From Alphaproteobacteria bacterium (GTDB lineage: Bacteria > Pseudomonadota > Alphaproteobacteria > UBA8366), in contig JAJFJD010000001.1 in assembly GCA_021774335.1 (NCBI GenBank), positions 248,001 through 312,000 on the forward strand: a stretch of 64,000 nucleotides of DNA, given 5' to 3'. Below, piece by piece: positions 1 through 64,000 of this stretch (within the stretch, counting starts at the first letter, position 1; every line of letters starts with the position of its first letter). The notes below the pieces were generated by a model. The model saw only the letters and a program-made list of their open reading frames with translations, ran no database searches and was not told where the DNA came from. The translations under genes and the position numbers were made by a program.

Positions 1-51
1 CATTGCAACCTCGCGCAGAGCAAGCAGGCCGTATCCGATGGCGCAGCTTAG
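1..51 (+). CDS. C-terminal end of an upstream CDS (truncated by window start)
   Basis: Frame 1 reads HCNLAQSKQAVSDGAA* and stops at 51, overlapping the moeA start at 38; typical of a tightly packed operon. Confidence 0.35.
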   Translation, partial: HCNLAQSKQAVSDGAA

Positions 52-1306
52 CGACGACTGCTTCGCAACCGGCAAGCCCCTGATGACCACGGCGGAAGCC
101 ATGGCGCAGTTGGACGGCCGGATCGGGCCCGTCGTCGATACCGAGGAGATCGCACTCGACGCGGCGGTCGGCCGCATCCTGGCCGCAGACGTGACCTCGC
201 CCATCGACGTGCCGCAACATGACAATTCGGCGGTGGACGGCTACGCGGTCTTTGCCGACGATCTCGCCCCCGACACGCCATCACAGCTGCCGGTAACCGG
301 ACGCGCGGCGGCGGGGCATCCGCTTGGTCGTCCGGCGCAACGCGGCGAAGCCATCCGAATATTCACCGGCGCACCGATGCCGGATGGTCCCGACACGGTC
401 ATGATGCAGGAAGACTGCGACGAAAAGGACGGCGTCGTCACCATCGCGCCCGGCATCAAACGCGGCGCCAACCGCCGCAACGCCGGCGAAGACGTGACGT
501 CCGGCAGCATCGTTCTTAAGAGCGGCATCAAACTGCGGCCCCAGGACGTCGGCCTCGCTGCTTCGGTCGGCCGGGCGACGGTCACCACCTACAAGCCGTT
601 GCGCGTCGCTGTCTTCTCGACCGGCGACGAAGTGTGCGAACCCGGCAGCCCGTTGCGCGCGGGCGCGATTTACGATTCCAACCGCTTCACCATCAAGTCG
701 GCACTGGCGCAGCTTGGTTGTAGCGTCACCGATCTCGGCATCCTGCCCGACGACGAAGCCGTCATCGCAAAGACAATCGCCGACGCCGCGGCCACGCATG
801 ACGCGCTGGTTTCATCCGGAGGCATGTCGGTCGGCGAGGAAGATCATGTGCGCCGGGTGGTTGAAGACCTGGGCCAATTGCATTTCTGGATGCTGGCGAT
901 CAAGCCTGGCCGCCCGGTGGCATTGGGCCACGTTCCCGCCGCCGGCGGGCCGGTCCCGATCATCGGCCTGCCCGGCAACCCGGTCGCCGTCATGGTCACT
1001 TTCCTGATCATCGCCCGGCCACTGTTGCTGCGGCTGTCGGGCGCGGTCGATGTCAGCCCGCATCACTATCGCGTTCGTGCCGGTTTCGATTACCGCAAAA
1101 AGAAGGACCGACGCGAATTCGTACGCGCCCGGCTCACCAACGGCGCGGACGGCGTCGCGTGCGCCGAGAAACACGGCGGCAGCGGCGCGGGCGTGCTGTC
1201 TTCCCTCGTCGGGGCGGACGGATTGGTCGAATTACCGGAAGACGTGACCCGCTTGGAAAAGGGCGCAATGGTCGACTTCCTGCCGTTTAATGAGGTAAGC
1301 CGATGA
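38..1306 (+). CDS. moeA: Molybdopterin molybdenumtransferase MoeA
   Basis: N-term MAQLSDDCF; motifs DNSAVDGYAV, FSTGDEV, SSGGMSVGEED, KPGRPVALG, GLPGNPVAV; followed by moaD and moaE. Confidence 0.95.
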   Translation: MAQLSDDCFATGKPLMTTAEAMAQLDGRIGPVVDTEEIALDAAVGRILAADVTSPIDVPQHDNSAVDGYAVFADDLAPDTPSQLPVTGRAAAGHPLGRPAQRGEAIRIFTGAPMPDGPDTVMMQEDCDEKDGVVTIAPGIKRGANRRNAGEDVTSGSIVLKSGIKLRPQDVGLAASVGRATVTTYKPLRVAVFSTGDEVCEPGSPLRAGAIYDSNRFTIKSALAQLGCSVTDLGILPDDEAVIAKTIADAAATHDALVSSGGMSVGEEDHVRRVVEDLGQLHFWMLAIKPGRPVALGHVPAAGGPVPIIGLPGNPVAVMVTFLIIARPLLLRLSGAVDVSPHHYRVRAGFDYRKKKDRREFVRARLTNGADGVACAEKHGGSGAGVLSSLVGADGLVELPEDVTRLEKGAMVDFLPFNEVSR

Positions 1307-1554
1307 AGATATTGTATTTCGCCTGGCTGCGGCAGAGCACCGGCATCGGCGAAGAAGACGTGACGGTCCCGGCCGAGGTCACCGACGTCGCCGGCCTTAT
1401 CGACTGGCTGAAAACACGGGGCGACGGCTTCGAGGACGCTCTGCAGGATGTCAGTGCAATCCGCGTTGCGATCAACCAGGAATTCGCCGCGCTCGACGCC
1501 AAGATCGCGCCCAGCGACGAAGTCGCCTTGTTCCCGCCAATGACGGGAGGTTGA
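1303..1554 (+). CDS. moaD: Molybdopterin synthase sulfur carrier subunit MoaD
   Basis: 83 aa ubiquitin-like protein ending in the PPMTGG Gly-Gly tail; overlaps the moeA stop; next to moaE. Confidence 0.93.
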   Translation: MKILYFAWLRQSTGIGEEDVTVPAEVTDVAGLIDWLKTRGDGFEDALQDVSAIRVAINQEFAALDAKIAPSDEVALFPPMTGG

Positions 1555-1555
1555 G

Positions 1556-2035
1556 ATGGCCGTAAAAGTTCAGCAGGAAGACTTCGATCCCGGCGCCGAG
1601 ATGGCCACGTTGACCGACGGCAACCATGCGATCGGCGGGGTTGCCAGTTTCATCGGGCTGGTGCGCGATATGGCGAAGGGCGAACAGATCGGCGCCATGA
1701 CGCTGGAGCACTATCCCGGCATGACCGAGAAGATGCTCGCGGAGATCGAGGCGGAGGCGCATAAGCGCTGGCCGCTCGACGCCAGCCTGATCATCCACCG
1801 CTACGGCCGGCTCGAACCCGGCGACCGGATCGTCCTGGTCGTCACGGCGAGCGCCCATCGGGAAGCCGCCCTTGAGTCCTGTCATTTCCTGATCGACTGG
1901 CTCAAGACCAGGGCGCCCTTCTGGAAATTGGAAGAAACCGAAGACGGCGCCGGCAGTTGGGTCGATGCGCGCGATAGCGACGACGCGGCGGCCGAGCGAT
2001 GGCAACAAAAAGACCCTAGCAAAGCGGCGGAATGA
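1556..2035 (+). CDS. moaE: Molybdopterin synthase catalytic subunit MoaE
   Basis: GAVASFIGLVRD-like block, LEHYPGMTEKML, HRYGRLEPGD, APFWKLE motifs. Confidence 0.95.
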   Translation: MAVKVQQEDFDPGAEMATLTDGNHAIGGVASFIGLVRDMAKGEQIGAMTLEHYPGMTEKMLAEIEAEAHKRWPLDASLIIHRYGRLEPGDRIVLVVTASAHREAALESCHFLIDWLKTRAPFWKLEETEDGAGSWVDARDSDDAAAERWQQKDPSKAAE

Positions 2036-3195
2036 GCATGACCGGTCCACAGCCTCACATTTTCAATTATTTCGATATCGAGCGGGTGATATCGGGCACG
2101 CCCTTCGAGCAGGCCAGCGCCGATGAAGCCAAGCGGTTGGGCGCGCGGCATGTCTATGTCGTCGTCGGCGGCACGCTGAGCCGTGAGACGGATACTGTCG
2201 ACCGGCTGAAGACCGCACTGGGCGACCGGCTGGCCGGCGTGTGCAACCGGATGGGATCGCACTCGCCGATCGACCAGGTCGTCGAAGCCGCGAATGACGC
2301 ACGCGCCAACGAAGCAGACCTGATCCTCAGCGTCGGCGGCGGCTCGGTCACCGACGGCAGCAAACTCATCGTGCTGTGCCTCGCCAACGATGTCAGCGAT
2401 ACGGACACGCTAAAACGCTACACCGCAACAGGGGACCTTGAACCCAAGGCACCGACGGTGCGGCAGATCGCGGTGCCGACAACCCTGTCCGGCGGCGAGT
2501 TCAACATCACCGCCGGCGGCACCGACCCGGTGCGGCATCTGAAGCAGATCTACCGCCACCCGCTGCACGTCCCGCGATCGGTGATCCTCGACCCAGCGCT
2601 GACGGTGCACACGCCGGAATGGCTCTGGCTGTCGACCGGTATCCGCGCGGTCGATCACGTGACCGAGGATCTCTGTTCGATCAACGCCGTCCCCTATGTC
2701 GACGGCACCGCGGCGCACGCCCTGCGCCTCCTGCGGGACGGATTGCATCGTTCGAAAGAAGATCCAACGGATCTAGAAGCGCGCCAGAACTGCCTCACCG
2801 GAACGTGGCTGTCGATGATTGGCTCGATGGCCGGCGTGAAGCGCGGCGCGAGCCATGGCATCGGTCATCAGTTGGGTAGCACGGCGGGCGTGCCGCACGG
2901 CCACACCTCCTGCATCCTGCTGCCGCATGTCCTGACCTACAACAAACCGGTCAACGCGGCGCAGCAGGAAACGGTAAGCATCGCCCTGGACCGCCCCGGC
3001 GTCGACGCGAGCAAGGCCATCGGCGACCTGATCTCGAACCTGGGTCTGCCGCGGCGGTTGCGCGATGTCGGCGTCGAACGGAGTCAGTTCCAGGAAATCG
3101 CCGAAAACGCGATGCACGATCACTTGATTCCGTCGAATCCGCGTAAGATCAACGGCCCAGACGACGTGCTCGAAATTCTTGAAATGGCATGGTAA
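2032..3195 (+). CDS. Iron-containing alcohol dehydrogenase / maleylacetate reductase-like
   Basis: GGGSVTDGSKLI NAD-binding motif, PTTLSGGEFN, GASHGIGHQLG and GVPHGHTSCILLPHVL metal-binding region. Confidence 0.85.
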   Translation: MSMTGPQPHIFNYFDIERVISGTPFEQASADEAKRLGARHVYVVVGGTLSRETDTVDRLKTALGDRLAGVCNRMGSHSPIDQVVEAANDARANEADLILSVGGGSVTDGSKLIVLCLANDVSDTDTLKRYTATGDLEPKAPTVRQIAVPTTLSGGEFNITAGGTDPVRHLKQIYRHPLHVPRSVILDPALTVHTPEWLWLSTGIRAVDHVTEDLCSINAVPYVDGTAAHALRLLRDGLHRSKEDPTDLEARQNCLTGTWLSMIGSMAGVKRGASHGIGHQLGSTAGVPHGHTSCILLPHVLTYNKPVNAAQQETVSIALDRPGVDASKAIGDLISNLGLPRRLRDVGVERSQFQEIAENAMHDHLIPSNPRKINGPDDVLEILEMAW

Positions 3196-3229
3196 TCGGA
3201 TAGCTGCACGCTATAGTGCCGCGCCTGCC

Positions 3230-4126
3230 ATGCGATCACCTTCCTCCATCTCGCCGGTAAAGGGCATCGCCTGCATGATCGTAGGCGGCGCATTCCTGGC
3301 CCTCAACTCCACCGTGGTGAAATTCCTGGTGGACGATTACACGTCGGCGCAGATCATGGTTATCCGCGCCCTGTTCGTGTATTTCGTCGTCGCCGCGTTC
3401 ATCTGGCGGGACGGTGGCATCGCCACGCTGCGGGTGCGTCGCTATGGCGGCCAATTGGCGCGGGCGCTCTGTCTTGCCTCGTCGACCTTCCTGATGATCC
3501 TCAGCGTCGAGCAACTGCCGCTCGGCGATGTCTTCGCGATCAATCATGCATCGCCGTTGATCCTGACCGCGATGGCCGCCTTTTTACTGGGCGAACGCGT
3601 CGGATGGCGGCGATGGTGTGCGGTACTGACCGGATTTCTCGGTGTGCTCATTATGCTGCGCCCGACCGCCGCCGCCTTTCAGGTCGCAGCCCTGTTGCCG
3701 CTGACGGTCGCCGTGCTGAGCGCGACCCGTGATGTCATCACCCGGAAGATCAGCGCCACCGACTCGTCCACCGCGACCTTGGCCGTCACCACGACGGTCA
3801 TCCTCTTCGCCGGGCTTGGCCTATCGATCGTAACCGGCTGGCAGCCACTCGACCCGGCGGATATCTGGATATTCGCGCTCGCCGCGTTGTTCCAAGGGGT
3901 CGCCCATTTCCTGATGATCGAAACCTTCCGCCTCGCGGAAGCCAAGACTGTAGCACCCTTCAAATACTGCACCATCGTCTGGGCGATGGTGATCGGCTAT
4001 CTGTTCTGGAACGATGTGCCGGACGCCTGGATCCTGACCGGCGGATCACTGGTCGTCGCGAGCGGCCTGTATATCCTGCACCGCGAACACAAGCGCCGGG
4101 CAGCCTCACGACAACAGGCAGATTAA
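3230..4126 (+). CDS. DMT superfamily (EamA) transporter
   Basis: Ten-TM-like hydrophobic pattern, repeated EamA halves (FLLGERVGWRRW). Start taken at the internal Met in MRSPSSISPVKG. Confidence 0.85.
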   Translation: MRSPSSISPVKGIACMIVGGAFLALNSTVVKFLVDDYTSAQIMVIRALFVYFVVAAFIWRDGGIATLRVRRYGGQLARALCLASSTFLMILSVEQLPLGDVFAINHASPLILTAMAAFLLGERVGWRRWCAVLTGFLGVLIMLRPTAAAFQVAALLPLTVAVLSATRDVITRKISATDSSTATLAVTTTVILFAGLGLSIVTGWQPLDPADIWIFALAALFQGVAHFLMIETFRLAEAKTVAPFKYCTIVWAMVIGYLFWNDVPDAWILTGGSLVVASGLYILHREHKRRAASRQQAD

Positions 4127-4131
4127 CGAAA

Positions 4132-4161
4132 AAGGGCGCCCGCTCATGGCGCGACGCCCTT
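4132..4161. terminator. Putative convergent terminator hairpin
   Basis: AAGGGCG (4132-4138) / CGCCCTT (4155-4161) perfect inverted repeat between convergent CDSs; A-run upstream, T-rich downstream. Confidence 0.5.
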
Positions 4162-4186
4162 CTTGAACTTCTCCAGGACATTCGGA

Positions 4187-5119
4187 TTAAGCAGCGTAGG
4201 CTTTCGGCGCGTCGAGGGTCCGCGGCACGTCGCGGCGCACTTCCTCGTCGTAATCCCCCAGCAGGGTCCGAGTGATCTCGCCTGGCGTAAATTGATGCTC
4301 GCCGATCTCGCACACCGGTGTGACCTCCACGGCGGTACCGCACAGGAAGACCTCGGACGCATCGTTCAACTCTTCAGGTTTGATATGCCGTTCGGTCACG
4401 TCATACCCCCGCATCTTGGCGAGCTGAATCACCGTCCGCCGCGTGATGCCGTCGAGGAAGCAATCCGGAAGCGGCGTATGGATCTTGCCGTCGATGACCA
4501 GGAAGATATTCGCGCCGGTCGCTTCCGCGATGTAGCCACGATAGTCGAGCATGAGGGCATCGTTGAACCCGTCGCGTTCCGCCTTATGCTTCGACAGGGT
4601 GCAGATCATGTACAGACCGGCGGCCTTGGTCTTACAGGGAATCGTCGCCGGATCGGGCCGTTTCCAGTCGGCCCATTGCATGCGGATGCCTTCCATGCGG
4701 GCTTCCGGCGTGAAATACGCGCCCCAAGGCCATGCGGCGATCGAAAAATGTATTTTGGCATTCTGCGCCGAAACGCCCATCATTTCCGAGCCGCGCCAGG
4801 CGATCGGCCGGATATAGGCTTCGCTCAACCCTTGCGACTTGAGGACCTCGTTGCAGGCGTCGTCGATCTGCTCCACCGTGTACGGAATCTCAAAATCCAT
4901 CGACCGGGCGCCCTCGACCAGACGTTCCGTATGTTCCGTCAGCTTGAAAATACGGCCATTATAGGCCCGCTCGCCCTCGAACACGCAGGAAGCGTAATGA
5001 AGACCATGGCTGAGAACATGCAGGTTGGCGTCTTTCCACGGCACCAACGCGCCATCAAACCAGATATGGCCCTCGCGGTCATCGAACGGAAGTTCATCCA
5101 TCGGTTTTTCTCCGGTCAC
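4187..5119 (-). CDS. ilvE: Branched-chain amino acid aminotransferase
   Basis: HGLHYASCVFEGERAYNGRIFKLTEHTERL, YIRPIAWRG, EATGANIFLVIDGKIHTP, CGTAVEVTPV motifs of class IV PLP aminotransferases. Confidence 0.92.
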   Translation of the reverse strand: MTGEKPMDELPFDDREGHIWFDGALVPWKDANLHVLSHGLHYASCVFEGERAYNGRIFKLTEHTERLVEGARSMDFEIPYTVEQIDDACNEVLKSQGLSEAYIRPIAWRGSEMMGVSAQNAKIHFSIAAWPWGAYFTPEARMEGIRMQWADWKRPDPATIPCKTKAAGLYMICTLSKHKAERDGFNDALMLDYRGYIAEATGANIFLVIDGKIHTPLPDCFLDGITRRTVIQLAKMRGYDVTERHIKPEELNDASEVFLCGTAVEVTPVCEIGEHQFTPGEITRTLLGDYDEEVRRDVPRTLDAPKAYAA

Positions 5120-5223
5120 CCTGTGAAAGTTCGCTGTGACGGTCTATTAATCTTACCAACATCCCACAGAATACGTCACATTCTGTCGAAGATAGGACGC
5201 GCTGTGTATCATTCGAATCAATT

Positions 5224-5244
5224 TATGTCAACATGACTGACATA
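5224..5244. promoter_or_regulatory. Candidate MarR-type operator over the marR start codon
   Basis: Perfect inverted repeat TATGTCA-N7-TGACATA overlapping the start codon at 5233. Confidence 0.45.
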
Positions 5245-5754
5245 TATCCTCCGATTCCTTCCCCGCCGCAGGAGGGCGATCCGCTGTTCCTGCGCGACGA
5301 GGAACTGCGCCAAGGCATAGAAATGCTGTTCTACGCCTACCGCGACTTCACGGCGGAGCCCGACGCAATCCTGGCCGACTACGGGTTCGGGCGCGCCCAT
5401 CACCGGGTGATCTACTTCGTCGGACGCTATCCGGGCATGTCCGTCTCCGATCTGCTGAGCATCCTGCAGATCACGAAACAAAGCCTCAGCCGCGTGCTGG
5501 GACAGCTCGTCCGGGAAGAATTCATCGTCCAGACCCAAGGCACGCAGGACCGGCGTCAGCGCCTACTGGAACTCACCGAGAAAGGCCGTGACCTCGAACG
5601 GAAATTAACCGAGAACCAACGGGCGCGCTTCGCAAAGGCCTATCGCGACGCCGGCGCGGAGGCCGTCGAAGGGTTCCGCAAGGTCATGTTGGGCATGATG
5701 ACGAGCGACGAAGACCGGGCCCGGTTCGAACGCGATTGGATGCCCCGCCGCTGA
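5233..5754 (+). CDS. MarR family transcriptional regulator
   Basis: Winged-helix pattern ...GMSVSDLLSILQITKQSLSRVLGQLVREEFIVQTQGTQDRRQRLLELTEKG. Confidence 0.9.
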   Translation: MTDIYPPIPSPPQEGDPLFLRDEELRQGIEMLFYAYRDFTAEPDAILADYGFGRAHHRVIYFVGRYPGMSVSDLLSILQITKQSLSRVLGQLVREEFIVQTQGTQDRRQRLLELTEKGRDLERKLTENQRARFAKAYRDAGAEAVEGFRKVMLGMMTSDEDRARFERDWMPRR

Positions 5755-5799
5755 CGAAATCGCCCCCTTGTGCCGCTGTTGGGGCGGCGGAAGGCAGTG

Positions 5800-5805
5800 T
5801 ATAAT
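5800..5805 (+). promoter_or_regulatory. Candidate -10 element (TATAAT) of the two-component operon
   Basis: Exact TATAAT hexamer with TG upstream, 7 nt before the ATG at 5813; -35 weak. Confidence 0.4.
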
Positions 5806-5812
5806 CGCCCCA

Positions 5813-6511
5813 ATGCACCCGGAAACGCCGCACATCCTCGTTGTGGACGACGATACCCGCCTGCGGGGGCTTCTTCGTAAGTTCCTGATGGACAATGGGT
5901 TTCGTGTTTCCGTCGCGGCCGATGCCAAGGACGCGCGGCATCAACTCACATCCCTCGAATTCGACCTGATCGTGCTGGACCGGATGATGCCGGGAGAAGA
6001 CGGCCTCACCCTCGCGCATGCGCTCAAGGCCAGCCATCGCATGCCGATCCTCATGCTCACGGCGATGGCCGAGGTGGAACACCGCATTGATGGTTTGGAG
6101 GCTGGCGTCGACGACTATTTGCCGAAGCCTTTCGAACCGCGCGAACTGCTGCTTCGGATCAAGAATATTCTGCAACACACCCCCGTCGCACCGGCGGCGC
6201 CAGAGACGGAGGTGAAATCAGTGCAACTCGGCGATATCCGGTTCGACGCCGAGCGCGAGCTGCTGATCGGCATCGACGAGACCATCAGCCTCACGTCGAC
6301 CGAGGCGAGCCTGCTGCGGGTCCTTGCCGAACAGGCCGGCCGGGTCATGAGCCGCCAATCCCTGTCGCAGCTTTGTGATATCAACGGCGGCGAGCGGACG
6401 ATCGATGTGCAAGTCACGCGGCTTCGGCGGAAGATCGAACCCGACCCCCGCACCCCACGTTATCTTCAGACAATCAGAGGGCAAGGCTATGTCCTGCGCC
6501 CGGACGAATAG
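5813..6511 (+). CDS. OmpR-family response regulator
   Basis: Receiver domain HILVVDDDTRLRGLL...LIVLDRMMPGEDGL plus C-terminal winged helix (TIDVQVTRLRRKIEPDP...IRGQGYVLRPD). Confidence 0.93.
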   Translation: MHPETPHILVVDDDTRLRGLLRKFLMDNGFRVSVAADAKDARHQLTSLEFDLIVLDRMMPGEDGLTLAHALKASHRMPILMLTAMAEVEHRIDGLEAGVDDYLPKPFEPRELLLRIKNILQHTPVAPAAPETEVKSVQLGDIRFDAERELLIGIDETISLTSTEASLLRVLAEQAGRVMSRQSLSQLCDINGGERTIDVQVTRLRRKIEPDPRTPRYLQTIRGQGYVLRPDE

Positions 6512-6517
6512 CGGCCG

Positions 6518-7840
6518 ATGGATCCCTTTGCGCTGATTAAGCGGTTCCTGCCGAAGACGCTTTTCGGCCGAGCGCTGATGATTCTGGTGACGCCGCTGAT
6601 TATTCTGCAGATCGTCGCGGGGACCATTTTCATCGACCGGCACTGGGAAACCGTCACCCGACGGCTGACCGCGGCAATCGCCGGCGAGATCGCCCTCACG
6701 ATCGACGAAATGGTCCGCGATCCCAGTCCACAAGGACAAGCCCGCGCCTTTGCGAACGCGCATCAGCATTTCCAACTCCGCATGACATTCACGCCGGGCG
6801 TAAACCTGCCGGACACTGATCAGGAATACGGCGGAATTCTCGACGCAAAACTTGCGATCGACATGCGGGAGCGCGTCCAACGTCCCTTCCTCATCGATTC
6901 GACGGTGTTCAAGGAACGCGTGATCATCGACGTTCAAATGCCGGGCGGCGTGTTGTCGGTGATCGTGCCAGGCCGTCGCGTGTTCAGCACGACGACCTAT
7001 ATCTTCATGTTCTGGATGGTCGGCACCTCGCTCATCCTGCTCGCGGTCGCCATCGTCTTTCTGCGCAATCAGATCAAGCCGATCCGGCGCCTTGCCGATG
7101 CCGTGGACCGATTCGGCAAGGGCCGTGGACTGGATGACAGGTTCCAGGTGTCCGGGGCGTCCGAGGTGCGGCAGGCCGGCGCGGCCTTCAACCTGATGCG
7201 GTCGCGCATCAGTCGCCAGATCCGGCAGCGCACCGATATGTTGTCCGGCGTCAGCCACGACCTGCGCACGCCGCTGACCCGTATGAAGCTGCAATTGGCG
7301 ATGCTCGACGACAGCGCCGACACCGAGGAATTAAAAGCCGACGTCGCCGAGATGGAGAAAATGATCAACGGCTATCTCACCTTTGCGAAAGGGGAAGGCG
7401 ACGAACCGGCGGTCGAGACTGATCTTGGCGCTTTGATCGAAACCGCGGTATCGAGTTGGCAGCGCAATGGGACCAAAGTCGATTGCCACGTCGAAGGCAA
7501 TCTGGAACTGGCCGTGAAGAAGGACGCGCTCCGCCGATGCCTCGACAATCTCGTTTCCAATGCCGAGCGATATGGCGGACAGGTATGGGTACGCGCCGGA
7601 AAACGCAATGACGCGGTCGAAATCATCATCGACGACGACGGGCCCGGCATTCCCGAAGACCAACGGCAGGATGTGTTCCGCCCCTTCCACCGGCTCGACC
7701 AGTCGCGAAATCCGGAGACCGGCGGTACCGGTCTAGGCCTGGCCATCGCGCGCGACATAGCCCGGAGTCATGGCGGCGACATCGCGCTGGAGGACTCGCC
7801 GCATGGCGGCCTACGCGCCCTCGTGCATCTGCCAATCTAG
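6518..7840 (+). CDS. EnvZ-like sensor histidine kinase
   Basis: Two TM segments, HAMP, H-box GVSHDLRTPLTRMKLQL, N-box DNLVSNAERYG, G-boxes DDGPGIP and GTGLGLAIARDIARSHGG. Confidence 0.93.
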   Translation: MDPFALIKRFLPKTLFGRALMILVTPLIILQIVAGTIFIDRHWETVTRRLTAAIAGEIALTIDEMVRDPSPQGQARAFANAHQHFQLRMTFTPGVNLPDTDQEYGGILDAKLAIDMRERVQRPFLIDSTVFKERVIIDVQMPGGVLSVIVPGRRVFSTTTYIFMFWMVGTSLILLAVAIVFLRNQIKPIRRLADAVDRFGKGRGLDDRFQVSGASEVRQAGAAFNLMRSRISRQIRQRTDMLSGVSHDLRTPLTRMKLQLAMLDDSADTEELKADVAEMEKMINGYLTFAKGEGDEPAVETDLGALIETAVSSWQRNGTKVDCHVEGNLELAVKKDALRRCLDNLVSNAERYGGQVWVRAGKRNDAVEIIIDDDGPGIPEDQRQDVFRPFHRLDQSRNPETGGTGLGLAIARDIARSHGGDIALEDSPHGGLRALVHLPI

Positions 7841-7853
7841 CGGAAACAACGAA

Positions 7854-8189
7854 TTAGAAAAGCCGGCCGCCATTCGGCACGGGATGATCGACCGAAAGCA
7901 AGACGACCGCGCCCTCCGCGTCGGGAAAGCCGAGGACGAGAATTTCCGACATGAACTTCCCGATCTGCTTCGGCGGGAAATTGACGACGGCGGCAACCTG
8001 ACGCCCGATGAGTTTTTCAGGCTCGAAGTATTTGGTGATCTGCGCAGAGGTCTTCTTCTCACCAATCGCATCGCCGAAATCGACCCATAGCTTGATGGCC
8101 GGCTTGCGGACCTCGGGAAAGGGTTCGGCGCGCGTCACGGTCCCGACACGCACATCGACCTTCAGAAAATCATCGAAGCTTATCGTCAT
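7854..8189 (-). CDS. csaA: tRNA-binding (OB-fold) protein CsaA
   Basis: DFLKVDVRVGTV...AIKLWVDFG...KKTSAQIT...GRQVAAVVNFPPKQIGKFMSEILVLGF. Confidence 0.9.
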   Translation of the reverse strand: MTISFDDFLKVDVRVGTVTRAEPFPEVRKPAIKLWVDFGDAIGEKKTSAQITKYFEPEKLIGRQVAAVVNFPPKQIGKFMSEILVLGFPDAEGAVVLLSVDHPVPNGGRLF

Positions 8190-8213
8190 TATTTCTCACC
8201 AAATTATGAGTCT

Positions 8214-8849
8214 TTAGAAACCGCCAGGTTCGGTGGACGGCGCAGGGCGCGGCGACAGCATTTGGGCCAGCGGTTCCACGCGTCGCAAATTGCGATCCAA
8301 CGCCGCCATCGTGCGGGCATTGTCCGGGCTGTCGTCGGCGACCCAGACCGCGAGAGTCGCCAGCCAAACCCCGGCCAAGCCTTTGCACCGCAGCGGACCG
8401 GCGGGCAGCCCGGTAGCAACGCCCGCTTCCTCCAAAATGCCCCCGACATGACGCAACAAGGCCGGGACAGCCGGAAGCACAGAGAATGGAGCACGCTGCA
8501 GGTCACGCAGAATGGCCGCCACGGCAAGACGGTGATCGGCCAGGATGTCGAGACGCTCCATCAGCAGCTCAAACAACCGGTCCCGAATCGTATCTTCATC
8601 TTCGAATGCCGCTGGCATTTCCCGCGCCCTCGTCTCGACCCATCCGGCCATGCCTGTCAGCAAAGACGCTTTGCAGGGAAAAATCCGGCGCATCTCGTCT
8701 AGTGGGATCTCGGCTTTTTCGGCCACGTCAGGCAGGGGCAACGCCGCCCATCCCCGTTCGGGAATGAGGTCCAACGCCGCTGTCACGATACGGGAGGTGG
8801 TCTCCGTCGGCTCCGTCATGCCGGGATTGTAGCCGTCACCGTCAATCAA
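8214..8849 (-). CDS. TetR/AcrR-like regulator (HTH N-terminus)
   Basis: N-term SRIVTAALDLIPERGWAALPLPDVAEKAEIPLDEMRRIFPCKASLL resembles a TetR HTH; helical C-terminus. A COQ9-related fold cannot be excluded by eye. Confidence 0.6.
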   Translation of the reverse strand: MIDGDGYNPGMTEPTETTSRIVTAALDLIPERGWAALPLPDVAEKAEIPLDEMRRIFPCKASLLTGMAGWVETRAREMPAAFEDEDTIRDRLFELLMERLDILADHRLAVAAILRDLQRAPFSVLPAVPALLRHVGGILEEAGVATGLPAGPLRCKGLAGVWLATLAVWVADDSPDNARTMAALDRNLRRVEPLAQMLSPRPAPSTEPGGF

Positions 8850-8882
8850 CGGGAGCCCTTATTCCGCGGTCCCTCGGGACGG

Positions 8883-9704
8883 CTAGCTCGCCAACTCACG
8901 GCTGCGCTCGGTCGCCGCATCGATCGCCTTGGCCATCAAGGCCTTCAAGCCGGGATCGGCCATCAGGACCTGAAGTGCGGCAAAGGTCGTGCCGCCGGGG
9001 CTGGTGACATTCTCCCGCAAGGTGGACGGCGTTTCCGGTCCTTGCAGCGCGAGTTGTCCCGCCCCCGCCACCGTAACGAGCGCCAAACGGTCGGCCATGT
9101 CTTGCGGCAACCCCGCCGCCGCACCAGCGGCCGCCATCGCCTCGATCATAAGAAATACATAGGCCGGTCCGCTGCCGGACAGCGCGGTCACCGGATCCAT
9201 CAGCGCTTCGTCCGTCACGCTTATGCATTCGCCGATGGCCGACAAAAGCGCTTCCGCGAGCGCGGCCTGATCCTTGGTCGCCCGCGCATTCGGACAAGCG
9301 ACCGTAATGCCCTGCCCGATCGCCGCCGGTGTGTTCGGCATGGCGCGCACGATCGCAGCACTCGCACCGAGGTGATTTTCGAACACCCCGATGGTGGTGC
9401 CCGCCGCAATGGACACGAACAAGGTTCCCGGCGCGGCAAACCGCTTGTAGCGCGGGGCCACCTCGTCCATCTGCTGCGGCTTCACGGCGAAGACGACGAC
9501 TTCGGGATCAAGATCATCCGGCAGCGCTTCGTCCGAGGACACGGCCTGCGCCCCGGCCGGATCGATCGTGTCCGGCAATCCATACGGCTCGACGACATAA
9601 ACGCCCGCCGCCGCCATGCCGCTCGACTGCCAGCCCGAAAGCATGGCAGAGCCCATCTTGCCGCATCCCACGAGCAGGAGCGGCCGTTCCAACTTTGCAG
9701 TCAT
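8883..9704 (-). CDS. proC: Pyrroline-5-carboxylate reductase
   Basis: LLVGCGKMGSAMLSGW, RAMPNTPAAIGQG, DPVTALSGSGPAYVF, RENVTSPGGTTFAALQVL. Confidence 0.95.
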   Translation of the reverse strand: MTAKLERPLLLVGCGKMGSAMLSGWQSSGMAAAGVYVVEPYGLPDTIDPAGAQAVSSDEALPDDLDPEVVVFAVKPQQMDEVAPRYKRFAAPGTLFVSIAAGTTIGVFENHLGASAAIVRAMPNTPAAIGQGITVACPNARATKDQAALAEALLSAIGECISVTDEALMDPVTALSGSGPAYVFLMIEAMAAAGAAAGLPQDMADRLALVTVAGAGQLALQGPETPSTLRENVTSPGGTTFAALQVLMADPGLKALMAKAIDAATERSRELAS

Positions 9705-9719
9705 GAATTTGTCTCCCGG

Positions 9720-10223
9720 TCAGGCTTCTCCGACCGTATCCATCATAGCAGATGCGATCGCGTCACCGGGCGTATGACCTGCCCACACGACAAATTGAAG
9801 CGCCGGATAAAAGCGCTCGCATTCGGCCAGCGCGATATCGACCATGTCTTCGAGAAGTTCGGGCGCCAAGGTCTGCCAGCCACGCGTCAATATGGTGTGG
9901 CGGAACATCGGAAGCCGGTCGTCGGAACTGACATCGAAATGGCCAAGCCATAGCTTTTCATTGGCCAGGCAGATCAACTCCGTGATCGCCGGCCGTTTGT
10001 CTTCGGGAACCCGTGTGTCGAAAACGCAGGTGAAGTAGAGCGCGCTTAGGTCCTCGCGCCAGATGAAGAACATGCGGTAGTCGCACCACCGTCCGGTCGT
10101 TTCGACGACCATTTCATGCTCGCTGGACCGGTCGAAGGCCCACTCATTGGCAACGACCAGTTCTTCCAGCAGGTCGATCGGATTCATAGACTCATCGCCA
10201 AGATCAGCCGAAAGAATCCTCAT
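9720..10223 (-). CDS. YbjN domain-containing protein
   Basis: MNPIDLLEELVVANEWAFDRSSEHEMVVETTGRWCDYRMFFIWRED matches the YbjN fold pattern. Start chosen at MRILSADLG because GGGAGGT lies 7 nt upstream. Confidence 0.8.
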   Translation of the reverse strand: MRILSADLGDESMNPIDLLEELVVANEWAFDRSSEHEMVVETTGRWCDYRMFFIWREDLSALYFTCVFDTRVPEDKRPAITELICLANEKLWLGHFDVSSDDRLPMFRHTILTRGWQTLAPELLEDMVDIALAECERFYPALQFVVWAGHTPGDAIASAMMDTVGEA

Positions 10224-10482
10224 ACGCGCGACCTCCCAAAAATTTTCCGCAATTACGGAGAATTCGGCGACCAGCTCCCTCAGGCCCACGCTCCTGAGCA
10301 ACCCCCGAACTCGGTGTGATTTGGAACATATAGTGGTTATGCCCCTCCCTCAACCACAACACCTAGATTGCCAGAAGAAACTCCGCGTGGGCAAGCGAAG
10401 ATTACGCGACAAACGGAAAAATTTCCCGATTGTCGATTCCGATGCAATTCAGAGGATGAAACGAGTGCCGTAAGGCGGATTC

Positions 10483-10797
10483 TCAGGCGGTCTTGCCGCT
10501 CGTCTTGGAGGCCGGAGCCGGCTTTGCACGACGCGGTTTCGCCGCCTTCTTCTCGGTCAGCGCGGCTTCCAGCGCCGCCACACGTTTTTCGAGTTTCTCC
10601 TGCTCCAGGCGGGCCTTTTCCGCCATCGCCTGAACGGCCTCGAATTCTTCGCGCGGCACGAGATCCATGTCGGAGAGCAGCCGCTCCAATCGCTGGCGCA
10701 CCAGCTCTTCCACTTCGGTTCGAACCCCGGACAGAGCGCCCATCGCACCGCCCGCGACGCGGGCCAGATCGTCCAGAAGACGGTTGTCGGTTTGCAT
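10483..10797 (-). CDS. ubiK: Accessory factor UbiK family (BMFP domain) protein
   Basis: MQTDNRLLDDLARVAGGAMGALSGVRTEVEELVRQRLERLL..DMDLVPREEFEAVQ..A..AR; AGGAGG upstream of the ATG. Confidence 0.85.
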   Translation of the reverse strand: MQTDNRLLDDLARVAGGAMGALSGVRTEVEELVRQRLERLLSDMDLVPREEFEAVQAMAEKARLEQEKLEKRVAALEAALTEKKAAKPRRAKPAPASKTSGKTA

Positions 10798-10971
10798 GGC
10801 TCTTCCTCCTGCCGGGGATGGCGCACCACCGAACCGGCGGAACGCGCGTACCATCCAGATATAGAAGTCCGGACCGGCCGATACAAGATCGGGCTTGACT
10901 TGCCCCCTGCCGGACGCCTGCCTATAAGGGACCCGTGTCCGCAACCAGGATTGCCCCAGGACTGAATTTGC

Positions 10972-11955
10972 ATGTTTCTCGTCACCGGCGGCGCCGGATT
11001 CATAGGCTCGAACCTGGTCGCGGCATTATCGGACCGCGGCGGCGAACCCATCGCGGTCTGCGATATCGTCGATAGCGCCGAGAAATCCGCGAACATCGCC
11101 AAACACCACGTTTCGGAGGTCATCGAGCCCGACGATCTTCTCCCGTGGCTGGCGGCGAATGGGGACAACGTGGAAACGATTTTCCATATGGGGGCATCGT
11201 CGGCGACCACCGAAACCAATATGGACTTTCTTCTCGACAACAATCTCGGCGTTTCGCTTAACCTGTGGCGCTGGTGCAGCGCCCGCAACCGACGCCTGAT
11301 CTATGCCTCTTCGGCGGCGACATACGGCGACGGCCAAGCCGGGTTTGTCGATGACAACGACCCTGCGGCGCTTGGGCGGCTCCATCCGTTGAACGCCTAC
11401 GGCCTATCGAAACAGCTCTTCGACATCAACGCCGTCTATCTGGCGGCCGCCGGGCATCATCCCCGGCAATGGGCGGGCCTGAAATTCTTCAACGTGTACG
11501 GCCCCAACGAGCAGCATAAGGGCGGCCAACGCAGCGTCGCGGTGCAACTGTTCGAGCAGATTTCCGCGGAAGGCAAAGTGAAGCTGTTCCGGTCGCATCA
11601 TCCGGACTACACGGACGGCGGCCAATGCCGGGACTTCATCTGGGTCGGCGACTGTGTCGACGTGATGCTCTGGCTGCTCGACAATCCCGACGTGAACGGC
11701 GTCTACAATTGCGGCACCGGCGCGGCGCGCAGTTTCCTGGACTTGGCCCACGCCTGTTTCGATGCGATGGGCCGCGATCCGGAGATCGACTACATCGATA
11801 CGCCGGAGAATATCCGTGCGAACTACCAGTATTTCACCGAAGCCGACATGACGCGGCTTCGCGATAGCGGTTACGACCACTCTTTCACCACGCTGGAAGA
11901 CGGCGTCGCACGCTATATCAAGGACTACCTGGCAACCAACGATCCACATCGGTGA
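10972..11955 (+). CDS. hldD: ADP-L-glycero-D-manno-heptose-6-epimerase
   Basis: FLVTGGAGFIGSNLVAAL, IFHMGASSATTETNMDFLLDNN, YASSAATYGDG, NAYGLSKQLFD, FFNVYGPNEQHKGGQRSVAVQLF, FRSHHPDYTDGGQCRDFIWVGD. Confidence 0.93.
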   Translation: MFLVTGGAGFIGSNLVAALSDRGGEPIAVCDIVDSAEKSANIAKHHVSEVIEPDDLLPWLAANGDNVETIFHMGASSATTETNMDFLLDNNLGVSLNLWRWCSARNRRLIYASSAATYGDGQAGFVDDNDPAALGRLHPLNAYGLSKQLFDINAVYLAAAGHHPRQWAGLKFFNVYGPNEQHKGGQRSVAVQLFEQISAEGKVKLFRSHHPDYTDGGQCRDFIWVGDCVDVMLWLLDNPDVNGVYNCGTGAARSFLDLAHACFDAMGRDPEIDYIDTPENIRANYQYFTEADMTRLRDSGYDHSFTTLEDGVARYIKDYLATNDPHR

Positions 11956-11959
11956 CCTA

Positions 11960-12775
11960 ATGGGCCCTTATGTCTTTCCTGATATCGACCCGATCGCCGT
12001 GCAGATCGGACCGTTGGCTATCCGCTGGTACGCGCTGGCCTATATTACCGGCCTAATTGGCGGCTGGCAGTACTGTTTGCGGCTGGCGACCCGCCCGCCG
12101 AATACGGTAACGCCGAAACATATCGACGACTTCATGGTTTGGGCCACGATCGGCGTCGTGCTTGGCGGCCGCTTGGGCTTCGTGATTTTCTATCAACCGG
12201 GATATTACCTCGCCAACCCGCTCGACATCCTTCAGGTCTGGCGCGGTGGCATGTCGTTCCACGGCGGACTGCTCGGCGTGATCATCGCCATGATCATTTA
12301 CGGACGGCGGCACGGCACCGGATTCTTCCCGCTGTCCGACATCATCGCCGCGGCAACCCCGATCGGCCTGTTCTTCGGTCGGATCGCCAACTTCATCAAC
12401 GCCGAATTGTGGGGCCGCGCCACCGACGTGCCCTGGGCGGTGATCTTTCCGAACGCAGGCCCGGCGCCGCGCCACCCCAGCCAATTGTATGAAGCGGCGC
12501 TCGAAGGCCTCGTGCTGTTCGCCATCATCGCGGTTCTCGTGTTCCGCCGCGACGCGCTGCTCCGCACCGGGATGGTATCGGGCGTGTTTCTCACCGGCTA
12601 CGGCCTCTCCCGTATCCTTGTCGAGACGGTTCGGCAGCCCGACACCTATATCGGCTTCCTGCCCTTCGGAACGACCTACGGGCAGTGGCTGTCGGTACCG
12701 ATGGTCCTGTACGGCCTGTACCTGATCTGGAATTCCCTGCGGCAACCTCCTACGGCGGTAAAGAGCGAAACGTGA
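11960..12775 (+). CDS. lgt: Prolipoprotein diacylglyceryl transferase
   Basis: IRWYALAYITGLI, GGRLGFVIFY, RGGMSFHGGLLGV, GRIANFINAELWGR, RHPSQLYEA. Confidence 0.95.
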   Translation: MGPYVFPDIDPIAVQIGPLAIRWYALAYITGLIGGWQYCLRLATRPPNTVTPKHIDDFMVWATIGVVLGGRLGFVIFYQPGYYLANPLDILQVWRGGMSFHGGLLGVIIAMIIYGRRHGTGFFPLSDIIAAATPIGLFFGRIANFINAELWGRATDVPWAVIFPNAGPAPRHPSQLYEAALEGLVLFAIIAVLVFRRDALLRTGMVSGVFLTGYGLSRILVETVRQPDTYIGFLPFGTTYGQWLSVPMVLYGLYLIWNSLRQPPTAVKSET

Positions 12776-13881
12776 CACCGTTATCCCGCAGCATCGCGCG
12801 CCGAATCAGCCTGCAGGGACCGATCAGCATCGCCGACTTCATGGCGGAAGCATTGGGCCATCCACAGCATGGCTACTACATGGGCAAGGACCCGTTCGGC
12901 AGGACCGGCGATTTCATCACCGCGCCGGAGATCAGCCAGATGTTCGGCGAACTCATCGGGTTATGGTGCGCCGAGGTATGGCGGCTCATGGGGAGCCCCG
13001 CCCCATTCAACCTGATCGAACTCGGCCCGGGGCGCGGGACGTTGATGCAGGACGCTCTGCGCGCAGCCAAGGTGCTGCCGGATTTCACCGCGGCCGCATC
13101 GGTTCATCTGGTCGAGACAAGCCCGGTCCTGCGGGACATGCAGGCCGTTACGCTCGGCGACCACCAGCCGGCCTGGCATGACGATCTCACCCGCGTTCCG
13201 GACGGCCCTTTGATCGTCATCGCCAACGAATTCTTCGACGCGTTGCCGGTGCATCAATTCATCCGGACCGGCGATGGATGGCGGGAAAACGTTGTGACCA
13301 TGGATGCCGGTGATGCCGATCAACTCGTCCTCACGGCGGCGCCCGCGGCAACTGCCGCGACCGCGTTGCTAGCCGGCCGGGAAACCGGCGCGGAGGGCCA
13401 CATCGCCGAGGTCTGCCCCGCTGCAATCTCGATTTCGACGGCGCTGGCCGAGCGTATCGCCCAATACGGTGGCGCCGCCCTCGTCATCGATTACGGCTAT
13501 GCGGAACCGACGGGCGCGGCGACGCTGCAGGCGGTGCGGCGGCATGAACGACACGACTTCCTATCGGATCCCGGGACCGCCGACCTGACCGCGCATGTTA
13601 GTTTCCGGGATTTGCGGGACGCCGCGCACCCACACGCCACCGTCTACGGCCCCGTCACCCAGCGCGATTTCCTGCGTGGCCTCGGGATCGAGCTTCGCGC
13701 GGAACAATTGGTGAAACGGGCCACGGCGGACCAACGGACGACGATCGAAGGCGCTTGTCGACGCTTGATCGATCCTGTGGAAATGGGCACCTTGTTCAAG
13801 GCCTTGGCATTTTGCCATCGCGACATGCCAGCGCCGCCGGCCTTCGAAACTGCGGCCATATCTGTGGCCACAACGGATTAG
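12772..13881 (+). CDS. SAM-dependent methyltransferase, MidA/NDUFAF7 family
   Basis: ISIADFMAEALGHPQHGYYMGKDPFGRTGDFITAPEISQMFGELIGLW, ELGPGRGTLM, ANEFFDALPVHQF, IDYGYAE. GTG start overlaps the lgt TGA. Confidence 0.9.
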   Translation: MTPLSRSIARRISLQGPISIADFMAEALGHPQHGYYMGKDPFGRTGDFITAPEISQMFGELIGLWCAEVWRLMGSPAPFNLIELGPGRGTLMQDALRAAKVLPDFTAAASVHLVETSPVLRDMQAVTLGDHQPAWHDDLTRVPDGPLIVIANEFFDALPVHQFIRTGDGWRENVVTMDAGDADQLVLTAAPAATAATALLAGRETGAEGHIAEVCPAAISISTALAERIAQYGGAALVIDYGYAEPTGAATLQAVRRHERHDFLSDPGTADLTAHVSFRDLRDAAHPHATVYGPVTQRDFLRGLGIELRAEQLVKRATADQRTTIEGACRRLIDPVEMGTLFKALAFCHRDMPAPPAFETAAISVATTD

Positions 13882-13884
13882 ACG

Positions 13885-14670
13885 ATGACGGACACCCGAC
13901 CAGCCACGATAACCGCCGGATCGCTGTCAGCGATCAACGGCATCGCGCACGGCTTCTTCACCCGCCAGGGCGGCGTCAGCGGCTCGATCTACGCATCCCT
14001 AAACGTCGGCTTCGGTTCGGACGACGCGGCGGACGACGTCGCGGAAAACCGGCGCCGGGCGCTGACCGCTCTCGATGGGGCGACAGCACTCAACACGGTG
14101 TATCAAGTGCACGGCAAGGACGTGGAGCGAGTAACCGGATCCTGGGATCCGGCGGACTCACCACACGCTGATGCCATGGTGACGGCGACCCCGGGCATCG
14201 CCATCGGTGTCCTGTCGGCGGATTGCACCCCAGTGCTGTTCGCGGCCGAGGACGGCGCGATCGTCGGCGCGGCCCATGCGGGCTGGCGCGGCGCGGTCGG
14301 CGGCGTCTTGGGTGCTACCGTCGCCGCGATGGAGGAAATCGGCGCGGACCGGACGCGAATCCACGCGGCGGTCGGCCCAACCATCGCACAGCCGTCTTAT
14401 GAGGTCGGACCCGAGTTTCCCGCCCCTTTCCTGGCGGAAAACGAGGCCAACGCCCGCTTTTTCCGCCCATCGACCCGCGACGGACATCACATGTTCGACT
14501 TGCCGGGGTACGTCGAAGCCCAGCTACGATCGTTGGGATTGTCGCAAGTCGACGTGCTGCCCCACGATACCTGCGCCGAAGAAGACCTGTTCTTCAGCTA
14601 CCGGCGGGCGACGCATCGCGGCGAAACCGACTACGGCCGGGGCCTTTCCGCGATTTTGGTGACAGGCTAG
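13885..14670 (+). CDS. pgeF: Purine nucleoside phosphorylase / laccase-domain protein (YfiH family)
   Basis: GIAHGFFTRQGGVS, VYQVHGKDV, ADCTPVLFA, AAHAGWRGAVGGVL, GPTIAQPSYEVGPEF, FFSYRR...GR. Confidence 0.92.
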   Translation: MTDTRPATITAGSLSAINGIAHGFFTRQGGVSGSIYASLNVGFGSDDAADDVAENRRRALTALDGATALNTVYQVHGKDVERVTGSWDPADSPHADAMVTATPGIAIGVLSADCTPVLFAAEDGAIVGAAHAGWRGAVGGVLGATVAAMEEIGADRTRIHAAVGPTIAQPSYEVGPEFPAPFLAENEANARFFRPSTRDGHHMFDLPGYVEAQLRSLGLSQVDVLPHDTCAEEDLFFSYRRATHRGETDYGRGLSAILVTG

Positions 14671-14673
14671 ACC

Positions 14674-14742
14674 GTGCCTTATCTCATCCAACTGGCGATT
14701 TTGAGTTTCGTCGGCCTGTTTATTTTCATTTTTCTGCTGTAA
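14674..14742 (+). CDS. Candidate 22-aa hydrophobic microprotein
   Basis: GTG start 3 nt after the pgeF stop: MPYLIQLAILSFVGLFIFIFLL*; single TM-like. Not in the supplied ORF track. Confidence 0.4.
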   Translation: MPYLIQLAILSFVGLFIFIFLL

Positions 14743-14755
14743 TCCCCGCGCTTAG

Positions 14756-14795
14756 CCGGCGGGCCGGTCCCGCCCTATCACGGGCCGCCGGTTTT
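14756..14795 (+). terminator. Rho-independent terminator
   Basis: CCGGCGG (14756-14762) / CCGCCGG (14785-14791) stem followed by TTTT, between pgeF/microORF and prs. Confidence 0.6.
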
Positions 14796-14832
14796 CCGCC
14801 ATTGGACGGGATAATCGGGCTCGGAAAGGTCG

Positions 14833-14861
14833 TTTACAGGGCTTTGACGCCCTGATATAGA
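14833..14861 (+). promoter_or_regulatory. Candidate sigma70-type promoter of prs
   Basis: TTTACA -N17- TATAGA, upstream of the prs ATG at 14969. Confidence 0.5.
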
Positions 14862-14968
14862 ATGGCCGCCGTCGCAACCCAAATATGTTGTCTGTTCCGT
14901 CTGCAGCCACGTCAGCAATGCCAAAGCCGCGCTGGCGCTGGGCGCAACGGGTGGGGCCGAGAAGAAAA

Positions 14969-15904
14969 ATGAAAATCCTGAGCTGTAACAGCAACCGCCC
15001 GCTTGCAGAGGCGATTTCCGCCTATCTTAATATTCCGCTGACGCAGGCTTCGATCCGCCGCTTTTCGGACATGGAGGTCTTCGTCGAGATCCTCGAGAAT
15101 GTCCGCGGCGAGGATGTCTTCGTCGTCCAATCCACCAGCTATCCCGCGAACGACAACCTGATGGAATTGCTGGTCACGATCGATGCGCTGCGCCGCAGTT
15201 CCGCGCGCCGCATTACGGCGGTTCTCCCGTATTTCGGTTATGCCCGGCAGGATCGGAAAACCGCTCCGCGCACCCCCATTTCCGCAAAGCTGGTCGCCAA
15301 CTTGATCACCACGGCAGGCGCGAACCGGGTGCTGACACTTGACCTGCATGCGGGCCAAATCCAGGGCTTCTTCGATATTCCGACCGACAACCTTCTGGCG
15401 GAGCCGGAATTCGCGAAGGACATCGCGGCGAACGCCGCGGATTCGGGTCCGGTCACCATCGTGTCGCCGGATGTCGGCGGCGTGGTCCGCGCCCGCGCAA
15501 TCGCGCGCCGGATCGACGCCGACCTGGCGATCATCGACAAACGCCGCGAACAGGCCGGCGTTTCGGAAGTCATGAACATCATCGGCGACGTGAAGGATCA
15601 GCAATGCATCCTGGTCGACGACATCGTCGACTCCGCCGGCACGTTGTGCAACGCGGCGACCGCGCTGATGGAAGCGGGCGCGACTTCGGTCAGCGCCTAT
15701 GTCAGTCATGGCGTGCTGTCGGGCGGCGCCGTCGCCCGGGTGACCGCCTCCCCGATGGAGATGTTGGTTACGACGGACAGCATCCTTGCCACCGAAGCCA
15801 TGCGGGTGGCGCAGAATATCCGGCAGTTTTCGATCGCTCCCCTGTTCGGAGAAGCGATCCGGCGCATATCCGAATCGAAATCGGTATCGAGTTTGTTTCA
15901 TTAA
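14969..15904 (+). CDS. prs: Ribose-phosphate pyrophosphokinase
   Basis: [24 protein letters not shown]..., [62 protein letters not shown]. Confidence 0.96.
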
Positions 15905-15948
15905 GTCCTGAAAATCGGACTTACGCCGCACCGTGCGGCAACCGCGGT
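15902..15948 (+). promoter_or_regulatory. Tandem hairpins between prs and rplY (terminator or leader)
   Basis: TAAGTCC-N8-GGACTTA (15902-15923), GCCGCA-CCG-TGCGGC (15925-15939), then palindrome ACCGCGGT (15941-15948). Confidence 0.5.
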
Positions 15949-15992
15949 TCCAAACACCCTTGGAGGCTGAATCCGCGGCCCATAGTTAGGAG

Positions 15993-16703
15993 ATGAAGAT
16001 GCAAGAATCAGTTGAATTGCACGCGGACTTGCGTGAACGGGCCGGTAAGGGGGCCGCCCGGGCAGCGCGTCGTGCCGGTAAAGTGCCGGGAGTCGTGTAT
16101 GGCGGTAAGGAAGCCCCGAAAATCATCAACTTGGATCCACGCGAGATTCAGAAGGGCATGGACAGCGGCGCCTTCTTCGCGACGATTTATACGTTGAAGG
16201 TAGGCGACGACAGCGAGCGGGTCATTCCCCGCGACCTGCAGCTTCACCCGGTCAAAGGACTGGCGCAGCATGTCGACCTGCTGCGCGTGACGTCCGCGAC
16301 CCGCGTGACCGTCGAGGTGGCCTGCACCTTCCTGAACGAGGAAGAGAGCCCCGGCCTGAAGCGTGGCGGCGTGCTCAACGTGGTGCGCTTCGCCATCGAG
16401 GTGATCTGCGGCGTCGACGACATTCCGCCAGGCTTCGACATCGATTTGACCGGCCTCGAAATCGGCGATTCGGTGCATGCCAGCACCTTGACGCTGCCGA
16501 GCGGCGTCGAATTGACGATCACCGACCGTGACTTCACCATCGCAACGATCGCAGCGCCGACCGTAGTCGCCGAAGAAGAGGCGGCAGAAGCGGCAGAAGG
16601 CGAGGAAGGCGAAGAAGGAGTCGAGGGTGCAGAAGGCGCCGAGGGTGCCGAGGGCGCCGACGGCGAGAGCGCCGAGGACGGCGAGAAGAAGGACGACGAG
16701 TAG
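15993..16703 (+). CDS. rplY: 50S ribosomal protein L25 (CTC/TL5 type)
   Basis: ELHADLRERAGKGAARAARRAGKVPGVVYGG, RDLQLHPVKGLAQHVDLLRV; long acidic C-terminal tail; followed by pth and ychF. Confidence 0.95.
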   Translation: MKMQESVELHADLRERAGKGAARAARRAGKVPGVVYGGKEAPKIINLDPREIQKGMDSGAFFATIYTLKVGDDSERVIPRDLQLHPVKGLAQHVDLLRVTSATRVTVEVACTFLNEEESPGLKRGGVLNVVRFAIEVICGVDDIPPGFDIDLTGLEIGDSVHASTLTLPSGVELTITDRDFTIATIAAPTVVAEEEAAEAAEGEEGEEGVEGAEGAEGAEGADGESAEDGEKKDDE

Positions 16704-16733
16704 CGTCGTACTGCCGGGATGGACGACTAGCCC

Positions 16734-17375
16734 ATGCTTTTGCTTGTAGGGCTCGGCAATCCCGGCCCGAAATACGAAAACAACCGGCATAACGTCGGAT
16801 ATATGGCGGTGGACGAAATCGTCCGCCGCCATGGTTTTCAGCCGGGCCGGGCGCGGTTTCAGTCGATTGTGTCGGACGGCACGTTCGGCGGCCGTAAGGT
16901 ATTGGCGATGAAGCCCACCACCTTCATGAACGAATCCGGCCGGGCGGTCGGCGAAGCGGTGCGGTTCTTCAAACTGGAGCTCGAGCAGGTTGTCGTCATT
17001 CACGACGAGTTGGACCTAGCATTCGGCAAGATCCGCGCGAAATGCGGCGGCGGGCATGCCGGCAACAACGGCATCCGCAATATCAGCCAGCATATCGGGC
17101 CGGACTATTGGCGCGTTCGCATCGGTATCGGTCATCCGGGCGAAAAGAGCCGTGTCCATGGCCACGTCCTGAGCGACTTCGCGAAGGCTGACCAGCCGAT
17201 GGTGGATAAGATCGTCGACGCGGTCGCCGACGCCGCCCCTATGATCGGCGCGGATGATTTCAATGGTTTCATGTCGCGCGTGGCATTGCTGATCAATCCA
17301 CCGCGCCCCAAAAAGCCGCCGCAGGAGAAAGGCCCATCCGGCCCGGAAGACGCGGCACGGGACAAAGAGGACTAG
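16734..17375 (+). CDS. pth: Peptidyl-tRNA hydrolase
   Basis: LLVGLGNPGPKYENNRHNVGYMAVD, KPTTFMNESGRAVGE, VVIHDELDL.FGKIR.K.GGGHAGNNGIRNI. Confidence 0.96.
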   Translation: MLLLVGLGNPGPKYENNRHNVGYMAVDEIVRRHGFQPGRARFQSIVSDGTFGGRKVLAMKPTTFMNESGRAVGEAVRFFKLELEQVVVIHDELDLAFGKIRAKCGGGHAGNNGIRNISQHIGPDYWRVRIGIGHPGEKSRVHGHVLSDFAKADQPMVDKIVDAVADAAPMIGADDFNGFMSRVALLINPPRPKKPPQEKGPSGPEDAARDKED

Positions 17376-17376
17376 G

Positions 17377-18474
17377 ATGGGATTCAATTGCGGTATCGTC
17401 GGCCTGCCCAATGTAGGCAAATCGACGCTGTTCAACGCGCTGACCAGCACGGCGCAGGCCGAAGCGGCCAACTATCCGTTCTGTACCATCGAACCGAATG
17501 TGGGCCGGGTCGCGCTGCCCGATCCCCGGATCGACATGCTGGGCAAGCTCAGCGGGTCAGAAAAGATCATCCCGACCTTTTTGGAGGTCGTCGATATCGC
17601 CGGGCTGGTGCGCGGCGCATCCAAAGGCGAAGGCCTCGGCAACCAGTTCCTCGGCCATATCCGGGAAGTCGATGCGGTAATCGAGGTGTTGCGCTGTTTC
17701 GACGATCCCAACATCACGCATGTCGACGAATCGATCGACCCGCTGCGCGACGCGGAGACGGTGGAAACCGAACTGATGCTGGCCGACCTGGACAGTGTCG
17801 AGCGGCGCATCGATCCGCTGCGCAAGAAAGCGACCGCCGACCGCCAGGCAAAAATCGAAGTCGCGGTGATGGAAAAAGTGCTGGCGGTGCTGCAGGACGG
17901 CAAGCCGGCGCGTACCGCCGAAATGACCGCCGAGGAAATGCCGATCTTCCGGCACATGCAGCTGATCACCGCGAAGCCGGTCCTTTATGTCTGCAACGTC
18001 GATGAGGACAGCGCGGCCGAGGGCAACGAATACTCGCAGCGCGTAATCGAGAAGGCCGAGGCCGAGGGCTCCGGCGTCGTCATCGTGTCAGCCGCCATCG
18101 AGTCCGAAGTGTCCCAGCTTGGTAGCCAGGAAGAACGGCAGGAATACCTGGAAAGCCTGGGCCTCGCCGAGGCCGGCCTCGACCGTCTGATCCGCTCCGG
18201 CCATGCCTTGCTGGACCTGATCACCTACCTGACCACCGGTCCGAAGGAAAGCCGCGCCTGGACCGTGCGCCGGGGCGCCGCGGCGCCCGAGGCGGCGGGC
18301 GTTATCCACAGCGACTTCGAGCGCGGCTTCATCTGCGCCGAGGTCATCAACTATGACGACTTCGTTGCCTGCGGCAGCGAACAGGCGGCCAAGGACGCCG
18401 GCAAAATGCGCCAGGAAGGTCGCGACTACATCGTCCAGGACGGTGACGTCATCCTGTTCCGATTCAACGTCTAG
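17377..18474 (+). CDS. ychF: Redox-regulated ATPase YchF
   Basis: GIVGLPNVGKSTLFNALT, NYPFCTIEPNVG, FLEVVDIAGLVRGASKGEGLGNQFL, YLTTGPKESRAWTVRRG. Confidence 0.97.
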   Translation: MGFNCGIVGLPNVGKSTLFNALTSTAQAEAANYPFCTIEPNVGRVALPDPRIDMLGKLSGSEKIIPTFLEVVDIAGLVRGASKGEGLGNQFLGHIREVDAVIEVLRCFDDPNITHVDESIDPLRDAETVETELMLADLDSVERRIDPLRKKATADRQAKIEVAVMEKVLAVLQDGKPARTAEMTAEEMPIFRHMQLITAKPVLYVCNVDEDSAAEGNEYSQRVIEKAEAEGSGVVIVSAAIESEVSQLGSQEERQEYLESLGLAEAGLDRLIRSGHALLDLITYLTTGPKESRAWTVRRGAAAPEAAGVIHSDFERGFICAEVINYDDFVACGSEQAAKDAGKMRQEGRDYIVQDGDVILFRFNV

Positions 18475-18545
18475 AGAGCGCTTCGACACGGCGCGTTCCG
18501 TGGTAAGACTCGGAAACTGGACCGCACTGACAGGGAGGTACCGCG

Positions 18546-18947
18546 ATGATCACCAAAGGCGTCAAACAGCTTGTCGAGGAAGCCAATGCGGAAATCGAAA
18601 CCGTCCCGCTGGATGCCGGCAAGGCGCTGTTGGAGGACGATAGCGTGGTATTCGTCGACATTCGCGACGTCCGGGAGCTGGATCGTGAAGGGATGATCCC
18701 TGGGGCAATGCACGCGCCGCGCGGCATGCTCGAATTCTGGGTCGATCCCGACAGCCCGTATCACAAGGATATCTTCGCATCGGGAAAGAAATTTCTCCTC
18801 TACTGCGCCGGCGCGCAACGGTCGGCGCTCGCAGCCAAGGCGATCCAGGACATGGGCCTGAAGCCGGTCGCCCATCTGGAAGGCGGTTTCGGCGGATGGA
18901 AAGAGGCCGGCGGTCCCATCGGCGACCGTCCACGGCGTAAGAAGTAA
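18546..18947 (+). CDS. Rhodanese-like domain protein
   Basis: VFVDIRDVRELDREGMIPGAMHAPRGMLEFW and active-site loop YCAGAQRSALAA. Confidence 0.9.
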   Translation: MITKGVKQLVEEANAEIETVPLDAGKALLEDDSVVFVDIRDVRELDREGMIPGAMHAPRGMLEFWVDPDSPYHKDIFASGKKFLLYCAGAQRSALAAKAIQDMGLKPVAHLEGGFGGWKEAGGPIGDRPRRKK

Positions 18948-18956
18948 TCCGCCTGG

Positions 18957-19817
18957 CTACGGCGCGGCCGCCGTCGCAAGCCAACAGGAAGCGCCAAGCC
19001 GAACCCCGTCCGACCGCAGATACGGCGTCATGGCCTCGCGCATCTCATCGGCGACCCGCACCTGCACATCCTCCGGCGCCTCCCGCAGAATGTTCCCGAG
19101 CGGACCGAGCTGCACCGCATGCTCAGCCGCACCCTCCACGGTGTCACCCAGCAAGAGATCGCATTCCAACACCTCGACGCGAACCTCGGCAAAGCCGGCA
19201 TCGGTCAGGATTTGACGCGCCCGGTTGCCGTCGGCAAAAGCGAACGGTCCCGGTTCATCGGGCGGCGCCGACGCCGGCAGTTCGATATGCCGCTCCGCCA
19301 CCGCCATCGGGATCGACCGCCAAGGGTTGCGCGCCCGATTGCCCCAACAGACAAACGTAAATCGCCCACCTGGCTTCAGCGCGCTTCGGATATTTGCGAA
19401 AGATGCGACCGGATCGCGGAAGAACATGACGCCCATGCGGGAAAAAGCGTGGTCACGCGGCTCGGCCCATGTTTCGACGGACGCGTCGGCGTTCAGGAAA
19501 CGAAGCGGCAGGTCAGGCTCCGCCGCCGCCCGGGCAACGGCGCGAGCCAGCATCTCCGTCGATATGTCGATCCCGGTGACCGACCCACCCGGACCGACAC
19601 GGCGTGCGAGGTCGAGCGACGTGCCGCCGCAGCCGCAGCCGACGTCGAGCACCGACTGCCCCTCGACAATTCCGGCAACTTCCATTGCCTGCCGGCTGAG
19701 TGGTTGGAGCATGCGGTCCATCGATTCCTGGAAACGGACCCACTTACGGCCATTGGCGCCATTCCAATAAGCGATTTCCTTGGCGTTCGGCCCCGATGCT
19801 TCGACCATGCCGCTCAC
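18957..19817 (-). CDS. Class I SAM-dependent methyltransferase
   Basis: GQSVLDVGCGCGGTSLDLARRVGPGGSVTGIDIS; SALKPGGRFTFVCW. Confidence 0.88.
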   Translation of the reverse strand: MSGMVEASGPNAKEIAYWNGANGRKWVRFQESMDRMLQPLSRQAMEVAGIVEGQSVLDVGCGCGGTSLDLARRVGPGGSVTGIDISTEMLARAVARAAAEPDLPLRFLNADASVETWAEPRDHAFSRMGVMFFRDPVASFANIRSALKPGGRFTFVCWGNRARNPWRSIPMAVAERHIELPASAPPDEPGPFAFADGNRARQILTDAGFAEVRVEVLECDLLLGDTVEGAAEHAVQLGPLGNILREAPEDVQVRVADEMREAMTPYLRSDGVRLGASCWLATAAAP

Positions 19818-19821
19818 TCCC

Positions 19822-20736
19822 TTAATCGGTCGTGGAAAGGATGCGTCCAGCGACCGCGTCCAACTTCGCCGCGACCGCAGGGTCGCGCGCGTCCGGCGGC
19901 GTGATGATCGCGTTGTCGAGTGCGGTATGAGCCCCGGATGGCGCGCTTTCGGTCCGTTGAGCCAGTAAGGGAATCACCGCTTTCACCAGGGCGCGCGCCT
20001 TGTCGGCATTTTCCATCAGCACCTTGATGACCGCGTCCACGGTCACGTCGTCATGATGGGGATGCCAGCAGTCATAGTCCGTGACCATCGCCACCGTGGC
20101 GTAACTCAACTCAGCTTCGCGCGCGAGTTTGGCTTCCGGCATGTTGGTCATGCCGATCACGTCGCAGCCCCAGGACCGGTAGAGTTCGGATTCCGCCCGG
20201 GTCGAGAATTGTGGTCCCTCCATCACCAGATAGGTGCCGCCGCGCACGAGATCGATCCCAGCGGCCTTGCCGGCCGCGTCAATTTGGTCGCAAAGATAGC
20301 TGCAGACAGGGTCAGCCATCGAGACATGCGCCACCAGACCCGGGCCGAAGAAGCTTTTCACCCGGGCAAAGGTACGGTCGATGAACTGATCGACCAGGAC
20401 GAATTGGCCGGGCGGCAAATCCTCGCGCAGCGAGCCGACCGCCGATAGGGAAATGATCTCGGTGACACCGCTGCGTTTCATCACATCGATATTGGCTCGG
20501 AAATTCAAGTCGGTCGGCGGCACCGCGTGCCCGCGCCCATGGCGCGGCAGAAATACAACGCGCTGTCCGTCCAATTCGCCGAACATCAACGCATCGGACG
20601 GTTTGCCGAAGGGCGAATCGACGTCGCGCCACTCGACATTGGTCAGACCATCGATATCGTAAACGCCGCTGCCGCCAATAATACCGACGACCGGCGGACA
20701 CCCCGGTGCACTCATACAATTACTCCCCGACAACAC
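19822..20736 (-). CDS. mtnP: S-methyl-5'-thioadenosine phosphorylase
   Basis: GIIGGSGVYDIDGL, FLPRHGRGHAVPPTDLNFRANI, MEGPQFSTRAESELYRSWGCDVIGMTNMPEAKLAREAELSYATVAMVTDYDCWH. Confidence 0.95.
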   Translation of the reverse strand: MLSGSNCMSAPGCPPVVGIIGGSGVYDIDGLTNVEWRDVDSPFGKPSDALMFGELDGQRVVFLPRHGRGHAVPPTDLNFRANIDVMKRSGVTEIISLSAVGSLREDLPPGQFVLVDQFIDRTFARVKSFFGPGLVAHVSMADPVCSYLCDQIDAAGKAAGIDLVRGGTYLVMEGPQFSTRAESELYRSWGCDVIGMTNMPEAKLAREAELSYATVAMVTDYDCWHPHHDDVTVDAVIKVLMENADKARALVKAVIPLLAQRTESAPSGAHTALDNAIITPPDARDPAVAAKLDAVAGRILSTTD

Positions 20737-20791
20737 AATCCGGCGGCGGAGTATCGATGGGAAACTTCATTCGATCAACCGCAAGCGCCAA

Positions 20792-20825
20792 AATGAAACG
20801 GCCGCGACCCAAAGGGCCGCGGCCG
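20792..20825 (-). terminator. Terminator downstream of petABC (minus strand)
   Basis: CGGCCGCG (20799-20806) / CGCGGCCG (20818-20825); on the minus strand the stem is followed by TTTCATTTT. Confidence 0.55.
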
Positions 20826-20850
20826 AGTTCAAGAGGCATGCGCCGCGCGG

Positions 20851-21618
20851 TTAGTGGACGCTGGCCCACACTTTCTTCTTTACCGCGATCAGCAAGCCGG
20901 TAAACACCACCAGGAACATCATCACCGAAAGTCCGGTTTTCTTACGCTTTTCCAGATCCGGTGAGGCAGCCCAGGATAGAAAGTTCGTCACGTCCTTGGC
21001 CATCTGGTCGATCGTCGCCTTGGTGCCGTCACCATACTCCACCGCGTCGTCGGAGAGCGGTGCGGCCATCGCAATCCAGTTGCCCGGGAAATACGGATTG
21101 TAGCTGAGGTCTTCCTGCCCCTCGATCCCGTCCGGCGCCTTCTGGTACCCCGTCAGCACGGAATAAACGTAGCTCGGGCCGTGGGCGCGCGCCTTGGTGA
21201 TCAGCGACAAGTCCGGCGGATACGCCCCGTTATTCCCGGCCCGCGCCGCTTGTTCATTCGGGAACGGGCTTACGAATCGGTCCGATGGACGTGCCGGACG
21301 GTTGAACATCTCACCGTCATCATTGGGCTCGGCGTTCTGAACCTCATACTCTTTGGCGAAGGCCTTAACCTGATCTTCGGTGTAGCCCAGGTCCATGATG
21401 TTGCGGTACGAAACCAGCCGCAATCCATGACAGCCCGCGCAAACATCCTTGTAGACCTGAAGACCACGCTGGGCGGACGCCCGGTCGAAGGTTCCGAAAA
21501 TGCCGTCGAAGCTCCACTTCACATCTTTCGGCGCCAGGACATCGCCCGCCGCGTAAGCACCGGTCGACGCCACGAGCGACAAACCGACCACGAGCTTGGC
21601 TATGAGTAGTTTTCGCAT
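20851..21618 (-). CDS. petC: Cytochrome c1 (bc1 complex)
   Basis: [15 protein letters not shown] signal, VCAGCHGLRLVSYRN haem motif, C-terminal TM anchor. Start overlaps the petB stop. Confidence 0.94.
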   Translation of the reverse strand: MRKLLIAKLVVGLSLVASTGAYAAGDVLAPKDVKWSFDGIFGTFDRASAQRGLQVYKDVCAGCHGLRLVSYRNIMDLGYTEDQVKAFAKEYEVQNAEPNDDGEMFNRPARPSDRFVSPFPNEQAARAGNNGAYPPDLSLITKARAHGPSYVYSVLTGYQKAPDGIEGQEDLSYNPYFPGNWIAMAAPLSDDAVEYGDGTKATIDQMAKDVTNFLSWAASPDLEKRKKTGLSVMMFLVVFTGLLIAVKKKVWASVH

Positions 21619-22922
21619 CAGGCCGGTTCTCCCTTGGCTGTCGCGGCCCCCGAGGCCGAATCGGAACTCCCACCGGTGACACTTTCGCTGATGCTTTGCG
21701 GCAGCGGAAGCGGCGTCTCCGTCTTGCCGAGTACCGGCAGAAGGATCAGGAAGTGGAAGAAGTAGTATGCGGTACCGATCTGGCCGAGATGGACGAACTT
21801 GAACCACTCGACGCCAAAGACCGGATCGTCGGGCGACTTCGCGCCAACGATGCCGAGAATGATGCAGTCCAACACGAAGAACCAGAAGAACCACTTGTAG
21901 ATCGGCCGGAAACGGCAACTCCGTACCTTCGACGTGTCGAGCCACGGCAGGATGAACAACACCGCGATCGACGCGAACATCAGGATCACACCCAGCAGCT
22001 TCGCTTCGATGAAGAACACGTCGAACGTGATCGACCGCAGGATCGCGTAGAACGGCAGGAAGTACCATTCCGGCACGATATGTGGCGGCGTCACCAGCGG
22101 GTTCGCCGGGATGTAGTTATCCGGGTGCCCAAGGAAGTCTGGCGCATAGAACACGAAACCGGCCCAAACCAGAAGGAACACGCCGAGACCGACCGAATCC
22201 TTGGCCGTGAAGTAAGGATTGAACGGCACGCTGTCCTGCGGCCCCTTCATCTCGATCCCGTCCGGGTTGTTCGACCCCGTCACATGCAGTGCCGCCACAT
22301 GCAGCACCACGACACCGACGATGGCGAAGGGCATCAGGTAATGCAGCGAGAAGAACCGGTTCAGGGTCGCGTTGTCGACGCTGAAACCGCCCCATAACCA
22401 CTCGACGACGGATTCGCCCACCACCGGTATGGCACCGAACAAGCTGGTGATGACCTTGGCGCCCCAGAAGCTCATCTGGCCCCACGGCAACACGTAGCCC
22501 ATGAAGGCGGTCGCCATCATCAGCAGCAGGATCACGACGCCGAGCATCCAGAGCAGTTCGCGCGGAGCCTTGTACGATCCGTAGTACAGCCCGCGGAACA
22601 TGTGGATATAGACGACGATGAAGAACATCGAGCCGCCGTTGGAATGGATGTAGCGAATGAGCCAGCCGTAATTCACGTCGCGCATGATGCGCTCGACGCT
22701 GTCGAAGGCCATCGTCGTATGCGGCGTGTAATGCATCGCCAGCACGATGCCGGTGACGATCATCGCGATCAGGCAGATAGACGCCAATGCGCCAAAATTC
22801 CACCAGTAATTCAAGTTCCGCGGCATCGGGAACTTGTTGTACTCGTGATCCATGAACGAAAAGATCGGAAGCCGATCGTCGACCCAGCGGATCACCGGAT
22901 TACTGTAGGTTTGTTTTTCCAT
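21618..22922 (-). CDS. petB: Cytochrome b (bc1 complex)
   Basis: [76 protein letters not shown]. Confidence 0.97.
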
Positions 22923-22932
22923 TATCCGGCCC

Positions 22933-23463
22933 CTATCCGATCTTGATCAGCGTGTCCGACAGGAACGCATACGGCGGCACGACCAAATTCGTGGGTGCCG
23001 GCCCCTTGCGGATCCGTCCGGACGTGTCGTAGTGCGAGCCATGGCAGGGGCAGAACCAACCGCCGAAGTCGCCCTTCTTGTCGCTGACCCTGTTGCCGGG
23101 AACGCAGCCAAGATGCGTGCAACTGCCGTTGACGATCAGCCACTCGGTTTTCTGGACGCGAGCCTTGTCGGTCTCCGGGTCGCGCAAAGAAGCGATATCG
23201 ACGGCCGCAGCCTCATCGATCTCTTTCTTCGTGCGCCGCCGGATAAAGACCGGCTGCCCACGCCATTTCACGGTGATTGCCTGTCCGGGCTCAAGTCTGC
23301 TGATGTCGACTTCCGTACTCGACAGCGCCAGCACGTCTGCAGCCGGATTCATTTGATCGATCAGCGGCCAAGCGAAGGAGGCCGCGCCAACAGCGCCAAC
23401 AGCTCCCGCCGCCAGGTAAAGGAACTCTCGCCGGTTTTCGTCGTCGGCGTGGCTATCCGCCAT
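22933..23463 (-). CDS. petA: Ubiquinol-cytochrome c reductase Rieske iron-sulfur subunit
   Basis: Tat-like [18 protein letters not shown]; cluster motifs CTHLGC and CPCHGSHYD. Confidence 0.96.
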
Positions 23464-23725
23464 GTCGTTCATCCCCTTTCGAATATTCCAAACGGCCCGT
23501 TTATGCGAGCCGCAGTCTGCCCCCTCGAGCATCGGTTTTTATACAGCGCAAGGACTGTGAACGCAGCGACATCGCATCCGATGCGACATCCTGCCGCAAT
23601 TGCACCGACCACCCCCCGAAGGTTGGTTGGCGCATCGTATAATGGAAAAACCCCTCGGACGCAAAGTCTCGGGGCCTATATAGTGCGCCGAACGTGCATC
23701 AATCCTTAATAATGAGCAAAACTGC

Positions 23726-24178
23726 ATGCGAGTTGCTCTGTTTCAGCCGGACATTCCCCAGAATACCGGCGCGGTTTTGCGGCTCGCCGCTTGTCTGGGC
23801 ATCGGAGTCGATGTGATCGAACCATCCGGGTTCGTGTGGTCGGATCGACGCATGAAACGGGCCGGCATGGATTACATAGAGCAAGTCGACCTGGTCCGTC
23901 ATACATCGTGGGACACGTTTCGCGCCCAATTCACAGGACGACTGGTGCTCCTGACGACGCAAGGTGCGACACCGTACCTGGACCACCGCTTCGAGCAAAC
24001 CGACACGCTTTTGCTGGGCCGGGAAAGCGCCGGCGTGCCGTCCGACGTGCATGACACCGCCGACGCACGCATTCGTGTCCCGATGGCCGCCGGTATGCGG
24101 TCGCTCAACGTTGCGCTCGCCGCCGCGATGGTGTTGAGTGAGGCGCTGAGACAGACCGACGGCTTTACGAGCAACTGA
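23726..24178 (+). CDS. trmL: tRNA (cytidine(34)-2'-O)-methyltransferase TrmL (SPOUT)
   Basis: [72 protein letters not shown]. Confidence 0.92.
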
Positions 24179-24189
24179 TCCAAATTCCC

Positions 24190-25056
24190 ATGACTGAAAG
24201 CGATAGGCAGCAAGCGGCTCGCGCCTGGTTCGAAACGCTGCGGGACGAGATTTGCAACGCCTTCGAGGCTATTGAGCAGGAGTATGACGGGCCGCTGCGC
24301 GACCGCGCGCCCGGCACCTTCACGCAATCAACCTGGACACGGCCGGATAGCGATGCGGAAATGGGAACCGGCGGCGGCGGCGTGATGTCGGTGATGCACG
24401 GCCGGGTCTTCGAAAAGGTCGGCGTTAACATCTCGACCGTCAACGGCGTCTTTTCCGAAGATTTTCGGAAAGAAGTTCCCGGCGCCGCCGAGGACGGCCG
24501 ATTCTGGGCGGGCGGCATTTCACTGGTATCGCATATGCATTCACCGCTGGTGCCCGCCGCCCATATGAACACCCGCCATATCGTGACGACCAAAAGCTGG
24601 TTCGGCGGCGGCGGCGACCTGACCCCGACCTATCCGGACGATACGGACACGCAATCCTTTCATGCCGCCTTCAAAGGCGCCTGCGACGCCCATGCGGTGG
24701 CCGACTACGACCGGTACAAGGAATGGTGCGACGAATATTTTTACCTCAAACACCGGGATGAGCCGCGCGGTATCGGCGGCATTTTCTACGACTACCTGGA
24801 AAGCGGCGATTGGCAGGCGGACTTTGCCTTTACGCAGGACGTCGGCCGCGCCTTCCGTGACGCCTATTGCGCCATCGTCCGCCGCCATATGAACGAACCA
24901 TGGACCGACGAGCAGAAGAACCATCAATTGGTTCGGCGCGGACGCTATGTGGAATTCAACCTGCTCTATGACCGCGGGACGCGGTTTGGCCTGATGACCG
25001 GCGGTAATCCTGATGCCATCTTGATGTCTCTGCCGCCTGAAGTACGCTGGCCGTAA
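24190..25056 (+). CDS. hemF: Oxygen-dependent coproporphyrinogen III oxidase
   Basis: [104 protein letters not shown]. Confidence 0.96.
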
Positions 25057-25085
25057 AGCAAAACAACGATGACCCGAGGAACGCG

Positions 25086-25631
25086 ATGAAACGGCTGTTA
25101 TTTGTTGGTCTGGCGATTTTGCCCGCGCTGTTGCTGCAACTCGCGCCGGCAGCATCCAAAGATTTGAAACTGGGTGCCTTTTTCGGGACATTCAAAGGCA
25201 GCGGTGTCGCCGAGAACAAGGACAGTCTGTATTTCGGCGTTACCGTGCGCGATCTCGATGTCACCATCCAGCCCGCCGGCCAAGGGTTCAACATCGAATG
25301 GACCACCGTTATCCGGCGCGGCGGCAATCCCAGCAAACCCAAGGTCCGGCGCAAGACGCAGAAGATGATGTTTGTGCCGGCACCATCCGCCGGTGTCTAC
25401 CAATCGACGGCACCATCCGACCCGCTGGCCGGGAAGCCGCTGGCCTGGGCGCGGATCAAGGAGACGTCGCTGATCATCAATGTGCTGTCGATCGCCAAGA
25501 ACGGCTCCTATCAGGTGCAAAGCTATACGCGGAAACTGGTGCCTCAGGGAATGGCATTCACCTTCCAACGCATCCGCGACGGCGAGCCGGTGCGCACGGT
25601 CAAAGGCAAGCTGATCAAATACGCGCAGTAG
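25086..25631 (+). CDS. Hypothetical secreted protein
   Basis: N-terminal signal peptide MKRLLFVGLAILPALLLQLAPAAS; no domain recognised. Confidence 0.65.
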   Translation: MKRLLFVGLAILPALLLQLAPAASKDLKLGAFFGTFKGSGVAENKDSLYFGVTVRDLDVTIQPAGQGFNIEWTTVIRRGGNPSKPKVRRKTQKMMFVPAPSAGVYQSTAPSDPLAGKPLAWARIKETSLIINVLSIAKNGSYQVQSYTRKLVPQGMAFTFQRIRDGEPVRTVKGKLIKYAQ

Positions 25632-26136
25632 GTATTGCCGCGTGGCGGCTGCCGGCCGATATCGATTGGCGTTGGCAATTCTCGAACCGCGTCGCCGCAA
25701 CCTCCGCACCGGACTCGACGTTCCGCATGACCAGTGCGCCCCGCTTTACAAATAGCTTGTAGCGCTGGCCGGGTTCCACCTGGAATGCCATGGCGGCGCA
25801 ATCTTTCCGCGCCGTCGTGACCCATCCGTAACTCGCGATGTGAGCAACAAGCTTGTGATTGCCCGGCAAAACGGACGCGCCCTTGGTCGAGCGCCCCGGC
25901 AACCATTCGTCCGGCAGCCCGGGCGGAAAGTAATATTGCGCCAGGGAACCGACCGCCACCCCGTCGATGCTGAATTCCACACCTGCCAACAGAAACCGTT
26001 CGGCCTCGATATAGGCGACCTGGTCGTCGGACCGGCGGTCGCCCGGGTAAAGATGCTTCTTGGCGCAACCGGACAAGACCGCACACAGGGCAATCGCGCA
26101 GAGCGCTCGTGTCGTAATTTTTCGGGCGATCGCCAT
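25615..26136 (-). CDS. Hypothetical lipoprotein
   Basis: Lipobox-like LCAVLSGCAKK; overlaps the next gene start by 1 nt. Confidence 0.7.
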   Translation of the reverse strand: MAIARKITTRALCAIALCAVLSGCAKKHLYPGDRRSDDQVAYIEAERFLLAGVEFSIDGVAVGSLAQYYFPPGLPDEWLPGRSTKGASVLPGNHKLVAHIASYGWVTTARKDCAAMAFQVEPGQRYKLFVKRGALVMRNVESGAEVAATRFENCQRQSISAGSRHAAIPTARI

Positions 26137-27458
26137 CAGTCGTCGCCGTTCTTTATCGTTATCGACGTATACGGAAGCTGGAAATAGTCGAAAACGCGCA
26201 CGTCGACGAAATCCTGAACCAGCTTGCTGACATTGAAGCCGGCCCCAAAATAGTAATCCGCCCGTCGCCCATCGGGCTGCCCCGGTATGTTCGGGTTTGA
26301 CCCGCTCATCTCGTACCCGACATGGAGTTCCAGGTAACTCAGATATGAGTTCTGAAACACATCGAAGCCGTCGAGCTTGAGCGCCATCAGATAGCGTTGG
26401 CTATCGTAGTCGGTCAGGATATCGCCGGAAATGGCGTCGAAGCTGCTGGGCCGGTATTCCAGCCGAAAGTCGATTTTCCGGGCCAGCTCCGGGTATCTCC
26501 CCAACACGTAGGCGGCCCCGGCTCCGGCAAGATTCATGATCGCATCTTCATAGGAGAAACCGTTGTCCGCGCTAAAGGAGTCGCCGACCTCCATCAAGGT
26601 CTGAAAGCCCAAACTTGAAAGCGCACCCAACGCATTCGCCGTCGCCGCGTCGTAGTCCCACCAGCGGTAGGCATAGGCAAAGGCATGGCCGAGCGTGTAG
26701 GTGGTCCAAAAATGACCCAACTTGTCGGCGCCGCGATGCTTCGTTTCCGGGCCGAACCACCCTTCGTCCCCCGCATTCGGCGACGTCTGGAAATAGTCCC
26801 AAAACCCAATGCCATACCCGACGATGAATGTCGCAGCGCCCGCATTCAGCATCAGTGCCTTTTGCCCTTTGGTAAATCCTTCGCTTTTCTTCGGGGGCGA
26901 GGACGACTGCGGGGCGGCGGGTTGTGCCGTACGAACCGGCGGCGGGGCGACGGCTGCCGGCCGTTGCACGGCGACCGGCGTCGGTGCAGAAGCGGCGCCC
27001 AACGGTTGCGGCTGAAATACGCTTCGCGCGGGCGCCGGACGCGGCTGCACCGGGTATCGGTCCGCGGATATGACGCTATCGGGAAGCCGCAACGTGGGCG
27101 GCGGCGACAACGGAATCACCGACTCCGGCGGCGGTTGCGGGAACGGTTGTGATAGCGCCTGCAGTGGCAACTGCGAATTGGCAGGCGGAATCGGACGTGG
27201 GGCGGTCGGGCCGCAACCAATGCGGCACACTTTTACACCGCCCCGATAAACGGTCGTCCCCTTACTATCGATGACATACGTTTCTTGCTTCGGATCGGCC
27301 GCCAGCGCATCGGCTGCGGGGAATGCCATGACGACGGCCACGACGGCTGCCAGCGCGGACCATAGTCGCATCGATCTCATAGATCCCCGTGGCAATCTAT
27401 GCGACATGATGCAAGCTGGGAGTCCGTTAAATAGTTCAGTTTCAATACGATGACTCAA
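26136..27458 (-). CDS. DUF2279/YfiM-like outer-membrane associated protein with Pro-rich linker
   Basis: Signal-like N-terminus, Pro/Ala-rich linker, KLGHFWTTYTLGHAFAYAYRWW...GFQTLMEVGDSFSADNGFSYEDAIMNLAGAGAAY. True start may be internal (MRSMRLWSA). Confidence 0.7.
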   Translation of the reverse strand: MSHRIETELFNGLPACIMSHRLPRGSMRSMRLWSALAAVVAVVMAFPAADALAADPKQETYVIDSKGTTVYRGGVKVCRIGCGPTAPRPIPPANSQLPLQALSQPFPQPPPESVIPLSPPPTLRLPDSVISADRYPVQPRPAPARSVFQPQPLGAASAPTPVAVQRPAAVAPPPVRTAQPAAPQSSSPPKKSEGFTKGQKALMLNAGAATFIVGYGIGFWDYFQTSPNAGDEGWFGPETKHRGADKLGHFWTTYTLGHAFAYAYRWWDYDAATANALGALSSLGFQTLMEVGDSFSADNGFSYEDAIMNLAGAGAAYVLGRYPELARKIDFRLEYRPSSFDAISGDILTDYDSQRYLMALKLDGFDVFQNSYLSYLELHVGYEMSGSNPNIPGQPDGRRADYYFGAGFNVSKLVQDFVDVRVFDYFQLPYTSITIKNGDD

Positions 27459-27932
27459 AAATTCGCATCCGATGCGGGCCCGAAGCCCTGAACTTGCCTA
27501 TAGCCGCGAAAATATTCGCGTTGGTACAACCACCCTACCGTTGTTTCCAGTGATCTTTCAAATTTCATTCACGATCAACACCATTGAAAATTTGGGTCGG
27601 CGGGCTGGGTTTCTGTATCGATGGATACATCAACCATTTGCATGTAAGTCCTTCGAAAACCAAGCCCATTGTAATAATGCCGGTAAGAACCAATGGGTTC
27701 CATTGCGCTCTTTACACAGGCACCTTCGCAGAGACAGTGCATGCGAACATTCCCGACGCAACAGCCGCAAGACGGATTGGCATGATTTCGGGATCAAGCG
27801 GCCCGCTGCGCACGGTGAAGGCGCTGGCGCTTGCGCACCGAATTCCGCAAAATGAGCGCCCGCGAATTAACGTCGACGCGCGTCGCCCGAATGTCGAGGC
27901 AGACCGCCAGTCCAAAACAAAGGAAAACACCG

Positions 27933-29642
27933 ATGAACGACACGCCGGGTGGAGTACGGGCTGAGGCCTGGGAACAAGTTCGCATGGGCGCGCAGGGTGC
28001 CGTCGTCACTAACCATCCCCTTTCGTCTATGGCGGGCATGCGGATGCTGCTGAAGGGCGGCAACGCGGTCGACGCCGCGGTCGCGATCGGCTTCGCGCTC
28101 GGCGTGGCGGAGCCGCAGGGGTCGGGCATCGCATCTGACGGCTTCATCATGGTGCATATGAAAGACAATGGCACCGTCGAGGTCGCGAACGGCACTGGCG
28201 CGGCACCCTTGGCCGCAACGCCGGAACGCTTCGCCGATGGCATCGTCACCGACGGTATTCTGTCCGTCTCCGTCCCGGGTATCTGCGATGCCCTGCTAAC
28301 GGCGCATGAGCGATACGGGCTGCTGTCACTGACCGACTGCGTCGAGCCGGCGATCGAACTCTGCCTCGCCGGCGTGCCGCAATCGCATTTCCAGAGCCGG
28401 CTGGCCGAAGGCTGCGACATCATGCATAGCTTCCCCGCATCGGCGGCGATCTTCGCGCCGGACGGCCGACCCCTGCAGCCCGGCGAGATTCGCCGCAATC
28501 CGGACCTGGCGAAGACCTATCAGATCATCGCGGAGAACGGCCGCGACGCCTTCTACACCGGCCCCATCGCGGAACAACTGGTGAAATTCTCCGACGAGGC
28601 CGGCGGCATCCTGACGATGGAGGATCTCGCGCGGTACCAAATGGCCTGGCAGGACCCGATCACAACCACCTACCGCGGGCGCACGGTGTATGAAGCGCCG
28701 CCGAATTCCTCCGGCCATGTCCTGCTGCAGGAACTCAACATGATCGAGCATTTCGACATGGCGGCGCTGGGTCTGCATACGGCGGCGGGCATTCATGTGA
28801 TGGTCGAGGCCAAGAAGCTGGCCTTCGCCGACCGTGAGGCGTATGTCGCCGACCCGGAATTCGTGAATGTCCCGATCGAGGGGCTGGTTTCCAAAGAATA
28901 CGCCGCCGAGCGCGTGAAGCTGATCGACCTCGAGCGGGCCGCCGAGAATGTCACCGAAGGCGACCCTTGGGCCTATCAAGAGGGACCTGCCGACACCAAG
29001 GACCGTTTCCATCGGGCGAACGCATCGCCGAAGGAACTGCATTCCGACACGACGCATTACTGCGTCGTCGACAAATGGGGCAACGCGGTGGATGGCTTAC
29101 AAAGCCTATCGAACAGCTATGGATCGCAGGTCGTCTGCCCCGGCACCGGCATGCTGCTGAACAACCGCATGAACTACTGGCATCTGGATGCGGACCATGT
29201 CGACCAGCTACAGCCCGGCAAACGGGTTCGGCACACGATGAACCCGGTCATGGTTTTCACCGCGCCGCCGGCGGACGGCGGACAGCTCGACATGTGCTGC
29301 GGCACGCCCGGTGCCGACACGCAGGTCCAGACCAACATGCAGCTCATCTCCGCGGTCTACGATCATGGATATTCGGTGACCGAAGCGATCCATGCCCCGC
29401 GCTGGACCCATTTCCAGGGCCGGACGGCGTCCGCCTACCCGCATCGCGAGACCAACGATATGATCATCGAGTCCCGGGTCGAGTCTGGAGTCGTCGAAGA
29501 CCTGTCCGGGCGCGGGCACCCGATCCGGGCCGTCGGCGACTGGGGCGGCAGGGGTAGCGCAGGCGCAATCCGCGCGGACGCCTCCGGCGCGCTGTCAGCC
29601 GCGTCCGACCCGCGCCGGGACGGTCAAGCTTTGGTCTATTAG
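27933..29642 (+). CDS. ggt: Gamma-glutamyltransferase family protein
   Basis: VVTNHPLSSMAGMRMLLKGGNAVDAAVAIGFALGVAEPQGSGI; catalytic region DTTHYCVVDKWGNAV. AAAGGA RBS before the ATG at 27933. Confidence 0.88.
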   Translation: MNDTPGGVRAEAWEQVRMGAQGAVVTNHPLSSMAGMRMLLKGGNAVDAAVAIGFALGVAEPQGSGIASDGFIMVHMKDNGTVEVANGTGAAPLAATPERFADGIVTDGILSVSVPGICDALLTAHERYGLLSLTDCVEPAIELCLAGVPQSHFQSRLAEGCDIMHSFPASAAIFAPDGRPLQPGEIRRNPDLAKTYQIIAENGRDAFYTGPIAEQLVKFSDEAGGILTMEDLARYQMAWQDPITTTYRGRTVYEAPPNSSGHVLLQELNMIEHFDMAALGLHTAAGIHVMVEAKKLAFADREAYVADPEFVNVPIEGLVSKEYAAERVKLIDLERAAENVTEGDPWAYQEGPADTKDRFHRANASPKELHSDTTHYCVVDKWGNAVDGLQSLSNSYGSQVVCPGTGMLLNNRMNYWHLDADHVDQLQPGKRVRHTMNPVMVFTAPPADGGQLDMCCGTPGADTQVQTNMQLISAVYDHGYSVTEAIHAPRWTHFQGRTASAYPHRETNDMIIESRVESGVVEDLSGRGHPIRAVGDWGGRGSAGAIRADASGALSAASDPRRDGQALVY

Positions 29643-29661
29643 GCCTGAACCTTCGAGACGA

Positions 29662-30600
29662 TCAGTTGACCGGCTTGATCGGATTGCCTTCGATCGGCGT
29701 CGATTGCCTGCCGTCGGGTCCCACAGGGATGTCGCCCATCAACGTCGTGCGGTGAATTTCGCGGTCGAATTCAGACGCGACGATATCCTTCGGACCCAAA
29801 TGAAGGACCTGCCGGTTGTCCCACATCGCCAGGGCATGATCATCCCACTTAAAGCGGACATTGAAGTCCGGCCGTGCTGCATGGGTCTTGAGCATGGCCA
29901 GCATCGCCTCGCTTTCGGTCGGCGTGAACCCGACAATGGTCTCCAGGAAACTCGGACTGACATAAAGTGCCTTCTCCCCAGTTTCCGGATGGACCCGGAC
30001 CAAGGGATGCTCGCTGATGATCAGGTTCTTGTTGAGCGTTTCGACATATTCCTTGCTCACGTTGACGCCGGCGTTGCCCTGATAGCGGTGGATACCCCGA
30101 AGGCCATCGACGATCTCCTTCATATTCGGTGACAACGCGTTATAGGCGGCGACCATGTCGGAGAATTGGGTATCGCCGCCATAAGGCGGCATCTTGTCGC
30201 CGCGCAGAATCGAGATCGCCGGCGGGTTGATGGCGGGCGTTATATCGGCATGCCAGCCGGACCAGGGATGCAATAGGTCTTCGCCCTTATAGCGTTTGTT
30301 CCGGCGATCACGGTCGATGGAATAGACCTCGGGAAAGGCATCGTCCTGGTGCCCATAAACCGCATGCGCTGGCGTGCATTCGCCGAACTGACGGCTGAAC
30401 GCGACCTGCTGTGCGTGATCGAGCGGCTGATTGCGGAAGAACAACACCTTCCACCGCAGGAACGCGGCGCGCAATTCGCCGACTTGCTGACCCGGCAGCG
30501 GCTTCGACAGATCGACGCCGGACACCTCCGCGCCGATGGTCATTGCCAGCGGTTTGATTACAATCGTTTCCGGAGCCTGTTCGGCGAGTTCCACGGCCAT
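29662..30600 (-). CDS. TauD/TfdA family Fe(II)/2-oxoglutarate dioxygenase
   Basis: LRAAFLRWKVLFFRNQPLDHAQQVAFSRQFGECTPAH, WHADITPAINPPAISILRGDKMPPYGGDTQFSDM, DNRQVLHLGPKD. Confidence 0.92.
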   Translation of the reverse strand: MAVELAEQAPETIVIKPLAMTIGAEVSGVDLSKPLPGQQVGELRAAFLRWKVLFFRNQPLDHAQQVAFSRQFGECTPAHAVYGHQDDAFPEVYSIDRDRRNKRYKGEDLLHPWSGWHADITPAINPPAISILRGDKMPPYGGDTQFSDMVAAYNALSPNMKEIVDGLRGIHRYQGNAGVNVSKEYVETLNKNLIISEHPLVRVHPETGEKALYVSPSFLETIVGFTPTESEAMLAMLKTHAARPDFNVRFKWDDHALAMWDNRQVLHLGPKDIVASEFDREIHRTTLMGDIPVGPDGRQSTPIEGNPIKPVN

Positions 30601-30791
30601 GGCGCTTCCTCCAGTGCTATCGGCGAAATTTCACCCCTAACCGTACCGCAGTTGGCGGTCCATGAGCCAATCGCAGATCGTATCGTCGATTCGAAATCCG
30701 CGAGATCGACTGAACGATATGCCTTCCGGTCGACGTCACCCTACCAGAACGAATATAAGTATCAACTTGCACCCTGAGGAGTTGAGACGCG

Positions 30792-32096
30792 ATGGAATGG
30801 CTGATCGTGCGCGCGGAAGAAATTGGACGAGAGATAATCTCACACCTGTCCCGCGCCGAGTTTTATGTTCAGGTGAGCATTATCGCGTTGGCACTCGCGG
30901 TGGGCTTGGTCATCGCGGCTTATCTTTCGCGGCGCGTGAAGATCTTCCGCGAGGAACCGCAGCCGGGTGCCTATTTCGAGTTCCGCAGCACACTGTATCG
31001 CGCGCGCAGCCTCCTGCAGCCGGTTTCGGCGGCGGTCGTGTTGGGAATTGCGGCGGCGATCAGCGCGGGCACGACCGGTGAATCGTGGCTGATCCGGGCG
31101 GCCCAGGGCGTCGCCTTCGTCTTCGTCGTCTACAGCCTTGCCAAGCATTTCCTGCAAAACGCAACGATCAGCCTCATTCTGAAGTGGGTCGGTCTGCCGA
31201 TCGCGCTGCTCTATAGCGTCGGATGGCTCGGCGAAGTCATCGAACATCTCGAAGGCGTTTCGATCGAGATCGGCAATATTAGGCTCACCCTCTACGCGGT
31301 CTTGCGCACCGTGGTGTTCGGCTTCGTTCTGTTCTGGCTTGGCCGCATTTCGAACGCCACCGGACAGCGCGTCATTCGCACCCAGCCGGCGCTCGACCCC
31401 AGCACGCGCGAAATCGCGGCCAAACTGTTCGAGATCGGCGTGTTCGTGCTGATCTTCCTGCTGTTGATGAATGTGATGGGCATCGACGTGACGACACTGG
31501 CCGTCTTTGGCGGCGCGTTGGGTGTCGGTCTCGGATTTGGATTGCAGCAGATCGCGTCGAACTTCATCTCCGGCATCATTATTCTTTTGGACCGCAGCAT
31601 CACGATCGGCGACTTCATCCAGTTGGAAGACGGCCGGTCGGGCACACTGCGCGAGTTGACCATGCGGTCTGCGACGCTGGAGACCTTCGACGGCAAGGAC
31701 ATCATGGTCCCGAACGAAAAATTCATCACCACCGCCTTTACCAACTGGACACATCACAACAAGCAGCAGCGTTATTCGCTGAAATTCCAGGTCGCTTACA
31801 AAACCGACCTGGAGAAGCTGTTCGAGATCGTGCGCGAGATCGTCGCCAGTCACCCCAAGGTGCTGAGCGGCGAAGACTTGCCGGTCGCACTTCGGCCCGA
31901 TGCCGAAATCGAGAAATTCGGCGACTCCGGGATCGATATTCTGGTCGAGTTCTGGATGGACGGCATCGACGACGGTGAGAACCGCGTCGGCGCCGACCTA
32001 TTGCTGATGATCTGGACAGCGCTCAAAGCCAACGACATCGAAATTCCGTTCCCGCAGCGCGAGGTCAAGGTTCTGGACGACCCGAAGATCGCCTGA
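30792..32096 (+). CDS. MscS-family mechanosensitive ion channel
   Basis: TM-rich N-terminus; GGALGVGLGFGLQQIASNFISGIIILLDRSITIGDFIQLEDGRSGTLRELTMRSATLETFDGKDIMVPNEKFI. Confidence 0.93.
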   Translation: MEWLIVRAEEIGREIISHLSRAEFYVQVSIIALALAVGLVIAAYLSRRVKIFREEPQPGAYFEFRSTLYRARSLLQPVSAAVVLGIAAAISAGTTGESWLIRAAQGVAFVFVVYSLAKHFLQNATISLILKWVGLPIALLYSVGWLGEVIEHLEGVSIEIGNIRLTLYAVLRTVVFGFVLFWLGRISNATGQRVIRTQPALDPSTREIAAKLFEIGVFVLIFLLLMNVMGIDVTTLAVFGGALGVGLGFGLQQIASNFISGIIILLDRSITIGDFIQLEDGRSGTLRELTMRSATLETFDGKDIMVPNEKFITTAFTNWTHHNKQQRYSLKFQVAYKTDLEKLFEIVREIVASHPKVLSGEDLPVALRPDAEIEKFGDSGIDILVEFWMDGIDDGENRVGADLLLMIWTALKANDIEIPFPQREVKVLDDPKIA

Positions 32097-32119
32097 TCCA
32101 AACGTCGGACGAATTCCAG

Positions 32120-33748
32120 TTAGCCGGCCCGGTCTTCCAGGATCATCGCCGCCCCTTTTTCACCGATCATGATGGCCGGCGCGTTGGTGTTGCCGGTCGT
32201 CAGCGTCGGCATGATCGAAGCATCGATCACACGAAGGCCCTGGATACCATGGACACGCAGGCGCGAGTCGACAACAGCCGCAGGGTCCTCTCCCATCTTA
32301 CAGGTGCCGACCGGGTGATGGATCGTGCCGCCGCTCTTGCGGGTGAAGTCTCGAATCTCATCGCGCGATTGGACCTGCGGTCCCGGCGCATATTCGCCCA
32401 ATGAAACTTCTTTCAACGCCGGCGCGCCCAAAATTCGGCGGGATATCTCAACGCCGCTGACCAATACGTTGACGTCATTCTCGTCGGTCAGGTACGCGGG
32501 CGTGATGACCGGGTCCTCCATCGGATCGGCACTGCCCGCCATCACATTGCCCCGGCTTTCGGCCCGCACAGGAATTACGGTGAGTTGGACGCCGGGCTCC
32601 TTCTCCAACGCGCCCTGCCCCGTGTCTATCGGCGTCGCGGGGGTGAAGGTGAGCTGCAGGTCCGGGCTGGCGAGCCCTTCGCGGCTGCGGCAGAACACCA
32701 TCGCGCTGGTCACACCGAAGGTCAGCGCCCCGTTGCCAAATAGGATGTACTTAGCGACTTCCGGCACGACGCGGGGAAAGCGTGAAAGCTCGTTCATGGT
32801 CACCTCGCCCCGGACATGGTGCTTCAGCCGCGCAGCGAAATGATCGGCCAGATTCGATCCAACACCCGGCAGGTCGTGGCGGACCTCGACACCGATGTCG
32901 CGAAGATGTGCACCCGGCCCGATCCCCGAGACCTGCAACAGTTGCGGCGAGTTATAGGTGCCACCGCACAGCACGACCTCCCGGCTGGCGCGGATTTCCT
33001 TGTCCTCACCGCCCTGCCGGTAGGTGACACCGACACATTTTTTGCCATCGAAAATCAGCCGCCCGGCGCGCGCGCCGGTGATGACCTCAAGATTGGGATC
33101 GCTGCGGACCGCACGCAGATAGGTCTGCGCCGTCGATCCCCGGAAGCGGCCGCGCCGGGTCATCTGCGAATAGCCGACGCCTTCCTGCTGCCCGCCGTTA
33201 TAGTCCGGCGTCAGCGGAAAACCCGCTTGCTGCGCGGCCTGCACGAACCGGTGTGTGAGCGGCAGGATGGTGCGGTAATCCTCGACTTTAAGCGGCCCGT
33301 CCCCGCCCCGATACGCCGGATCGCCACCTTGCTTGTAGGATTCCGACTGTCGGAAATACGGCAGGACCTCGTCATAGGACCAACCCCGGCATCCGCGCTG
33401 CGCCCAGCCGTCGTAGTCGGCGGCGTTACCGCGGACATAGAGCATGCCGTTGATCGAACTGGACCCGCCGAGCACCTTGCCTCGCGGCAGGAAGAGGCTG
33501 CGACCGCCCGCGCTCTCCACCGGTTGCGCCGTGAAATTCCAGTTCACGCTGGAATCCTTCAGCAAGGGGCGCAAGGCCGCCGGCACATGGATTCGAGGAT
33601 TGCTGTCCTTCGGTCCCGCTTCGAGCAACACGACCCGCGCGCCGCCCTGTACCAACCGGCACGCAACCGCGCAGCCCGCCGATCCCGCCCCGACCACAAC
33701 GTATTCCGGCTGCATGATGAACGCCCCCTCTCGATTTACCCAACACAA
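32120..33748 (-). CDS. GMC-family oxidoreductase (choline/alcohol dehydrogenase-like)
   Basis: YVVVGAGSAGCAVACRLVQGGARVVLLEAGP, GGSSSINGMLYVRGNAADYDGWAQ, HPVGTCKMGEDPAAVVDSRLRVHGIQGLRVIDASIMPTLTTGNTNAPAIMIGEKGA. Confidence 0.94.
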   Translation of the reverse strand: MCWVNREGAFIMQPEYVVVGAGSAGCAVACRLVQGGARVVLLEAGPKDSNPRIHVPAALRPLLKDSSVNWNFTAQPVESAGGRSLFLPRGKVLGGSSSINGMLYVRGNAADYDGWAQRGCRGWSYDEVLPYFRQSESYKQGGDPAYRGGDGPLKVEDYRTILPLTHRFVQAAQQAGFPLTPDYNGGQQEGVGYSQMTRRGRFRGSTAQTYLRAVRSDPNLEVITGARAGRLIFDGKKCVGVTYRQGGEDKEIRASREVVLCGGTYNSPQLLQVSGIGPGAHLRDIGVEVRHDLPGVGSNLADHFAARLKHHVRGEVTMNELSRFPRVVPEVAKYILFGNGALTFGVTSAMVFCRSREGLASPDLQLTFTPATPIDTGQGALEKEPGVQLTVIPVRAESRGNVMAGSADPMEDPVITPAYLTDENDVNVLVSGVEISRRILGAPALKEVSLGEYAPGPQVQSRDEIRDFTRKSGGTIHHPVGTCKMGEDPAAVVDSRLRVHGIQGLRVIDASIMPTLTTGNTNAPAIMIGEKGAAMILEDRAG

Positions 33749-33934
33749 GTCATGTATCAGGTAACGTCAACGAGGTCGATTTGCCGGTATCCGATTGGAC
33801 AATGTAGGAGAGGGTCCAAAGAACAGATTTCTCCATGCTCACCCAACGCGTCGACACGTACCCAGCACTTGCACCTGTATCGGCAATACCTACCGGAGTA
33901 TGTTGAACCTTCATCGTACGGGGAAGTGATTTTC

Positions 33935-34882
33935 ATGAATATCAAAGTTGCGGTTTGTCAAAAACCGCCTGTATTGCTCGACCTTGAGGCAACCACTCAA
34001 AAAGCGCTCCAGTCGCTTGACGAGGCCGTCGGAGAAGGCGCGCAACTTGTCGTCTTTCCTGAAGCCTACCTTCCCGGATATCCCACGTGGATATGGCGCC
34101 TTCGCCCGGGTGGCGATATGGCACTAGGCAACGAGATTCATGCCAAACTCCTGGACAACTCGGTTGATATTGCGGCCGGTGGGCTGGATCCGATCCGCGA
34201 CGCAGCCGCGAAACACCAAGTCGTTGTCGTGATGGGGCTCAATGAAATCGATTCGGAGTACAGCGGCACCACATTGTTCAATACCGTCGTCGTGATCGGA
34301 CCCGAAGGCTCGATTCTAAATCGCCATCGCAAATTGATGCCGACAAATCCCGAGCGCATGGTGTGGGGGTGTGGCGACGCCAGCGGCTTGAAAGTCGTCG
34401 ATACGCCAGTCGGCCGGATCGGTTGCCTAATCTGTTGGGAGAGTTATATGCCACTCGCGCGCCATGCCCTGTATGCGCAAAATATTGATATCTATGTCGC
34501 CCCCACCTGGGATTGCGGCGACACCTGGCAAGCGTCGATGAATCACATTGCCCGCGAAGGTGGCTGCTGGGTCTTGAGCACGGCTACCGCCCTGCAAGGG
34601 ATGGACATTCCCGAAGCGTTTCCGGGACGGGATAGCTTGTTTACGGCCGACGAATGGGTGAATGCTGGTGACGCAATCGTGGTCAAACCGTTCGGCGGTA
34701 TCATTGCCGGGCCGCTTCATGAAAAAAAGGAAATCCTCTACGCGACGATCGATCCGGAGGCCGCGCGCAATTCACGCAAAGCGCTGGATGTCGCAGGCCA
34801 CTACGGACGCCCGGATATATTTCACCTGGACGTCGACCGACGTCCAATGCCCCCAATTAAGTTTGTCGACGAGAACGATTAA
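33935..34882 (+). CDS. Nitrilase
   Basis: Catalytic triad context: E in VFPEAYLPGYPTW, K in RHRKLMPTNPERMVWG, C in GCLICWESYMPLAR. Confidence 0.92.
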   Translation: MNIKVAVCQKPPVLLDLEATTQKALQSLDEAVGEGAQLVVFPEAYLPGYPTWIWRLRPGGDMALGNEIHAKLLDNSVDIAAGGLDPIRDAAAKHQVVVVMGLNEIDSEYSGTTLFNTVVVIGPEGSILNRHRKLMPTNPERMVWGCGDASGLKVVDTPVGRIGCLICWESYMPLARHALYAQNIDIYVAPTWDCGDTWQASMNHIAREGGCWVLSTATALQGMDIPEAFPGRDSLFTADEWVNAGDAIVVKPFGGIIAGPLHEKKEILYATIDPEAARNSRKALDVAGHYGRPDIFHLDVDRRPMPPIKFVDEND

Positions 34883-35126
34883 GGTCTTGCCCTGGAGCCG
34901 GGGAATCAATTGCGCTGCAAACCAAATCGAAGTTACCCGCGTTGCGTTGAAAATAGAGCATTCCGTTGCCCGTCTACCCGCCGCACCAGCTGCCGGGTGA
35001 CAACGCAGCCCGTCGGCCCGGTGAACACCGCGTCCCATTTGCTGTTATTCTGCGGTTTAGCAGCGTGAGTTCAGCTTCCTTCCCTGATCTTCCAATTTTA
35101 CCTGCTCGACCAACGAGGAATTCCCG

Positions 35127-36491
35127 ATGACCGACATGCCGCAAAACCCGACCAATTTCCGCATCGCCGATCCCGGCATCCGCGCCCTGTTCACCATGGA
35201 AAGCCGCTGGCAGGCATGGCTCGACGTTGAGGCCGCGCTCGCCATGGCGGAGGCCGATCTCGGCATGATTCCATCCGACGTGGCCAAGGAGATCGCCGCC
35301 AAGGCGAAGGTCGAGTTACTGGACCACGACCGCATGATCGAATCCCTGACCCGAACCGGGCATCAGATCGTACCGCTGGTCTGGGAACTGGCGCATATCT
35401 GCGACGGCGACGCCGGCGGCTACGTCCATTGGGGCGCTACGACGCAGAACATCACGCAGACCGGCGACCTGCTGTTGATCCGCCGGGCGCACCGGATCTT
35501 CCTAGGTCAGATCGGCCGCATCCTGACGGCCATGGCCGACTTGGCGGAACGCACCGCCGACGCGCCACTGCCGGGACGGACCCACGGCCAGCATGCCGTG
35601 CCGATCACCTTCGGCTTCAAGGTCGGCGTCTGGATCGACGAGTTGTGCCGCCATGCGGAGCGCATGCGCGAGGCGGAGAAACGCACCTTCACGTCCATGC
35701 TGGGCGGGGCGGCGGGCACCTTCGCGTCCTTCGGCGACCAGGGTCAGGAATTGCACGAGCGCATGGCGCATTACCTGGAGATGCCGCCGATGCCGGTACC
35801 GGCCCGTACCACCGGCGACCACAAGGCGGAGTATGTGACGCTGCTCGGCCTGCTGGCGGCGACCTGTAGCAAGATCGCGCGCGAAATCTACACCCTGATG
35901 AAGCAGGAGTTCGGCGAAGTCGAGGAGCCGGTACCCGCCGGTACGGTCGGCAGTTCGACCATGCCGCAAAAGCGCAACCCGAAGCTGACGCAGGATATCA
36001 TTGCCGCTGCCGCAAATGTGCGCGCCCTGGTGCCGCTGGCGCTGGAGGCGATGCAGACCGAGCACGAGGCCGACCGCACCACTGACCTGATGATGCGTGC
36101 CGCGGTCGAGCCTGCCTGCGGGGCGATAGGCGATATCCTGGTGCGAATCGATATGGTGATCAACGGTCTGAGCCTCGACACGGACCGCATGCGGCGCAAC
36201 TTGGACCTCTCCGGTGGACTGATCCTGGGCGAAGCGCTGATGCTCGACCTGGGACGCGAGATCGGCCGCCAGGAAGCGCATGACGTGATCTACGACGCAG
36301 CCCAGGCGGCAGCGACCACCGGCCGCCCCTTCGCCGACCTATTGGCCGAGGACGAAACCGTGAACCGCCACCTGTCGCCGGAAGACATCGCGGCCAAACT
36401 CGACCCGGAGGCTTATACGGGGTCCTGCGCCGTCATCGCACGGACGCAGGCCGAGCGCGCCCGCCAAGTCGCCGGCGACTTGGCGGGATAG
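35127..36491 (+). CDS. Adenylosuccinate lyase/fumarase superfamily lyase
   Basis: VHWGATTQNITQTG, GRTHGQHAVPITFG, signature GTVGSSTMPQKRNPKLTQD. Confidence 0.88.
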   Translation: MTDMPQNPTNFRIADPGIRALFTMESRWQAWLDVEAALAMAEADLGMIPSDVAKEIAAKAKVELLDHDRMIESLTRTGHQIVPLVWELAHICDGDAGGYVHWGATTQNITQTGDLLLIRRAHRIFLGQIGRILTAMADLAERTADAPLPGRTHGQHAVPITFGFKVGVWIDELCRHAERMREAEKRTFTSMLGGAAGTFASFGDQGQELHERMAHYLEMPPMPVPARTTGDHKAEYVTLLGLLAATCSKIAREIYTLMKQEFGEVEEPVPAGTVGSSTMPQKRNPKLTQDIIAAAANVRALVPLALEAMQTEHEADRTTDLMMRAAVEPACGAIGDILVRIDMVINGLSLDTDRMRRNLDLSGGLILGEALMLDLGREIGRQEAHDVIYDAAQAAATTGRPFADLLAEDETVNRHLSPEDIAAKLDPEAYTGSCAVIARTQAERARQVAGDLAG

Positions 36492-36550
36492 TTCGCCGGC
36501 GCGCTACACGCCAAGACTATTCAGCATCAAGCAAGGACGGGGCATCGATT

Positions 36551-37636
36551 CTAGGCTGACGGCATATGGAATCCAGGTGTGGAGAGCGACAGTGCGATCT
36601 CTTCCTCAGTCATATTTTCTTCGATCGATTCGAATAACGGCGAGGAAAGATAGCGCTCCCCCGTGTCCGGCAGCATGCAAAGTATAACCGAGCCGGAGTC
36701 TGCCTTCTCGGCGATTTGCATCGCAATGGCAAACGCCGCACCAGCGGATACACCCGTAAAGATTCCCTCATGTTGGGCGAGCTTCTGGGACCATTCCATA
36801 CCAACCGGCCCAGGAACCGGAACCAATTCGTCGTAGTAGTTATTGTCGATCGATTCCTGCAAGACCAGTGGAATGAAATCCGGTGTCCAGCCCTGAATTG
36901 GATGCGGTTCAAAGCCCGGATGGCTTTCGTTTGGCGATCCGTCATCGTTGCGTCCTTGCGCTCGCCCGCTACCAACAATCTGTGCGTTGGCAGGCTCGCT
37001 GAGGATGATCTTTGTTTCGGGCCGGTTCTTGCGCAACACGCGGCCAACACCGGTAACCGTGCCACCGGTTCCGTATCCCGTGACGAAATAGTCCAGTCGT
37101 TCACCATCGAAATCCGCCATAATTTCACGCGCGGTCGTGTTCTCATGGATCAGGGCATTCGCATCGGTTTCGAACTGCCGGGCAAGAAACCATCCGTTGG
37201 CCTCGGCAAGTTCGACGGCCTTTTGGTACATGCCAAAGCCTTTCTCTTCGCGCGGCGTCAAGACCACCTTGGCGCCGAAAAAACGCATTAATTTGCGCCG
37301 CTCGATCGAGAAGCTGTCCGCCATCGTAACGACCAGCGGATATCCTTTTGCGGCACAGACCATCGCCAAACCTATGCCGGTGTTCCCACTCGTCGCTTCG
37401 ACAATAGTTTGCCCTGGCTTTAGCGCGCCGCTTCGCTCGGCTTCTTCGATGATGCTGACAGCCAATCGATCTTTCACCGACGACGCCGGATTGAAGAATT
37501 CCGCTTTTACATAGAGCCGAACATGGTCCGGCGCGAGGTTGTTGATACGGATACACGGTGTGTTGCCAATCGTATCCATAACGCTGTCGTACAAGCGTCC
37601 CCGCCCATTCGTGGTCCGAGCTTCTTGCGCGGTCAT
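36551..37636 (-). CDS. Cysteine synthase family PLP enzyme
   Basis: NTPCIRINNL, PLP Lys in NPASSVKDRLAVSII, EATSGNTGIGLAMVCAAKGY, GTGGTVTGVGRVL. Confidence 0.87.
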   Translation of the reverse strand: MTAQEARTTNGRGRLYDSVMDTIGNTPCIRINNLAPDHVRLYVKAEFFNPASSVKDRLAVSIIEEAERSGALKPGQTIVEATSGNTGIGLAMVCAAKGYPLVVTMADSFSIERRKLMRFFGAKVVLTPREEKGFGMYQKAVELAEANGWFLARQFETDANALIHENTTAREIMADFDGERLDYFVTGYGTGGTVTGVGRVLRKNRPETKIILSEPANAQIVGSGRAQGRNDDGSPNESHPGFEPHPIQGWTPDFIPLVLQESIDNNYYDELVPVPGPVGMEWSQKLAQHEGIFTGVSAGAAFAIAMQIAEKADSGSVILCMLPDTGERYLSSPLFESIEENMTEEEIALSLSTPGFHMPSA

Positions 37637-37771
37637 TGGAGCCTCCCGAATTTTCTTGTTGATTGATCAGTCTGGTCACAATCGAGGTAATGAGCAAACA
37701 ATGCAATTTGTGGTCTGAGCCATCGGTCACTCTTACCAAAACGATTTGCCTTCAACCCGCATTCGCGGTCC

Positions 37772-38827
37772 GTGCGGAAGAAGATAGCTACGTTCTTTGC
37801 TGCTAAGGTGGGCGACATGAAAGGCGTGACGCGCAAACGACTGGCAGCGGTTGTCATATCGACCATCGTATTTTCCGTAGCGTCGATGTTTGTCGCGCGC
37901 GCCCTGGACCTCGCCATGGGGTACATGCTCATCGGCGCGCCATTGCTTGGCCTTTGCATCAGCAGTTTTGAGGTCTTCTATTTTCAGGCCGTTCGCGGCC
38001 GCTGGTTGCGGGAAATGCACCCGCTGAAATCGAACCTGATCTACATTCTGATACTCACCGGCCTGTTTCTCATCGTTCATCATGCCAACTACGCTATTCG
38101 CGGACGCTGGGATGAATTGACATTCGTCTATGACCGGTATCCGGCAGCAATACCGGCGCTACTCGCTGTCTCCTTGTTGGCGGTGATGGTTTTGAGAGTC
38201 ATTAGTTTCGTCGGCGGCAAGAACATTTTCTCCTTGTTGGTGGGCAAATATCATCGCCCGACTTGGGAAAGGAGAATCTTCTTGTTCTTGGATATCAATG
38301 GATCAACGAATATCGTCGAGTCACTGGGCCCCGAGAAAACAAATCAGCTCTTCGGCAAATTCATGTTCGACGCGTCCAAACCCATCGCGGACCATGGCGG
38401 AGAAATCTACCGCTACCAAGGCGATGGATTCATCGCGACATGGGACTGGAAAGCGGGCGAGCGGGTAACCGGCATCCTCGAAGCGGTCGACGATCTATAC
38501 GCGACAGTCGCCCACGAACGACCGGAATACGAAAGACGATTCGGAGTTTGTCCCGATTTTCGCATCGGCATTCACGGCGGGGATGTCATCGTCTGTGAGG
38601 AAGGAGATGTCAGGAGAAATATCGCCTTCTACGGCGATACGATTAATATCGCCGCACGGATGGAGTCCAAAGCCAAGGAAGCCGGCATGGACTGCATCCT
38701 GACATCCGACATCGCGATGTTATTCGATGACCCGGAAGGCCGTTTGGTCGATCTAGGGAAAGAGAATGTCAGAGGCATCGATCGGGATATCGCGATCTTT
38801 GGACTTGAACGCCTAACCGCCTCGTGA
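37772..38827 (+). CDS. Membrane-anchored class III adenylate/guanylate cyclase
   Basis: Four TM-like segments then RRIFLFLDINGSTNIVE, EIYRYQGDGFIATW, FRIGIHGGDVIVCEEGD, FYGDTINIAARMESKA. Confidence 0.88.
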   Translation: MRKKIATFFAAKVGDMKGVTRKRLAAVVISTIVFSVASMFVARALDLAMGYMLIGAPLLGLCISSFEVFYFQAVRGRWLREMHPLKSNLIYILILTGLFLIVHHANYAIRGRWDELTFVYDRYPAAIPALLAVSLLAVMVLRVISFVGGKNIFSLLVGKYHRPTWERRIFLFLDINGSTNIVESLGPEKTNQLFGKFMFDASKPIADHGGEIYRYQGDGFIATWDWKAGERVTGILEAVDDLYATVAHERPEYERRFGVCPDFRIGIHGGDVIVCEEGDVRRNIAFYGDTINIAARMESKAKEAGMDCILTSDIAMLFDDPEGRLVDLGKENVRGIDRDIAIFGLERLTAS

Positions 38828-38896
38828 GGCTGGGAACGGATGTGTGAGCCGCGAATCCCACCTTCCTCATCAATCGACGCGAGACATACGTCACTA

Positions 38897-40549
38897 TCAG
38901 CCTTTCGGCCCGAATGACTCCGTATGAATATTTTCCGGGGGCACGCCATTGCGTTCCAAGGCATCCTGAATCCCGGCCATGAATCCCGTCGGGCCGCAGA
39001 GCAGATAATGTGCATCCGGGGCGTCCACGAGGGCCGTGACAAGTTGGCCGTCGATGCGGCCTTCGCTGTCGAAATCTTTGCCGAGCGTCTCGTCACTCCC
39101 CGGACTGCTATACGCGAAATGCAGGGTAACGGCCTGCCTCCGTTCAGCGAGGTCTCTCGTCTCTTTTGACAGGACGTGACGGGCTCCGTCGCGGGCCCCA
39201 TGGATAAACCATACAGGACGCTCACCCCCCTCCTCGGCCAGCTCGTGGAGCAAGGACATCATGGGGGTGATCCCGACACCGGCACTAATCAACGCAACGG
39301 GGCACTGGGCGCAGGGAAGCATGAGGTCCTCGCCCGCGGGATGGCGGGCATCGATGATGGCGCCAACCTCCACTCGATCGTGAAGATGCCGCGATGCAAT
39401 TCCCTTCGGCTCCCGTTTGACGGAGATACGATAGCGCTCCGTGCTCGGTGGACCGGAGAGTGAATATGTCCGGCTGACGGGGCCATCGATACCGGGCACC
39501 TCCAGCTCTATGGGCAAATACTGGCCAGCTTCAAACATCGGCAAGGGGGCACCGTCTCGCGCTTCGAACTCGAAGGAGGTGATTTCCTCGCTTTCGCGAA
39601 TCATTTCGACCAGCCGCAGGGAACGCACGAAATCGGCGCTTTCCTCCCAACGCAATGGCACGGCTGACCGGCGTTCACGGATTTCATCGATTTCCAATGT
39701 CACGATGCGGCGCGCGCCGGGTATTTTCACCACCGCCTCCGACTCCCAGTCGATCGATGCGCGGCCGGTTAAATGCAACAGGCTTCCCGTCGGAAAATCG
39801 ACGAAGAGGAAACCGACTTTCGGATTGAGAACGATGTTTCCGAGCGTGTTGTAGTGGTTGTTTCCGGCAAAATCCGGGAATAGGATTCGCTTGTCGTCAA
39901 TGACCTGTACGAACCCCGGCTCGCCGCCCCGATGCGACGCATCCATCCCGAAAGTCGGGCTGTCGCCATCACCGATATAGCCACTCGCGATAAAGAAGGT
40001 GTCAGCCCGACCGATCCATTCGCTTTGATTCGCCGTCAAGCGATCGAATTTTTCATTGCTCCCGGAGGAGTCATTTTCAACGCGGGTCCATTCCCGTTCC
40101 CGGATGTATTGGGGGCAATTGCCAAATGACTGGTCGACGTCAAAAATCAATCGATCATCGCCGCCAGCGCGCACGCGTCCATTGATGCGGTTGCGCCGAC
40201 GGTTTGCCAACTCGATACCGAGCAGCCCCAAATGCCTTCCCGAGGAAAGCGCGCCGCTCAGCGGGTCGCCGTCGAGCGAGACGCCATCCATCACCAACGA
40301 CCGGGGATCGGGCGACGTAATGAACCCATCGGGTCCCGTCAGTAAAGTCGCCCAAGGCCGGCCCTGTTCGTCCATGGCCGCGGCGACCAAAAAAGGGAGC
40401 GAGGTATGGAATTCACGGTGTTGCTCCGGCAGGAAAGGGCGAACGACCTTGCGCGCCCAGTCCTCGATGTCCCCGACCCCCAGGCGCTCCTGCACTTCCT
40501 GCTCGCCCGCATGAAATGGCGAGCCTTGCAGCGTCGTGGTTTCTTCCAT
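38897..40549 (-). CDS. PNPOx-like flavin domain fused to FAD/NAD(P) ferredoxin reductase domain
   Basis: N-term FMN-split-barrel pattern (PWATLLTGPDGFITSPD, NIVLNPKVGFLFVDF) followed by FNR module (RTYSLSGPPS, PVALISAGVGITPMMSLLHEL, YLLCGPTGFMAGIQ). Confidence 0.85.
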   Translation of the reverse strand: MEETTTLQGSPFHAGEQEVQERLGVGDIEDWARKVVRPFLPEQHREFHTSLPFLVAAAMDEQGRPWATLLTGPDGFITSPDPRSLVMDGVSLDGDPLSGALSSGRHLGLLGIELANRRRNRINGRVRAGGDDRLIFDVDQSFGNCPQYIREREWTRVENDSSGSNEKFDRLTANQSEWIGRADTFFIASGYIGDGDSPTFGMDASHRGGEPGFVQVIDDKRILFPDFAGNNHYNTLGNIVLNPKVGFLFVDFPTGSLLHLTGRASIDWESEAVVKIPGARRIVTLEIDEIRERRSAVPLRWEESADFVRSLRLVEMIRESEEITSFEFEARDGAPLPMFEAGQYLPIELEVPGIDGPVSRTYSLSGPPSTERYRISVKREPKGIASRHLHDRVEVGAIIDARHPAGEDLMLPCAQCPVALISAGVGITPMMSLLHELAEEGGERPVWFIHGARDGARHVLSKETRDLAERRQAVTLHFAYSSPGSDETLGKDFDSEGRIDGQLVTALVDAPDAHYLLCGPTGFMAGIQDALERNGVPPENIHTESFGPKG

Positions 40550-40595
40550 TGTCCGTGATCCCGTCTTCAGCCATCGAATTTATTGCGAGAAGGAC

Positions 40596-41006
40596 TCACG
40601 CAGGCAGCGCGATGAGTTCCATGCGAATGCCGCCCGGAATGGAGAGCATCATATGTTTTGCCGGGCCATCGCCGAGCGGCTCGGGGGCAAACTCGATGTC
40701 CACGCCATCGACGCTTCCCAATTGACCATGCAGGTGATCCAGCGCGTCGGCGTCCATCACCTTCAGGGCAAAGTGATGCAGGCCGATCACGTTCTTCCGA
40801 TCGAACTTGGTCGACGTCTCCGGATTTTCCGCCTGCCAAAGCGTAATCATTGTCGTCCCGTCGCTCAGGAAAACGGCGGGATAGGCCGGCACGTCGCCGA
40901 CTTGGCTGAATCCCAATGCATCGACGAAAAATGAACGTGTGTCGCTTAAGTTGGGCACCGTCAGTCCGATGTGATGGGCGCCTTCGGTCAAAGCTGTCGT
41001 GGTCAT
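40596..41006 (-). CDS. VOC family protein
   Basis: GAHHIGLTVPNLSDTRSFFVDALGFSQVGDVPAYPAVFLSDGTTMITLWQ. Confidence 0.87.
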   Translation of the reverse strand: MTTTALTEGAHHIGLTVPNLSDTRSFFVDALGFSQVGDVPAYPAVFLSDGTTMITLWQAENPETSTKFDRKNVIGLHHFALKVMDADALDHLHGQLGSVDGVDIEFAPEPLGDGPAKHMMLSIPGGIRMELIALPA

Positions 41007-41061
41007 TGTGCTAATCCTCCGATTTTTTGATCGGCATCGGCACGGGTTGTGTCGATTTCAA

Positions 41062-41144
41062 TCCTGATCAGGACTGAACCTTATTATTTCTGCAGAATAA
41101 GCGAATACCGAAAATTATGAATGGTTAATTCCATTAAATGGAAT
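41062..41144. promoter_or_regulatory. Clustered palindromes (candidate operator region)
   Basis: TCCTGATCAGGA (41062-41073) and ATTCCATT-A-AATGGAAT (41128-41144) in the gap upstream of the VOC gene (minus strand). Confidence 0.4.
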
Positions 41145-41211
41145 GATGGTTGATCGATACTCGACCACTGCCCTATTCGAGATGCCGCGGCGCGCGCGCC
41201 TCTGATGTCCG

Positions 41212-41637
41212 TTACGGCGCGTCGGTGGCGAACACGCGATCGCGCGGTTGGGACTTGAATTCGACGATATTCCCGCAGCCGTCGGGCAGCATCATGATGT
41301 GCTGCTCCGCCGGTTTGCCCGCGAAGGACAGGCGCGGCGACAGCGTGAATTCGACATGCCGGTCCGTCAGCCGGCGCTCCATGTCCTTCCACTCGTCGAG
41401 CGGCAGGATCAGGCCGAAATGCCGCAGCGGCGCGGTGTCCCCGTCGGACGCGATGGTGCCGTTGGCCTTCCCCGCTTCGCGCGGTGAATGATGCGCCACG
41501 ATGTGATGGCCGAAAAAATTGATGTCGAAACGGCCCCGCGTCTCGCGCCCGATCTTGCAACCGAGCATATCGACATAGAACGCCTTCGCGCGGTCCAGAT
41601 CGTCGACGGGAATGGACAGATGAAACAACGGTTCCAT
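41212..41637 (-). CDS. VOC family protein
   Basis: LFHLSIPVDDLDRAKAFYVDMLGCKIGRETRGRFDINFFGHHIVAH...; VEFTLSPRLSFAGKPAEQHIMMLPDGCGNIVEFKS. Confidence 0.9.
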   Translation of the reverse strand: MEPLFHLSIPVDDLDRAKAFYVDMLGCKIGRETRGRFDINFFGHHIVAHHSPREAGKANGTIASDGDTAPLRHFGLILPLDEWKDMERRLTDRHVEFTLSPRLSFAGKPAEQHIMMLPDGCGNIVEFKSQPRDRVFATDAP

Positions 41638-41842
41638 GCGGCGCTCCTCGGTCGGTGGGTTTTCAAGCCCATGACAAAGGGTACGTCATGGGATCGAGGA
41701 AGTGAAATACCGGCATGCCCGCGGATAACCGGATTAGAGCAATTCGTCCCGATATTTCCCCTCCAAAGTTTCGGGATTAGCACTGGCGGGCGACTGGTCT
41801 TCATTGGCAGTTAATAGCCAATATGCGCCGATAGGATATCAA

Positions 41843-43375
41843 ATGGATATTGCGGCAAACATTCTCGAACGGCTCATCGAAGCTGGGTTTCTCCTGGCGC
41901 TTCCTTGGCCTGCCTGGCGGCTGGCCATGTTCCGGCCATTCCGGTATCAGGGGAGCAAGAAGGCAATCGCCTTGGCAGGGCTGCTTGCGGCCTATTCACT
42001 CCTGGTCGTCGCCATGGCCATCTTTACGCCGGCACTGCTTCGAATGCTGGCGATCTTAGCCCTTTTCATAGCCATCGGCTTGATCGGGTGGATGTGGCAT
42101 GGTTCCAGTCGTGGAAGGCGTGCCCTGCCCGGAAAATTTGAAATTTTGCCGTGGGGTCCGTATTTGGACCACCGTTTCTACCAACGACAGGCCGAACGGT
42201 ATGGACCCATCTTCAAGACGGGTTCCACGCTGCCATGCCCCTCACTGCGCCCTACCGTGTGCATCGTGGGCCATAAGGCGGGTCTCGACCTCCTTCGCCA
42301 ACACGACGACGCGTTGCAGCTATGGCCACCCGCCCCTTTCAGTCTCTTATTTCCGAAGGGCTTTCTGCGCTACATGAATCAGGATGATCATCCTGTTTAC
42401 AATCACCTGTTCAGGTCCGCGTTCTCGCCGAACTTCTTGAGTGGCTGTTCCACCGCGATCGATGCCGAGGCTACGAACGCACTATCCCGAATGGCTGCCG
42501 ACGCCAAATCCGGACAGGCGGACGGCGTCAAACCCCGGCCTTACCTGGACCAAATGCTGTTCGCGATCTTTGCGCGTGTACTGTTCGGCATCCAACCCGG
42601 CAGCGATGCATTCACACGGCTGCTGCCGCTCTATCAACAGGTCAACATCCCACGGCTCACGCTGCGATCATCACGGAAGAGGGCGCAGGAAAACCTCGGG
42701 CGATTGACAGATTTTCTTGTCCAGGAGGCGCAGCGCGATCAAGCGGATTGCGGTCATTCCGTCTCGCTGCTTTCTGAAATCGCGCGGGTCAACCCGACCA
42801 AATTCGATGACCCAACCATACTCGGCAACCTGATTTTCATGCTGGAATCCGGGTGCAACGATGTGGGTGGATTACTCATGTGGATTCTCAAGCACCTCGG
42901 GGATCACCCCGAGTGGATGGAGCGACTGCAGGACCAAACACCCTGTCCCCAGAATTTACGCTCCTTGGCCGATCGAATAGTCAGCGAGACATTGCGGCTC
43001 GAGCAGAGCGAGTATCTGCATCGGAAAGCCATCCGCGATCTCGACTTCGGCGATTACGTAATTCCCAAGGGTTGGCTGATTCGAATTTGCATCAGAGACG
43101 GACATCAGGATTCCCAGGTCTTCAAAGACCCCGCCAAATTCGATCCGGACCGGTTCATCGATCGAAAATTCTCACATATCGAATATGCGCCCTTCGGCCT
43201 CTTCCGGCATATGTGCGTCGGCGACCGGCTGACCCACGAGATCACCTGTACCTTCCTTGCCGCTTTGGCGAAAAGTTACGCTCTCGAGGCCACCAAAGAT
43301 GGACCGCCGGAACACACCCGCTTTCATTGGGCGCCGAATCCAGAATTCCGTCTCCGGCTGACGACGAAGGACTGA
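41843..43375 (+). CDS. Membrane-anchored atypical cytochrome P450
   Basis: N-term hydrophobic helices; K-helix ETLR in IVSETLRLEQ; haem loop YAPFGLFRHMCVGDRL; PERF-like KFDPDRFID. Track ORF starts at 41804. Confidence 0.82.
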   Translation: MDIAANILERLIEAGFLLALPWPAWRLAMFRPFRYQGSKKAIALAGLLAAYSLLVVAMAIFTPALLRMLAILALFIAIGLIGWMWHGSSRGRRALPGKFEILPWGPYLDHRFYQRQAERYGPIFKTGSTLPCPSLRPTVCIVGHKAGLDLLRQHDDALQLWPPAPFSLLFPKGFLRYMNQDDHPVYNHLFRSAFSPNFLSGCSTAIDAEATNALSRMAADAKSGQADGVKPRPYLDQMLFAIFARVLFGIQPGSDAFTRLLPLYQQVNIPRLTLRSSRKRAQENLGRLTDFLVQEAQRDQADCGHSVSLLSEIARVNPTKFDDPTILGNLIFMLESGCNDVGGLLMWILKHLGDHPEWMERLQDQTPCPQNLRSLADRIVSETLRLEQSEYLHRKAIRDLDFGDYVIPKGWLIRICIRDGHQDSQVFKDPAKFDPDRFIDRKFSHIEYAPFGLFRHMCVGDRLTHEITCTFLAALAKSYALEATKDGPPEHTRFHWAPNPEFRLRLTTKD

Positions 43376-43476
43376 TCCCCCCTCAGGACACCACCGGGCC
43401 AACTCACTCGACGATCTGAGAAACCCATTGTGGGCAATCTTTTAGGACGTCGACGTTGACTAAAGGGATACTCACA

Positions 43477-43590
43477 GTGGCCGATAGACCGGTGGAGCTG
43501 TCATCGCCTACGATTAAGGATATTCCTTCGACAGCCGCGCAAATTAACCGGAGGAATCAAATATTTATCCGATTTGTACAGATTCCATAA
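43477..43590 (+). CDS. Candidate 37-aa small ORF preceding the PqqD/HprK-like operon
   Basis: GTG start with AAGGGA upstream: (M)ADRPVELSSPTIKDIPSTAAQINRRNQIFIRFVQIP*. Not in track; purely a reading-frame observation. Confidence 0.2.
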   Translation: MADRPVELSSPTIKDIPSTAAQINRRNQIFIRFVQIP

Positions 43591-43647
43591 TCTCTCGCGG
43601 AAAATTGGAAAACGACGCGCATCAATTAATGGATCGATGTTCCGATC

Positions 43648-44790
43648 ATGACCGGTTTTCGCCATACGTTTTCCATTATTACCAAGGCGTTGAACGTCGA
43701 TCCGGCCGCTGACGATAGCGACGGGTTGGCGGCGGATCTCTCTGACCCGGACCTGGATTGGTCGCTTCTGCTTCGCCTGGCCGACCAGGAACATGTGACC
43801 GGCGCGTTTGCGGTAGCACTGCGCCGGCGAGATCTCTTCGACGGCCTTCCTCGTGAGGCCCAGCAGGCATTGCGCCGTCGCTACTTCATGGGCCAGGAGA
43901 TCAACACGCGGATCAAGAGCGAAGCCGAGGAAGTCGTCGGTTTGCTCAACTCGGTTGGATGTACGCCAATGATCCTGAAGGGCGGCCTCTTTCTCTTCGA
44001 AACGCCACCGGATGGGATCGGCGGACGCGTCCTTCGGGACCTCGACATGGTCGTGCCGCTTGCCGACCTCGAAGCCTGCGTCGACGTCATGCAAGCTGCA
44101 GGATACGAGCCCAAGGACGCGGAAGAGCGTTGGACCTACCATTACCGTCCGCTCCACCATAAGGAACGGATGGTTCCGGTTGAGCTTCACATTCAAGCGG
44201 GCGAACAGCGCCATTTCATCAATGCCGAGGAGGCATGGGCGCATGCGGTTCCGGTGGATGTTGACGGCCTAAAAATGGTCGCGCTCTCGCCCGAACACCG
44301 TGTCATGCACAATATCTTCAATTCCGAAATTCAGGACACAGGGTTTTTGCTGGGCGAGGTCTGTCTGCGCCAACTCATAGATTTGGCCGCGATCTGTGTC
44401 CGGTATGAAGACACGCTGGATTGGCATTCGATCGACCGCCACTTGCAAGCCCATGGCATGGGCCGGGCTTTCCGGGCGCGTCTGCTATTGGTTCGCGAAC
44501 TGCTGGGAGGGCCGGTTCCCGAGGATTTGGACACGAATACCTTGAGCGCCCGTTTTCATCTCAAACACTGCCTGATCCAGCAAAAATCGCCGCGCCTGAC
44601 CTATCTGACGCGCTGGGTCGCGGGCGTCACCGCCCCCCTGAAACCGCATCATCTCGATCTTACCTACGAATGCGGCACGCGCGGCTTCCGCATGCACGCC
44701 CACCGGATCAAACACATCTTCAAGGTCATCAGCCAGCACCGGGGCGGCATTCGGGAATCGCTGGCCAAATACGGTCAGTCAATGCAATGA
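43648..44790 (+). CDS. Nucleotidyltransferase family protein (NTP_transf_5-like)
   Basis: MILKGGLFLFETPPDGIGGRVLRDLDMVVPLADLEACVDVMQAAGYE and WTYHYRPLHHKERMVPVELHI pattern; coupled to the HprK-like gene by an ATGA overlap. Confidence 0.8.
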   Translation: MTGFRHTFSIITKALNVDPAADDSDGLAADLSDPDLDWSLLLRLADQEHVTGAFAVALRRRDLFDGLPREAQQALRRRYFMGQEINTRIKSEAEEVVGLLNSVGCTPMILKGGLFLFETPPDGIGGRVLRDLDMVVPLADLEACVDVMQAAGYEPKDAEERWTYHYRPLHHKERMVPVELHIQAGEQRHFINAEEAWAHAVPVDVDGLKMVALSPEHRVMHNIFNSEIQDTGFLLGEVCLRQLIDLAAICVRYEDTLDWHSIDRHLQAHGMGRAFRARLLLVRELLGGPVPEDLDTNTLSARFHLKHCLIQQKSPRLTYLTRWVAGVTAPLKPHHLDLTYECGTRGFRMHAHRIKHIFKVISQHRGGIRESLAKYGQSMQ

Positions 44791-45869
44791 GCACCGACAG
44801 CGCCGCCACCCTGCCGGCCCAGGAAATCGAGATCGCGGACGCGATCGACAAATTGGACGACACGTTCACAGGCGTGGCCAGCCGGCCGCCGAATTCGATC
44901 GTGGAGATGGACTATCGGATCGCGGGATTCCCGGTCCGACTGCGCATTGTCGGTGATGATCTGGCGGCCGACATCGATCGGTCGCTATGCCATTTGCGCG
45001 TACCGGACGGCATCGACCCCGCCCTGACGGTCGAGGTCTGGGACGAAGAAGTGGCCGGCCCGGCCTTCTGGACCCGGTGGCCGGAAGAGGTCGATTTCTA
45101 CGGCAATGTCTCGGTAACGCCCGACGCCCGATATGTCCTGCACCAACGCGAATCGACGGTCATGCTGTTGGATCGTCAAGCGAACCGCATTACCGGCTGC
45201 GTCCGGAAGCGATCGCTGCTGTTCCTCGATGAGCGGGCGCGGCCGTTTCATCGCCTTTTGTCGATCTGGCTGGACGATCAGGACGTGCAGTTCATCCACG
45301 CGGCCCTGGCAATCGCCGAGAACGAAGGCATGCTCTTCGTGGGCAGCGGCGGGTCCGGCAAGAGCACGTCGTCGGTCGCCAGCTTCCTGGAAGGCTTCCA
45401 CTTCCTGAGTGATGATTTCGTCGCCTTGGCGCAGACGGAGACCGGCCAGATGATCGGTCATTCGCTCTACGCGACCTGCCTGATCGCGAACGACCATATC
45501 AGCCGGTTCCCAGCGCTCGCCGAGATAGCGCACAAACCGAACCACGACATAGAGCACAAATCCGTCGCGTATCTGTCAGATCACCCGAGCGGACGGTTTG
45601 CCCGGGAAACACCGATTTCTGCGGTGATTCTGCCGCGGGTGGTCGACCAGCCCCGGACCACCTATCGGCCCGCAAAATCGATGGAAGCCATGCTCGCGCT
45701 CGCACCAAGCTCGATCATCATCCTGCCGGGCGCGGCGCCAAGGTCGCTGGACAAACTGGGCGACCTGGTAACAACGGTGCCGGCCTTCTGGCTGGAGCTT
45801 GGTCACGACGTCGGCGAGATCGGCCCCACCGTCCGGCGCATCAGCCGCGAGGTCGCCGGCAATGCATAG
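44787..45869 (+). CDS. HprK-related serine kinase-like P-loop protein
   Basis: IHAALAIAENEGMLFVGSGGSGKSTSSVASFLEGFHFLSDDFVAL: Walker A GSGGSGKST and SDD acidic motif typical of HPr kinase-related proteins. Confidence 0.8.
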   Translation: MSTDSAATLPAQEIEIADAIDKLDDTFTGVASRPPNSIVEMDYRIAGFPVRLRIVGDDLAADIDRSLCHLRVPDGIDPALTVEVWDEEVAGPAFWTRWPEEVDFYGNVSVTPDARYVLHQRESTVMLLDRQANRITGCVRKRSLLFLDERARPFHRLLSIWLDDQDVQFIHAALAIAENEGMLFVGSGGSGKSTSSVASFLEGFHFLSDDFVALAQTETGQMIGHSLYATCLIANDHISRFPALAEIAHKPNHDIEHKSVAYLSDHPSGRFARETPISAVILPRVVDQPRTTYRPAKSMEAMLALAPSSIIILPGAAPRSLDKLGDLVTTVPAFWLELGHDVGEIGPTVRRISREVAGNA

Positions 45870-47049
45870 CGGCAAGCCCATTCGACTGCTCTACTGGACC
45901 GAGTTCTTCTGGCCCACGATCGGCGGTGTCGAAACCCTCGCGGCCCAGGTTATCCCCGTCCTCAAAAAACGGGGCTACGACATCACGGTGGTGACGACCC
46001 AGCAGTTCGATTACCCCGAACACGAAATCCTCGACGAAACGACCATCCACCGCCTGCCGTTTCATGAGGTTCTCCGCAGCCGCGACCCCGAAGCGTTTAT
46101 CAGACTACGGCGAAGAATCGGGTCGATCCGGGACGACGTCGCCCCCGACCTGATCCACGCGAACCTCTACGGCCCCAGTATCGCTTTGCATCTTGAAAGC
46201 AACAGGCGGGCACCGATCCCGACGGTGGTCGCGATCCACGCGGATTTCTCGGAATCGGGCGGGATGGGCGGCATCGTCCACCGCGCCTTCGACGAAGCAG
46301 CATGGGTCACCGCCGTGTCGGACGCCACCCTGGGCGACATCCGATCGATGTTCCCCGAGATACAGGACAAGTCGTCCCGCATCTACAATGGGCTGACCGC
46401 CGGCAACGCAAAACCGACGCCAATGCCCGCCGGGCCGCCGCATATATTGTGCATCGGCCGGCTCATCCGGGAAAAGGGCTTCGATGTCGCGCTAAATGCA
46501 TTCGCCAATGTCCGCGAAAGCTTTCCGGACGCCCGGCTCACGGTCGCGGGCGACGGGCCGGAAAGGCCGGCGCTCGAAGAACAGGCTAGGAGCCTTGGGC
46601 TCGAAGGCTCGGTGACATTCCCCGGCTGGGTGGAGCCGGACTCGGTCTTCGACCTGATCAGCCGGTCAACCGTCATGGCGATCCCCTCGCGCTGGCGCGA
46701 ACCCTTCGGCCTCGTCGCGATCGAGGCCGCGCTCATGGCGCGACCCGTGGTCGCGGCCCGGACCGGTGGCCTGGCGGAGGTCGTGATCGACGGAAAGACC
46801 GGATACCTCGTCGGCAAAGAGAACCCGTTGGCGCTCGCCGAAAGGCTCAAACTCCTGCTCTCGCAGCCCCGTCTTGCCGAGGGCCTTGGTCAGGCTGCGC
46901 GCAAGGACACAATCGAGCGGTTCAGCATCGATGCCAATGTGGACGCCTATGACGCGCTGTATCGCCGGGTGCTGGACAGTTCCTTGGATCAATCGGCCGT
47001 CCCGCAGAATGCGATGACGGGGACGAACCAGCCTCCCCCATCAGCTTGA
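45862..47049 (+). CDS. Glycosyltransferase family 4 protein
   Basis: LLYWTEFFWPTIGGVETLAAQVIPVLKKRGYDITVVT; HILCIGRLIREKGFDVALNAF; REPFGLVAIEAALMARPVVAARTGGLAEVVIDGKTGYLV. Confidence 0.92.
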   Translation: MHSGKPIRLLYWTEFFWPTIGGVETLAAQVIPVLKKRGYDITVVTTQQFDYPEHEILDETTIHRLPFHEVLRSRDPEAFIRLRRRIGSIRDDVAPDLIHANLYGPSIALHLESNRRAPIPTVVAIHADFSESGGMGGIVHRAFDEAAWVTAVSDATLGDIRSMFPEIQDKSSRIYNGLTAGNAKPTPMPAGPPHILCIGRLIREKGFDVALNAFANVRESFPDARLTVAGDGPERPALEEQARSLGLEGSVTFPGWVEPDSVFDLISRSTVMAIPSRWREPFGLVAIEAALMARPVVAARTGGLAEVVIDGKTGYLVGKENPLALAERLKLLLSQPRLAEGLGQAARKDTIERFSIDANVDAYDALYRRVLDSSLDQSAVPQNAMTGTNQPPPSA

Positions 47050-47086
47050 TGAATTTACCAATTCAACAAATAGAAAAAGAAACAAC

Positions 47087-47503
47087 ATGCACAAGCTCCT
47101 CAAACCCAACACAGCAGAAGTCGCCGCCAAGGAAGTCGACGGCGAAGCGGTTCTGATCAACCTTTCCAACGGCATGTATTACAGCATGGACCTCGTCGGC
47201 GGCTTCATCTGGTCCCTGATTGAAAACGGGAACGACCTGGATACGATCGTCGACGCCGTCGCCAACCGCTACGGCATCGAAAAATCCGTGGCCGCGGCGG
47301 ATGTGGAAACCCTGACCAAGCAACTCGTCGAGGAAAGGCTCGCGCTGCCGAACGATGAAGGCGCGGCAGCCAACCCGGCCATCCCGGAGAACGCACCCGA
47401 CGGGGACGCCTATTCTGCGCCGCAGCTCAACAAATTCGACGACATGGTCGACCTCTTTGCGCTGGATCCGCCGCTTCCCGAGCTTTCGTCACTCAAGCCG
47501 TAG
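47087..47503 (+). CDS. PqqD/RRE-family protein with extended C-terminal tail
   Basis: KEVDGEAVLINLSNGMYYSMDLVGGFIWSLIENGNDLDTIVDAVANRYGIEKSVAAADVETLTKQLVEERLA is a PqqD-like winged helix; tail YSAPQLNKFDDMVDLFALDPPLPELSS. Confidence 0.85.
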   Translation: MHKLLKPNTAEVAAKEVDGEAVLINLSNGMYYSMDLVGGFIWSLIENGNDLDTIVDAVANRYGIEKSVAAADVETLTKQLVEERLALPNDEGAAANPAIPENAPDGDAYSAPQLNKFDDMVDLFALDPPLPELSSLKP

Positions 47504-47519
47504 AGCAGGCAGGTTCGAT

Positions 47520-48224
47520 ATGTCGGCCGACCCCGTCGTGAGTTGCGTGATCCCGGTGTTCAATGGCGAACGGTTCATCGCCGATTGCCTTGAGAGCGTG
47601 CTGCAACAAACCTACAGCCCGATGGAAGTCATCGTCGTGAACGACGGATCGACCGACGGCACCAAGGCGATTCTCGACGGATATGGTGCCCTAATCTCAG
47701 TGATCGATCAGCCGAACGCCGGCGTGAAAGCCGCCCGAAACCGTGGCATGGCGGCGGCGGCGGGCGCCATCATCGCCTTTCAGGATGCCGACGATTTGTG
47801 GGTGCCGGAGAAAACCGAGTTGCAGGTCGACCGGCTGACCCGCAATCCGGGGGCGGGACTCTGCACGTGCATGATCGAAAATTTCTGGGAAGTCGAACTG
47901 GCCCACGAAGCAGAGCAACTGCGCGGGACCGAGCATGACGGCGCCCGCCTGACGACCTTGCAGGGGATGCTGCTCCGCCGGGACGCTTTCGATCGCATCG
48001 GCGGGTTCGGTACCGATTCCGGTCAAAACGACGAAACGGCGGGCTTGCTGTTCCATGCCAAGGCCGCGGGCGTGCCGGTCGAGCATGTCGATCAGGTGCT
48101 CGTCCGGCGGCGAATTCATGGGAACAACATGAGCCGCCAACAAGACGAAGGGCTGCGGACAGATTTGCTCAAATTGGCGGAAGCGGCCATCGCGCGCCGC
48201 CGAGCGTCAAATGCCAAACCCTGA
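47520..48224 (+). CDS. Glycosyltransferase family 2 protein
   Basis: VSCVIPVFNGERFIADCLESVLQQTYSPMEVIVVNDGSTDGTKAIL; AARNRGMAAAAGAIIAFQDADDLW (DADD). Start trimmed from the track ORF at 47355. Confidence 0.92.
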   Translation: MSADPVVSCVIPVFNGERFIADCLESVLQQTYSPMEVIVVNDGSTDGTKAILDGYGALISVIDQPNAGVKAARNRGMAAAAGAIIAFQDADDLWVPEKTELQVDRLTRNPGAGLCTCMIENFWEVELAHEAEQLRGTEHDGARLTTLQGMLLRRDAFDRIGGFGTDSGQNDETAGLLFHAKAAGVPVEHVDQVLVRRRIHGNNMSRQQDEGLRTDLLKLAEAAIARRRASNAKP

Positions 48225-49470
48225 CGATTTCGATGACCCGGTAGCGGAGATCAAGTCCGCGCTTGCCATCGTCCGGCCGGATCAAATCCGAACGCTGCTG
48301 TTGCGCGCCTGTGTGTGCGGCCCCGAGGCGGCGGCGGCGGCATGGCAAGACTTCCAGCAGCGCGTGGGAGACATAAAGCAGTTTTTCGAGACGGACATGA
48401 CGGGTCTCAAGGGGCTGCTGCCCATCGTCTACGGCGCCGCGCGCCGCAATAATTTTGCGCTCGAAAAAGAGCTTCAGTCCTATCTGCGGGTCGCCACCGT
48501 ACGCGAGGACTTGCGCAGTACTGTCATTCGAGAAATCCACACCGGCATTCTGGGGGCATTGACCGAGGCGAGTATCCCGGTTGTCGCCCTCCGGGGTGGC
48601 GCCTTGGCGGATACCGCATACCAGACACCGGTCGAGCGGCATTGTCATGCGCTTCATCTGCTCGTCCGTCCGGACGCGTTGACCGCTGCCGGTAAAGCCT
48701 TGCGCGGCTGCGATTTCGCGCCCGCGCGGCTGCCCGAGGCCGCACCCGGCGCGCGCCAAGGTTTCCGGCACAGGGACGGATTGCCGCTTGTGGTCCATGC
48801 GGCGCTGTATGACGCCCCGATCTATCAGGACGATGCGGAGGCACTCTGGTCGGCAAGCCTGCCCGCGGAGATCGCCGGCGTTCCGGTGCGCGTCCCCTCA
48901 CCGACCCATCACTTGATCTACATCCTGACCGCCGCCTTCCACGAGCGCACGCGGGGGCATTTGCGATGGGCATGCGACGCCATGCTGCTGATCAACGGGG
49001 CGCCCGGCATCGATTGGCCCGAATTCAGCCGCATGGTGAAGAGCGCCCGGCTCGAACTTCCCATCGACACGATGTTGCGGTTCCTAGTGGAACAATTGGA
49101 TGCGCCGGTGCCTCACGGGGTGCTCACCGCGCTCGACAAAAGTCCTAGTTGGACGAACCGCCGATCGCTCGAGGCAGCCTTGTCCGGCGCCGTTGGCGGC
49201 ATATCGACACTGCGCGAGATTTGGCGCCGCCGGATGCAAAGTAAACGCGGGCACCGGGCCTTACTCCGCTTTCTATTCCTGCCGTCCACCGATTTCCTGT
49301 TGTTCCGCTTTGGCCCGCGCGCCAAGGCCTTGTTGCCGATCCGCTACGCCTATCGCCCCGCCGCCTATGTGGGGCAGCGGCTGTTCTGGCGAATATCGGG
49401 ATTGCCCGTGTTCGGCCGGCTGACTCATAGCGGAAAGGTCGCCGCGGCCATCGCGAAGACGCGGACGTAG
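48211..49470 (+). CDS. Second NTP_transf_5-like protein, active-site motif degenerate
   Basis: [46 protein letters not shown] aligns with the 43648 gene; 14 nt overlap with GT2; ...[30 protein letters not shown]. Confidence 0.72.
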
Positions 49471-49612
49471 GTGACGTCCGTAACGAAGAATCCAACCATG
49501 CCCGCCGCGCCGGTGACCCACGCATAGACCGGTTGCATTTAACCATCCGACTGATCTACAACGTCGCTCCCGCGGCGATGGTCGGCGCGGGCAAACAATT
49601 TGGAGGTGCGTC

Positions 49613-49854
49613 ATGCCAAACCACCGCAACGACTACGACGAACCTTCCTTTCGAGCGCACGAGCAAGCGTAGGAAAGGGTTCCCGTCCGAAACCAGGGTC
49701 AAACGCGGGTATCGCGTTGTCCATGGAGACAAGGAACTTGTCGAAAAACTTGGCCGAAACGATCTCTGCCCCTGCGGTTCCGGGAGGCGGTTTCAAGCGC
49801 TGTTGCCTCAAGACCCGTCGATATGACGGAAGCCTCAGGGACGACTACTTTTAG
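49613..49854 (+). pseudogene. SEC-C motif small protein, readable only with two +1 frameshifts
   Basis: GGAGG 6 nt before the [16 protein letters not shown] | [47 protein letters not shown] | [25 protein letters not shown]...KRCC is the SEC-C zinc motif. Confidence 0.7.
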
Positions 49855-49892
49855 GGATGGATGACAGGCTGAATCAGCGCTGATCTGTCGAA

Positions 49893-49927
49893 GCGCCTGC
49901 ATTGCTGCCGTTCGGTGATGCAGGCGC
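49893..49927. terminator. Hairpin between SEC-C locus and minus-strand gene
   Basis: GCGCCTGCA (49893-49901) / TGCAGGCGC (49919-49927) perfect 9-bp stem between convergent genes; no strong U-tract. Confidence 0.4.
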
Positions 49928-49938
49928 ATCCTACGCGA

Positions 49939-50505
49939 CTAAGAACGGATGCGCCGAATCTCTTTGATCATCTGCAGGGCATCGGTGACGGCATCTCCGG
50001 AACCAGAATTCGTCAGAATCGTGAAGGTAACGGTCAGATCATCGATCACGATCGCCCCTTGGGTTAGGTAGCGATACCCACCCGGTTCGGGGTTTCGATC
50101 GGTTGCCGAGAAATAGTAGCCCTTGCCCAACCGGCCCGAGAATGGCCGTACTGGCAATTCCTGTTCGATCGCAGATGACGCGGCTTTGCCCGCAGACGCC
50201 TCCACTATCGACTTCGCGCTACGGACGCGGGCTTCGTCGCTCTTTTTGTTCACGTGCCAGATCGGGGTGATCAACACCTGAAATTTTGACGAATCCGCCG
50301 TCCGAAAGACAATTGTCGGCGGTGATTCGCCCCGCGGTTGATGTATCGAATCCGCCCACTCCGCCGGAACAGCAACAGCGATCGCCCCATGCCCCGGCAG
50401 GACATAGCGATTGCTCTTCGCGAACGCGTCGGTCGGATGAGACACGCCTATCACGGTGAGAAGTAGAAGAATAACTGAAACGACGTACAGTTTACCGCGC
50501 AGCAT
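49939..50505 (-). CDS. Hypothetical secreted protein
   Basis: Signal peptide MLRGKLYVVSVILLLLTVIGVSHPTDAFA; no confident family. Confidence 0.65.
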   Translation of the reverse strand: MLRGKLYVVSVILLLLTVIGVSHPTDAFAKSNRYVLPGHGAIAVAVPAEWADSIHQPRGESPPTIVFRTADSSKFQVLITPIWHVNKKSDEARVRSAKSIVEASAGKAASSAIEQELPVRPFSGRLGKGYYFSATDRNPEPGGYRYLTQGAIVIDDLTVTFTILTNSGSGDAVTDALQMIKEIRRIRS

Positions 50506-50752
50506 TCGAATACCCTGAAGTTGTCAGATGACAAACCAAGACCATTCGAGATTAGGGGCGGTTCGCTAACGAAAGTTTAAGACTAGCGCGATGAAAGAGG
50601 ACTGCGCAGCATCGTTGCCGCCGTTTCTGTCAGAGACGAATGGCGTCACGATTTATGGGACAGGGTGAACGGTAGCGGCCGGGCCATTAACAAAAACCGA
50701 AATCACCAACGATTGTGATGCGTGGGCCGCTCGACTGTGGCATCGAACAGGC

Positions 50753-51541
50753 ATGAAAATCGGCATTCCGCAAAATTACAAATTTTTGATCGCCGTTGCC
50801 GCCGCCCTGATCGCGGTCAACATCGTCATTTCGAACCGGTCGGCCGACGAATTCGAATTCGAAGCGCGTCGGAACCCCGCAGGATTTCGGAACTTGATCC
50901 TGTCCGGAAGCACGTCGCGCCCGAACCCAATGTCCGCACCGTTGGCAGGCCTTGAATTTGGAGTCCAGCAGCAGGGCGCTAAACCGGTCGCCGACATCTG
51001 TACGGCGCTGTTCAACGATCCCGCCGACCCGGCGGTTGGGGCGTCCGACGCGACGGTGACGATCGTCGAGTTCTTCGACTATCAGTGTCCGTATTGCCGG
51101 GTCGTGTCCGAGTATCTCGGCGACATTCAAGCGAACGACCCGCGCGTGCGCGTCATCTTCAAAGAGTGGCCGATTCTCGGACAGGCTTCCAACCACGCGG
51201 CGCGCGCGGCGCTGGCCGCTAAGCGGCAAAGCCAGTATGTGCGATTTCACGAGCGGTTGATGAACACGCGCGGCATTCCCAACGAGGCATTGTTCCGGTA
51301 TGTGGCGACCGAGGTCGGCATCGATCCGGACCGGCTGCTGCGCGATCTGAACTCGGCGGAGAGTGACGCCGCCCTGCGCAGAACCGACCACCTCGCCAAA
51401 CACCTTGGCTTTACCGGCATACCCTCTTTCGTCGTTGGCCGCACAATCGTGCAAGGCGCCATCACGCGCAGCGAATTGGAAAAGCTGATTGATTTGGAGG
51501 TGGAGAACGCTGCAGCCGCCGTTTGCCAGGGCAGTTCCTAA
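50753..51541 (+). CDS. DsbA-family thiol oxidoreductase
   Basis: N-terminal TM; VTIVEFFDYQCPYCRVVSEYL active site CPYC; HLGFTGIPSFVVGRTIVQGA cis-Pro region. Confidence 0.9.
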   Translation: MKIGIPQNYKFLIAVAAALIAVNIVISNRSADEFEFEARRNPAGFRNLILSGSTSRPNPMSAPLAGLEFGVQQQGAKPVADICTALFNDPADPAVGASDATVTIVEFFDYQCPYCRVVSEYLGDIQANDPRVRVIFKEWPILGQASNHAARAALAAKRQSQYVRFHERLMNTRGIPNEALFRYVATEVGIDPDRLLRDLNSAESDAALRRTDHLAKHLGFTGIPSFVVGRTIVQGAITRSELEKLIDLEVENAAAAVCQGSS

Positions 51542-51563
51542 CGGGGTCTTTCGAGGGCCACCG

Positions 51564-52205
51564 CTACCCCACCTTTTTCGCCACGATAAACACCGCGATG
51601 CTCTTCTCCGGCTGCCATCGATGGTCGATCTCGAACCCGCCGGCGGTCAGGCTGTCCGCTAGTTCCTGCGCGGTAAAAAACCGGATCAAGGGTAACAGGC
51701 CTAAGAGATTCCCGATCGGCACGATGATCTTGAAGAATTTCATCTTGCCGCCGAGGCAGACCGTGCTGGTGACGAAGACGCCGCCGGGTTTCAGCAGCCC
51801 GTGAACCTTGGCGATCGCGGATTCCTTGTTTTTCAGCAGATGCAGGATGCTGTGGCCCATGACGGCGTCGAAGCTTTCGTCCGGGGCGCTGAACTCTTCG
51901 ATGGTCGACACCTCGAAGGTCACGTTCCCGACATTGCCCGCGTCGGCCTTGCCGCGGGCGATCTCGATCATCTTCGGCGAAATGTCGATCGCCTGGATAT
52001 GCTTCACATAAGGCGCATGGGCGATGGCGGTCGTCCCGGTCCCGCAGCCGAACTCCAGGACGTCCATATCGGGCCGCAGGTAGTAGCGCGTGACGTCCAG
52101 TTTCTTCTGATAGGCGGCTTCATCGCCTACCGGCTTCTTCGCATAGCCTTTGGCAATTCTGTCCCAAAACTTGCTCGGCTGACGCATCACACGCTCCACT
52201 TTCAT
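51564..52205 (-). CDS. Class I SAM-dependent methyltransferase
   Basis: MKVERVMRQPSKFWDRIAKGYAKKPVGDEAAYQKKLDVTRYYLRPDMDVLEFGCGTGTTAIAHA; start trimmed from the track ORF at 52760. Confidence 0.88.
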   Translation of the reverse strand: MKVERVMRQPSKFWDRIAKGYAKKPVGDEAAYQKKLDVTRYYLRPDMDVLEFGCGTGTTAIAHAPYVKHIQAIDISPKMIEIARGKADAGNVGNVTFEVSTIEEFSAPDESFDAVMGHSILHLLKNKESAIAKVHGLLKPGGVFVTSTVCLGGKMKFFKIIVPIGNLLGLLPLIRFFTAQELADSLTAGGFEIDHRWQPEKSIAVFIVAKKVG

Positions 52206-52328
52206 CAAGTCACAGCCCAATACCGTTGACTGACTGTTGCCAGGGCATCGAGTTACGCTATTTTTAGGGTGGCGCATATCGAAAATATCCATCCCCGCGA
52301 AACCATCCCAACGGACCGAGCGAAACCC

Positions 52329-53330
52329 ATGGAACACAAGACCTCTCCAATGAATGGCGATTTCGGCATCATGATCGAGGGCGTGACCCGGCGCGATCTG
52401 GCCGACGAGAATTTCCAACGCGACGCCTTTGATCTCTGGACCCGCCACGGCGGATTGCTGGCCGTGCGCGGCGAGGATTTGACCGATATCGCGCCCGACG
52501 AACTCGTGGCCTGGTCGAATATCTTCGGCGCCGTCGAGAACCAGAGCCTGGCGGCGCGCGAAGACAAGATGGTGAAAGGATTCCCGATCCTGAAGATCGG
52601 GAACCTCAAGAACAACGCCGGGGAACGGACGGCTCAATTCTCGTCGGTGCCTGCACTCCAGAGCGACGCCGACATTCGCTACAACCCGGAAACCCGCCGG
52701 CCCGTCTGGCACACCGATTCGACCTTCCGGGAGAATCCGCCGATCGGCTCGGTCTTCCATTGCCGGCAGGCCCCGCCGCAGGGTGGTGAAACGCTGTTCG
52801 CGGATACGCGCGGCGCCTTCGCACAGTTAGAAGAGTCGAAAAAGAGCGAACTCGCCGCGTTGGAGGCAGTGTGCTCGCTCGCCCATCATGACAAGAAAAT
52901 CAACCTGTATTCGCCGGGCTACCCGGTCCTGACCGCGGAACAACGGGCAGCCAATCCGCCCCGGCGCGTGCCGATCGTGCTGAAACATCCGGTCAGCGGC
53001 GAGCCCGCCTTGTATGGATTGAACAGTTCAACCTGCGCCGTGCTTCCGAAAGGGCAGGACTTTTCCGGCGACGATTTGGACACCTGCGATTTGGAAGGCG
53101 TCGAACATGACAGCGTCCGTATCTGGCGGGACATGCTGCCCTACGTGACCGGACCGGACTTTACGGTGAAGTGGTGCTGGCAGCCGGGCGACATCGTCGT
53201 GTGGGACAACCGGTGCACGATCCACGCGGCGACCGGGTTCGAATACGACCGCTACCCACGCGAGATGTGGCGGCTGACGCTGTTGGATAAGTCTCAATCG
53301 GATGGGGCGCAGGCGCACGCCGCCGAGTAA
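52329..53330 (+). CDS. TauD/TfdA family dioxygenase
   Basis: RRPVWHTDSTFRENPPIGSVFHCRQAPPQGGETLFADTRGAF; WCWQPGDIVVWDNRCTIHAATGFEYDRYPREMWRLTL. Confidence 0.92.
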   Translation: MEHKTSPMNGDFGIMIEGVTRRDLADENFQRDAFDLWTRHGGLLAVRGEDLTDIAPDELVAWSNIFGAVENQSLAAREDKMVKGFPILKIGNLKNNAGERTAQFSSVPALQSDADIRYNPETRRPVWHTDSTFRENPPIGSVFHCRQAPPQGGETLFADTRGAFAQLEESKKSELAALEAVCSLAHHDKKINLYSPGYPVLTAEQRAANPPRRVPIVLKHPVSGEPALYGLNSSTCAVLPKGQDFSGDDLDTCDLEGVEHDSVRIWRDMLPYVTGPDFTVKWCWQPGDIVVWDNRCTIHAATGFEYDRYPREMWRLTLLDKSQSDGAQAHAAE

Positions 53331-53369
53331 CGCCATGACTTGAGTCGGGGCGGCTGATCCGTCCCAGGA

Positions 53370-53903
53370 TCAGCCCGGATGCCGGGGCGCGTGGATCGGC
53401 CGGAAGATGCGTACGGTCCAACCTTCCGCCGGTGCGTCGGGGACCGTCGCGTCCCCGTCCGGGTCGATCCGGACGCCGCGCTGCACGATCGTCGCGTCGA
53501 GGCCGACGATCTCAAGCGGCGTAAACCCATCCGGCAATGCGGGACTGTCCGGCGTGTACCGGTCGATCAGAACCATAGAGCTGCCGTCCGGCACGTCCAT
53601 GCTCTCAATGTCGCCCTGCACCAGATTGCGGTCCCAATTTGTCATCTTGGCGCGGAAGGCCGGATCGACCGAGTTGCGCCCGGCCTTCGACGTATAGTTG
53701 TCGCTGGTCATCACGTCCGCGTCCCGCAGCCGGTAAACCGCCATGAACGGCGCGCTCGCTTCGTGGGTACATTCGTAACGTTGCGCCGATTGGAAGCCGT
53801 CGATCGTCAGCAGCATCGAAATATGGTTGCGATAGAAGTCGTCGAATTCAGCGCGGTCCTCCGACGCCGGGTAGTGCATTTCAACCATGTAGAACGTCGC
53901 CAC
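53370..53903 (-). CDS. EthD-like/hypothetical small protein
   Basis: MATFYMVEMHYPASEDRAEFDDFYRNHISMLLTIDGFQSAQRYECTHEASAPFMAVYRL, dimeric alpha/beta barrel-like pattern. Confidence 0.6.
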   Translation of the reverse strand: MATFYMVEMHYPASEDRAEFDDFYRNHISMLLTIDGFQSAQRYECTHEASAPFMAVYRLRDADVMTSDNYTSKAGRNSVDPAFRAKMTNWDRNLVQGDIESMDVPDGSSMVLIDRYTPDSPALPDGFTPLEIVGLDATIVQRGVRIDPDGDATVPDAPAEGWTVRIFRPIHAPRHPG

Positions 53904-54046
53904 CGCGCAAACTCCTCTGTTTCGTTGGATCCCATGATTACGCCGTCTTCATTTGTCTCATGGCCGCCCCCGCGCCGCCAAATCAGCCGGATTTGGTGAA
54001 CACGCGGCGCTTTCTTTATAGTCGGCGATAGATCGACAACTTTTAG

Positions 54047-54568
54047 GTGAGACCGATGCCCGACACGGTTGAGAAGCGTTACTCGCCGCTTGTCCCACAG
54101 GACATGCTGGACGAAATTTTTTGGAAGGATGGACGCGAGCCCGAGGATGAACGGCTCTGGGTGCCGAACGGCCCCGGCCGCTGGTCCCGGCCCCTCTGCC
54201 TGAATGTCAGCCAAGGCTATTGGGTCCATCTGACCAAGGTAACCCAGGCGGGCGTCATCTCGCGTCACCGCCATCCCGCGCCGGTCCATGGGTTCGTGCT
54301 GGAAGGCCGCTGGCGTTATCTGGAACGCGACTGGGTCGCCACGGCGGGCAGTTATCTGTTCGAACCGCCGGGGGATGTCCATACGCTGGTCGTGGACGAA
54401 GGCGACACCATGCTCACCCTCTTCCACAACTCGGGCGCGCTGCTGTATTGCGACGAAGAAGGCAACACCACCGGCACGACCGACGTGTTCGATAAAGTCG
54501 CCACGGCGCGCGAGCATTTCGAATCCGTCGGGCTTGGCTCCGACTACGTCGAGCGGTTCATCCGTTAG
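54047..54568 (+). CDS. Cupin, 2,4'-dihydroxyacetophenone dioxygenase-like
   Basis: GVISRHRHPAPVHGFVLEGRWRYLERDWVATAGSYLFEPPGDVHTLVVDEG cupin metal motif. Confidence 0.75.
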   Translation: MRPMPDTVEKRYSPLVPQDMLDEIFWKDGREPEDERLWVPNGPGRWSRPLCLNVSQGYWVHLTKVTQAGVISRHRHPAPVHGFVLEGRWRYLERDWVATAGSYLFEPPGDVHTLVVDEGDTMLTLFHNSGALLYCDEEGNTTGTTDVFDKVATAREHFESVGLGSDYVERFIR

Positions 54569-54589
54569 GGGGAGGCCCCACCCGGTGCG

Positions 54590-55501
54590 CTATACAGGCT
54601 GCGCCCATGCATAGTCCTGATAGCCGTCCGCATACGCGTTGTTGTTGATCGCCGGGTCGCGGTTGATCATCGGCCGCGCGTAGAGCGGATGGGTCATCGA
54701 GCGGATTTCATGCTCCAGTTGATATAGAACCTTGCCGTTTTTCGGATCATAAATGTCCACGAAACGGTATTGATGCTGGTTGCTCTCCTGCGTGATGACC
54801 TTGCGCTTCATCAGCTTCTTGTGTGGACCGGAAAAGTCGCCGACGTAAAGCTGGAGATGGTGGCCGTCGTAAGCCGGCAGCTTTTTGCTGGTTTCACGGA
54901 AGATGAGCGACTGACTCGGGCCCACGGAAATCCGCGCCGCACGACCGCGACCTGCCTTGTCCACCGTCGCGGTCGCGCCGATGACGTCGCTATAGAACCG
55001 GCCGATCCCAGGCGCCGTCCCCGTCGGCACATCGAACTCCACATACGGAATGCCAAGCCGGATCGGACCGAACCGAGACTCGGGTTGGTGACAGCGCAGG
55101 CGATTGCCCCACGGGCAGGTGACGTCGACATGACGTTTGCCCGCCTTATAGCCAAACTTCGTGCCCGCCAAGTCGCCCCGAACCGTTTCCAGGCGGTCGA
55201 CAAGTTGGTCGAGCGACGGCACGACAAGACCGGTACGGCCCCGAACCACCTGCGGATCGCCCACCGGAAGATGAAACTGGCTGCGGCCCATATTGACCCA
55301 CATGTTGACCACGCCGGTCACCAGGTAGGGGTCGCGCGTGAACCCCAGACCCATAATGTAGAACAGTGTCGCCAGCCGTTGATCCGGTACGGCGACGTTC
55401 ATGTGTTCAAGGCCGACAGCATTGCCGAGATCCTCGGCGCTACGATCATATTTCCGTTTTTTCATGGGGCACTCCGCGGCTGAGAAGCTGGTGAAATTCA
55501 A
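54590..55501 (-). CDS. VOC family protein (two-module)
   Basis: GLEHMNVAVPDQRLATLFYIMGLGFTRDP and second half GIPYVEFDVPTGTAPGIGRFYSDVIGATATVD. Real start likely MKKRKYDRSAED. Confidence 0.8.
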   Translation of the reverse strand: MNFTSFSAAECPMKKRKYDRSAEDLGNAVGLEHMNVAVPDQRLATLFYIMGLGFTRDPYLVTGVVNMWVNMGRSQFHLPVGDPQVVRGRTGLVVPSLDQLVDRLETVRGDLAGTKFGYKAGKRHVDVTCPWGNRLRCHQPESRFGPIRLGIPYVEFDVPTGTAPGIGRFYSDVIGATATVDKAGRGRAARISVGPSQSLIFRETSKKLPAYDGHHLQLYVGDFSGPHKKLMKRKVITQESNQHQYRFVDIYDPKNGKVLYQLEHEIRSMTHPLYARPMINRDPAINNNAYADGYQDYAWAQPV

Positions 55502-55575
55502 ATTTCTTCGATTGAACTTAGCAGTAGCGTACTGGTTTCAGAAACAGCCGCCACCCTGCAGTAAAACATGTGCGA

Positions 55576-57147
55576 TTAGTCGGCCGCCGGTTCCGCCCAT
55601 TGGGCGTCCGAGATGAAACGCGGACACGCATTGATCCGTGCCAGGTCCGCCGGCTTTGGATCATTCTTGACACGGCAGTCGTTGTCGAAAATCATCGTAG
55701 CGCGCGCCTCGGCGTCGAAAGGCGTCCAATCCGGCAGTCCCGCATGGTTCGGATCGCCGGTGTGCGCGAAAGCGATCCACGCCCCCATCACGCGCGCCAT
55801 CAACGCATCCTGCTCCGGGCCTTCGCCGACAAACTCCTTCGCGATCCCGACATTCCCGAAGGCGAAGGGAATGCACAGCGTATGTGGCGACTTCAGCATG
55901 CCGCCGAGCACCGGGGTCTTCCACGTGAACTCATACAGATAGGCCGGGGCGCCACCGCGTGCAGCTTTTCGTTCAGCCGCCTCCACGCCGTTGCGGCGGT
56001 ACATATGGTCGCTGGTGATGACGTTATAGATGTCCCGTCCGCTCATGCCTGCGCGGGTTTCACGGTATCCGGCGATCAGCGCGGCCGACCCGTCCTCATC
56101 AATCCCGACGAAGCGGGCAATCTGTTGCCTAAGGTCGTCGTCGGTCAGCGCGAGTTTGTCCGGGTCGACGACCACGTCATAGAAAGATTTTTCCGTCTCG
56201 CAGGAACCGATCATCAACGGCACATCCGAAGCAAGATCGGGGGCCGAGGGGTCGAAGGGATGGTTCGGAATCTCCCGGCCGTCAGCCACCGGCCGGAAAC
56301 TGTCATTTCCATTCCGGCCTTTAACGGCGGCGTGGTAAGCCGCAAGCAACGTATCCGCCGGGACTTGCTGTATATCTTCGGCACTCTCGATGCCGAGCGC
56401 CTTTCGCAACTGGCGCATCGACCGCGCGGCGCTTTCCGGCGTCGCCAATTGCAGCATCGACGACGCGCTTTGGATGATCGCCTTGTGAAACAGGCCCTTG
56501 GCGCGCGGCATAGTCATCATCACCGCGACTTTCGAACCGCCACCGGATTGCCCAAAGATCGTAACGTTCCCGGGGTCGCCGCCGAACGCTGCGATATTCT
56601 CACGGACCCACTCAAGCGCCTGAACGATATCCAGCATGCCCGCGGTGCCGGAATCGGCGAACCGATCGTCCCCGTCGCCGAAATAGGCATAGCCGAAGGC
56701 GTTCAGGCGATGGTTCAGGGTGACGACGACAACGTCGCCGGCCTTCGCCAGATTGCCGCCGTGCAGCCCGGGCGCACCACCCGATCCGAATTCGAAGCCG
56801 CCGCCGTGCAGCCACACCATGACCGGGCGGTCGGATCGGTTATCGAGCGCCGGCGCGTAGACGTTGAGGCCGAGGCAATCTTCGCCCGTCGGCGTCATGT
56901 CGCGGATCCAGGCATTCGCCGGCCGTATCTTGCGCGGCGACTGCGGCGTCTTCGGCGGAAGCGCCAAGCAGTCCCGGACGCCGGTCCACGGCGTTGCCGG
57001 TTGCGGCGGTCGGAACCGGTTCACGCCCGACGTATCCGCGCCATAGGGGATACCCAGGAAATCATATCCAACGGCGGTGATGCCGCCGCGCACGGTACCG
57101 GTCGCGATCTCGACCAGCGCCTCGTCCATCTGTATCTGCGTGCTCAT
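55576..57147 (-). CDS. Type-B carboxylesterase
   Basis: EDCLGLNVYAPALDNRSDRPVMVWLHGGGFEFGSGG, nucleophile NVTIFGQSGGGSKVAVMM. Confidence 0.92.
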   Translation of the reverse strand: MSTQIQMDEALVEIATGTVRGGITAVGYDFLGIPYGADTSGVNRFRPPQPATPWTGVRDCLALPPKTPQSPRKIRPANAWIRDMTPTGEDCLGLNVYAPALDNRSDRPVMVWLHGGGFEFGSGGAPGLHGGNLAKAGDVVVVTLNHRLNAFGYAYFGDGDDRFADSGTAGMLDIVQALEWVRENIAAFGGDPGNVTIFGQSGGGSKVAVMMTMPRAKGLFHKAIIQSASSMLQLATPESAARSMRQLRKALGIESAEDIQQVPADTLLAAYHAAVKGRNGNDSFRPVADGREIPNHPFDPSAPDLASDVPLMIGSCETEKSFYDVVVDPDKLALTDDDLRQQIARFVGIDEDGSAALIAGYRETRAGMSGRDIYNVITSDHMYRRNGVEAAERKAARGGAPAYLYEFTWKTPVLGGMLKSPHTLCIPFAFGNVGIAKEFVGEGPEQDALMARVMGAWIAFAHTGDPNHAGLPDWTPFDAEARATMIFDNDCRVKNDPKPADLARINACPRFISDAQWAEPAAD

Positions 57148-57180
57148 GTTGATTCCTCCTCGTGGTCGGAACGCCGGCGA

Positions 57181-57591
57181 TCAATCCGCACTGATAACCG
57201 CCTCGACATCGATCTCCATCATCATTTCCGGACGCGCCAGGCCGTTGACGATCAATCCCGTCTGACAGGGGCAGACACCCTTCAGCCATCGCGCCAGAAC
57301 GGAGAATACCGGGACCCGGAATTCCCGATCGGTCAGATACACCGTCGTCTTGACGATGTCGTTCAAGGATGCGCCGGCCTCGCGCAACAGGACATCGGTG
57401 CACCGCATCGCATTGTCGGCCTGCGCGGCGGGGTCGCCCTCACCGATGAAGTTACCATCGAAATCGAGGCCGGTCTGACCGCGTACCCAAATCCTGTTGC
57501 CCGCTTTCACGGCCATGGCCAGCTCGTACTCGAACTCTTCGCCTTCGTAGGACATTGTATGGGCATAGGTCCGGTAGCGCTGGTGCGGCAT
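57181..57591 (-). CDS. RidA/YjgF-family protein
   Basis: AVKAGNRIWVRGQTGLDFDGNFIGEGDPAAQADNAMRCTDVLLREAGASLNDIVKTTVYLTDREFRVPV; start trimmed from the track ORF. Confidence 0.85.
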   Translation of the reverse strand: MPHQRYRTYAHTMSYEGEEFEYELAMAVKAGNRIWVRGQTGLDFDGNFIGEGDPAAQADNAMRCTDVLLREAGASLNDIVKTTVYLTDREFRVPVFSVLARWLKGVCPCQTGLIVNGLARPEMMMEIDVEAVISAD

Positions 57592-57604
57592 GATCAGATC
57601 CCCA

Positions 57605-59326
57605 TCAAGATTGCAGCGCGTAGGGCATGTACCAGCTCTGATCCGCGCCGGCGCCGACATTGGCGATATGAACGTCGAGCACGAAGGGCTCGCCCGCGGC
57701 CTGTGCATCGCGGCCACGCTGCAGCGCCGCTTCAAGTTCGCCGGGTTCGTGCACATGCATGCCGTCGATACCCTGCGCCTTCGCCAACATCACGAAGTCG
57801 ATCGCCGGGTCGCCGAGGAAGGTTTCCGGATAGCGGTTCTGCTCTTTCATGCTGCCGCCCCAGGAGGCGAAATTCGTGCGCACCGTCTGATACTGCATGT
57901 TGTTCCAGACGACCGTGAGGATCGGCAGGCTGTAGCGCGCCATGGTCCAGAAGCCGGACGCGCTGTACATCACCCCGCCGTCGCCGATGCCGAGCACAAC
58001 CGGCCGATCCGGCGCCCCAAGCTGCGCGCCGATCGCGGCGCCCAGGCCATAGCCCAGGCTGCCGCCATAGGTCCGCACCATGCGCCAGTCATCGTCGCCA
58101 TAGCCCAAAGGCATGAGATGGTCCGAGGCGCGGAAATTCTCCGACACCAGCATCGTGTTCTCGGCGAGCGTCCGCGCCATGGCGTCGCCGAGATAGGTCG
58201 GATGGATCGGCGTCTGCGCGCTGAGTTCCATCGCCTGTCCGGCTTGGGCTGCCGCCCGCTCCTGACTCTGCGCGGTCAAGTCCTGCTTGCGTTTCTGGAT
58301 ATGCTGCAGATTCGCATGATCGGGTTTCCAAAGGCCGTTCAGCGCCGTCAGCGTGTGCCGCACGTTGCCCCAGATATCAAGGTCGAGCGCGAAGGTATTG
58401 CCCATCATTGCTGGGTCGTGGCCGATGGCGATGATCGTCCCGGTATCAGTGAACTTGTCGTCCTGCGCGTTGGCTCGCGTGTTCTGCCGATATCCGACGC
58501 AGAAGACGACGTCGTAGCCGCTGTCGGGAATGTTATCGATCATCCCGACATAGTTCGGGTGTTTCAGGGGAAAGGCACCGTAGTCGTAGAACCCGACCGC
58601 GGTCGGCAGGGCATAATTCTCCGACAGTTCCAACAACTCGCGCTGCGCGTCGGCGGTCCGGACGTCCGGACCGACCAGCAGCAGCGGGTTTTCGGCATTG
58701 AGCAGCGCGTCATGTATTTTGCCGAGCGTGGACCCGCCCGGCGTCTCTGCCATCTCCAGTGGATGGGCTGCCTGGATCGTCCCCTCGACGCCCGTCGCGT
58801 CCAGCGCCGGACTTGAGAAAGCGAGATAGACCGGACCGGTCGGCTTGGTCCCAGCGGCCTTGAAGGCGCGCCGCGTGGCCATCGGAATGCCGCGCGCGTC
58901 GATGACCTCCCAGCGATTCTTGGTGATGTCCTCCACCGCGCCCATCTGGGAAAAGCCGCTCGACGCGCCAAGCGTGTTGTGGTCGCCGAAGGTGCCGTTG
59001 TCGCGCAAGGCCGCGGTGACCACCATCGGCGAGCCGTCGAAATAGGCGTTCTGAAGCTGGCCGGAGCCTTGGCGCGTTCCCGCCGCCAGATGCACGTTCA
59101 CGAAGGCCGTCTTGTTCGCCGCCTTGGCATAACCGTCGGCGGCCGACAGGACGAGCGATTCCGCCAGCAGCAGGATCGGCTGTACGCCCGGCACGGTCAG
59201 GAAGGCGTCGAAGAATCCTGCTTCCGCGCTGCCCGTATTCGTAAACGCATACTCGACGCCCTGGGCGACGAGTTGATGCATGAGCAATTCCCCGCCCGTC
59301 CCGACGACTTTCTTCTTTGCGCCCAT
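57605..59326 (-). CDS. Thiamine pyrophosphate-dependent enzyme (acetolactate synthase/benzoylformate decarboxylase-like)
   Basis: GGELLMHQLVAQGVEYAFTNTGSAEAGFFDAF; LGYGLGAAIGAQLGAPDRPVVLGIGDGGVMYSASGFWTMARYSLPILTVVWNN TPP motif. Confidence 0.9.
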   Translation of the reverse strand: MGAKKKVVGTGGELLMHQLVAQGVEYAFTNTGSAEAGFFDAFLTVPGVQPILLLAESLVLSAADGYAKAANKTAFVNVHLAAGTRQGSGQLQNAYFDGSPMVVTAALRDNGTFGDHNTLGASSGFSQMGAVEDITKNRWEVIDARGIPMATRRAFKAAGTKPTGPVYLAFSSPALDATGVEGTIQAAHPLEMAETPGGSTLGKIHDALLNAENPLLLVGPDVRTADAQRELLELSENYALPTAVGFYDYGAFPLKHPNYVGMIDNIPDSGYDVVFCVGYRQNTRANAQDDKFTDTGTIIAIGHDPAMMGNTFALDLDIWGNVRHTLTALNGLWKPDHANLQHIQKRKQDLTAQSQERAAAQAGQAMELSAQTPIHPTYLGDAMARTLAENTMLVSENFRASDHLMPLGYGDDDWRMVRTYGGSLGYGLGAAIGAQLGAPDRPVVLGIGDGGVMYSASGFWTMARYSLPILTVVWNNMQYQTVRTNFASWGGSMKEQNRYPETFLGDPAIDFVMLAKAQGIDGMHVHEPGELEAALQRGRDAQAAGEPFVLDVHIANVGAGADQSWYMPYALQS

Positions 59327-59508
59327 GGATTCGACTCCCGCACTTGCTGTTTTCCACTGAAGGTTATCGGAGAAGTATAGGCATCCGGCCGAACCGCCGC
59401 CAATCCGGTGCGCCGGGGTTTGCCGTTCCGTTTTCCAATCCGTCGAGCGGCAAATCGATTTCTGCGTTATCCTGACCGATATCGACCGTACTGGGACAGG
59501 ATGACGCC

Positions 59509-59880
59509 ATGCCGATTATCCAAATCGAAGACGCACCGCGCGAAGAACACGAGTCTGGCCGCATTTATCAAACGCTGGTGGGGGACGACGAGGGGTCGAC
59601 CCCGGTCCGCGTCGGCATTCAGACGTCGCCGCCGGGCTATTCCACCGGCACGCATTCACACCCTTACATGGAAGTCGTCACCGTGCTCGACGGCACCGGC
59701 GAAGCCTGGATCGACAGCGAAGACAACGTCACCGCCATCGGTCCGGGGTCAACGATCGCCGCCCCGCCAAACACCGCACACGGGTTCCGCAATACGGGCA
59801 CAACGCCGCTGCGGACGATGGGTGTTCATGCATCCTCGACACGGATCACGCACCGCGCCGGTCAAACCACCGACTTCTAG
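59509..59880 (+). CDS. Cupin domain protein
   Basis: PPGYSTGTHSHPYMEVVTVLDGTGEAWIDSEDNVTAIGPGSTIAAPPNTAHGFRNTGTTPLRTMGVHAS. Confidence 0.9.
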   Translation: MPIIQIEDAPREEHESGRIYQTLVGDDEGSTPVRVGIQTSPPGYSTGTHSHPYMEVVTVLDGTGEAWIDSEDNVTAIGPGSTIAAPPNTAHGFRNTGTTPLRTMGVHASSTRITHRAGQTTDF

Positions 59881-59898
59881 CGGCCTGGCCGCCACCCG

Positions 59899-60765
59899 TT
59901 ACATCAGGTGTTTGCGGAAGAACGCCACGATCGGGTCGGACGCCTCGTGAGTGTCGCGGCCGGATTTGTCGATATGGACGATCTCGATCTGCCCGCCTGC
60001 CTTCTGATAATTCGCGGCGAAACGCTCCGGTTCGTTCAGGTCGACGGGAGACTCGGTGTCGCGATAGTCATGCACCGGGTCGGGCTGGCTTTGCACCCAG
60101 ATCGCCGGCGGCGTCTCAACCACTTCCCCGGCTTCGAGCAGCAGCATCGGATTCCCTTCCGCCATATTCTCCTCGGTCTTCCAGTAAAGGTCATGGCGCG
60201 CCGGGATGTCGCCGACCCAGCCCGGCGTGTCGTCGCTGTTCGTCAGCCGAACCGCCCGGCGGTAGCGTGACAACGGGTTGATGACCGGCCAGGTCATGCC
60301 GACACACCGCACACTGGCGTCGACCGCGGGTGCGCCCGCATCCAGTGCGATCGACGCATATCGCGGATCGAGCGGCCGCATTGCCGCCAGCATGGCCAGA
60401 TGCCCGCCGCTCGACTGACCGGTAACGCCGACCCGCTCCGGATCGAGACCCAGCTCGGCCGCGTTGGCTTTCAGGTAGCGGATCGCGTAGTTGATATCGA
60501 TCAGCGAACTGGGATAGCCGTCGCCCGCATGGCGGAAATCCAGCGCTGCAGCGGCAATGCCGGCATCGGCCAACGCCGCATCGCGTTTTCCGCATTCTGC
60601 GAGGTCGCCCTTGCACCAGGCGCCGCCGTGCAGATCCAGAACGACCGGGAACGGACCTTTGTCTGCCGGGCGGAACAGCCGCAGGATCATCGACCGGTCG
60701 CCATGACGAAGGTATTCGATATCTTCGGTGGTGTGGTTCAGCGTTTCAGTGGCCATTGGATACAT
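59899..60765 (-). CDS. Alpha/beta hydrolase (HSL-like esterase)
   Basis: FPVVLDLHGGAWCKGDLAE; nucleophile GVTGQSSGGHLAMLAA. Confidence 0.9.
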   Translation of the reverse strand: MYPMATETLNHTTEDIEYLRHGDRSMILRLFRPADKGPFPVVLDLHGGAWCKGDLAECGKRDAALADAGIAAAALDFRHAGDGYPSSLIDINYAIRYLKANAAELGLDPERVGVTGQSSGGHLAMLAAMRPLDPRYASIALDAGAPAVDASVRCVGMTWPVINPLSRYRRAVRLTNSDDTPGWVGDIPARHDLYWKTEENMAEGNPMLLLEAGEVVETPPAIWVQSQPDPVHDYRDTESPVDLNEPERFAANYQKAGGQIEIVHIDKSGRDTHEASDPIVAFFRKHLM

Positions 60766-60982
60766 CCCATTTGTTTGTTGGAGTACCGGCGCGATGACTC
60801 AGAAGGAGTCCCGCCACGCTCATTCGGATCAGTGTAGCGCAACGGCCGGAAGCGTCATAGTGGGCCGGCGCCTGGGCCGACTTGTCGATCCGCCGATGGT
60901 GCGCCACAGTGGCTGGTGAGACGACAGGTGACGGCAATATCAAAAGGTTCGAAGAGAATGCAGAACTGCGGGGCGAATTGGC

Positions 60983-61945
60983 ATGATTGATCTGTTGCAG
61001 GTTTCAGTCCTGCCGCCGTTCCTGACCGAGCGGCTGGCAAAGGAATACACAATCCACGACTTCGTCAATCCGACCGACCCGGACACGCTTCTCGACGAGG
61101 TCGCCCCGAAGATCCGCGGCATCCTGGCCGGGGGCATGAAAGGGCCGAATGCCAACCTGATCAATCGGCTCGAGAACCTGGAGATCATCGCCTCGTTCAG
61201 CGTCGGGTATGATGCGACCGACGTGGTCGCCGCACAGGCGCGCGGCGTCATCGTGACCCACACGCCCGAAGTGCTGACCGGCGATGTCGCCGATCTCGCC
61301 ATGACATTTATTCTTATGGCGTCACGGCGGATCGGTGAGTCCGAACGCTTCCTGCGCTCCGGCAAATGGCTGCAGGGCCGCATGGACCTGGCCACGACAG
61401 TACGCGGCAGGCGGCTTGGCATCCTGGGTCTCGGGCGTATCGGCCGGGCGGTGGCGCGGCGCGCCGAGATTTTCGGGCTCAACATCGCATATCACGACAT
61501 CAAGCCGATGGGCGACCTGCCCTACCGCTCCTATCCCACGCTGCTCGACCTGGCCGAGGCGAGCGATATTCTGCTGGTCGCCTGCGAAGGCGGTGACGCC
61601 ACCCGCGGGCTGGTCGACGCCGCCGTGCTGGAGGCGCTAGGGCCGAGCGGACTGCTGGTCAACACGGCACGCGGCCCCATCGTCGATCAACCGGCCCTGG
61701 TCACGGCCTTACAAGACGGACGGATCGCCGGCGCGGCGCTCGATGTGTTCGACGGCGAACCCAATGTCCCAGCGGAATTAATCGCGATGGAGAATGTGGT
61801 GCTGACGCCGCATATCGCGAGCTCCACCAATGAAACCCGCCGCGCCATGGGCGATCTCGTCTACGACAACCTGCGCGCTCATTTCGACGGCAAACCGGTG
61901 CTGACGCCTGTCCCACCGCAAGGCAATCCAGGCATGACGCCCTAA
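60983..61945 (+). CDS. D-2-hydroxyacid dehydrogenase
   Basis: GRRLGILGLGRIGRAVARRAEIFG; LLVNTARGPIVDQPALVTALQDGRIAGAALDVFDGEPNVP; NVVLTPHIASST. Confidence 0.94.
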   Translation: MIDLLQVSVLPPFLTERLAKEYTIHDFVNPTDPDTLLDEVAPKIRGILAGGMKGPNANLINRLENLEIIASFSVGYDATDVVAAQARGVIVTHTPEVLTGDVADLAMTFILMASRRIGESERFLRSGKWLQGRMDLATTVRGRRLGILGLGRIGRAVARRAEIFGLNIAYHDIKPMGDLPYRSYPTLLDLAEASDILLVACEGGDATRGLVDAAVLEALGPSGLLVNTARGPIVDQPALVTALQDGRIAGAALDVFDGEPNVPAELIAMENVVLTPHIASSTNETRRAMGDLVYDNLRAHFDGKPVLTPVPPQGNPGMTP

Positions 61946-62040
61946 CCGGCGGCAACGTGACAACCGGGCGTCAAGTGCCGATCATAGGAATGATCGAACC
62001 AGTCGGCGCCCCATCGCTGAACTAATAAGGAGCAATCCCC

Positions 62041-63105
62041 ATGGCAGACCCTGTCATTCGTGTCGGTGTCATCGGCGCCGGCCGCAATACCCGCGACAAG
62101 CATATTCCCGGTCTTCTGGCCCAGCCCGGTGTGGAAATCGTCTCCGTCGCAAACCGTACGCTCGAATCAGCCAAACGCGCGGCCGACGAATTCGGCATCG
62201 TCCAGGCGGCGGCCGACTGGACCGAGATCATCGACGACGACACGATCGATGCGGTCTGCATCGGCACCTGGCCCTATATGCACGCGCCCTTGACCATCGC
62301 GGCGCTGGAAGCCGGCAAACACGTGCTGTGCGAGGCGCGCATGGCGCTCAATCTGCGCGAGGCGCAAGAGATGCTGGACGTGTCCCGACTCCATCCCAGC
62401 CAGATTGCGCAGATCGTTCCGGCGCCGCGCACGCTCGGCTTCGACGCGACGATCGTCGAGATGATTGCCGGCGGTGCGATCGGCGACCTCATCACGATCG
62501 ATCTGCGGGTCGCCGCAAACAGCGATTATCCGGAAATGGGATCGGCACTTCATTGGCGGCATGATCGGGACTTTTCCGGCAACAACATCATGAGCATGGG
62601 GATCTGGTATGAATCCATGATGCGCTGGGTCGGCCCCGCCTCCTCCGTCTGCGCAATCGGGCAAAGCGTGGTGCCGCACCGGGTCGACGAGACCGGCCGG
62701 CGTATCCCGATGACCATTCCCGATCACATCGATGTCGTCGGGAGGATGGAACAGGGCGGCCAGATGCGCTTCACCGTTTCCACAGTCCTCGGACATGCGC
62801 CGTCAGTCGCCGAGGTCTATATCCACGGTACCGAGGGCACGCTGTTCCTGCATGAGGACAAGTCCGGCGCAATGTCGCTGCACGCCGGGAAACGCGGTCA
62901 GTCCGGCATGGAAGAAGTCGCCGTCGATCCCGCCAAGCGCGGCAGCTGGCGCGTCGAAGAGGAGTTCATCAACGCGATCCGCGGGATCGAACCCGTGACG
63001 CATACGGATTTCGTGACCGGCGTGAAATACATGGAATGGACCGAGGCGATTACCCTGTCCAATCGCCAGGGCGTGTCGGTCGATCTGCCGTTGATGGCGG
63101 ATTAG
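62041..63105 (+). CDS. Gfo/Idh/MocA-family oxidoreductase
   Basis: RVGVIGAGRNTRDKHIPGLLAQPGVEIVSVANRTLESAKRAADEFGI; GKHVLCEARMALNLREAQEM. Confidence 0.93.
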   Translation: MADPVIRVGVIGAGRNTRDKHIPGLLAQPGVEIVSVANRTLESAKRAADEFGIVQAAADWTEIIDDDTIDAVCIGTWPYMHAPLTIAALEAGKHVLCEARMALNLREAQEMLDVSRLHPSQIAQIVPAPRTLGFDATIVEMIAGGAIGDLITIDLRVAANSDYPEMGSALHWRHDRDFSGNNIMSMGIWYESMMRWVGPASSVCAIGQSVVPHRVDETGRRIPMTIPDHIDVVGRMEQGGQMRFTVSTVLGHAPSVAEVYIHGTEGTLFLHEDKSGAMSLHAGKRGQSGMEEVAVDPAKRGSWRVEEEFINAIRGIEPVTHTDFVTGVKYMEWTEAITLSNRQGVSVDLPLMAD

Positions 63106-63118
63106 GCCCGGCTCGACA

Positions 63119-64000
63119 ATGGACGGCCAGCGATTCGACGTCGTCGTCATCGGCGGTGGCATAAATGGTGCCAGCAGCGCGCAGCATTTGGCCGCCGAGG
63201 GTTACGCCGTCCTGTTGGTAGATAAGGGCGACTTCGCATCGGGATCGAGCAGCCGGTCGACGCGCATGCTGCATTGCGGATTACGGTATTTCGAAACGCC
63301 GAACCCGGTGCGGGATTTCCTGCTGAATCCGCGCCGGTTCCGCACCGCGTTGACGATGGCGAAGGCGTCTATGGAAACGCGCGCCGAATTAGTGACGGAT
63401 TCCAGCGACCGGCTGATGCCGTACACCCTGTGCTTCCCGATTTATAAGAATGGCCCCTACAAGCCCTGGCATCTCGATATTGGTTTCAAAATCCTCGGCG
63501 GATTGGGGCCGAAGGCGGTGCCGCTCGACTATCGGCGCCTGCCACCCGAGGAGGCCTGCCGGCTGCCGCTGGTCGATGCGCTGGCGGAGCCGGAGCAATT
63601 GCGGTCCGTCGCGACATTCCGAGAATACATGCTCGATTGGCCGGAGCGATTCTGCATCGATGCGGTCCTCGATGCCGAGCGGATGGGCGCGACTGTCCGG
63701 AACCACACCACCGCGCGTCTGATCGACCGCGACGCGAGCGGAGAGTGGCGTGTCGGCCTGTCGGACGCCGAAGGCGAGTCCGTCGTCACGGCCCCGGTCG
63801 TCCTGAACATGGCGGGTATCTGGATCGACGAAGTGAACCGGCCCGTTCTGGGCGAGACGGATGGGAAACGGTACATCCTCGGCACCAAGGGCTCGCATAT
63901 CGCGGTCCAACTGCCACCCGAATACCATGACTACGGCATCGCGGCGGTGAACAGCATCGGCGAGCCGCACTACTGTCTGCCGAGTCAGGGCGGATATCAT
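63119..64000 (+). CDS. GlpD-like FAD-dependent oxidoreductase (truncated at window end)
   Basis: MDGQRFDVVVIGGGINGASSAQHLAAEGYAVLLVDKGDFASGSSSRSTRMLHCGLRYFE; open to 64000. Absent from the track because it has no stop in the window. Confidence 0.87.
   Translation, partial: MDGQRFDVVVIGGGINGASSAQHLAAEGYAVLLVDKGDFASGSSSRSTRMLHCGLRYFETPNPVRDFLLNPRRFRTALTMAKASMETRAELVTDSSDRLMPYTLCFPIYKNGPYKPWHLDIGFKILGGLGPKAVPLDYRRLPPEEACRLPLVDALAEPEQLRSVATFREYMLDWPERFCIDAVLDAERMGATVRNHTTARLIDRDASGEWRVGLSDAEGESVVTAPVVLNMAGIWIDEVNRPVLGETDGKRYILGTKGSHIAVQLPPEYHDYGIAAVNSIGEPHYCLPSQGGYH

Follow-up and report, generated by a model that had tools for sequence, protein, structure and literature searches.

A PqqD protein fused to its own leader-like peptide in a widespread RRE-HprK-GT2-NTP_transf_5 gene set

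The window analysed here (a 64,000-nucleotide stretch of alphaproteobacterial DNA) encodes a PqqD protein that, as its gene set, its synteny and the conservation of its C-terminal tail show at the level of sequence, is fused to a leader-like peptide of its own within a widespread RRE-HprK-GT2-NTP_transf_5 system. This gene set apparently has not been described so far: the tested NCBIfam models are reached neither by the tail nor by the set; no curated family covers the gene set, in keeping with what had been proposed; and the literature, as far as our partial coverage extends, describes LPP and lasso systems but neither the tail nor such a gene set outside Bacillota.

Results

Operon layout and enzymes

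Gene calls and Pfam bear out the six same-strand genes of the original prediction, in both content and order: NTP_transf_5 / HprK-like / GT4 / PqqD / GT2 / NTP_transf_5 (Table 1). The genes overlap, as had been described, at an ATGA (44787-44790), over 8 nt (45862-45869) and over 14 nt (48211-48224), and are separated by 37 nt between GT4 and PqqD and by 16 nt between PqqD and GT2. The beginning of the operon, previously placed at 43477, is corrected to the ATG at 43648; a GTG near 43478 is out of frame with NTP_transf_5 protein A. This layout supports the co-expression that had been considered probable.

Table 1. Features of the operon and of its upstream neighbour, in window coordinates
Feature	Position	Strand	Details
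Cytochrome P450, neighbour only	41804..43375	+	PF00067 3e-27; in segment missing from congener
NTP_transf_5 protein A	43648..44790	+	380 aa; PF14907 E 3.4e-37; KGG...RDLD motif intact (alignment)
HprK-like kinase	44787..45869	+	360 aa; PF07475 (Hpr_kinase_C) 8.8e-4, TIGR04352 1.7e-9, both below curated cut-offs
GT4 glycosyltransferase	45862..47049	+	395 aa; PF00534 5e-40; same position in L141, L142
PqqD/RRE protein with C-terminal tail	47087..47503	+	138 aa; PF05402 1.1e-15
PqqD tail, residues 109-138	47411..47500	+	YSAPQLNKF (109-117), short helix DMVDLF, then LDPPLPELSSLKP; alignments, AF2, column conservation
GT2 glycosyltransferase	47520..48224	+	234 aa; PF00535 9.4e-33
NTP_transf_5 protein B	48211..49470	+	419 aa; PF14907 5.1e-30; RHCHALHLL at Asp-x-Asp site

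Pfam matches exceed the cut-off for both NTP_transf_5 proteins, GT4, PqqD and GT2; the HPr-kinase match is weak. Assignment as a kinase is nevertheless sound: about 75 relatives conserve the P-loop (GSGGSGKS), His171 and Asp209-Asp210. Identity to the Crinalium HPr kinase is 28%. A sequence search of the PDB with the kinase found nothing, and a scan of genome contigs with the kinase as sole query gave no confirmed relative. A kinase-first search of 399 genomes, which was blind to the tail, yielded five further strong relatives, and all five lie beside genes for a tailed PqqD and for GT2 enzymes.

NTP_transf_5 protein A keeps the KGG...RDLD motif and is probably active, and protein B, in which the catalytic Asp pair is lost, is probably catalytically altered. 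The replacement reads RHCHA in the window and in two related alphaproteobacterial loci (L141 and L142) and RHCHE in a third (L143), so that in 4/4 loci of this clade RHCH[AE] in the second copy stands opposite R..DLD in the first, which suggests a paralogue for binding rather than catalysis. Searching PDB sequences with the NTP_transf_5 alignment returned nothing.

The next gene upstream of the operon encodes a cytochrome P450 and is missing at the same site in a congener. It was rejected as a pathway member: the gap is ~270 nt, homologous operons are without it, and its match to ApyO, a RiPP P450, reaches 80 bits where the cut-off is 525. Phage, PHROGs and PADLOC searches gave zero matches and thus no sign of a phage or of a catalogued defence system.

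The PqqD protein and its tail

The PqqD domain extends to about residue 89, and the protein terminates in a 30-residue tail (109-138), YSAPQLNKFDDMVDLFALDPPLPELSSLKP, which copies the YxxPxL motif of lasso and LPP leaders. The first relative found was a Crinalium epipsammum plasmid on which PqqD, NTP_transf_5, HPr kinase and GT2 genes occur together; its PqqD has the C-terminal end FEKPMLEKFTDMEDLLLLDPIHEVDVEAGWP. When a pattern derived from the tail was run against 84,980 species genomes, 360 tailed PqqD proteins emerged, the best 80 of which were looked at in detail. Among these best 80 of 360 the tail mostly takes the form [YF]xxPxLxKYxDMxDLLLLDPIHEVDxxGWP, with a near-invariant GWP; in members of the set it is 30-50 aa long. 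Because the scan pattern selected [DE]L[LI]x[LVM]DP[IV]H[ED], the conservation of those columns is biased; the [YF]xxPxL, D-M and G-W-P columns were outside this selection, yet few columns of the protein are better conserved, and they stand above the RRE-domain average. At the exposed end of the tail DP, H and GWP are near-invariant and there is zero conserved Ser or Thr. Position 118 (T/S in 77/96, D/E in 13) was rejected as a phospho-site: such residues are also expected as a helix cap, and D/E there is uncorrelated with kinase loss. In the f144 loci (L009-L011) YxxP is lost and DPIHEV..GWP retained; since these loci keep one half of the tail only, the two halves can evolve apart.

Among solved relatives the PqqD fold is nearest TbiB1, both by sequence and by fold; profile matches include 9x90 (PbaB1; 9e-14) and 9x8z (LppB; 1.4e-6). 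The PQQ PqqD model TIGR03859 is not reached (18.4 bits against a cut-off of 46), nor are the lasso PqqD models NF033536 and NF033530 (55.9 and 44.6 bits against 80 and 70), and TIGR04353 is not matched by the PqqD proteins of the set.

All small ORFs with [YFW]xxPxL in the 41-51 kb region of the window are out-of-frame or antisense inside genes; none of the YxxPxVLxHQxIxFETxxS type occurs in that region; and no conserved small ORF was recognised as a precursor in the 80 loci (best 80 of 360). With no separate precursor found, the fused tail is left as the sole peptide candidate.

Predicted docking of the tail

Discrete RREs of lasso and LPP systems have a groove that binds [Y/W]xxPx[L/V/I/F/A]; residues of the leader at positions +6..+8 from the Trp join the RRE sheet as a strand, and D70 of LppB hydrogen-bonds the leader Tyr (PMC13381572). 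In the crystal complex, PbaA residues -9..-7 (+6..+8 from Trp-15) pair with PbaB1. An AF2 model of the window PqqD (39 sequences, pLDDT 86.7) places a strand at 115-117, which is +6..+8 from Tyr109, with a pLDDT of about 91 across residues 111-120, and for a cyanobacterial member a strand is modelled at +5..+8 from the Phe with a pLDDT of about 97. It is thus probable, as judged from these models, that the tail docks as a strand onto its own RRE, where the strand partner is deduced from the register. The conserved DPIHEVD..GWP, which follows a short helix, is modelled at low confidence (55-59), as expected for an exposed peptide.

In a manual alignment, position 72 of the window protein corresponds to LppB D70; it was picked from the published contact, but a few sequences had been looked at ahead of the test. 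This position is acidic (Asp/Glu) in 11/18 Tyr tails versus 6/71 Phe tails (Fisher 6e-6) and, among representatives below 40% identity, in 6/9 versus 0/19 (2e-4); by APC-corrected mutual information the 72-109 pair ranks 12 of 1817 domain-tail pairs. The association between a Tyr tail and an acidic position 72 is support for, and not proof of, docking in the groove.

Distribution

According to record titles, tailed PqqD proteins (best 80 of 360) occur in more than ten phyla, including, among others, Magnetococcia, Deltaproteobacteria, Acidobacteria, Chloroflexi, Nitrospirae, Cyanobacteria, Bacteroidetes, Ignavibacteriae, Lentisphaerae, Chlamydiae, Planctomycetes and Eremiobacterota. For the 44 loci with adequate flanks a six-frame search was preferred, inasmuch as gene calls based on the longest ORF undercounted HprK owing to long antisense ORFs. 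This search found HprK in 42 loci, GT2 in 44, NTP_transf_5 in 38 and an ABC transporter in 13, so that PqqD and kinase do co-occur elsewhere, as had been anticipated. An asparagine-synthetase-like lasso cyclase, whose absence from the six-gene set had been pointed out earlier, was found in 0/80 loci (phmmer with a lasso-type synthase query; best 80 of 360). In a control on loci of ~3 kb, tailed PqqD was accompanied by GT2 in 14/15 and by a cyclase in 0/15, versus 1/23 and 8/23, respectively, for tail-less PqqD loci in the same type of search; hence the tail marks a distinct PqqD class. No gene for a glycan acceptor, polymerase or flippase is shared as a constant across loci.

Three alphaproteobacterial loci of one family (L141, L142 and L143) share a DPPLP tail with the window. 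In L141 and L142 all six genes of the window operon recur in unchanged order (34-49% identity), which is the synteny that the original prediction had asked after and which places the arrangement beyond chance; L143 is without the kinase and GT4 alongside. This DPPLP clade has lost HEVD..GWP and retained the enzymes. A type I phosphodiesterase/nucleotide pyrophosphatase adjoins L142 and L143, and L141 has a related partial ORF; none lies beside the window operon. Near relatives of the window are without the kinase (191 genomes) and without a tailed PqqD (44 genomes of the order), and in one congener the flanking genes are collinear on both sides, with the P450 and the whole operon missing. The set is therefore patchy in this lineage, having been either gained by transfer or lost by relatives.

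Relationship to known systems

The HPr-rel-A system has an HprK-related kinase, as does the present set, and a PqqD partner. The link to it that had been suggested does not hold: against the HPr-rel-A kinase model TIGR04352 the window kinase scores 37.2 bits and kinases of other set members 29-38 bits, or no match, versus a cut-off of 200, and the PqqD model TIGR04353 is likewise not reached.

Closest to the window set are the LPP RiPPs (PMC13381572, Nat Commun 2026), which have in common with it a lasso-type RRE, an HprK-like kinase, an NTP transferase, the YxxP leader motif and the lack of a macrolactam cyclase; LPP loci often have an MsbA-like ABC transporter, and an ABC transporter was found in 13 of the 44 loci of the present set. 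LPP systems, which are restricted to Bacillota, encode their precursors (YxxPxVLxHQxIxFETxxS) separately and have a SipW-like leader peptidase, whereas in the present set, which spans more than ten phyla, the RRE itself carries the motif, GT2 enzymes are constant, no separate precursor was found, and no SpI was recognised beside the window operon. The window itself has a discrete lasso/LPP-type RRE, an HprK-like kinase and an NTP transferase; its YxxPxL sits in the PqqD tail rather than in a separate precursor, and no SipW-like leader peptidase or MsbA-like transporter was recognised beside the operon (from the gene list and Pfam, for this locus). Lasso systems of the paeninodin/pseudomycoidin type (PsmK, PsmN; PMC9266682) also combine an HprK-type kinase and a nucleotidyltransferase-annotated enzyme with an RRE-delivered peptide, and the TbiB1-like RRE fold is a further likeness; the present set differs in lacking the cyclase, in its RRE tail and in the added GT2. 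Lasso membership was thus rejected on the absent cyclase and the unreached lasso PqqD models, and HPr-rel-A membership on its unreached kinase and PqqD models. By the sequence tests applied here, the set is a variant of RRE/HprK/NTP-transferase systems that lies outside LPP, lasso and HPr-rel-A.

Discussion

The earlier interpretation of the six genes stands as regards layout, co-occurrence and the missing cyclase, and fails as regards HPr-rel-A; it overlooked the tail and the lost Asp pair of protein B. Its proposal that a peptide is phosphorylated, nucleotidylated or glycosylated is an inference that we retain as such. In LPP and lasso precursors Ser is the residue that HprK-like kinases phosphorylate (PMC13381572; PMC9266682), and in the case of pseudomycoidin the kinase acts on the RRE-delivered peptide and the NTP_transf enzyme PsmN hexosylates the phospho-Ser (reviewed in PMC9266682). 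In the mechanism that we envisage, the YxxPxL part of the tail would add a beta strand by lying in a leader groove, either that of its own RRE or that of a partner subunit; docking would present a short, exposed C-terminal stretch (mostly LDPIHEVDxxGWP, and LDPPLP... in the window's clade) to the enzymes; and this stretch, or a group on it, would be the most likely site for modification with phosphate or sugar. The HprK-like kinase, NTP_transf_5 A and the glycosyltransferases would be the builders, with NTP_transf_5 B as a non-catalytic partner. Because the enzyme types of LPP and lasso systems (HprK-like and NTP_transf-like) recur here together with GT2, we suggest by analogy that the product may be a phospho-glycan.

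We infer such a role as substrate or carrier, and its chemistry, from several observations: the match to [Y/W]xxPx[L/V/I/F/A], the AF2 register, the pairing of Tyr with acidic 72, the conservation of the tail, the kinase and GT2 that almost always flank it, and the lack of any other candidate precursor. Against it are the absence of conserved Ser or Thr from the exposed stretch, when Ser is the residue on which known HprK-type lasso and LPP kinases act; the DPPLP clade, which keeps the enzymes minus HEVD..GWP; L143, which is without kinase and GT4; the uncoupled halves of the f144 tails; the modest rank of the 72-109 pair; and the lack of a dedicated transporter or leader peptidase beside the window operon. 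In view of the missing Ser/Thr and of the loss of H and GWP from the DPPLP clade, our confidence that it is the tail which is modified or serves as carrier, with PqqD as precursor, leader and recognition element at once, stops a little short of even, and real weight goes to another possibility, which we regard as plausible but somewhat doubtful: that the tail is a groove plug with a docking-epitope end, and PqqD a stable adaptor that assembles the kinase, GT2 and NTP_transf_5 on some other acceptor (a glycan, a lipid-linked sugar or an unlinked protein). The near-invariant DP, H and GWP of an end without a conserved hydroxyl residue resemble a binding epitope; GT2 in 44/44 loci fits glycan assembly; and LppB is insoluble without leader (PMC13381572), so that a built-in leader would stabilise the RRE. 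Such an adaptor is, however, at odds with the lack of a constant acceptor, polymerase or flippase gene, and with the groove blocked by a tethered leader, the known function of the RRE would go unused.

An ordinary LPP-type RiPP pathway, in which the precursor is encoded elsewhere or was missed and displaces a regulatory tail, would account for the gene content (RRE, HprK, NTP transferase and often an ABC transporter), and precursors are small and easily missed; it is nonetheless improbable, given the small-ORF results for the window and for the 80 loci, and the tail motif would compete with any precursor. Still less probable is the outcome against which the original prediction had staked itself, a mere fragment of a capsule/EPS locus with PqqD and HprK as passengers. 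The operon does contain two glycosyltransferases, and similar RRE systems of Bacilli lie within capsule loci, but across more than ten phyla this small set recurs with no EPS context that stays constant, and none of the genes of 41.8-51.5 kb was recognised as Wzx/Wzy-type.

If the tail is indeed the modified or carrying element, these proteins may, as a more speculative extension, form a cross-phylum class of self-presenting modified proteins that unite RRE, leader and acceptor peptide in one polypeptide, with a phospho-glycan built on the near-invariant end by the kinase, GT2 and NTP_transf_5; PqqD would then not chaperone a separate peptide; like glycogenin or a carrier protein, it would itself be the protein on which the product is carried. 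The set would offer one polypeptide on which to test the functions of HprK-type kinases and of PF14907, an uncharacterised family, and the tail motif (DLLLLDPIHEVD...GWP), which is outside the NCBIfam models tested here, is an easy search handle. RREs have been taken as adaptors for separate precursors; a large and widespread family of RREs that carry their own recognition motif would change how loci are mined, since there would be no small precursor gene to find.

Genomic context of the operon

Comparison with a congener of the window organism indicates that the latter carries a segment of approximately 9 kb (window 41345-50673), containing both the P450 gene and the operon, that is absent from the congener and whose flanks are collinear; the stretch before 41345, back to 36.5 kb, is mostly absent from the congener as well.

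Features within and adjoining the operon and its DPPLP-type relatives
Feature	Locus	Coordinates	Remarks
P450	window	41804-43375	directly upstream of operon; weak resemblance to RiPP P450 ApyO
NTP_transf_5, second copy	window	48211-49470	RHCH[AE] where catalytic Asp-x-Asp expected
Small ORF	window	49533-49826	directly downstream of operon; SEC-C motif at C-terminus
Type I phosphodiesterase/nucleotide pyrophosphatase (PF01663)	L142	4458-6179	adjoins DPPLP-type operon
Type I phosphodiesterase/nucleotide pyrophosphatase (PF01663)	L143	5988-7748	adjoins DPPLP-type operon

Among related loci from other genomes, the tailed PqqD proteins of L053, L063 and L115 are near-identical across metagenome-assembled genomes (MAGs) labelled Alphaproteobacteria and Acidobacteria, reflecting either recent transfer or misbinned contigs. 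Another tailed PqqD locus (L060) comes from a MAG titled Klebsiella pneumoniae, a title that appears doubtful.

Divergence of the second NTP_transf_5 and of the PqqD tail

Alignment with the three other alphaproteobacterial DPPLP-clade loci (L141, L142 and L143) reveals that their second NTP_transf_5 also keeps the replacement of the catalytic motif. This protein is likely a pseudo-nucleotidyltransferase that has been retained next to an active paralogue.

The C-terminal PqqD tail varies between loci. One tail (L047) has two copies of the GWP unit, DEKSGWPNVDDKKGWPTRN, which might constitute a repeated acceptor unit. In three others (L009, L010 and L011) YxxP is gone, yet DPIHEVEEPLGWP is retained--so that the docking motif and the end motif are separable.
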